Origin: Chloroflexota bacterium
Lineage (GTDB): Bacteria; Chloroflexota; Dehalococcoidia; Lucifugimonadales; Lucifugimonadaceae
Assembly (NCBI GenBank): GCA_002721615.1
Contig: PBKW01000013.1
Coordinates: forward strand, 1 to 32,331
DNA length: 32,331 nucleotides
Direction of reading: 5' to 3'
The notes beneath the pieces were generated by a model. The model worked only from the letters and a program-made list of their open reading frames with translations. It was not told the origin of the DNA and did not search any database. This document shows positions 1 to 32,331 of this stretch, one piece after another. Each line of letters opens with the position of its first letter. Within the stretch, counting starts at the first letter, position 1. A program made the position numbers and the translations under genes.

Positions 1-403
1 CCTGACTCATTGCTCGGAAAGTTTCTCCCTCTTCTAATTCTTTAAGTGTGCATGAATGAATCTGTATCAAATCTAATCTGTCAGTTCTTAATAGTTTTAA
101 ACTTCTTTCAATGCTTAACTTAACCCCCTCATAACTCCAATCTTTCAGACTACTATCAAATCTTGAGGCATGACCACATTTTGAAGCCAAAATTATCTCA
201 TCTCTATTAGAAGACATAGTTTTTCCAAAAAATTCTTCACTTCTGTTGTAACAAGAAGAGGTATCGAAAAAATTTATCCCTGAATTAAATGCATTAATTA
301 ACACCTCTTTAGCAACGGATTCATCGCTTGACCCTATTTCTGATAGACCTATTCCTAGCCTACTAACATTTAAACCTGTGTTTCCTAATTGAACTTTTTC
401 CAT
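1..403 (-). CDS. Aldo/keto reductase, partial (3' end outside window)
   Basis: N-terminal 134 codons of an NAD(P)H-dependent aldo/keto reductase. Translation opens MEKVQLGNTGLNVSRLGIG, the usual first strand and turn of the family. It continues with NFFDTSSCYNRSEEFFGK, where the conserved Asp and Tyr of the active site occupy the DTSxxY pattern, then ILASKCG (catalytic Lys) and LDLIQIHS (the family's D-x-h-x-x-H segment). The gene runs off the left edge, so the C-terminal cofactor-binding half is not visible. The start is the ATG at 403, preceded by AAAAGGTT as a ribosome binding site. It lies downstream of a hairpin terminator, so it probably has its own promoter. The substrate cannot be told; closest in style are the bacterial 'L-fucose dehydrogenase/oxidoreductase' type AKRs. 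Confidence 0.9.
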   Translation of the reverse strand, partial: MEKVQLGNTGLNVSRLGIGLSEIGSSDESVAKEVLINAFNSGINFFDTSSCYNRSEEFFGKTMSSNRDEIILASKCGHASRFDSSLKDWSYEGVKLSIERSLKLLRTDRLDLIQIHSCTLKELEEGETFRAMSQ

Positions 404-434
404 AACCTTTTTTCATAACTACAAATTAAAAAAT

Positions 435-462
435 AAGCGACTTACTAGAAAGTAAGTCGCTT
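435..462. terminator. Intrinsic terminator hairpin, possibly bidirectional
   Basis: A perfect 12-bp stem (AAGCGACTTACT / AGTAAGTCGCTT) encloses the loop AGAA. On the plus strand it is followed by T463-466; read on the minus strand it runs into ATTTTTT. It sits between the stop of the 60-residue gene (502) and the start of the aldo/keto reductase (403), both minus strand. It should therefore end the transcript of the small gene. It is the only strong hairpin-plus-T-tract terminator I found in the window. Confidence 0.85.
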
Positions 463-501
463 TTTTCGAGAAATTATTAATAGACAAAATTTTAGAATAA
501 T

Positions 502-684
502 TTAACCTATCTGCTTTTCTACCTCTGCAACATCTTTGTCACTTAAAATCCTGAATACTTTTGATGAAGGGTCCTCTGCAGCGACTCCTTGAACAGCTTT
601 TCTGCCATTCTTCATAGTTACAATTTGAGGATTTGCAATTTCTACAACCTTCTTCAATTTTACACTGTAAGCAGTGAGTTTCAT
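502..684 (-). CDS. Small DUF5679-like protein lacking the zinc-ribbon cysteines
   Basis: A 60-residue protein. Its core (AY-x-VK at 5-9, NPQIVTMKNGR near 18-28, AVQGV at 30-34, KVFRIL at 42-47) follows the consensus I recall for DUF5679, a short zinc-ribbon family of Chloroflexota, Actinobacteria and archaea. In that family AYCxKC precedes the NP-x-x-VTMKNGRPA core, and CPxCGTKMFRI follows it. Here the first CxxC is Ser7 and Leu10, and the second is replaced by AAEDPSS (35-41), so no cysteine remains and metal binding is not expected. It is very likely real: AAGGAGGT lies 4-5 nt before the ATG, the best Shine-Dalgarno in the window, and a strong terminator follows. The 12-residue tail (DKDVAEVEKQIG) looks helical. 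Function unknown. Confidence 0.8.
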   Translation of the reverse strand: MKLTAYSVKLKKVVEIANPQIVTMKNGRKAVQGVAAEDPSSKVFRILSDKDVAEVEKQIG

Positions 685-993
685 GCCTGACCTCCTTGAT
701 CTAATTTTAGCACCGGCAAAATGTTGAATTATTCAAACTTAATCCAACTTAATATTATATTACTAATTAATCTTATTTTTTTCAACTAATTTATATTTAA
801 TTCTAGTTCAAATGATATTTAAAATTTAAACTATATTAATTGAACAAGTAAATACTAAATTATATAGATTATTCTATACCTGCTTTTATAATAATATAAA
901 TTCTATTGAATACTAATTATTATAAGAAGGTTTTGTTACACTAAAAATACATCTTCCTAAAGTGTGAAGATCTTTCTTTAAATTTGGAGAATT
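685..993. other. Intergenic region between divergent genes (309 nt)
   Basis: Very A+T-rich DNA between the 60-residue gene (minus) and pheS (plus). It must hold both promoters, but the base composition makes individual -35/-10 assignments unsafe. I see no tRNA, no coding stretch of useful length and no T-box-like specifier region. The only structured part is near pheS. Two short helices there, 938-942 with 961-965 and 951-956 with 966-971, would exclude each other. Confidence 0.6.
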
Positions 994-2016
994 ATGAATT
1001 TGAAAGATTCAAAAAGTAAACTTGTTTTTAGCGAATTAAGTGATTTTAAAAAAATCGCTGAAATTGATATTGAAAAAATTAATCAAGCTCAAGATTTAGA
1101 AGAGTGGAAAATTAAATATCTAGGACGTAAATCTTTTCTCACAAATGTTTTAAGAGATATTAAGAACTATGATATTTCAGAAAGGCCTGCTATAGGCTCT
1201 GAAGCAAATAAAATCAGAAAATTTCTAGGAAATTTATTTGAAGAAAAACAAAACATTATTAAGAATAATCAACAATCAAGTCTTGGAGCTTTTGATTATT
1301 CTCTATCAGGTAGAATTCCAAATATAGGAAGACTTCATCCAGTAACTCAAACAATTAGAGAAGTTTGCTCAGCATTTTCTTCATTAGGGTTCCAAATTCA
1401 AGAAGGCCCTGAAGTTGAATGGGATTTATATAATTTTGATCTGCTAAATATTCCAAAAAATCATCCTGCTAGAGATATGTGGGACACTTTATGGATTGAT
1501 GAAGAAGAAATTGAAGGGAAAAAAATGTTACTCAGAACACATACTTCTCCAATGCAAGCAAGAATTATGGAAAAAAATGATCCACCAATTCGAGTAGTAA
1601 TACCTGGAAAATGTTATAGATATGAAGCAACTGATTCAACTCATGAATGGCATTTTAATCAAATAGAAGGTTTAGCTATAGATACTAACTTGAATTTTAC
1701 TGATCTCAAAGGAACATTGTATGACTTTGCTAGAAAAATATTTGGCTCAGAAAGAAAAATTAGATTTAGATGTGATTATTTTCCATTTGTAGAGCCTGGA
1801 GTAGATATGTCGATAGACTGGAATAATGATTGGATAGAAATTCTAGGAGCAGGCATGGTTCATCCAAAAGTTTTAGAAAGTGTTGGATATGATCCTGAAA
1901 AATATTCTGGATTTGCATTTGGAGTTGGAGTAGAAAGAATAGCTATGATTCGCCATGGAATAGATGATATTAGACATTTTTATGGAAACGATATGAGATT
2001 TTTATCTCAATTTTAA
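994..2016 (+). CDS. pheS: Phenylalanine--tRNA ligase alpha subunit
   Basis: Cytoplasmic class II aminoacyl-tRNA synthetase catalytic subunit, which charges tRNA-Phe as an alpha2-beta2 complex with PheT. The 340 residues match the usual bacterial length. An N-terminal coiled-coil region (about 1-95) contacts tRNA. The catalytic core shows the HTSPMQAR segment (183-190), motif 2 around YRYEATDSTH (208-217), GAGMVHP (285-291) and motif 3 GFAFGVGVERIAM (306-318), ending in the typical DIRHFYGNDMRFL. The start ATG at 994 has TTTGGAGAAT just upstream. pheT follows after 8 nt, the standard pheST operon. Confidence 0.98.
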   Translation: MNLKDSKSKLVFSELSDFKKIAEIDIEKINQAQDLEEWKIKYLGRKSFLTNVLRDIKNYDISERPAIGSEANKIRKFLGNLFEEKQNIIKNNQQSSLGAFDYSLSGRIPNIGRLHPVTQTIREVCSAFSSLGFQIQEGPEVEWDLYNFDLLNIPKNHPARDMWDTLWIDEEEIEGKKMLLRTHTSPMQARIMEKNDPPIRVVIPGKCYRYEATDSTHEWHFNQIEGLAIDTNLNFTDLKGTLYDFARKIFGSERKIRFRCDYFPFVEPGVDMSIDWNNDWIEILGAGMVHPKVLESVGYDPEKYSGFAFGVGVERIAMIRHGIDDIRHFYGNDMRFLSQF

Positions 2017-2024
2017 AGGAAAAT

Positions 2025-4430
2025 ATGAAAGTACCTTTGTCTTGGATAAGTGAATATATAGATATTAAGTCATCTCCAGAAGAAATAGCTCACCTTTTAA
2101 CTCTTGCAGGAAATGAAGTGTCAAACATACAAAATATTGGCGAATGGGAGGGTGTGGTTGTTAGTGAAGTAAAAAAAATCGATCCTCACCCAAATGCAGA
2201 TAAATTAAATATTGTTACTGTAAACACAGGATCTTCTAATGTAGAGGTAGTTTGTGGGGCCAATAATCTATATTTAGGACAAAAAGTTGCATTTGCTCCC
2301 ATAGGATCTATGTTATTTAATCCCAAAACAGAAAGAATGGAGAACTTAAAAAAAGCTAAAATAAGAAATATTGTGTCTAATGGAATGATATGCTCTTCTC
2401 TTGAATTAGGAATCGGCGAAGACCATCAAGGTATTTATGAAGTAGACGGCAAAGAGCCTATCGGAACACTATTAAAAAACATCTTAAATGATACTATTTT
2501 TGATCTTGATATAACCCCGAACAGATCTGATTGTTTCTCAATATTAGGAATAGCAAGAGAGATAAGTGCAATTACAGGAGAAAAATTAAAAATAAACCTC
2601 AATGGAGTAGAATCTCTTGTTCCTAATACTAATAAAAAAAGTTTTACTTTAAATATAGAAAACAAAAATATTTGTTCAAGATATATGGGTGCATTAATTA
2701 AAGGAGTAACTGTTAAAAACTCTCCAGAATGGATAAAAGAAAAATTATTAAAAATAGGAGAAAAACCGGTAAACAATATTGTAGATATAACTAATTTAGT
2801 AATGTTTGAGCTAGGACAGCCTCTTCATGCTTTTGATTTCCAATTTATTGAGGGATCTAATATTAATGTAAGAAAATCTCAAAAAGATGAAAAAATTTTA
2901 ACAATTGATAATGAAACTAGGAAACTAGATGATGTTGTTGTCATATCTGATTCAAAAAAACCTATTGCTGTAGCAGGAGTAATGGGTGGAAAAGAATCAG
3001 AAATTACTGAAAACACAAAAAATATATTTCTTGAATCAGCTTGTTTCGATAGTATACACAACCGCCAAAGTGCAAAAAATCTTGGTATGAAAACAGAAGC
3101 AACTTTAAGGTTTGAAAAAGGTTTGAATCCTAAATTATGTGAATATGCAATAAAGAAATCTATAGATTTAATTATTGAAATAGCTGGTGGAAATTTAGAA
3201 GAGGCAGTACAGGATTTATGGATAAAAGATAAAAACAAATCTAAAAAAATTACACTTAAAAAAGAAAAAGTTAATAACCTGCTTGGAGTTAATTTTGATC
3301 AAGAAACTATAAAAAACACTTTGATAAGCTTAGGTTTTTCAATAAATGAAACCTCAAATAAAGATTTGGATATTACTGTCCCTTATTGGAGACAAGATGT
3401 TTCAATTCCAGAAGATATATGTGAAGAATTAGCAAGAATAATAGGTTATGAAAAAATACCTGTATCATCTCTCTCGGGACAAATACCACAATGGGAACCT
3501 AATGATTATTTTAACATTAGAGAAAAAATCAGAGATATCTTAGTTGAATCAGGAATGCAAGAAATTATAAGTTATTCAGCAGATTCAAAAGAATCTCAAT
3601 TGTTGACAATTGAATCAGAAAATTCTGAAAAATTAGTAAAGATTTTAAATCCTATGTCCCGTGATTTTGAATATCTTAGATTTTCTCTTAGATCAGGAAT
3701 TTTAAAAGCCGTAAGTAAAAATATAAGAATATGGAGAGAACCTCTGAAAATTTTTGAATTAGGTAGTGTTTTCGAAAAACAAAATAATGATCTACCCAAT
3801 ATAAAAGATGTCATATGTGGTGCTTTCGTGGGTGATTCTCAGGAAAATTTATGGTCTAAATCAAGAAAATTAGATTTTTTTGATGCAAAAGGAACTATTC
3901 AATATCTTTTTAAGAAATTTCAATTACCTCTTTCTCTTCAATTAACCAAAGAAAAAAATTTTATTGATGGAGAATGTTTTAATATAATTTCCAACAAAAT
4001 ACAATTGGGTAAAATAGGCAAAATTGATTCTAGAATACTAAGAAAATTCGACATAAAAAATGAAGAAATTGTCATTTTTGAATTGGAATTAAATAATTTT
4101 ATCAAAAACTTCCATAAAATAACTAAACCAGTTTCATATAAAAGTTTTAGCAGACTTCCTGAATCAACTAGAGATCTTGATTTGATAATAGACAAATCAG
4201 TTTTAGCTGAAGAAATACTTAATGAAATTAAGCCCATTAAAAATATCAAAAATGTAGAAATCTTCGATATTTTTCAATCAAAAAATTTACCTAAAAATAA
4301 AAAATCATTAGGAATAAGGCTAATCATTTCATCAGATAAAAATACTCTTACTAGTGAGCAAATTCAAAGTCTTGAAAATAAGGCATTGAAAAATTTAAAT
4401 AAAAAATTTGGTGCAGAATTAAGAGGTTAG
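2025..4430 (+). CDS. pheT: Phenylalanine--tRNA ligase beta subunit
   Basis: The 801-residue partner of PheS, of normal bacterial length. An N-terminal EMAP/OB-fold tRNA-binding domain is shown by DPHPNADKLNIVTV and VVCGANN (about residues 40-150). The B3/B4 editing domain follows (DITPNRSDC and later NRQSAKNLGMKTEATLRFEKGL). Next come the B5 domain and the synthetase-like core (VPYWRQDVSIPEDICEELAR). The C-terminal FDX-ACB anticodon-binding domain is marked by SRLPESTRDLDLIID. AAAGGAAAAT precedes the ATG. The opposite-strand open frames in this gene are shadows. The last codons overlap the ribosome binding site of moeA, so the three genes are likely co-transcribed and translationally linked. 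Confidence 0.98.
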   Translation: MKVPLSWISEYIDIKSSPEEIAHLLTLAGNEVSNIQNIGEWEGVVVSEVKKIDPHPNADKLNIVTVNTGSSNVEVVCGANNLYLGQKVAFAPIGSMLFNPKTERMENLKKAKIRNIVSNGMICSSLELGIGEDHQGIYEVDGKEPIGTLLKNILNDTIFDLDITPNRSDCFSILGIAREISAITGEKLKINLNGVESLVPNTNKKSFTLNIENKNICSRYMGALIKGVTVKNSPEWIKEKLLKIGEKPVNNIVDITNLVMFELGQPLHAFDFQFIEGSNINVRKSQKDEKILTIDNETRKLDDVVVISDSKKPIAVAGVMGGKESEITENTKNIFLESACFDSIHNRQSAKNLGMKTEATLRFEKGLNPKLCEYAIKKSIDLIIEIAGGNLEEAVQDLWIKDKNKSKKITLKKEKVNNLLGVNFDQETIKNTLISLGFSINETSNKDLDITVPYWRQDVSIPEDICEELARIIGYEKIPVSSLSGQIPQWEPNDYFNIREKIRDILVESGMQEIISYSADSKESQLLTIESENSEKLVKILNPMSRDFEYLRFSLRSGILKAVSKNIRIWREPLKIFELGSVFEKQNNDLPNIKDVICGAFVGDSQENLWSKSRKLDFFDAKGTIQYLFKKFQLPLSLQLTKEKNFIDGECFNIISNKIQLGKIGKIDSRILRKFDIKNEEIVIFELELNNFIKNFHKITKPVSYKSFSRLPESTRDLDLIIDKSVLAEEILNEIKPIKNIKNVEIFDIFQSKNLPKNKKSLGIRLIISSDKNTLTSEQIQSLENKALKNLNKKFGAELRG

Positions 4431-4431
4431 T

Positions 4432-5721
4432 TTGAATAACCCACAAAAACATGAAAATCATCATATTCATCCTGATGATCCAGATATGTTAAGCGTAGAA
4501 ATTGCTCAACAAAAAATCCTATCTAGAATCAACCGTTTAGAGAAAGAAAATATTTCTATCATCAAAAGCACAGGATATGTTTTAGCAGAAGACATTATAT
4601 CTAATAAAAATATTCCTGAATTTAATAATTCAGCAATGGATGGATTTGGAGTCATTTCAAATGATACTTCGAATGCATCAAAAAAGAATCCAATTATTCT
4701 TAAAATCCTAGAAACAATACCTGCAGGAAAAATTCCAACAAATAAGCTAACTCAAGGAAATTCTGTAAGAATAATGACTGGATCAGCTATTCCTGAAGGA
4801 TGCGACGCTGTGATACCTTTTGAATATACTAACTTTCCTAAAATCAATCAAAAGAAAGTGAAAATATATCAACAATTAACTAGTGGCCAGAATATCAGAT
4901 ATATAGGAGAAGATATTAAAGAGAATCAAAAGATTTTATCTATAGGATCTACCTTAAATGCTTCTAATATCGGTCTTATTGCATCTTTAGGAATAGAATA
5001 TATAAAAGTATTTAGAAAACCTCTAATTTCAATTATTTCAACAGGAGATGAATTAGTTTCACCAGGTCAAAAGAAAAAACCTGGTCAAATATATGATTCA
5101 AATAGTTATTCTATTTATTCCCAAGTAATTCAAAACGGAGGAATTCCTGATATTAAAAAAATAGTCCCTGATAATAAAAAATCTCTAGAAAATGCATTTT
5201 TGGAATGCTCAAATAGCGACTTGATTATTACTACTGCTGGTGTATCAAAAGGTGACTTCGATTTTGTGAAAGATACTCTTAAAAAAATGGGCAAAATGAA
5301 TTTTTGGTCTGTGAAAATGCGTCCAGGAAAACCTTTAACCTTTGGATTACTAAATTATAAAGATAAAAAAATTCCCCATATCGGCCTTCCAGGAAACCCT
5401 GTAAGCGCTATAGTAGGTTTTGAGATATTTGTAAGCCCTGTGATTAAAACCATGATTGGAAAGAATCAAATATTTAGAAAAGAGATTACAGCTACTTTAA
5501 ACGATCCTATTATTAACTATGACAATAGAAGAGTATATGCTAGAGTTAACGTTCAAGGAAATCCAAATCAAGGGTACTTAGCTAAACTTTCAGGTAATCA
5601 AAATTCTCATATTTTAAGCTCAATGATTAATGCGAACGGTCTTGCAATCTGCCCAGAAAATAAAAAAATTTTAAAAAAAGGAGATCAGGTAAAAGTCTTA
5701 ATTTTAAAATCTTTTATATAA
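4432..5721 (+). CDS. moeA: Molybdopterin molybdenumtransferase MoeA
   Basis: Inserts molybdate into adenylylated molybdopterin in the last step of Mo-cofactor synthesis. The 429 residues are close to the family length. Visible motifs are NSAMDGF (66-72), IMTGSAIPEG (114-123), the MoCF-binding signature ISTGDEL (202-208) with TTAGVSKGDFD (267-277), and MRPGKPLTFG (296-305) with GLPGNPVSA (318-326), then a beta-barrel domain IV. The start is a TTG at 4432, one nt after the pheT stop. AAGAGGT in the last codons of pheT (4421-4427) serves as Shine-Dalgarno. The first 18 residues are His-rich (KHENHHIHPDD), a small extension beyond the usual N-terminus; metal binding by it would be speculation. 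moaA and moaC lie elsewhere in the window. Confidence 0.95.
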   Translation: MNNPQKHENHHIHPDDPDMLSVEIAQQKILSRINRLEKENISIIKSTGYVLAEDIISNKNIPEFNNSAMDGFGVISNDTSNASKKNPIILKILETIPAGKIPTNKLTQGNSVRIMTGSAIPEGCDAVIPFEYTNFPKINQKKVKIYQQLTSGQNIRYIGEDIKENQKILSIGSTLNASNIGLIASLGIEYIKVFRKPLISIISTGDELVSPGQKKKPGQIYDSNSYSIYSQVIQNGGIPDIKKIVPDNKKSLENAFLECSNSDLIITTAGVSKGDFDFVKDTLKKMGKMNFWSVKMRPGKPLTFGLLNYKDKKIPHIGLPGNPVSAIVGFEIFVSPVIKTMIGKNQIFRKEITATLNDPIINYDNRRVYARVNVQGNPNQGYLAKLSGNQNSHILSSMINANGLAICPENKKILKKGDQVKVLILKSFI

Positions 5722-5753
5722 TAAAATTAAATCTGTTGTAATAGAGTGGAAAA

Positions 5754-6176
5754 ATGCCAAAAGAAAAAAAGAAAAAATCAACAATAAAAAATAATGAACC
5801 TAAGTTTCAGATAAATCAAAAACTTATTGAAGAGCGAGGATTATCTTTCCAATACATGATTGCCTCTAGGCTTAATGAAATAGGAAAAGTTAAAGAAGAA
5901 GAAATGATGAATATGAAATTATCCGAATTGTTATCTATTTGCTCTAAAATAAAAAAAGAATCAGAATTATTTATTTTACCTGGAAATACATTAGGAGAAG
6001 CTATATTTAAAACTTTTCTATTAAATAAAAATAAACCTCTTACACTAAGACAACTTCAATCTATATTAACTGATGCATGGGTAGACGTTCTTCATTTGAA
6101 GAATCTGTCAGATGAAGTTTTACTTAATTGGCTATCTAACAATAATCAATATTGCATCCAGATATTATCTGATTAA
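5754..6176 (+). CDS. Small basic protein of unknown function
   Basis: A 140-residue hypothetical protein that I do not recognise. The first 12 residues are Lys-rich (KEKKKKS). The middle (about 25-75) looks alpha-helical. Residues 83-136 (LGEAIFKTFLLNK, LTLRQLQSILTDAW, LSDEVLLNWLSNN) have the spacing of a small winged-helix or HARE-HTH-type domain, followed by a short strand-like end; this is a weak structural guess. GAGTGGAAAA precedes the ATG. It lies 32 nt after moeA on the same strand and its TAA overlaps the ctaF TAA on the other strand within one TTAA. Nucleic-acid binding is plausible from the charge pattern but unproven. Confidence 0.75.
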   Translation: MPKEKKKKSTIKNNEPKFQINQKLIEERGLSFQYMIASRLNEIGKVKEEEMMNMKLSELLSICSKIKKESELFILPGNTLGEAIFKTFLLNKNKPLTLRQLQSILTDAWVDVLHLKNLSDEVLLNWLSNNNQYCIQILSD

Positions 6177-6616
6177 AATGCTTGCAATATCATCAAAATT
6201 AAAAAGATAAGAATTGCTAAGACAAATCCTGAGAAGAAAATATAAGTTAACAATTTATTGTCAAACCTAAGATGCATGAAAAATGCTACTACTAAAATAA
6301 ATTTTCCTAAAGATAAAATAATTAATATAGGTACCATTAATACACCCAATGATTCTACATAAAATATTGCAAATTCAATGTATGTAAGAATTGATAAAAT
6401 TACTCCTATAATGAGATAAAATGCGGGAGACCCATGTCCTCCAGATCGTGTGAGTTTTTTAAAAAGAGAAATAGATTTACTTAATGAAGAGCCAAAAGGA
6501 CCTTCATGTTGTGGATTAGGTATATCATATTCATTTTTGGGTAAATCAAAATAAGTCTTAGTTCCATGAAACATGGTATTTATCCAAATTTGTTTTATTT
6601 TTTTTATAAGACTCAT
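6173..6616 (-). CDS. ctaF: Cytochrome c oxidase subunit IV (bacterial type)
   Basis: Small accessory subunit of the aa3/caa3 oxidase, 147 residues. A polar N-terminal part of about 65 residues is followed by three transmembrane helices (roughly 65-87, 90-114 and 122-146). The family segment KFILVVAFFMHLRFD links helices 2 and 3, as in COX4_pro/CtaF proteins. It is the last gene of the minus-strand oxidase operon, 10 nt after ctaE. The N-terminal extension before the first helix is longer than in the shortest CtaF proteins. The stop overlaps that of the convergent neighbour by 4 nt. Confidence 0.88.
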   Translation of the reverse strand: MSLIKKIKQIWINTMFHGTKTYFDLPKNEYDIPNPQHEGPFGSSLSKSISLFKKLTRSGGHGSPAFYLIIGVILSILTYIEFAIFYVESLGVLMVPILIILSLGKFILVVAFFMHLRFDNKLLTYIFFSGFVLAILIFLILMILQAF

Positions 6617-6626
6617 ATTAAAAAAA

Positions 6627-7445
6627 TTACATTCCTATTATCGGAGCTACATCTTTTGCTGATACTAAATATATTATTGTAAAAATTACTATCCAAACTA
6701 TATCTACAAAGTGCCAATACAAACCAGAAAGCTCTAAGTTCATTGATTGTGATACTGCTATACCTTTTGGAGTAGAAGTTTTACGTAAAAGAATCAAAGA
6801 AATAAGTAAAATTAATACTCCTGCTCCACCAATTGCCATAACAGTATTAAATGGAACATGAGGAATAACATGTAACCAATCAGACATTAAAACAGCGAAA
6901 AAAATCATTAAAAATCCAATTATAGAAAGAATTAAAATTGCTCTTTCTTTTAAAGAAGTAGTTAAACAACTAAATGCATAAGTTAATAACCATAAAACAC
7001 CAAAAGTAACATGAGCTCCATGAAAACCTGTCAGAACAAAGAATGTGGTTCCAAACATATTAGTTTTTGGAGTAAGCCCTAAGTTAACGAAATGATTAAA
7101 TTCATATACTTGGAATCCTAAAAATATTGCTCCTAAACATGCTGTAATAAGAGTCCAATAACGTCCAGCTACAGGCTTATCTCTTTGAGTGTAATTTAAA
7201 GCTAAAACCATAGCCAATGAACTCATTAAAAGTACAAAAGTACTGATTGTTGTAAGAGGGATATCTAAAATTTCACTTGGATATGGGCCCACTAGACTTC
7301 TGTTCCTATAAACTAAATAAGTTGCAATAAATGACCCAAAAAATAAACAATCTGAGCCCAAAAATAACCACATTAGTAATTTACGTGTATCTATACCGGT
7401 AGAATTGTGATGAGCTTCATCATGTGCAGCGATTACTTCTGACAT
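6627..7445 (-). CDS. ctaE: Cytochrome c oxidase subunit III with extra membrane helices
   Basis: Integral membrane subunit III of the heme-copper oxidase. Family signatures are clear: LFLGSDCLFFGSFIATYL (27-44), TTFFVLTGFHGAHVTFGV (133-150) and GLYWHFVDIVWIVIFTIIYL (241-260). At 272 residues it is longer than the usual short bacterial form of about 200. Between the FHGAHV helix and the LYWHFVD helix there are two further hydrophobic segments (about 169-189 and 203-220), giving about seven helices instead of five. The segment between them contains SDWLHVIPHVPF. The ATG at 7445 directly follows the ctaD stop, and AAAGGA in the ctaD end serves as ribosome binding site. Confidence 0.93.
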   Translation of the reverse strand: MSEVIAAHDEAHHNSTGIDTRKLLMWLFLGSDCLFFGSFIATYLVYRNRSLVGPYPSEILDIPLTTISTFVLLMSSLAMVLALNYTQRDKPVAGRYWTLITACLGAIFLGFQVYEFNHFVNLGLTPKTNMFGTTFFVLTGFHGAHVTFGVLWLLTYAFSCLTTSLKERAILILSIIGFLMIFFAVLMSDWLHVIPHVPFNTVMAIGGAGVLILLISLILLRKTSTPKGIAVSQSMNLELSGLYWHFVDIVWIVIFTIIYLVSAKDVAPIIGM

Positions 7446-9341
7446 TTAATGATCCTTTTGATTACTAGTTTCTTCATTTACAGGCTCAAAGCTCCAACCT
7501 AACAACGACCATACAAACATTAGAATTCCTACACCAGCAATATACCAACTTCCATTCCAAGAAAGATCCAATAAACTTCCTAAAATTAAGACTATGCTCA
7601 ATGATAGGAAAAATGGGTAGTAAGACAAGTCTGGCATTTCTACATGATGGTCATCATCATTGTTTACTTCAGAAGCTGAAGCTCCTGAGACTTCTCCATG
7701 AGCCAACTCAGGATATTTTTTAAACCAAAAATCATCTCTATATTTTACCTCAGGGATTTCAGCAAAATTATAATGGGGTGGAGGAGAAGAAATTGTCCAT
7801 TCTAAAGTTCTAGCATCCCAAGGATCATTTCCAGCATTCTTGGGTCCTCGGGTAGAGAAAAACACATTAAATATAAAAATCAAAGTTCCTAATGCAATAG
7901 AAAAAGCTCCTATAGTAGAAATTAAATTACTTAAATCCCATCCCATACCTTCTGGATAAGTAAATACTCTTCTTGGCATTCCATCCATTCCAAGCCAATG
8001 CATTGGGAAAAAAGTAACATTGAAACCTATTAAAGTAACGAGAAAATGAGCAACACCTAATTTTTCATTTAAAATTCTTCCAGTCATTTTTGGCCACCAA
8101 AAATATATTCCAGAAAATAAACCTAATATAGCACCTCCAAATAACACATAATGGAAATGAGCTACAACATAATAAGTATCTTGTTGTTGAGCATCAGAAG
8201 GAGGAGATGCATGAGTAACTCCACTTAATCCACCTATAACAAACATAGCAATAAAACCAACAGAGAATAACAAAGAAGAATTAATTCTTATAGAGCCACC
8301 CCAAAGGGTAGCAATCCAGTTAAAAATTTTCACCCCCGTAGGAACAGCAATAAGCATAGTAGATATTGCAAAAGCAGAATTAGCAGCAGGCCCTAAGCCA
8401 ACTGTAAACATATGGTGGCTCCAAACAAACCATCCCAAGAAACCTATTCCAATTCCAGAAAACACTATAAATGAATATCCGAACAAAGGTTTTTTAGAAA
8501 ACGTTGGAAGGACTTCAGAAACTATTCCCATCGCTGGTAAAATCAAAATATATACTTCAGGGTGACCAAATAACCAAAATAAATGTTGCCACATCACTGG
8601 GTCTCCACCTTGAACTGCATTAAAAAAATTCGTTCCAAATTGCCTATCAAACATTAATTGTAGAAGAGCTACAGTAATAATTGGAAATGCTAGTACTATC
8701 AAAACATTAACCACTGCAGTCATCCAAATAAATACAGGTAGCTTGAAAAAAGTCATTCCAGGGGCTCTTAAATTTATTATTGTCGCCAAAAAATTAAATC
8801 CTGCTGCTAGACTAGCTACACCTAAAGCCTGCAAACCTATTATCCAAAATGTTACACCATAACCCGGATTGTAAGGAAAACTACTGTTAGGCGCATATGC
8901 AAACCATCCCGCATTAGGGGCTTCACCAAAAATCCAACTTAAATTTAATAAAATACCACCGAAAAGAAAAGTCCAATAACTAAATGCATTAAGTCTAGGG
9001 AAAGCAACATCTCTTGCACCTAATTGTAAGGGAACTATCCAATTGAAAAAAGCCGCGCTCAATGGCATTACGACTAGAAATATCATAGTTGTTCCATGCA
9101 TTGTAAACACTTGATTATAAACTTCTGGAGACAATACTTTTGCTTCAGGAGCATACAACTGTAATCTAATTAAAAGAGCTTCAATTCCACCTACCAAAAA
9201 CCAAATAAATGCTGTTATTCCATATAATGTACCTATTTTTTTATGATCTACAGTAGTTATCCAAGACCAAATAGTACCCAAAAAACCAGAGTATTCTTCT
9301 TTAGGTCTTGGTATAAATGTTGGGTACTTCAAAGTAGTCAA
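7446..9341 (-). CDS. ctaD: Cytochrome c oxidase subunit I
   Basis: Catalytic subunit with heme a, heme a3 and CuB; reduces O2 and pumps protons. The 631 residues carry all key sites. His82 (heme a), His260 and Tyr264 in HPEVY (CuB ligand and its cross-linked Tyr), His309-His310 (CuB), and His395 and His397 in VVAHFHYV are all present. Glu262 in HPEVY and Asp111 in GARDVAFPR are the D-channel residues, so this is an A1-type pump. After the canonical 12 helices there is a polar stretch and two more helices (about 574-593 and 599-620), as in caa3 enzymes with extra C-terminal helices. The start is TTG at 9341 with AAGGAG 8 nt upstream. Confidence 0.98.
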   Translation of the reverse strand: MTTLKYPTFIPRPKEEYSGFLGTIWSWITTVDHKKIGTLYGITAFIWFLVGGIEALLIRLQLYAPEAKVLSPEVYNQVFTMHGTTMIFLVVMPLSAAFFNWIVPLQLGARDVAFPRLNAFSYWTFLFGGILLNLSWIFGEAPNAGWFAYAPNSSFPYNPGYGVTFWIIGLQALGVASLAAGFNFLATIINLRAPGMTFFKLPVFIWMTAVVNVLIVLAFPIITVALLQLMFDRQFGTNFFNAVQGGDPVMWQHLFWLFGHPEVYILILPAMGIVSEVLPTFSKKPLFGYSFIVFSGIGIGFLGWFVWSHHMFTVGLGPAANSAFAISTMLIAVPTGVKIFNWIATLWGGSIRINSSLLFSVGFIAMFVIGGLSGVTHASPPSDAQQQDTYYVVAHFHYVLFGGAILGLFSGIYFWWPKMTGRILNEKLGVAHFLVTLIGFNVTFFPMHWLGMDGMPRRVFTYPEGMGWDLSNLISTIGAFSIALGTLIFIFNVFFSTRGPKNAGNDPWDARTLEWTISSPPPHYNFAEIPEVKYRDDFWFKKYPELAHGEVSGASASEVNNDDDHHVEMPDLSYYPFFLSLSIVLILGSLLDLSWNGSWYIAGVGILMFVWSLLGWSFEPVNEETSNQKDH

Positions 9342-9360
9342 TTATTTATCTCCTTAATCA

Positions 9361-10869
9361 TTACTTCTTACTTAAAGTTTTTAGATAAGCTATAAGAGAT
9401 TCTATCTCTTCTACTGGTAAATTTTCAAAAATTAGAGGCATCACTCCCTCTGGATACTCTTCAACAATATATTCATTAGGGTATCTAATAGATTGTTCTA
9501 AATATTCTTCTGCTGATAATCCTTCAACTTTAGATACTGATTTTTCATAAATATCCCATAAACCAGGGCCTATAATCTTAGTTTCATCTTCATCAATAGA
9601 ATGACAACTAGCACATCCATAAGATGTGAATAAATATTCTCCTTGTTCTTCGGGCGAATCCCATTCTTTAGAAACAAGTTCTGTTTCCAATTGAGTAGAA
9701 GAAGATTCTAGTTGAGGAGGAGCTAGAGAAAGTAAGTAATCTGTAATAGCTTCTATTTCACTCGCACTTAATTTTGCTTTTTTGCCTTCATAAATCTGAG
9801 CAACTTCTTGCATTCTAGTTCCTTCTTTAAAATAAGATGGATCTTCAATCCATTTGATTAAATTTTCTCGATTTAATTCTTGTTCTCCAGATCCAATAGT
9901 AGTTCTCATTGCTAAATGTGTAAGATTTGGAGCAGATACCCTTACCGCTCCTTCAGGATCAGAATACCAATCACTCCATCTTTCATCTTGAATTTTCACC
10001 TCTCTCTCATAAGATCCAGAAGTATAACTATCAATAGTATGACACATACTACAATTAGCTAAAAACAACCCATACCCTTCTCCTACGAAAGGCACAGGAG
10101 GGGTTCTCATACTTTCTAACCATTTATCGAAGTTTTCTGGAGTTTCAGCATGTACCCTGAACCTCATTCGTCCATGAGCTATACCACAAAATTCAGCACA
10201 CTGCCCAGAATAATCGCCAGGAGTATCTGCTTGAATCCACATAGTATTATTATTGTTTGGCACTAAATCAACTTTTCCAGCTAATTTTGGAATCCAAAAA
10301 CTGTGAATCACATCCTGAGATTTTAGTTGAATATTAACTGGTCTTCCAGTAGGAATATATAATTCATTGGCCGTGACTATCCCTTCATCTATATATCTAA
10401 ATTCAAACCACCATTGGTGTCCTACCACCTCTATTTCAAGTGGTTGCTCAAATACATTTTCAGAAATTGGAGGCTTTGCTGTAGAGTAAATAGCCTGTAC
10501 AGTTGGAACAGCAATTGCTGCTAGTAAAAATACTGGAATAATTGTCCAAATTATCTCTAATTTTGTATTTCCATGAACTTGTTTTGGAGGAACATCAGGA
10601 ATTCTTATATCTGTACCAGGAATAGGATACTCCCTTCTTTTAAAATTAATCAGAACATAAATTAAAACAGATTGAACAATCGCAAACACTGCGATTGCTA
10701 ACCAAAACATTAAAATAAAAAGCCGTTCTTGTTCTAATCCTACTGGGCCTTGTGTATTAAAAGTTGACTGAGGATGATGAGGAAAACAACCATTCAAAAT
10801 AAGAAAAAATAGTCCTGTAAAACCTATAAAAATTTTTATTCGACTTTTTGAAAATATTTTCTGATGCAT
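9361..10869 (-). CDS. ctaC: Cytochrome c oxidase subunit II with two cytochrome c domains
   Basis: Takes electrons into the oxidase through CuA. A lipoprotein signal ends at Cys28 (FLILNGC). Two membrane hairpin helices follow (about 50-76 and 104-128), then a cupredoxin domain with all CuA ligands: His189, Cys224, Glu226, Cys228, His232 and Met235. Behind it are two covalent heme c sites, CSMCH (273-277) and CASCH (419-423), with Met353 and Met477 as likely sixth ligands. Total length is 502. A single fused cytochrome c is usual in caa3 oxidases; two suggest an internal electron wire that could replace a soluble donor. First gene of the ctaCDEF operon. No good Shine-Dalgarno precedes the ATG. 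Confidence 0.96.
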   Translation of the reverse strand: MHQKIFSKSRIKIFIGFTGLFFLILNGCFPHHPQSTFNTQGPVGLEQERLFILMFWLAIAVFAIVQSVLIYVLINFKRREYPIPGTDIRIPDVPPKQVHGNTKLEIIWTIIPVFLLAAIAVPTVQAIYSTAKPPISENVFEQPLEIEVVGHQWWFEFRYIDEGIVTANELYIPTGRPVNIQLKSQDVIHSFWIPKLAGKVDLVPNNNNTMWIQADTPGDYSGQCAEFCGIAHGRMRFRVHAETPENFDKWLESMRTPPVPFVGEGYGLFLANCSMCHTIDSYTSGSYEREVKIQDERWSDWYSDPEGAVRVSAPNLTHLAMRTTIGSGEQELNRENLIKWIEDPSYFKEGTRMQEVAQIYEGKKAKLSASEIEAITDYLLSLAPPQLESSSTQLETELVSKEWDSPEEQGEYLFTSYGCASCHSIDEDETKIIGPGLWDIYEKSVSKVEGLSAEEYLEQSIRYPNEYIVEEYPEGVMPLIFENLPVEEIESLIAYLKTLSKK

Positions 10870-10930
10870 AGGATTAATTCTTTACCCTATAAGAAACCTA
10901 CTTATTTTTTGTACGATAAATCTATAATTT

Positions 10931-10948
10931 TAGTTTATAGGTAAACTA
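10931..10948. promoter_or_regulatory. Inverted repeat in the ctaC/rdgB divergent region
   Basis: TAGTTTA-TAGG-TAAACTA is a perfect 7-bp inverted repeat 62 bp upstream of the ctaC start. It lies in the A+T-rich spacer (10870-11041) that must contain promoters for both the oxidase operon and rdgB-moaA. It could be an operator or a small hairpin. It has no T-tract suited to a terminator. Confidence 0.35.
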
Positions 10949-11041
10949 TGTATAACATTAACTTTTATAGTTATCAATAATTAATAATATTTATATCATG
11001 AATTTTTGAAATATGATGTAAAAATCCAGAATATAATAAAT

Positions 11042-11671
11042 ATGATTATACTTGCCACCCATAATTCAGGGAAAATAAAAGAATTTAAAAGAAATTTAAG
11101 TAATAGGATGAAAAATTTTAAAGTAGTCGATTTGAAATATTTTGGCATTTCTCAAATAGCAGAAGAATCGGGAACCACATTTGAAGAAAATGCTAAACAA
11201 AAATTACATTATTATTTTGAATTATTAAATAAAAAAGGTGAACTTAAAAAAAACATCTTGATCTCAGAAGACTCCGGACTAGAAATTTTAGCACTTGATG
11301 GAAAACCTGGAGTAAAATCAGCAAGGTATGGGGGAGAAAGATTAAGTGACAACGAAAGAAATGAATATCTACTAAATGAAATGCAAAACATTCCAGAAAA
11401 TCAAAGAGATGCTAAATTTGTTTGTGTAGTAGCAATTGCAGGCTCAAGTATAAAAATAAATAAACCTAAAATTTTCAAATCTGAACTCTCAGGTTCAATA
11501 TCTTTAAAAAAAGAAGGGAGTAACGGCTTTGGATATGATCCGATTTTTAAAAATTCTACATTTAACAAAACCAATGCTCAACTAAAAGATTTTGAAAAAG
11601 ATAAAATAAGTCACAGGGGACAAACAATAAAAAAAATAATCCCTTTACTGGAAGAAATAAATATTTTTTAA
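11042..11671 (+). CDS. rdgB: dITP/XTP pyrophosphatase (Ham1/RdgB family)
   Basis: Cytoplasmic house-cleaning enzyme that hydrolyses dITP, ITP and XTP to monophosphates so that deaminated purines do not enter DNA. Motifs: ATHNSGKIKEF (5-15), TTFEENA (45-51), the catalytic SEDSGLEILAL (75-85) with GKPGVKSARYGG, FGYDPIF, and SHRGQTIKK at the end. I chose the ATG at 11042 because the family begins almost at once with M-h-h-h-A-T-x-N. An in-frame TTG at 11006 would add 12 unsupported residues, and neither has a convincing ribosome binding site. The coding length is 209 residues. moaA follows after one nt. Confidence 0.93.
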   Translation: MIILATHNSGKIKEFKRNLSNRMKNFKVVDLKYFGISQIAEESGTTFEENAKQKLHYYFELLNKKGELKKNILISEDSGLEILALDGKPGVKSARYGGERLSDNERNEYLLNEMQNIPENQRDAKFVCVVAIAGSSIKINKPKIFKSELSGSISLKKEGSNGFGYDPIFKNSTFNKTNAQLKDFEKDKISHRGQTIKKIIPLLEEINIF

Positions 11672-11672
11672 A

Positions 11673-12695
11673 ATGTCACTTACAGATAAATACAATAGAC
11701 CTATAAAAGATTTAAGAATTTCTGTAACAGATAGATGTAACTTCAGATGTTCTTATTGCATGCCTGCAGAAATATATGGGGAATCATATAAATTTTTACC
11801 TAAGGAAAAAATTCTTACTTTTGAAGAAATTACTAGATTAACGAAAATATTTGCTGAATTAGGAGTAACTAGGATCAGAATTACTGGAGGAGAGCCTCTC
11901 TTAAGAAAAGACTTGTCCATATTAATCAATCAACTAACTTCAATAAAAAATATTTCCGATATTTCACTTACAACTAATGGTTTTTTGCTAGAAAAATCAG
12001 TTGAAGAATTAGTTAAATCTGGATTAAAAAGAGTTACGGTGAGCTTGGATACATTGGATCAAAAAATTTTTAATCAGATAAACGGTAGAAACCTGAAAAT
12101 ATCCAAAATTCTTTCAGGGATTGAATCAGCTTCAAATGCTGGATTAAGTCCAATAAAAATTAATTGTGTAATCAAAAAAAACATTAATGAAAATTCAATT
12201 CTAAGTTTAATTGATCATTTTAAAAATACTAAAAATATAATCAGATATATCGAATATATGGATGTAGGAAACGTAAACAAATGGGATTTATCAGAAGTTG
12301 TATCATCAAAAAAAATTCTAGAAATTATCAAAACAAAATACTCTGTAAAACCTCTGAGTGCATCATTTAAAGGAGAAGTGGCAAATAGATATTCAATTGT
12401 CTCTGAAAATGGGATTTATAAAGGAGAAATAGGAATAATTTCTTCTGTAACAAATCCTTTTTGTTCCAATTGTACAAGATCTCGTTTGACTACTGATGGG
12501 AAATTGGTCACATGTCTTTTTTCTAATTCTGGGCTTGATCTGAAAAAAGAATTAAGAAAAGGAAGCAGTAATGATTTCATAAAATCATTAATTAAAGATT
12601 ATTGGAGTAAAAGAACAGATAGGTACTCAGAATTAAGATCAAAGAAAAATGTTTCAAAAAATAAAAAAATTGAAATGTATCAATTAGGTGGTTAA
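11673..12695 (+). CDS. moaA: GTP 3',8-cyclase MoaA
   Basis: Radical SAM enzyme that starts Mo-cofactor synthesis by converting GTP to 3',8-cyclo-GTP. The N-terminal [4Fe-4S] cluster motif is Cys22-x3-Cys26-x2-Cys29, with GGEP at 72-75 for SAM. The second cluster uses Cys264, Cys267 and Cys281 inside CSNCTRSRLTTDGKLVTC, including the conserved arginines. The protein ends in the conserved double glycine (YQLGG), which MoaA needs for activity. The 340 residues match the family. The next enzyme, MoaC, is encoded 2.2 kb downstream as part of a fusion. The stop lies 3 nt from that of the convergent bisphosphatase. Confidence 0.97.
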   Translation: MSLTDKYNRPIKDLRISVTDRCNFRCSYCMPAEIYGESYKFLPKEKILTFEEITRLTKIFAELGVTRIRITGGEPLLRKDLSILINQLTSIKNISDISLTTNGFLLEKSVEELVKSGLKRVTVSLDTLDQKIFNQINGRNLKISKILSGIESASNAGLSPIKINCVIKKNINENSILSLIDHFKNTKNIIRYIEYMDVGNVNKWDLSEVVSSKKILEIIKTKYSVKPLSASFKGEVANRYSIVSENGIYKGEIGIISSVTNPFCSNCTRSRLTTDGKLVTCLFSNSGLDLKKELRKGSSNDFIKSLIKDYWSKRTDRYSELRSKKNVSKNKKIEMYQLGG

Positions 12696-12698
12696 AAA

Positions 12699-13919
12699 TC
12701 AGTTTTCAAAAGGATTATTAATAAGTTTAGGAAAATTTTTCAACAAATAATCATCTAATTTCTCTCTGTTTTTTTTATTAGGTTTTATTATCCCTGATTC
12801 CCATTTTCTAACTGTAGATTGCTCAACATTTAATTCCTTTGAAAATTCTAAAATAGTTTTTTTAGACTCTGATCTCATTTTAGAAATACTTAATTCATTC
12901 CATGGAAATATTCTTTTTTGCTTTATAATATTCTTTTTATTAGTTGTTTTCACTGAAAGAAAACTTTGAACATTAATTTTAGAACCCAAAATTAATGGGG
13001 TTCTTTGATGAAAATTTTCTGGTTCAATGTCCAATATACTAACTTCACCATTACTCGAAGATCCATTAGCAGACTCAAAAATCAATGCATATGGATTAGC
13101 TTCATACATTAAACGCAATTTTCCATTAGGGTTTTTTTTGTCTGCAGGATAAACAAATATTCCTCCTTTCTTTAATGTTCTATGTGCATCTGCTACTAAT
13201 GATCCCACATATCTCAATGAACTAGATTTTTTTAATTCATTAAAAGAATTTTTCCTAGATTCTGCCCATTTTTTTATAGGAGATGACCAAGAATCAAAAT
13301 TACCTTCATTAATTGAATAGGTTTCTCCTGAAATCGGAACATTAATATTCTCATCAGATAGATAAAATTTATTCTCTAGTGGGTCTAAAGTAAATTCATT
13401 AACATTATTATTGAAAGCAATAACTAATAATGTTGAAGGTCCATATAAAATATACCCTGAAGCAATATAATATCTTCCGCTTCTTATGAATCCTGACTTT
13501 TCTGGAACAGTCTTCCTTATTATCCCAAAAATAGTACCAATAGGCATATTGACATCGATATTACTTGATCCATCCAAAGGGTCTGCTACAACAAAAAAAC
13601 TAGAATCTTCATTATTAAAAAATTCTGGCTTTTCAAGTTCTTCACTAGCATAACCTCCACATCCAGAATCATTTTTTAAGAACTTTAATAAAATTTCATT
13701 CGCGATTAAATCAAGTTTTTGAACATCTTCTCCCTGAACATTTATTGAATTTGCTGAACCAAGGATATTTGTTAAACCTGCTCTTCTTGTATTTTGAGAT
13801 ATTTCTATAGATGCATCAGAAATTGATAAAATTAATTTCGCAAGGGCTTTACCTTCATGACTTGAAAAATTAAGATTATCTTTTAAGAATGTTTTTAAAT
13901 TTGATTTTTCAGTAGACAT
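12699..13919 (-). CDS. fbp: Fructose-1,6-bisphosphatase class I with C-terminal helix-turn-helix
   Basis: Hydrolyses fructose-1,6-bisphosphate in gluconeogenesis. The FBPase domain (about 1-323) has CGGYASEE (87-94), the metal site FVVADPLDGSSNID (109-122), RYVGSLVADAHRTLK (236-250), LRLMYEANPYALI (268-280) and the usual end HQRTPLILGS. A normal enzyme would stop near there. This one continues for about 80 residues. After a basic linker, 346-395 reads as an XRE/Cro-type HTH: SKKTILEFSKELNVEQSTVRKWESG, then KPNKKNREKLDDYL. The frame is continuous, with no sign of a frameshift. The start ATG lies 4 bp from a 9-bp inverted repeat. The enzyme call is firm; the DNA-binding role of the tail is inference. 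Confidence 0.95.
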   Translation of the reverse strand: MSTEKSNLKTFLKDNLNFSSHEGKALAKLILSISDASIEISQNTRRAGLTNILGSANSINVQGEDVQKLDLIANEILLKFLKNDSGCGGYASEELEKPEFFNNEDSSFFVVADPLDGSSNIDVNMPIGTIFGIIRKTVPEKSGFIRSGRYYIASGYILYGPSTLLVIAFNNNVNEFTLDPLENKFYLSDENINVPISGETYSINEGNFDSWSSPIKKWAESRKNSFNELKKSSSLRYVGSLVADAHRTLKKGGIFVYPADKKNPNGKLRLMYEANPYALIFESANGSSSNGEVSILDIEPENFHQRTPLILGSKINVQSFLSVKTTNKKNIIKQKRIFPWNELSISKMRSESKKTILEFSKELNVEQSTVRKWESGIIKPNKKNREKLDDYLLKNFPKLINNPFEN

Positions 13920-13922
13920 ATT

Positions 13923-13950
13923 ATTAGAAAAGTAAATATTATTTTCTAAT
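13923..13950. promoter_or_regulatory. Operator-like inverted repeat between fbp and the aldolase gene
   Basis: ATTAGAAAA, 10 nt, TTTTCTAAT: a perfect 9-bp inverted repeat in the 68-bp spacer between the divergent bisphosphatase and aldolase genes. Half-site centres are 19 bp apart, about two helical turns. That suits a dimeric HTH protein bound on one face of DNA. It ends 37 bp before the aldolase ATG and 4 bp before the bisphosphatase ATG. The obvious candidate ligand is the HTH tail of the bisphosphatase itself, which is an inference. In this base composition a chance repeat is not excluded. Confidence 0.5.
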
Positions 13951-13987
13951 TTATGATATTAATGCAAATAATGATAGGAGCGGTAAA

Positions 13988-14905
13988 ATGGCACTAACAA
14001 AAAAAGTATCTGAAATATTATCATGGTATTCTTCAGAAAACCCTGGAACATTAGGAAATATAAGTAAATTACTTATGTCAGGAAAATTATCTGGAACAGG
14101 AAAACTCGTAATTCTTCCCGTAGATCAAGGTTTTGAACATGGACCTATAAGATCTTTTACTGATAATTCAGAAGGATATGATCCAGATTATCATTTCCAA
14201 TTAGCTATTGATGCAGGATGTAATGCTTATGCTGCCCCTTTAGGTTTTTTAGAATCTGGAGCTGTAAAATACGCTGGTCAAATTCCTCTAATTCTTAAAG
14301 TTAATAATGCTGACTCTCTTTCAACAGGAGAACCTTGTCAAACTATTACCTCTTCAGTAAGTGATGCCCTGAGGCTAGGGTGTGTTGCTATAGGTTTTAC
14401 AATTTATCCAGGTTCTAATTTATCAGGAAAAATGTACAACGAATTGAGAAATCTATCACTCGAAGCAAAAAGTAAAGGGTTGGCAGTTGTAGTATGGAGT
14501 TATCCTAGAGGAGGTTCATTAGCAAAAGCCGATGAGACTGCAATAGATGTTGTTGCTTATGCAGCTCACATTGCTGCTCAAATGGGTGCAAATATAATTA
14601 AAATCAAGCCTCCAGACAATCATATATATGACCCAGAAGCTAAAAAAGTTATAGAAAAATTTGGATTAAAAATTGATACACTAAGCGATAGAGTAAAACA
14701 TTGCGTAAAATCTACTTTTAATGGAAAAAGGATAGTTATTTTTTCTGGAGGACCTGCAAAAGGAAGAGATGCTGTCTTAGAAGAAATTCAACAGGTTGCA
14801 GAAGGCGGATCTTTTGGATCCATAGTAGGAAGAAATTCTTTTCAAAGACCAAAAGAAGAAGGTATCAAATTATTAAATGAAATTATGGATTTATATAAAA
14901 AATAA
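13988..14905 (+). CDS. Class I fructose-bisphosphate aldolase, archaeal/DhnA type
   Basis: Schiff-base aldolase that interconverts fructose-1,6-bisphosphate with two triose phosphates. 305 residues form a TIM barrel. Recognisable parts are LVILPVDQGFEHGP (40-53), SYPRGG (171-176) and ANIIKIKPPD (201-210), where Lys205 or Lys207 would form the Schiff base. Near the end, IFSGGP and GGSFGSIVGRNSFQRP provide the phosphate-binding glycines. TAGGAGCGG precedes the ATG, a clear ribosome binding site. It is divergent from the bisphosphatase with a 68-bp spacer, so two consecutive gluconeogenic enzymes share one control region. Confidence 0.93.
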   Translation: MALTKKVSEILSWYSSENPGTLGNISKLLMSGKLSGTGKLVILPVDQGFEHGPIRSFTDNSEGYDPDYHFQLAIDAGCNAYAAPLGFLESGAVKYAGQIPLILKVNNADSLSTGEPCQTITSSVSDALRLGCVAIGFTIYPGSNLSGKMYNELRNLSLEAKSKGLAVVVWSYPRGGSLAKADETAIDVVAYAAHIAAQMGANIIKIKPPDNHIYDPEAKKVIEKFGLKIDTLSDRVKHCVKSTFNGKRIVIFSGGPAKGRDAVLEEIQQVAEGGSFGSIVGRNSFQRPKEEGIKLLNEIMDLYKK

Positions 14906-14928
14906 TTTCAAGGTTTTAAATAAATTTC

Positions 14929-15804
14929 ATGGAAACTGAAAATATTCTTTACACAGATGGCTCCTGTATAGGAAACCCAGGTCCAGGGGGTTGGGCCTCT
15001 ATTATTATTATCAATGATATAAAAACAACCCTTTCAGGTAGTGATGAAAAAACCACAAATAACAAGATGGAAATAACAGCAGTAATAAAAGGACTAGAAC
15101 AATTTCCAAAAAACTCTTCAGTGAAAATTTTTACAGATAGTGAATATGTTATTAACACTATGACAAAAAATTGGAAACGAAATACTAATCTTGACTTGTG
15201 GAATCGCTTAGATTCTTTAGTGATAAATAGAACAATTGAATGGAATTGGGTAAAAGGTCACTCTGGAAACAAACTTAACGATGAAGCAGATCTAATAGCA
15301 AATGGAGAAGCAAAAAAAATCATCGAGAAAAAAAAATTAACACATCTAAATAAAGAAGGTAATGCTCAAATGGTAGACACTTCAACTAAAGGCATTACAG
15401 AAAGAATTGCCATAGTAAGTGGGAAAATATTAATGAAAAAAGAAACCCTTGATACTGCACTAGAAGGGAACTTGAAAAAAGGAGATTTATTCTCTGTAGC
15501 AAAAACTTCAGGAATAAATGCTGCTAAATGGACCCATCTACTAATTCCAATGTGCCACCCAATTCCAGTTTCTAATGTTGTAATAGATATTGTTCCTAAT
15601 CATGATCTGCCCGGATTAGAAATCACTTCTACAGTAAAAGCAAATTGGAATACAGGAGTAGAAATGGAAGCATTTACTGCCGTTTCAATAACATGTTTGA
15701 CGATTTTTGATATGTGCAAATCATTAGATAAAAGTATGAAAATAGAAGATATTCACTTAGTGCATAAGGCTGGAGGAGCTAGTGGTGAATATATATATTC
15801 CTAA
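14929..15804 (+). CDS. Fusion: ribonuclease HI + MoaC (cyclic pyranopterin monophosphate synthase)
   Basis: One 291-residue frame with two complete enzymes. Residues 1-133 are RNase HI: YTDGSCIGNPGPGGW (8-22), Glu48 in NNKMEIT, FTDSEYV (68-74) and KGHSGNKLNDEADLIAN (109-125). The metal ligands are Asp10, Glu48, Asp70 and Asp121. The basic handle of the E. coli enzyme is about 13 residues shorter here. Residues 137-291 are MoaC: LTHLNKEGNAQMVDTSTK, KKGDLFSVAKTSGINAAK (183-200), PMCHPIPV (207-214), TGVEMEAFTAVS and DMCKSLDKSMKIEDIHLVHKAGG. The active-site Cys/His and lysines are present. RNase H removes RNA from RNA-DNA hybrids; MoaC makes cPMP after MoaA. Both active sites look intact. Only the fusion is odd. 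Confidence 0.95.
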   Translation: METENILYTDGSCIGNPGPGGWASIIIINDIKTTLSGSDEKTTNNKMEITAVIKGLEQFPKNSSVKIFTDSEYVINTMTKNWKRNTNLDLWNRLDSLVINRTIEWNWVKGHSGNKLNDEADLIANGEAKKIIEKKKLTHLNKEGNAQMVDTSTKGITERIAIVSGKILMKKETLDTALEGNLKKGDLFSVAKTSGINAAKWTHLLIPMCHPIPVSNVVIDIVPNHDLPGLEITSTVKANWNTGVEMEAFTAVSITCLTIFDMCKSLDKSMKIEDIHLVHKAGGASGEYIYS

Positions 15805-15861
15805 TATTTAGAGAAAATCCCAAAAACTAAATACAATTTTTGTTATTATTTCATTTTATCA

Positions 15862-15890
15862 TTGACATAGATTTGCTCTAAACATAACCT
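15862..15890 (+). promoter_or_regulatory. Probable sigma-70-type promoter for tRNA-Met
   Basis: A perfect -35 box TTGACA (15862-15867) is followed by 17 nt and TAACCT (15885-15890) as a weaker -10. The predicted start would lie near 15897, some 14 nt before the tRNA. It is one of very few consensus -35 boxes in this A+T-rich window. Confidence 0.55.
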
Positions 15891-15910
15891 ATCCAAAATA
15901 AATTACAATT

Positions 15911-15986
15911 GGCAACGTAGCTCAGGGGTTAGAGCGGGGTCTTCATAAGGCCTAGGCCGTAGGTTCAAATCCTACCGTTGCCACCA
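15911..15986 (+). tRNA. tRNA-Met (anticodon CAT), elongator type
   Basis: 76 nt with full cloverleaf. Acceptor GGCAACG pairs with CGTTGCC, the D stem is GCTC/GAGC, and the anticodon stem GGGTC/GGCCT (two G-U pairs) holds loop TTCATAA. The T arm is GTAGG-TTCAAAT-CCTAC, discriminator A, and CCA is encoded. The G1-C72 pair and lack of three G-C pairs next to the anticodon loop exclude the initiator. The 5' end, GGC-x-ACGTAGCTCAG, resembles elongator tRNA-Met more than the lysidine-modified tRNA-Ile, though the latter cannot be fully excluded. Confidence 0.95.
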
Positions 15987-15991
15987 AAAAT

Positions 15992-16744
15992 ATGACTGAT
16001 AGACAAAATTTTCAAGAAAAAGAATATGAATTCCCCTATCATCATCTTCCAGTAATTGATGAACAAAATTGGCATCTGGGGAAATGGTGGTTTAATGGCC
16101 TAGAGTATTTAGGTGTTCTAACTTACGTAAAAAACATTATTAACGATTTAAAGCCTAAAAATGTATTAGATTTTGGTTGTGGCGATGGAAGATTAACGCT
16201 TGAAATGAAAAAAACTGGAATCCCTAAAATTACAGGAATAGATATATCTGAACAAGCGTTAAATTATGCAAAAATATTTAATCAAAGTTCAAATGGAAAT
16301 GTAAAACTAGTATCTGATTTTAATGAAATAAAAAATGTGAAATTCGATCTTATAGTAGCAATGGAGGTTTTGGAACATATTGAAGAAAAAGAACTTCCTA
16401 AAATAATTCATAACCTTGCAGAGATATTAGAAGATGAAGGAAAATTTCTCATTACTGTTCCTACTCTTAATAAAAAACCTATACCTGAAAAACATTATAG
16501 ACACTACAACTTAGATATTCTTAATACACATGTATCTCCATTTTTTAAAATAGATGAAGCTAAATACATTATAAAAATAGGGTTTCTTCAAAAATTAATT
16601 AGACGTTTAATGATTAATAGATTTTTTATATTAAATTGGAAACCTTTAAATAGTTTATTAAGAAAAATTTTTGAAAAATTCGTTTTAAGTGCAGAAAAAA
16701 AAACAGGAGCTAATCTAGTAGCAATATTATCGAAAAACAAATAA
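15992..16744 (+). CDS. Class I SAM-dependent methyltransferase
   Basis: 250 residues with a Rossmann-type SAM fold. Motif I is VLDFGCGDGRLT (58-69), the acidic post-I residue sits in TGIDISEQAL (81-90), and motif IV is FDLIVAMEVLEHIEE (118-132), as in UbiG/Methyltransf_11/23 proteins. The N-terminal part (YHHLPVIDEQNWHLGKWW) is typical of small-molecule or sugar methyltransferases of unknown substrate. The ATG lies only 5 nt after the encoded CCA of tRNA-Met, with no room for a Shine-Dalgarno. If transcribed with the tRNA, 3' processing would leave a near-leaderless mRNA. The stop is 3 nt from that of the convergent protease. Substrate not identifiable. Confidence 0.88.
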   Translation: MTDRQNFQEKEYEFPYHHLPVIDEQNWHLGKWWFNGLEYLGVLTYVKNIINDLKPKNVLDFGCGDGRLTLEMKKTGIPKITGIDISEQALNYAKIFNQSSNGNVKLVSDFNEIKNVKFDLIVAMEVLEHIEEKELPKIIHNLAEILEDEGKFLITVPTLNKKPIPEKHYRHYNLDILNTHVSPFFKIDEAKYIIKIGFLQKLIRRLMINRFFILNWKPLNSLLRKIFEKFVLSAEKKTGANLVAILSKNK

Positions 16745-16747
16745 TAA

Positions 16748-17809
16748 CTAATTATTAGAAGTATCTGTCCCTAGTTTTAATAAATCCCAAACAACTTCAA
16801 CTTCTCTCATACTTATTGCTAATTGAGTCCCAATAACTCTACTTCCCCCAGCACTCTGCACTTGAGCAAAAACAACTCCAACTACATTTCCTTCAAAATC
16901 AATAATTGGCCCACCGCTATCTCCAGGATCTGCACCAGTATTAAATACTATCAACATTACTCCATCTTTAGTATAAGAAGAGCCAGGAAGAACTTTTAAG
17001 GTTGGTTTAATTCCATAATCTAAAGCTTTACCCATTTGTAAAATCACAGTTGTAACTACTCCAGACTTAATAACTGGAAACCCTGCAGTTCCCGTGGAAT
17101 ACCCTATCTGAACTATTTCTGTACCAGCATCCAATGAAGTAAGATATTTTCTGTCAAAAATTTTCAATGGCTCTATACCATTAAGCTTAGAATTAATTTT
17201 AACTGCTGCAAGATCTCTCTTTTTATCAACTCCATAAACTAATCCATAAACATCTTTAGATGTTCCATCTTTCTGAGGAATACTAACGATTACAGAAGAT
17301 TGATCTTTTACAACATGTTCATTAGTAATTATCCAATCTTCTTCAATAACCCATCCCGTTCCTGTAGCACCATCAGATCTAATTCTAGGAACTGAAAATC
17401 TCCATTGATTATACAAATCATTAGGTTTAATAATTTTTGGAAATATTTGAGGAGTAGCTGTAGGCTGAGGAGTAGGATCAACAAATATCTGAGGAGTAGC
17501 TGTAGGCTGAGGAGTAGGATCAATATTTATCTGAGGAGTAGCTGTAGGCTGAGGAGTAGGAGGTATTATTTCTATTATTTGAGGAGTAGCTGTAGGTTGA
17601 GGAGTAGGATCAATAAAAACCTGAGGAGTAGCTGTAGGTTGAGGAGTAGGATCAACAAATATCTGAGGGGTAGCAGTAGCAATTTTTGCTATTGCCTGAT
17701 CAACTCTAGCATCAATAGTAGCTTCCAAATTTAAATCATTTGAATTAATACATCCACTAATAAAAATTGAGATAAAAATTATTAAACTAGTTCTTAAAAA
17801 AAAATCCAT
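16748..17809 (-). CDS. Secreted trypsin-like serine protease lipoprotein with Pro/Thr-rich repeat spacer
   Basis: 353 residues. A lipoprotein signal ends at Cys20 (IFISGC). Next comes a short helical stretch, then five copies of a TATPQ...PTPQP unit (about 45-122), an extended spacer. The rest (about 130-345) is a DegP/HtrA-like S1C protease without a PDZ domain. His165 (TNEHVV), Asp199 (KRDLAAV) and Ser298 (GDPGDSGGP) make the triad; the oxyanion turn and GVVFAQ strand are also seen. It acts outside the membrane, held off the surface by the spacer. The start region is almost identical to that of pstS (see the inverted repeats). Protein quality control or degradation of external proteins are both possible. 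Confidence 0.92.
   Translation of the reverse strand: MDFFLRTSLIIFISIFISGCINSNDLNLEATIDARVDQAIAKIATATPQIFVDPTPQPTATPQVFIDPTPQPTATPQIIEIIPPTPQPTATPQINIDPTPQPTATPQIFVDPTPQPTATPQIFPKIIKPNDLYNQWRFSVPRIRSDGATGTGWVIEEDWIITNEHVVKDQSSVIVSIPQKDGTSKDVYGLVYGVDKKRDLAAVKINSKLNGIEPLKIFDRKYLTSLDAGTEIVQIGYSTGTAGFPVIKSGVVTTVILQMGKALDYGIKPTLKVLPGSSYTKDGVMLIVFNTGADPGDSGGPIIDFEGNVVGVVFAQVQSAGGSRVIGTQLAISMREVEVVWDLLKLGTDTSNN
17441..17671 (-). repeat. In-frame minisatellite coding the TATPQ...PTPQP spacer
   Basis: Five tandem units on the minus strand: four of 42 bp (14 residues) and one of 48 bp (16 residues, with IIEIIPP in the variable part). The PTPQPTATPQ core is constant and three to five residues between cores vary (IFVD, VFID, INID). 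All unit lengths are multiples of three, so copy-number change would alter spacer length without breaking the frame. Confidence 0.95.
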
Positions 17810-17844
17810 TAATATAAGTTTATCTTAAAAATATAAATTAACTA
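17777..17844 (-). repeat. Left arm of a 68-bp inverted duplication (protease start region)
   Basis: Read on the minus strand, these 68 bp match 18624-18691 on the plus strand at 64 positions, with 33 consecutive identical bases up to the ATG. The arm covers 35 bp upstream of the start codon and 33 bp from it, so it carries the 5' leader, probably the promoter, and the first codons M-x-FFLRT-x-LII of the signal peptide. Confidence 0.92.
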
Positions 17845-17930
17845 CAATATTTCTATTGAAAACTTTTAAAATCTAAGTTATTTTCAGAGATAAATTATAT
17901 ATATTTAAATATTAAATTTTTCTTATTGTT

Positions 17931-18593
17931 ATGATATTTAAAAAAATATTACCTGTTTTCACAATAATTCTTTTTTTTAATTCTATTTCATGTGATAACA
18001 ATCAAGAAATTCAAGAAATTGAAAAAACATCTATCGATTATACTTATATAGATAATTCTGATTCAATCAAAAAGCTTTCCGAATCTATAAATAACTCTCC
18101 TTCTGACCCTGAGCTTTATTTTGAGAGAGGAAATTTATTCCTTAAATCTAATCAATTAATAAATGCAAGAAAAGATTTCGACAAAACAATTGATTTAATG
18201 CCTGAAGCTACACTTGCATATATATATAGAGCAAAAGTTTTTTTTGAATTAGAAGAAATTGAAAAAGCTACTTTAGATTATTCTAAAGCAATAGATTTAA
18301 CTCAAAATAATTGGGAATTATTTAAATTTAGAGGAATAACTTATCAGCATTCACAAAATTATCAAAATGCTATAGAAGATTTCTCACAAGCTTTAGAAAT
18401 TAGATTGGAAGAATTTCAAGATATAGAAAACCAAAAAATACAAATTTCCAATTTGTATTTTTTAAGAGGCAGTTCTTATGCTTCCTTAAAAAAATATGAT
18501 CAAGCATTAATTGATTTTGAAAATGCACTAAATTTTTTCAGCAATAATATAGAAGCAAAAAATTCTATAAAAAGAATTTCTAAAATTAAATAA
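17931..18593 (+). CDS. TPR-repeat lipoprotein
   Basis: 220 residues. A signal peptide ends at Cys21 (NSISC), so the mature protein is likely membrane-anchored and external. From about residue 55 there are four tetratricopeptide repeats: SPSDPELYFERGNLFL, EATLAYIYRAKVFFELEE, NWELFKFRGITYQHSQN and ISNLYFLRGSSYASLKK, each with a second helix of the DF-x-x-AL-x-L kind. TPR domains hold protein partners; the partner is unknown. No Shine-Dalgarno is visible. The gene lies between two outward-facing copies of a 68-bp repeat, so it sits in a segment that homologous inversion could flip. All tyrosine codons are TAT, in contrast with pstS next door. Confidence 0.85.
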   Translation: MIFKKILPVFTIILFFNSISCDNNQEIQEIEKTSIDYTYIDNSDSIKKLSESINNSPSDPELYFERGNLFLKSNQLINARKDFDKTIDLMPEATLAYIYRAKVFFELEEIEKATLDYSKAIDLTQNNWELFKFRGITYQHSQNYQNAIEDFSQALEIRLEEFQDIENQKIQISNLYFLRGSSYASLKKYDQALIDFENALNFFSNNIEAKNSIKRISKIK

Positions 18594-18623
18594 TGTAAAA
18601 ACAACATTTCTTTATAAAAAATA

Positions 18624-18691
18624 TAGTCAATTTATATTTTTAAGATAAACTTATATTAATGAATTTTTTTTTAAGAACCAATTTAATAATT
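18624..18691 (+). repeat. Right arm of the 68-bp inverted duplication (pstS start region)
   Basis: Plus-strand partner of 17777-17844, with 64 of 68 identical. It spans 35 bp before and 33 bp from the pstS ATG, including a run of nine T that is conserved in length in both arms. The four differences all look like transitions (T/C, G/A), which fits a fairly recent copy. Confidence 0.92.
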
Positions 18692-19612
18692 GCAACAATG
18701 TTTCTTGTTGTTGCTTGTGGCGGATCTAATGATCATGAAGTTGAAAATTCTTCAAATACAAAAGCTCTTTCTGGGTTAATCGAGATTGATGGTTCAAGTA
18801 CTGTATTCCCAATTACTCAAGCAGTTGCTGAAGAATTCAACAAAATTTATCCAAATGTTCAAATTCCAGTAGGGGTTTCTGGAACAGGCGGAGGAATGAA
18901 GAGATTTACTGTCGGAGAGACAAGTATTTCTAATGCCTCTAGGCCTATAAAAGATCAAGAAATAAACTCGGCTAAAGAAAACGAAATTGATTTCATTGAA
19001 ATAACTGTAGCTTACGACGGATTATCTGTAATGGTTAACCCTAAAAACACTTGGGTTGAATGTCTTACAATAGAACAGTTAAACAAGCTATGGAAACCAA
19101 ACAATCCTATTAATAAATGGAGTGATTTGGACTCATCTTGGCCAGACGAAACTATCAATCTTTACGGCCCAGGCACCGACTCTGGTACTTTTGACTACTT
19201 CACTGATGAAGTAAATGGTGACGAAGGTATTAGTCGAGCAGACTATGTGGCTAGCGAAGATGACAACGTTGTAGTTATGGGTATTTCGGGTGACAAAAAC
19301 TCATTAGGTTACTTCGGTTACGCTTATTACATTGAAAACAAAGACAAATTAAAAATAGTTCCTATTGACGGAGGCACAGGTTGTGCCACTCCATCAATGG
19401 ACACAATTGCTAACGGCTCCTACGCACCTCTTTCTAGGCCTGTCTTTATTTACGTAAATACAAAACACCTCATTAACAGACCTGAAGTAGAAGCCTTTTT
19501 GAATTTTTACTTAAACGAAGGAAGATCTTTAGTAGAAGAAGTTGGATACGTTCCACTTCCTGATTCAGAATACGATTTACAAATTAAAAATGTAATTTCT
19601 TCAATAAAATAA
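18659..19612 (+). CDS. pstS: Phosphate ABC transporter substrate-binding lipoprotein PstS
   Basis: Extracytoplasmic phosphate-binding protein, 317 residues. The lipoprotein signal ends at Cys20 (LVVACGG). Phosphate-pocket segments are visible: [11 protein letters not shown] (43-53), [12 protein letters not shown] (72-83), SNASRPI (91-97) and [12 protein letters not shown]. It is a normal length for the family. No pstCAB or phoU genes are adjacent, so the transporter core must be elsewhere. Codon use differs from all neighbours: 11 of 14 Tyr codons are TAC, and GAC, AAC and TTC are frequent. This is typical of a very highly expressed protein. The start region is shared with the protease gene. 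Stop lies 2 nt from the convergent transferase gene. Confidence 0.95.
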
Positions 19613-19614
19613 AT

Positions 19615-21072
19615 TTAATTTTCTAATATTTCTTTCAAACGGTTAAATATTCTTACAGAAGATAAATCTTTGTTATCGCCAGCAAATTGATCTTTGATTT
19701 TTTTTCTTCCTTCAGAATATTGATTTGGGTTATCAATATAATTTGAAATTTGATTATCAAGTTCTTGAAAATTTGATACCAATTTTGTTCCATCAGTTTT
19801 TAAAAGATCTTGATAATGATTTACAAAATATCTATTACTTACAGACAATAAATCAGGAACATCTTCTTGGCCCTCAAATGCCAAATTTATTATTGGTGTG
19901 TTAGTGCAACTAGCATCTATAGCAAGAGTACTTTGGCCACAAATTAACATTTTTGATTTTTCTAATAGTGAAGCCATTAAATAACCATCTTCTTTGTATT
20001 GAATAGGATTAAAATTATCAATGTTAGGTGTTTTAAGTAATTTCACAAATGGGTAATTTTTTAAGCTTTGAAATCTTTTTTCAAAATCTTGATCCATAGG
20101 ATGAGATCTTATTACCATCTGAAAATTTGATTTAGAATAAAAAGAAGATTTGATTTTTTCTGCTATATGCTTGGCTATAGATGGTTCGCCTATTCCTCGA
20201 TGAAATCTATTAGATCCAAATAAAATTATATTTACATCAGATTTTATACCATGAGATTCTAATATTGAGTCAGAATTTAAATTTTTTATATTAAAATAAT
20301 TATCAAATTGAGGAGAACCAACAACATTAATCAAATCAGATTCCACATTATGAAATTTTACCATTTCATCCTTCATAGTGTTATTCCAAACCCAATATTC
20401 TGAAAGATGAGGAATTACAGGACCATTCTTTGTTAAATGGTCCCAAGTTCTAACATTACCAATAACATAAGATTTATGCATTAACCCATAAATAGAATAA
20501 GTAAAAGAAATAGGAGTTTGAGAATCTCCAATAAATACTATATCTGGAGAAATTTTATCAAACACTTTTTTTATAGAATTTTGACCAGAAATTAATTTCA
20601 TTGTCATCATTTTTATAAAAATGTTTAGGATTTTTTTTGATTTAGGAAAAGGAAATCCTAAATAACTAGGCCATACATCGGTATTCCATAAATAGTCATG
20701 ATTTAAATTTTTTAAATTAGAAGTGATGTCCCTATATCTTTTATGAGTAATAAATGAATTAATATCATTAAATCTATACACACTACTTTTATGAAGAAAA
20801 TCTTGCCTTATTTTCCAAAAAAAACGTTCCTTAAAAAATCCTCTTTCAGGAACTAATGGGATCAATGAAATATCATGGTTAGACAAAAAAGAAGAGACTT
20901 TATCAAATATATCTCTTGAAACCGGATTCGATTCTATTCCTGCAAAATAAACATCTAAATTATAAGATTCTTTTAATTTTAAAAGTTCATCAAAAAAAGG
21001 TGTACTAAGATAATTTCTAGTCACAAATGAATTCCCTGGAACAAACATTATAGATTTTTTGCGCTTAATCAT
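19615..21072 (-). CDS. GT-B-like transferase related to CDP-glycerol/poly-glycosyl transferases
   Basis: 485 residues; paralogue of the gene at 30416-31831. Shared blocks include RTWDHLTKNG...YWVWN, INVVGSPQFDNYF (the GSP turn of the nucleotide-binding half), a central IILFGSNRF start of the second Rossmann half, MVIRSHP, and ICGQSTLAIDASCTNTPIINL. The order is that of a GT-B fold with donor site in the C-terminal half. A role in surface polymer synthesis is inferred. I start it at ATG 21072, which has AAGG 8 nt upstream. A TTG at 21090 would add six residues. The ribosome site overlaps the end of the PHP-hydrolase gene, so the two are coupled. Confidence 0.75.
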   Translation of the reverse strand: MIKRKKSIMFVPGNSFVTRNYLSTPFFDELLKLKESYNLDVYFAGIESNPVSRDIFDKVSSFLSNHDISLIPLVPERGFFKERFFWKIRQDFLHKSSVYRFNDINSFITHKRYRDITSNLKNLNHDYLWNTDVWPSYLGFPFPKSKKILNIFIKMMTMKLISGQNSIKKVFDKISPDIVFIGDSQTPISFTYSIYGLMHKSYVIGNVRTWDHLTKNGPVIPHLSEYWVWNNTMKDEMVKFHNVESDLINVVGSPQFDNYFNIKNLNSDSILESHGIKSDVNIILFGSNRFHRGIGEPSIAKHIAEKIKSSFYSKSNFQMVIRSHPMDQDFEKRFQSLKNYPFVKLLKTPNIDNFNPIQYKEDGYLMASLLEKSKMLICGQSTLAIDASCTNTPIINLAFEGQEDVPDLLSVSNRYFVNHYQDLLKTDGTKLVSNFQELDNQISNYIDNPNQYSEGRKKIKDQFAGDNKDLSSVRIFNRLKEILEN

Positions 21073-21082
21073 ATCTTTAACC

Positions 21083-22525
21083 TTAAACAATTTTTTTATA
21101 AAGATTTTTAGCTTCTCTATGTAAATTTAAAATTTCTTTACGTTGTTTGTCTGAATAAAATTTTCCTCTTTTTTCTACCCATTCTAAACTTTCATCAATT
21201 TTTTTTATGAAATATTTTGCAGAAATTATTTTCTCTGAAAATTTATCTTTCCCTGTAGAAATATATAGAGGTGAAGTATGTGCCCAAATAGGTTGAAAGA
21301 AGGAATCTCTTGTTTTAGATTTTATCCTCGCAGCTATCCAACCATCATTAGGAAGATAAACTTTTTTTTCTATAATTCCGTTCTTTTGTTTATCTTGAAT
21401 TGAAAATTTTTCAATTACATTTCCATTAAAAATCAATTCAACTTGATCAATATTGTAATATGAAGCCCATGTGATCTTAGCCTCAACACTTTTATCTTTC
21501 TGAAAAGAAATATCAATCTCATTTCCCATAGTTTGATTATTAATTTCTAAAAACAATGAAGGACCATTAGATATAAAACAATTCCCATCTTTTAAAGATT
21601 TTATCCAGCCTTCATAATTAAATTTTCCTCCAGTAAAAGCGTAAATTCTATTGGCAGATGAAAGAAACCAATCAGAGCCTGTAGATGCAGGAATTTTCAA
21701 TCCACAATTCAACATATGATACCAAATGGTATATTCTACATCAGTCCAAAATGGATCAAACAAGTTGATTGCATCTAATTTTCCTAATATTCCTGCTACA
21801 GGAGCCTCCATTCCTTGTCCATTATGACACCAAATCACCAATCCATTTTGAGATTTTGCTTGATCACAAACATAGGTCAATGGTGGATAATCAGGTTCAA
21901 ATTTATCTACAAGAATTCCTGTACTAACAGGATCAATTACATTTTTTATATTTAATAACATCACATGGCCATAGCCTATACTGTATGAATCGGTATTATG
22001 TCTACTTTCTTCTCCACATTCAACATGGTGATTCAAATCAGAAAATTCAGAAAGAAATCCTGGGCTATATTTATTAGATGCATATTCTAAATCCCATCTT
22101 TTAAGAATAGAAATTGCAGTCATTCTTAAATCTTCAATTCTAGGATCTAATAATAATCTCTCATCAGGGCTTTCTTCTTTTTCATCATAATGTAAATGAG
22201 TATTTCCTGGATGCCACCCTTCATTAGAAACAAGATTCCATTTGTTGAGATTTACATCAATTTTCTCTATAGAAGAAGAATCTACTTCTATTGTTTCTTT
22301 CCATGGTTCATATTCTGTTCCTTTTTCAATGAGTATTTGATGATAACCATTAGTAACATCTACTTCAAAATATCCATTGGAATAGAAAAAAGGTTCTCCT
22401 GGTCCAATTTTTTTTATTGATTCTCTTGAATGCACCAATTCACCAGAAGGAGATAAAATTTGTACTCTAGCAGGCACTTTTTCTCCTGAAACGGAATCTC
22501 TAATTTCTCCACAAAGTTTTGTCAT
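21083..22525 (-). CDS. CehA/McbA-family metallohydrolase (PHP-type) with N-terminal beta-sandwich
   Basis: 480 residues. The first 95 form a carboxypeptidase-regulatory or transthyretin-like beta domain (GEIRDSVSGEKVPARVQILSPSG; SNGYFEVDV). The catalytic PHP-like part starts with EGWHPGNTHLHYDE (102-115), where His110 and His112 would bind metal. It goes on with HVMLLNIKN, LVIWCHNGQG and KIPASTGSDWF, as in CehA/McbA hydrolases known from carbaryl degradation but broadly distributed. No signal peptide is seen, so it is probably cytoplasmic. The physiological ester or phosphodiester substrate is unknown; pairing with a GT-B transferase hints at glycan metabolism. No Shine-Dalgarno; the TATTAT box 6 nt before the ATG suggests a leaderless transcript. 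Confidence 0.82.
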   Translation of the reverse strand: MTKLCGEIRDSVSGEKVPARVQILSPSGELVHSRESIKKIGPGEPFFYSNGYFEVDVTNGYHQILIEKGTEYEPWKETIEVDSSSIEKIDVNLNKWNLVSNEGWHPGNTHLHYDEKEESPDERLLLDPRIEDLRMTAISILKRWDLEYASNKYSPGFLSEFSDLNHHVECGEESRHNTDSYSIGYGHVMLLNIKNVIDPVSTGILVDKFEPDYPPLTYVCDQAKSQNGLVIWCHNGQGMEAPVAGILGKLDAINLFDPFWTDVEYTIWYHMLNCGLKIPASTGSDWFLSSANRIYAFTGGKFNYEGWIKSLKDGNCFISNGPSLFLEINNQTMGNEIDISFQKDKSVEAKITWASYYNIDQVELIFNGNVIEKFSIQDKQKNGIIEKKVYLPNDGWIAARIKSKTRDSFFQPIWAHTSPLYISTGKDKFSEKIISAKYFIKKIDESLEWVEKRGKFYSDKQRKEILNLHREAKNLYKKIV

Positions 22526-22655
22526 CTAGTTATAATAAATAATTATAGTTTTTAATTAATAAATTATAGTCTTTTTTATAGTTTAATTCTCAAAATCTTA
22601 TCTCATTGAAAATTATAAAACTTTTTGTAACTTAAAATTATGTTTATAATTATAA

Positions 22656-22680
22656 GTCGAGGTGTCGCAATGGTAGTAGC
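22656..22680 (+). pseudogene. Possible 5' remnant of a tRNA gene
   Basis: GTCGAGGTGTCGCAATGGT, then AGTAGC, has the look of an acceptor strand, the TG at 8-9 and a D arm of a bacterial tRNA. TATAAT lies 5 nt upstream (22645-22650). No anticodon arm, T arm or complementary acceptor strand follows before the intact tRNA-Arg 55 nt downstream. A decayed or partly deleted tRNA is the likeliest reading, but the evidence is short. Confidence 0.35.
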
Positions 22681-22735
22681 TATATGTCAATAAGTAATAA
22701 TATTTGGTAGAAAATAACTTAAGCACTCCATATAT

Positions 22736-22811
22736 GCGCTTGTAGCTCAACGGATAGAGCGCAGCCCTGCGAAGGCTGAGGTTGTGGGTTCGATTCCCGC
22801 CAAGCGCGCCA
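22736..22811 (+). tRNA. tRNA-Arg (anticodon GCG)
   Basis: 76-nt cloverleaf. Acceptor GCGCTTG/CAAGCGC, D stem GCTC/GAGC with A20 in the D loop (an arginine identity base), a fully paired anticodon stem CAGCC/GGCTG around CTGCGAA, T arm GTGGG-TTCGATT-CCCGC, discriminator G, CCA encoded. The anticodon reads GCG, for CGU/CGC, not the ACG (inosine) form usual in bacteria. Confidence 0.95.
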
Positions 22812-22849
22812 TTAAAAAAAATCATGTAAAATTATATTAGGAGATAATT

Positions 22850-23638
22850 TTGCCAAAATTAAATGCAAATATTCAATTTTTATTCAACGAACATGATGTT
22901 TTATCAAGATTCAAAGAAGCATCTAACTTTGGATTTAGTGCCATAGAACTCCAAAGTCCTTATAAATTCGATTCATCTCATATAAAAAACATTTTAGACG
23001 ACTTTAACTTAAAAATGGTTTTAATTAATGTCCCAGTGATAGATGAAGATACAGGTAAAATGAATTTAGCAATCATTCCAGATAAAACAGATTTATTCAA
23101 ACATAGAATAGAGAAAGCTTTAGAATATGCTGAAAAATTAGATGTAAATGTAGTCAATTGTACTCCTGGCCCTTCTAATGAAAATTTAAATTTTTCAGAA
23201 ATGTATGAAACTCTAATTTCTAACCTAAAATTTGCTTCTCCACTATTCGAAAGCATAGGAGTTAAATTACTTATTGAACCCATTAACACGATTGATCAAC
23301 CTGGATTTTTTATTAACAAATCTGATCAAGCTTTAAAATTAATCGATGATGTCGATCATAAAAATTTAGGCCTTCAGTATGACTTGTACCACATGCAAAT
23401 AATGGAAGGAAATCTTACAAGAACCATAGAAAACAACATTGAAAAAATCTGGCACTTTCAAATTGCAGATAACCCCGGAAGAAATGAACCTGGTTCAGGA
23501 GAAATAAACTTTGATCATATGTTTTCAATAATTGACAAGTTAGACTACAAAGGTTTTATTGGAGCTGAATATCATCCAAAAACCACAACATTAGAAGGTC
23601 TTTCTTGGATAAAAAAATACCCTTCAATCAAAATTTAA
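22850..23638 (+). CDS. Hydroxypyruvate isomerase-like TIM-barrel enzyme (Hyi/OtnI family)
   Basis: 262 residues with a xylose-isomerase-like TIM barrel. Family features are FSAIELQSPY (29-38), VVNCTPG (101-107), LLIEPIN (140-146) with metal-binding Glu143, YDLYHMQIMEGNL (177-189) with Asp178, HFQIADNPGRNEPGSGEINF (202-221), and GFIGAEYHP (235-243) with Glu240. Hyi enzymes interconvert hydroxypyruvate with tartronate semialdehyde; OtnI acts on 2-dehydro-tetronate. Which applies cannot be told. The start is TTG at 22850 with TAGGAG 7-8 nt upstream, a clear ribosome binding site. It follows tRNA-Arg by 38 nt and leads into the thioredoxin lipoproteins. Confidence 0.88.
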   Translation: MPKLNANIQFLFNEHDVLSRFKEASNFGFSAIELQSPYKFDSSHIKNILDDFNLKMVLINVPVIDEDTGKMNLAIIPDKTDLFKHRIEKALEYAEKLDVNVVNCTPGPSNENLNFSEMYETLISNLKFASPLFESIGVKLLIEPINTIDQPGFFINKSDQALKLIDDVDHKNLGLQYDLYHMQIMEGNLTRTIENNIEKIWHFQIADNPGRNEPGSGEINFDHMFSIIDKLDYKGFIGAEYHPKTTTLEGLSWIKKYPSIKI

Positions 23639-23642
23639 TTAT

Positions 23643-24818
23643 ATGAGAAAAATTTTTATCTATATCAGTATTTTTACTATTTTATTAATTTCCTGTAATA
23701 GTTCTGAAGAAAAAATAGAAATTGATTCAGAACAAATACCAAAGACAAAGGATATAATCGTTTCAGATCCTCAAAAATGGATTAACTCTAAACCTTTAAA
23801 AGTAAACAAACTTTTAAATGAAAATAAAATAGTATTAATAGATTTTTGGACTTATACATGTGTGAATTGTTTAAGAACTTTGCCTTTTTTAAAAGAATGG
23901 AATGAGAAATATAGATCTAAAGGTTTGGTAATCATTGGAGTACATACACCTGAGTTTGAGTTTGAGAAAAAGAAAAACAACATAGAAGATTTTGTGAATA
24001 CTTTAAATATTTCTTATCCCATAGTCATTGATAACGATTATAAAATTTGGGACGATTTTGAAAATCGTTATTGGCCCGCAAAATATTTGTTCGATCAAAA
24101 TGGAGAAATTATATATCAACATTTTGGAGAAGGTGACTATATAGAAACTGAAATTGCAATTAGAAAAGCACTTACAAACATAAATCAAGATATTTCAAAA
24201 ATTCCATTAGGAGAAATAAATAATCAAGAATACTCTATAAAAGCCACTAAAGGGTTTTTCTCAGATAAACCTGGGATTAATGAATCTAATAAAGGTTCTG
24301 AAAAACCATATTTTCGAATGACAAGAGAATTGTATATGGGATATCAAAGAAATTTTTCTTCGAGAGGAATGTATAGCGGGCAGGAAGAATATTATGAAGA
24401 AATTAATCAAACATTAAATTATTTCGATAAACAAGATTATAAGCATAATAGATTTTATCTAAATGGACTTTGGAAAAATGGAAAAGAAAGCATTATTCAT
24501 CAAAGAGATATCGATTCTTTAGAAGATTATATAGCATTAAAATTTTTAGCAAAAAGTGTAAATGTTGTAAGTGATTCAGATAAAAAAGAATTTATTGCAT
24601 ATATTAAATTAGATGATAAATATTTAACTAAAGAATCTGCTGGTAAAGATATAGAATTTGATGATTCAGGAAAATCATTTTTTCGAGTAAACGAACCTAA
24701 AATGTATTCGATAATTATTTTACCTGAACATGGAGAACATACATTAAAAATATTCTCAAAAGAAAAAGATTTTTCATTATTCGCATTTACTTTTGGTAAT
24801 TACAAAGATGGTTTTTAA
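23643..24818 (+). CDS. Thioredoxin-fold lipoprotein, DipZ C-terminal type
   Basis: 391 residues. Lipoprotein signal to Cys18 (ILLISC). Residues about 38-180 are a TlpA/AhpC-type thioredoxin domain with redox motif FWTYTCVNCLRTLPFL (68-83, CVNC at 73-76), the GVHTPEFEFEK insertion and a cis-proline region YWPAKYLFD. The C-terminal part (about 200-391; TRELYMGYQR, FYLNGLWK, VNVV) is the beta domain found after thioredoxin in mycobacterial DipZ-like proteins. Those proteins carry a CcdA-like membrane part in front; here it is missing and a lipid anchor takes its place. Likely an external disulfide reductase or isomerase, possibly for cytochrome c assembly. The next gene overlaps by 11 nt. Confidence 0.88.
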   Translation: MRKIFIYISIFTILLISCNSSEEKIEIDSEQIPKTKDIIVSDPQKWINSKPLKVNKLLNENKIVLIDFWTYTCVNCLRTLPFLKEWNEKYRSKGLVIIGVHTPEFEFEKKKNNIEDFVNTLNISYPIVIDNDYKIWDDFENRYWPAKYLFDQNGEIIYQHFGEGDYIETEIAIRKALTNINQDISKIPLGEINNQEYSIKATKGFFSDKPGINESNKGSEKPYFRMTRELYMGYQRNFSSRGMYSGQEEYYEEINQTLNYFDKQDYKHNRFYLNGLWKNGKESIIHQRDIDSLEDYIALKFLAKSVNVVSDSDKKEFIAYIKLDDKYLTKESAGKDIEFDDSGKSFFRVNEPKMYSIIILPEHGEHTLKIFSKEKDFSLFAFTFGNYKDGF

Positions 24819-25713
24819 AAAAAATTTTAATTTCTTTTGCATAAACATTTTATCTATATATTGTTTTTTAGGATGCATTTTCAGTATTGAAGAAAAAAAT
24901 AGTTTATCAATCACTTTGGCCACCAAAGATCTTTGCATTGGAACTAATAGATTTTCTTTTGTAGCTACAGACTTAAATGGATTTTTTAATGAACCAAAAA
25001 TAAATATAACTTTCCAGAATTCTGAAAAAAACATTAAAATCAAATCTCAGTTTAAATTCGAAAATTTTCCTGATTCAAATATTTTTCCAAATAATACTAG
25101 TAATTTACAGGGACTCTATGTCTCAACAATAAATTTTTCTAAAGAAGGAAAATGGAACCTTCTAGTTGAAAATAAAAATAATAAACCTTATGAATTTCAA
25201 GTAAACAAGATTTGCAAATCTATTGGAATAGGGGAAACAGCACCCAAATCAAATACTAGAACTTTAAATGATACTCCCATTGATAAAATTACAACTGATT
25301 ATGAACCAGTAAAAGATTTTTACAAAATTTCAATAGACAATGCTTTATTAAACCAAAAACCAATATTAATTCTATTTTCTAGCCCAGCATTTTGTACTAG
25401 TCCAGTATGTGGCCCTCAGATAGAAACCATGAAATTTATTCATGAAAAATATGGAGATTTAATCAACATTATTCACGTAGACACTTATTTAAATGTCCAG
25501 GAATTAAAATCAGATTTTTCAAAAAGAAAAATTAATCCTGTTCTTAAATATTGGGGCATAGAAGAAGGTCAATGGACATTTCTAGTTGACTCAAATAATT
25601 TAATAGTATCTAAATTTGAAAATTTCGTATCAGAAAAAGAAATTTCTCTTTATTTAGAAAAAATAATAAATAAAAAAGCAAAAACTATATCCGAATTTTA
25701 TAAAAAATCGTAG
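24808..25713 (+). CDS. Thioredoxin-like lipoprotein with a CxxxxC site
   Basis: 301 residues from ATG 24808, which overlaps the previous gene by 11 nt. A TTG at 24793 would add five residues in front of the signal and is less likely. The lipoprotein signal ends at Cys23 (CFLGC). The N-terminal domain (about 30-140) is beta-rich, with an Ig-like feel (YVSTINFSKEGKWNLLVE). The C-terminal domain is thioredoxin-like: KPILILFSSPAFCTSPVCGPQIE, with Cys196 and Cys201 spaced CxxxxC, then WTFLVDSNNLIVSKFE. Similar PAFC-x4-C proteins occur in Chloroflexota and Actinobacteria. Copper delivery or redox control of the oxidase is a reasonable guess. Co-translated with the DipZ-type gene. tRNA-Val follows. 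Confidence 0.82.
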   Translation: MVFKKNFNFFCINILSIYCFLGCIFSIEEKNSLSITLATKDLCIGTNRFSFVATDLNGFFNEPKINITFQNSEKNIKIKSQFKFENFPDSNIFPNNTSNLQGLYVSTINFSKEGKWNLLVENKNNKPYEFQVNKICKSIGIGETAPKSNTRTLNDTPIDKITTDYEPVKDFYKISIDNALLNQKPILILFSSPAFCTSPVCGPQIETMKFIHEKYGDLINIIHVDTYLNVQELKSDFSKRKINPVLKYWGIEEGQWTFLVDSNNLIVSKFENFVSEKEISLYLEKIINKKAKTISEFYKKS

Positions 25714-25729
25714 AATATCAAAATCTAAT

Positions 25730-25806
25730 GGGCGGTTAGCTCAGTTGGCTAGAGCATCTGTCTTACACACAGAGGGTCGGGGGTTCGAGTCCCTCACCGC
25801 CCACCA
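25730..25806 (+). tRNA. tRNA-Val (anticodon TAC)
   Basis: 77-nt cloverleaf. Acceptor GGGCGGT/ACCGCCC, D stem GCTC/GAGC, anticodon stem TCTGT/ACAGA around CTTACAC, T arm GGGGG-TTCGAGT-CCCTC, discriminator A, CCA encoded. From the anticodon loop to the CCA and six bases beyond, it is repeated at 28340-28390, so the gene is an integration target that was kept whole. Confidence 0.97.
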
Positions 25807-25812
25807 CTAGAT
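25762..25812 (+). repeat. Direct repeat / attachment site copy 1 (3' part of intact tRNA-Val)
   Basis: 51 bp beginning at the anticodon loop (CTTACACA) and ending TAGAT after the CCA. 49 of 51 bases equal those at 28340-28390, with an exact run of 36 bp (25771-25806). Start in the anticodon loop and end just past the tRNA is the classic crossover geometry of tyrosine-recombinase elements. Confidence 0.9.
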
Positions 25813-25911
25813 ATTAAGTTCAATACTCTTTGTTACTGTTATTTCTACTGATATTTATTTAACAGTTTGACCCCATTATTGACCACAACCCAACTATTTT
25901 TAAATGATATT
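25807..25911. other. Inner left end of the tRNA-Val element
   Basis: Non-coding 105 nt between the tRNA and the 3' end of the oxidoreductase gene. It contains the TTGACCCC motif described separately and is otherwise A+T-rich without hairpins. Confidence 0.5.
25867..25890 (+). repeat. TTGACCCC motif, copy 1
   Basis: 24 bp, TTGACCCC-ATTATTGACC-ACAACC, matching 28223-28246 at 20 positions in the same orientation. Each copy has two TGACC blocks 12-13 bp apart. It lies 54 bp inside the left repeat and is a candidate accessory binding site of the recombinase that moved the element. Confidence 0.5.
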
Positions 25912-26907
25912 TTACTTAATCTTAGGAGAAATTACCGATTGAATTATAGTAAGAGAAGATTGAATACTTTCATTAAATTGTTTAATTGAAAAATTTCTTT
26001 TATTCGATAATTCTGTAATAAAAAAATTCACTGATTCTTCTAAAGATTTTTCTGTTAAGTTTTTTTCAATTTTTTTTAATATTCTTTTTTTAGGGCTGAC
26101 AAATAATCCTTGTTTATTGAACGTTTCACGAGGATTGAATAAATATATTTTATCCTCATTAAATTCTATTATCGCATCAGTAAAATAAATTACTATATTA
26201 TTAGAATAAGGACTTGCATAACTTAGCAAAATTGACGAAGAAACATTTTTTTCAAAATCTATATATATATTTGCGGTATCATAAACTTTTCTATCTGATA
26301 TAGAATTTAAATTTATCTGAGCATTGATTGATTTTCCGAAAAAATGCTCAAGTAAATTTATGTAGTGAATTCCAAGGTTACCTGCAATAGTTTGAAAAAT
26401 ATTTTCTTTCTTTGATCTCCAATTATTTTTGAACTCAATATTGTATGCCAACCCATGAGTAATTCTTATTGAAACATTAAATGGTTTTCCATATATATTT
26501 TCTTTTAAAATTTCATCAATTTCTTTATAGAGTGTAGATTTTTTGAAATTAAAATTAAAATAAATTTTTCTTTTATCTTTTTGAGACAAATTATTTAAGA
26601 AATTATATTCATCTAAATCTACACAAGCTGGTTTTTCACAAAATATTGCTGTATCAGATTTAAGAAAAGTCTTTATATAAGAAACATGGCTCTCATTTTC
26701 TGAAGAAATAACAATTCCATTTAGATTTAATAAATCAGATAAATCAGATGTAAAATATGCTTTTTTTATCTCATTATTAATAGATAAATCTTTTGCTACC
26801 CTAAAATCTCTACAAAAAACAATAACTTTGGAAACTTTACTGTTTTTTACCATTAGGTCAAAAAGTTTCTTACTATGCCCTTTATATCCAATTATTCCAA
26901 TATCCAT
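25912..26907 (-). CDS. Gfo/Idh/MocA-family oxidoreductase
   Basis: 331 residues. The N-terminal Rossmann domain has GIIGYKGHS (4-12) for NAD(P), ISSENESHVSYI (68-78) and the family Lys in FCEKPA (89-94). The C-terminal alpha/beta domain includes GNLGIHYINLLEHFFG, the G-x-x-H-x-x-N/D-x-x segment with the catalytic His. Such enzymes oxidise or reduce sugar hydroxyls, often on UDP- or inositol-type substrates in surface polysaccharide synthesis. The gene follows the radical SAM gene by 13 nt and lies inside the tRNA-Val element. No Shine-Dalgarno is visible. Substrate unknown. Confidence 0.87.
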   Translation of the reverse strand: MDIGIIGYKGHSKKLFDLMVKNSKVSKVIVFCRDFRVAKDLSINNEIKKAYFTSDLSDLLNLNGIVISSENESHVSYIKTFLKSDTAIFCEKPACVDLDEYNFLNNLSQKDKRKIYFNFNFKKSTLYKEIDEILKENIYGKPFNVSIRITHGLAYNIEFKNNWRSKKENIFQTIAGNLGIHYINLLEHFFGKSINAQINLNSISDRKVYDTANIYIDFEKNVSSSILLSYASPYSNNIVIYFTDAIIEFNEDKIYLFNPRETFNKQGLFVSPKKRILKKIEKNLTEKSLEESVNFFITELSNKRNFSIKQFNESIQSSLTIIQSVISPKIK

Positions 26908-26920
26908 TTTAATAAAGAAA

Positions 26921-28090
26921 TTAACAACTATTACATCTATTACAAGGGCTTAAGGTTTTTCTTTTTTCTTGTAAATGTACAGTTCTGTATTCATTATATT
27001 CATTGGATGTCCAAATATCTGTTATCGTATTATCCTTAATGTTCCATTTTGATAATTCAGATTTATAATCATAGTCACAAGGGTTCACTTTTCCATCATG
27101 CCATACAAACATTCTAAGCCATAATTCTGGACATCTGGTTTTAATGTTATTGATATTATTTTCATATGAATTTTCCCAAGGAATATAGTTTACAAAAGAA
27201 ACCATATCTACTAAATCTCCCCATTTGTTTTTCATATCTTCAACATTTTGTTTTTGATTAATTTTTACTCCACTTATTCTTACTATTTTATCTTCTCTTG
27301 AATAATGTTTAGTGCGAATATCATTGAATAATTCAAGATTTTTTTGAACTTTTTCAAAATTTCCTCCAACTCTAATTTTTTCATATTCAATTTTATCCCT
27401 CGCATCGACTGAAAACACTATTGTTTGAAGATCACTAGATAGAATAGAATGAATAAGATTTTCATTTAATCTAGATGCATTTGTATTCATTTTTAATGCC
27501 AAAAATTTTCCTTCACAATAATTTAACATATCAACAAAATTTTTATGTAAAGTAGGCTCTCCTCTTGACGCAAAAGTAACAGCTTCTATTTTTCCAGTAA
27601 TTTCATCAATTGTTTTTTTGAAAATATCCATAGACATTAATCCCATGAATCCATTAGATTTATGAGAAAAAGATTGATCAATTTGGAAACACATTACACA
27701 TCTAAAATTGCATATAGATGTAGGTTCTATTTGTAAACATGGAGGGTATTCATCAACTAAGTTTAATTTTGGATAAATATTATATTTATATCTATATACA
27801 AAGTATCTAGCCAAATTAATATTTGAAATCTTTTTTAATTCTACGATTTCATGTTCTTTGAGCAACATATCTTCTTTTTCTAAAGAGATATTTTTAATCA
27901 ATTTATTGTAAGAAATTATTAATTTATCAATTACTTCAGAATCTTTTTTGCTAAGATTATATGTCTTAATTCTCTCTTTTACATAAGATAATTTTTCAAG
28001 AACAAAATCAATGCTTTCTTTTAGGTCTACTCCAGTAAAAATACTATGAAAACCTTTATAATAATTTGATGGGATTATTTTTTCTGCCAT
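26921..28090 (-). CDS. Radical SAM/SPASM-domain protein
   Basis: 389 residues. About 110 helical residues precede the radical SAM core. The cluster motif is Cys127-x3-Cys131-x2-Cys134 within ICNFRCVMC, then FASRGEPTLHKNF as the GGEP-equivalent (GEP). The C-terminal SPASM-type half has MFVWHDGKVNPCDYDY and ends SPCNRCNSC with Cys383, Cys386 and Cys389, which would hold auxiliary clusters. This class, seen in O-antigen and other glycan clusters, modifies sugars or other small molecules by radical chemistry; the reaction here is not known. The start ATG 28090 lacks a Shine-Dalgarno and lies in an A+T-only stretch. First gene of a two-gene transcript in the element. Confidence 0.88.
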   Translation of the reverse strand: MAEKIIPSNYYKGFHSIFTGVDLKESIDFVLEKLSYVKERIKTYNLSKKDSEVIDKLIISYNKLIKNISLEKEDMLLKEHEIVELKKISNINLARYFVYRYKYNIYPKLNLVDEYPPCLQIEPTSICNFRCVMCFQIDQSFSHKSNGFMGLMSMDIFKKTIDEITGKIEAVTFASRGEPTLHKNFVDMLNYCEGKFLALKMNTNASRLNENLIHSILSSDLQTIVFSVDARDKIEYEKIRVGGNFEKVQKNLELFNDIRTKHYSREDKIVRISGVKINQKQNVEDMKNKWGDLVDMVSFVNYIPWENSYENNINNIKTRCPELWLRMFVWHDGKVNPCDYDYKSELSKWNIKDNTITDIWTSNEYNEYRTVHLQEKRKTLSPCNRCNSC

Positions 28091-28222
28091 TAATATATTT
28101 ATTTGTTTAAATTATCATAATCTTAATTTAAACAAATTCATAGATTTTCAGGATGCAATATAAGGTTTATCCGAGAGCAGTTAAGGGTTATTAATTAAGA
28201 GAATTAATCACAGTAAAACCTA

Positions 28223-28246
28223 TTGACCCCAATTCTGACCCCAACC
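28223..28246 (+). repeat. TTGACCCC motif, copy 2
   Basis: TTGACCCC-AATTCTGACC-CCAACC, the same orientation as copy 1 and 94 bp before the right tRNA repeat. The octamer TGACCCC is repeated within the copy at 13-bp spacing. Confidence 0.5.
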
Positions 28247-28339
28247 TATAATAACATTAATAGACATTGGTGGATAAGGTAAAGTTAAACTAAGTAGAAA
28301 AGGCTACATTGTTAAACGTTATTGGCCCCAGAATTATAA

Positions 28340-28390
28340 CTTACACAAAGAGGGTCGGGGGTTCGAGTCCCTCACCGCCCACCAGTAGAT
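28340..28390 (+). pseudogene. tRNA-Val 3' fragment (second attachment-site copy)
   Basis: Bases from anticodon loop to CCA of tRNA-Val plus TAGAT, without any acceptor or D-arm sequence upstream (the preceding DNA is unrelated). Differences from the intact gene are A for C at 28348 and G for C at 28385. It cannot fold as a tRNA and is best read as the far junction of an integrated element. Confidence 0.92.
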
Positions 28391-28421
28391 CTCAATTTGC
28401 ATCAAATATAAATTTATTTAA

Positions 28422-29558
28422 ATGAGCAAAACCAAAAAAACAAGAATCAGAATAGCACAGCCTTGGATCACAGAACATGAAATACAATATGTTAATGATG
28501 CAGTAAAAAATGGTTGGGGAAATCATAGTTCGGATTATATTAAGAAACTAGAAAAAGAATTTTCATCATTACATAAAACACAATATGCTGTAGCTACATC
28601 TAGTTGTACTGGAGCAACTCATATGGCCCTTAAAGCAATGGGTATAGGAAGTGGAGATGAAGTTATATTGCCAGAAATTACTTGGGCTAGTTGTCCATCT
28701 GCTGTAATTTATACTGGTGCAAAGCCTGTTTTTGTTGATGTAAAAGAAAACACATGGTGTATTGATCCGAAAAAAATTTTAGAAGCAATAACACCAAAAA
28801 CTAAAGTTATTATGCCTGTTCATGTTTATGGAAATGTTTGTGAAATGGATGAAATAATGAAAATTGCTGATCGTTTTGATTTAAAAGTTATAGAAGATGC
28901 TGCAGAAGCACTTGGATCTGAATATAAAGATCAAAAGGTAGGATCTATTGGAGATTGTGGAGTTTTTTCATTCCATGGAACTAAAATGGCTACATCTGGG
29001 GAAGGAGGTATATTTATTACAAATAATAAGAAATTATTTGATGATTTTAACATTCTACATGATCAAGGCAGAATCCCAGAAGAAGAAAAATTTTTTTACC
29101 CACATAAATTAGGTTATAAATACAAAATTTCTAATTTACAAGCTGCAATAGCATGTGCTCAAATAGAACGTTTAGAAGAATTAGTAAATAAGAAAAACCA
29201 AATTTTTTATTGGTACAAAAATCTTTTGCAAGATATAAATTTCATTGATATGAATCATCAACAAGAATATGTTAAAAATTCCTATTGGATGCCAACCATT
29301 GTATTTGATAAATCAGTAAATATTAATAGAGATGATTTGATGAAATATCTTGATAAAAAAGGAATAGACAGTAGGCCATTTTTTTATCCTTTATCATCTC
29401 TTCCTATGTTTAAAAAAGTAAAAAAGAATAATATTTCATATAGTTTATCTAATAGAGGAATTTATTTACCTAGTGCATTTTATTTATCTAAAGAAGATAT
29501 TAATTATATCGTAGAAGCCATCAAGGAATATCTATTTGATAAACCTTTAAGAGTTTAA
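28422..29558 (+). CDS. DegT/DnrJ/EryC1/StrS-family PLP aminotransferase
   Basis: 378 residues. A cytoplasmic PLP enzyme that converts a keto-sugar nucleotide to an amino sugar. It shows the full family pattern: ATSSCTGATHMALKA (58-72), DEVILPEITWAS (79-90), PVHVYGN (132-138), VIEDAAEALGSEY (156-168) and FSFHGTKMATSGEGG (182-196), where Lys188 binds PLP. The C-terminal part has the family's RPFFYPLSSLP. First gene of a plus-strand glycan cluster; the next gene is a formyltransferase. The ATG has no Shine-Dalgarno; TATAAA lies 9 nt upstream of it, so the mRNA may have almost no leader. Confidence 0.93.
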   Translation: MSKTKKTRIRIAQPWITEHEIQYVNDAVKNGWGNHSSDYIKKLEKEFSSLHKTQYAVATSSCTGATHMALKAMGIGSGDEVILPEITWASCPSAVIYTGAKPVFVDVKENTWCIDPKKILEAITPKTKVIMPVHVYGNVCEMDEIMKIADRFDLKVIEDAAEALGSEYKDQKVGSIGDCGVFSFHGTKMATSGEGGIFITNNKKLFDDFNILHDQGRIPEEEKFFYPHKLGYKYKISNLQAAIACAQIERLEELVNKKNQIFYWYKNLLQDINFIDMNHQQEYVKNSYWMPTIVFDKSVNINRDDLMKYLDKKGIDSRPFFYPLSSLPMFKKVKKNNISYSLSNRGIYLPSAFYLSKEDINYIVEAIKEYLFDKPLRV

Positions 29559-29576
29559 GGGCAAGTTATAGATAAC

Positions 29577-30398
29577 ATGATTTTAATTTTTTCCGGTTTT
29601 AACAAAAGATATAAATACATTAATAACATCTTGCTAAATAAATTCCCAAACTCTTCTATAATAATTCAAAAAGATTTTAAAGGTGACCATAAAGGAAAAT
29701 ATAATAATGATCCTAGGTATGACAAAGAAACAATAAAATTATTTGAAAACCATATCCAAGAAAGAGATAAAACAGAAAAAAAATATTACCCTGATGATAA
29801 ATTCTATTTAAATGAAAATACTAAATATTTATATACAACATCAAAAGAATTAAATTCTGAAAAAACAATAAAATTTGTTAAATCACTAAAACCTAAAATG
29901 GTTTTTGTTTTTGGAGTAGGTTTATTAAATTATCAATTGTTACAATGTTTTGAAAAAATATCAGTAATAAATTTACATTTTGGAATTACCCCAAAATATA
30001 GAGGATCAAATACTCTTTTATGGCCACTATATCTAAATGACCCTGGTCATTTAGGAATAACACTACACCAAATAGACAGCAAAATTGATCATGGGCCGAT
30101 TTATCATCAACAAACAACCAAGTTTAGTAAAAAAGATTCTATCCACGAAATATTTTGTAAAACAATTATTCAAGCTATTAATCCAACAGTTGAATTAATA
30201 GAAAAAATAATCAATAAAACAATTGCTGCTCCAGTAAAAATTAGTACACCTGGAACAATATATAATAATGAAGAATTTACTCCAGAACATTTAAAATCTA
30301 TTTATAAATCATTAAAAAATGGACTTCTAATAAAATACTTAGATAAAAAATCTAACTTTGAAAAACCGAAATTAATTAGTGTTTTAAAACAAAATTAA
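29577..30398 (+). CDS. Formyltransferase-family protein, probable amino-sugar N-formyltransferase
   Basis: 273 residues. The N-terminal 75 are unusual for the family and Lys/Asp-rich. The formyl_trans_N core follows: VFVFGVGLLNYQLL (109-122), then INLHFGITPKYRG (131-143) and GITLHQIDSKIDHGPIYHQ (160-178). The catalytic triad Asn132, His134, Asp171 is complete. Proteins of this type transfer formyl from 10-formyl-THF to methionyl-tRNA, or in glycan clusters to a dideoxy-amino sugar nucleotide. The neighbour is a sugar aminotransferase, the OB-fold C-domain of methionyl-tRNA formyltransferase is absent, and the second option is preferred. Confidence 0.82.
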   Translation: MILIFSGFNKRYKYINNILLNKFPNSSIIIQKDFKGDHKGKYNNDPRYDKETIKLFENHIQERDKTEKKYYPDDKFYLNENTKYLYTTSKELNSEKTIKFVKSLKPKMVFVFGVGLLNYQLLQCFEKISVINLHFGITPKYRGSNTLLWPLYLNDPGHLGITLHQIDSKIDHGPIYHQQTTKFSKKDSIHEIFCKTIIQAINPTVELIEKIINKTIAAPVKISTPGTIYNNEEFTPEHLKSIYKSLKNGLLIKYLDKKSNFEKPKLISVLKQN

Positions 30399-30415
30399 AA
30401 TTAAAATTTTATCTT

Positions 30416-31831
30416 ATGAAAAATATAACTTTTGTCTTCAGGATAACATCTCTATTTAGTTATTCATCTTCTATAATTGATGAATTATGCAGTCAAAAAA
30501 ACAATGTGACTCTAGTTTTTATGAAAGAAAATTCTAATGATTCAACAATTTATAAAATTCGCACAAACAAAGACACAGGTTTTAAAGAACTTATCACCGA
30601 AAACCCAATGTTAGACAGACAAGAAAAAGTTATTTCTGAATCAAAAAATTTAAAAATTATCAATGGTATTGAAAGAAAAGATATATGGAAATATTTACTT
30701 AGAATTTTTAGAGAAACAATATCCTTAATTAGTTATTTTCAAAGAAATGATAGAAGTGTTTTTCTATATAATCAAAAAAGATATGTCCCTAAAATTATTA
30801 ACTATTGTTTATCCTATACAATTTATCAAAAACATCTTCTTCCTATAAATTTAATATATAAAATTTTTAAAAAAATCCATCAAATTATTCCAGCTTCAAA
30901 ATCCATCAAATTATTTATTAAATCTCTAAATACCAATTGTGTAGTAGTAGTTGGAGGAAATTGGCCTACGAATCATAACTATTTTTCTAGCGAAATAGAT
31001 TATATAAAAGCATGTTCAAAACTAAAAATCCCTTCTGTTATCCAAGTTGTAAGCTGGGATAATTTGACTGCAAGAGGAATATATCATTATTCACCTAATT
31101 TGATGCTTGCTTGGAATCAAATTCATAAAGAAGAAGCTTTTAGAATACATAATATACCTAAAGAAAAAATTAAAATTACCGGATCACCTGTAATGGATAA
31201 ATGGTTTGATCAACAAAATAATCTAAGAAAAAAAGAGAATTTTTTTCATGATTTAAATATTAACCCTAATATTCCTCTTATTACATATCTTGGATCTTCA
31301 AAAAATATTGTTGGCCGTAATGAAAAAGTTATAGTAGAAAAGATATTCAAAATTTTAAAGAAAAAAGGAATTCAAATGATTATTAGGCCTCATGGTGGTA
31401 ATTCTGGTCAATTCAAAAGCTTAGCATCTCAAATTCCTGTAATTCCTCTACAAGGTGACTTACCAGACACAAATAAATCAGAAAAGTTAATGATAGAAAC
31501 TTTAATTTATTCTTCTGTATGTATAGGGATTAATACTACTGCTATGATAGATTCTGTAGTATTAGGAACGCCTTGTATTACATTAATTAAAAAAGAATTT
31601 GACTTAGGTCAAAGCTTGACTGCGCATTTTAAAAATATAAGAAAAAACAATATCTTTCCGGAAGTATTTAATGAAGAAGATGCTTGTGAAAAAATAGAAA
31701 AAATCATTCATGAAGGCAAAAGCTTTATCAATAAAAATGAAATAGAAAATTTCTGCAGACCACAAGGAAATCAAATTTCATCTGGAAAAATGGCTAGTCA
31801 ATTTATTCTATCTTTACTCAAATCAAATTAA
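30416..31831 (+). CDS. GT-B-like transferase of the surface-glycan cluster
   Basis: 471 residues, paralogous to the minus-strand gene at 19615-21072. Matching blocks are VSWDNLTARGIYHYSPNLML then AWN, IKITGSPVMDKWF, ITYLGSSKN, QMIIRPHGG and CIGINTTAMIDSVVLGTPCITL. The arrangement is that of GT-B enzymes, with the nucleotide donor bound by the C-terminal half (Ser/Thr and Asp after the GxNT turn). The N-terminal part (about 1-150) is Arg/Lys-rich with a hydrophobic stretch but no clear membrane helix. It would add a sugar or sugar phosphate in surface polymer assembly. The TAA overlaps that of the converging family 2 transferase by 4 nt. Confidence 0.75.
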   Translation: MKNITFVFRITSLFSYSSSIIDELCSQKNNVTLVFMKENSNDSTIYKIRTNKDTGFKELITENPMLDRQEKVISESKNLKIINGIERKDIWKYLLRIFRETISLISYFQRNDRSVFLYNQKRYVPKIINYCLSYTIYQKHLLPINLIYKIFKKIHQIIPASKSIKLFIKSLNTNCVVVVGGNWPTNHNYFSSEIDYIKACSKLKIPSVIQVVSWDNLTARGIYHYSPNLMLAWNQIHKEEAFRIHNIPKEKIKITGSPVMDKWFDQQNNLRKKENFFHDLNINPNIPLITYLGSSKNIVGRNEKVIVEKIFKILKKKGIQMIIRPHGGNSGQFKSLASQIPVIPLQGDLPDTNKSEKLMIETLIYSSVCIGINTTAMIDSVVLGTPCITLIKKEFDLGQSLTAHFKNIRKNNIFPEVFNEEDACEKIEKIIHEGKSFINKNEIENFCRPQGNQISSGKMASQFILSLLKSN

Positions 31832-32331
31832 CGTTTTTTTTTACTAAATAAATATTTAAAAAAAATCTTAAAATCTATGAATAAAGCAACTTTATGTTTC
31901 CATAAGTATATTAAAGCAAAATAAAATGACCAAAATAATAAAATAGGGTTATCTTTAACTCTAAATATCCCTAATCTAAAAACAATCCTGAATGTCATCA
32001 CTAATGTTGGTAAATATAAATCCCAACTTTCTTTTTCTTTTATTGCTTTTCTTTGACGTTTGGTTGTAACTTTATATTTCTCTTCCCAAGAATTATAAAC
32101 GTGAACTGTTCTACCATAATTGTATTCTCCTGGATATCTACGCCAACGAAGAGGAGAATTTATTTTTTTGACTTTCCCTAAAGAGCTTACTTCATAAATC
32201 AGTAAAACATCTGGCCAAAGCATTTGAGATAATAATTTGGTTTTCAATAAATAATTTCTCTGAAATATTCCATAAACCATATCGCCTGAATTTTTTATTC
32301 TAAATGGAAGAGTAAAGTTTTTTACAAAATA
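31828..32331 (-). CDS. Family 2-like glycosyltransferase, C-terminal part (5' end outside window)
   Basis: The frame is open to the right edge, adding 17 codons (YFVKNFTLPFRIKNSGD) ahead of the first internal ATG at 32280. So this is a partial gene of at least 167 residues and not a small one. The visible part has MLWPDVLLIYEVSSLGKVKKI, the acidic catalytic-base region of GT2 enzymes, then RWRRYPGEYNYGR and, near the end, a hydrophobic segment (LLFWSFYFALIYLW) and a Lys-rich tail. That order is common in membrane-associated GT2 enzymes of glycan clusters. The DXD region must lie beyond the window. Confidence 0.7.
   Translation of the reverse strand, partial: YFVKNFTLPFRIKNSGDMVYGIFQRNYLLKTKLLSQMLWPDVLLIYEVSSLGKVKKINSPLRWRRYPGEYNYGRTVHVYNSWEEKYKVTTKRQRKAIKEKESWDLYLPTLVMTFRIVFRLGIFRVKDNPILLFWSFYFALIYLWKHKVALFIDFKIFFKYLFSKKKR

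Follow-up and report, generated by a model that had tools for sequence, protein, structure and literature searches.

A 2.6-kb tRNA-Val segment with arm-like paired repeats, sugar-type genes and no integrase in a Chloroflexota bacterium: a candidate helper-dependent integrative element

The DNA investigated (hereafter the window) is a stretch of 32,331 nucleotides from a Chloroflexota bacterium. It carries a functional tRNA-Val(TAC) gene which, together with a second copy of the 3' part of that gene, bounds a segment of 2578 bp. According to the list of open reading frames, a Gfo/Idh/MocA oxidoreductase gene and a radical SAM/SPASM gene are the only genes inside this segment. The features of the locus, in positions of the window, are as follows.

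25730-25806, plus strand: functional copy of tRNA-Val(TAC), called by ARAGORN; its 3' part, from the anticodon loop on, is part of attL
25762-25812, plus strand: attL core repeat, beginning with base 1 of the anticodon loop
25867-25890, plus strand: left pair of arm-type sites, TTGACCCCATTA/TTGACCACAACC, 12-bp period, 85 bp after the start of the T-loop
25912-26907, minus strand: Gfo/Idh/MocA oxidoreductase (Pfam match over the cut-off; ORF intact)
26921-28090, minus strand: radical SAM/SPASM protein (Pfam match over the cut-off, orthologues and alignment; ORF intact)
28223-28246, plus strand: right pair of arm-type sites, TTGACCCCAATT/CTGACCCCAACC, 137 bp before the T-loop of the tRNA fragment
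28340-28390, plus strand: attR, a 3' fragment of tRNA-Val
28422-31831, plus strand: flanking genes outside the element, comprising a DegT aminotransferase, a formyltransferase and a GT-like ORF (ORF list, Pfam)

The radical SAM/SPASM gene is the first of a two-gene unit and lies 13 bp upstream of the Gfo gene. An earlier note on this DNA had described two minus-strand genes with plus-strand glycan genes to their right; this arrangement was found, but the glycan-type block does not stay on the plus strand, continuing after 31831 on the minus strand with a GT2-like gene (L034:7829-8770). The G+C content of the segment is 25%, compared with 29% for the window. As to lineage, the 16S piece of this genome differs from two SAR202 probes by 3-4 mismatches, and its F420, enolase-superfamily and (TPTP)n proteins give no more than a hint of SAR202-like Chloroflexota. 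Elsewhere in the window, tandem 42-48-bp repeats (17391-17721) encode the (PTPQPTATPQ)n linker of a secreted trypsin-like protease, and an 85-nt inverted repeat (17777-17861 and 18607-18691, 88%) covers the starts of two divergent genes for secreted proteins (16748-17809, minus strand, and 18659-19612, plus strand).

The earlier note had also claimed that the segment is bounded by a 51-bp repeat beginning at the anticodon loop, and this repeat was re-found at both ends. The two copies are identical at 49 of 51 bases; the mismatches fall at positions 9 and 46 and enclose an exact run of 36 bp. Their similarity extends to 59 bp (92%). The anticodon loop at the start of the repeat reads CTTACAC. 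The fragment at 28340 is not a tRNA gene, and one base of its anticodon stem would mispair. Repetition of a tRNA 3' part over 51 bp is not due to chance. The element is present as a single copy; neither a second copy nor an excised circle was seen.

The position of the tRNA-Val gene is orthologous in six relatives of the same genus, all of which keep the three TIM-Trx-Sco genes upstream of it. Neither the tRNA fragment nor either of the two cargo genes was found at tRNA-Val in these six genomes, so that the comparison proposed in the earlier note showed the element to be absent and other DNA to lie downstream. A phosphonate-type gene cluster follows the tRNA directly in L038 and L039, an HTH/cupin gene comes first in L040 and L042, and in L043 7 kb of glycan-type genes precede the phosphonate-type cluster. 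The flank of tRNA-Val is variable within the genus. A precise empty site, with 25762-25812 joined to the DNA after 28390, was not found among the six relatives. The cargo of L043, which occupies this site with no tRNA fragment beside it, would fit an origin in which no site-specific recombination took place and the repeat arose by duplication of the tRNA 3' part, by homologous recombination or by an assembly join through the 51-bp repeat. The contig does derive from a draft of 27 contigs, and some assemblers can be misled by a repeat as short as 51 bp. Such an origin is nevertheless extremely unlikely, given the arm-like pairs lying at both ends at the offset seen in integrase elements and the two sister elements of this genome, which likewise start at the anticodon loop.

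The arm-like pairs are situated just inside the ends of the element (TTGACCCCATTATTGACCAC at 25867 and TTGACCCCAATTCTGACCCC at 28223), each with a period of 12 bp. These paired TTGACCCC-type repeats look like the arm sites of tyrosine integrases and may be bound by such an enzyme. Three of the four arm units match the consensus, as do both cores, while the left arm carries one C-to-A change. In a circularised element the arms would be 222 bp apart (117 + 105) around the tRNA core. A pattern covering these arms and those of the tRNA-Pro element described below occurred four times in 1.46 Mb, always at the ends of these two elements, and was absent from nine other genomes of the genus; as the pattern had been built from those four sites, only its absence elsewhere counts as independent evidence. 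The right arm was also considered as the tail of an integrase gene, since its reverse complement reads GWGQNWGQ-stop and this motif does occur in the integrase C-termini of some phages; this was rejected, as only about 100 bp remain to attR and no gene fits.

Independent support for the arm reading came from phage and order-wide comparisons. Of 120 IMG/VR contigs, 16 had the exact motif at a distance of 50-170 bp from a tRNA T-loop, compared with 2.3% at random positions (p ~2e-8), and in many cases it adjoined a tyrosine integrase. In L165, L197, L203 and L221 the spacing from arm to arm across the tRNA core was 212-222 bp, against 222 bp in the window element; L221 is a phage attP with TTTGACCCCAATTTTGACCCCAAT on both sides. 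In a fifth contig, L215, both copies lay on one side, separated by 342 bp. Within the order, integrases related to that of the tRNA-Pro element adjoin tRNAs, and an arm-like pair, scored as an exact 9-base pair with a period of 10-13 bp at 60-115 bp past the T-loop, was present at 10 of 17 tRNAs adjoining an integrase but at only 2 of 73 control tRNAs, one of these two being the tRNA-Pro element itself. Arm units such as TTGACAGCCAAG and TTTGCCGACAT vary from one element of the order to another, as would be the case if every unit were matched to the integrase of its own element. In eight loci of the order the integrase, convergent with the tRNA, has its stop codon 2-24 bp past the arm; in the window the Gfo stop codon lies 26 bp beyond the left arm, indicating that the cargo occupies the integrase slot. 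Arm-like pairs were also carried by other tRNA-Val genes in two other genera (G049, G028), and in G089 and G049 such pairs stood at tRNAs for which neither a neighbouring integrase nor a second end was found in the sequence examined.

An integrase was looked for in the element and in the genome. A blastx comparison of the element with 14 integrases gave nothing significant, and an integrase pseudogene within it was accordingly rejected. The genome contains only one element-type integrase, located elsewhere, in agreement with the earlier description of the segment as tRNA-targeted and without an integrase of its own; two further tyrosine recombinases look like XerC/D-type host genes by size, match and neighbours. 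Other members of the genus have three non-Xer tyrosine recombinases, which were considered as integrases of mobile elements, and the evidence was against this. Two of them adjoin tRNA-Met, where their neighbours agree between the two genomes and attR is missing, and thus seem to be resident genes and not mobile ones; near the third (G006) there is no tRNA.

The main rival to a mobile element is a fixed remnant: a tRNA-Val element that encoded an integrase in the ordinary way would have lost this gene through a deletion, kept the sugar genes and become immobile. The missing integrase remnant and the single copy are compatible with it, as are the 2 differences in 51 bases between attL and attR, the one changed base of the left arm and the arm-like pairs without a nearby integrase in G089 and G049. 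The changed arm base and the mispaired stem base of attR indicate that some decay has occurred. However, the consensus is still matched by both cores and by all but one of the four arm units, both ORFs are intact, and the cassette stops where an integrase would, at 26 bp from the arm. We therefore regard a fossil as possible, though rather unlikely.

The one element-type integrase belongs to a 5.1-kb element at tRNA-Pro(TGG), bounded by perfect 50-bp repeats (G000:C17:37754-42903; L037:7755-12904), which also contains an HNH/endonuclease-VII-like protein and four small ORFs. Its arms have the same layout as those of the tRNA-Val element but a different unit (TGYCCCCCTAT). As the sole enzyme of its kind in the genome, and with the architecture, period and offsets of the arms so alike (T-loop to left arm 84 vs 85 bp), this integrase might be thought to mobilise the tRNA-Val element in trans. 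Yet the arm units differ (TGYCCCCCTATT vs TTGACCCCAATT), the core is that of tRNA-Pro and not of tRNA-Val, and arm recognition by integrases is usually specific, so that this source of help is very unlikely. A helper combining a tRNA-Val core with TTGACCCC arms gave no match in named genomes when searched with one exact same-strand pattern, and phages at the same tRNA-Val core use GTAAGC-type arms instead. The genome is about 90% complete, so a helper could have been missed. A mini-element of 0.73 kb at tRNA-Gly(TCC) (G000:C10, L114, minus strand) also begins at the anticodon loop; an HNH endonuclease gene is its only gene, and an integrase is lacking. Also, tRNA-like 3' fragments with no tRNA gene in the stretch read were observed at G000:C11:30689 (resembling tRNA-Asn) and C21:19826, and might be scars of other elements.

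The radical SAM gene was absent from all other genomes of the genus, and a scan of genome contigs with its protein as query found no relative. Close orthologues (41-47% identity) were present in only four other genomes of the 250 in the order. The same Gfo gene follows in two of the four: in G127, where the pair lies just beyond a tRNA-Gly fragment, and in G117, where it lies within a glycan island adjoining tRNA-Leu. In G074 the radical SAM gene is about 0.9 kb from tRNA-Leu, and in G163 no tRNA was found near it. The G127 locus (G127:C110, L290:3372-8590) consists of tRNA-Gly(TCC) with a 51-bp copy (98%) 5.2 kb downstream, the radical SAM/Gfo pair beginning 300 bp past the copy; among the ORFs between tRNA and copy no integrase was seen. 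The nearest solved sequence relative of the radical SAM protein is the aminocyclitol dehydrogenase BtrN, for the SPASM part only. An AlphaFold model of the protein was set aside (mean pLDDT 57). A two-step oxidation and reduction of a sugar by the two enzymes is a reasonable inference.

Taken together, the locus has the features of a tyrosine-integrase tRNA element, with direct repeats of the 3' part at both ends and, by sequence pattern, arm-type pairs of phage-like spacing, but no integrase of its own. It is probably a non-autonomous integrative element, and any movement would depend on a helper integrase. A tyrosine integrase would have inserted the 2.58-kb element into the 3' half of tRNA-Val(TAC), with recombination taking place in the anticodon loop. 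The element appears to keep the full set of DNA sites, with cores at both ends and paired arms inside both, but it lacks an integrase, in whose slot the radical SAM/SPASM and Gfo/Idh/MocA cassette sits, and it would thus be non-autonomous. An integrase reading TTGACCCC-type arms and the tRNA-Val core, supplied by another element, could then excise and re-insert it in trans, or alternatively in cis after the arrival of a second element next to it in tandem, as CIMEs do.

Such a structure suggests a route by which a genome with a single element-type integrase could gain and exchange surface-sugar genes, namely as small att-bounded cassettes free of an enzyme. The anatomy of arm plus core also provides a search rule, i.e. 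pairs of 10-13-bp repeats situated about 60-115 bp beyond a tRNA T-loop with no integrase behind them, which would catch elements missed by island finders that rely on integrases. That streamlined bacteria harbour a wider class of minimal tRNA elements dependent on helpers, with cargo replacing the integrase between intact arms, sugar modules swapped at tRNAs by the integrases of other elements, and the radical SAM/Gfo pairs by tRNA-Gly (G127) and tRNA-Leu (G117) as earlier stops, is conceivable but doubtful.

Among known systems, the earlier note had likened the element to tycheposons, described as cargo elements that span 4-200 kb and carry a tyrosine recombinase (PMC10872708). Both are tRNA-targeted, and tycheposons likewise carry cargo in streamlined marine bacteria, but the label fails on size (2.58 kb, two ORFs) and on the missing recombinase; a CIME-like or non-autonomous element fits better. 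CIMEs keep attL and attR and encode neither integration nor transfer genes (PMC5704250), as is the case here. They are, however, described as decayed ICEs or IMEs, whereas the window element shows no sign of conjugation, has no tandem helper in its contig and carries a cargo that ends exactly at the integrase position. Fifteen ssrA islands of Dehalococcoides without an integration module have been reported and proposed as possible cis-mobilizable elements (PMC3146451). They too have a cargo bounded by the 3' repeat of an RNA gene and no integrase, but their target is tmRNA and their enzyme a serine recombinase, in contrast to tRNA-Val and tyrosine-integrase-like arms. MITEs and CALINs, the helper-dependent, non-autonomous forms of IS elements and integrons (PMC11389934), similarly combine sites and cargo without an enzyme, but belong to other recombination systems, whereas the window element appears to have a phage-type attP with arms.
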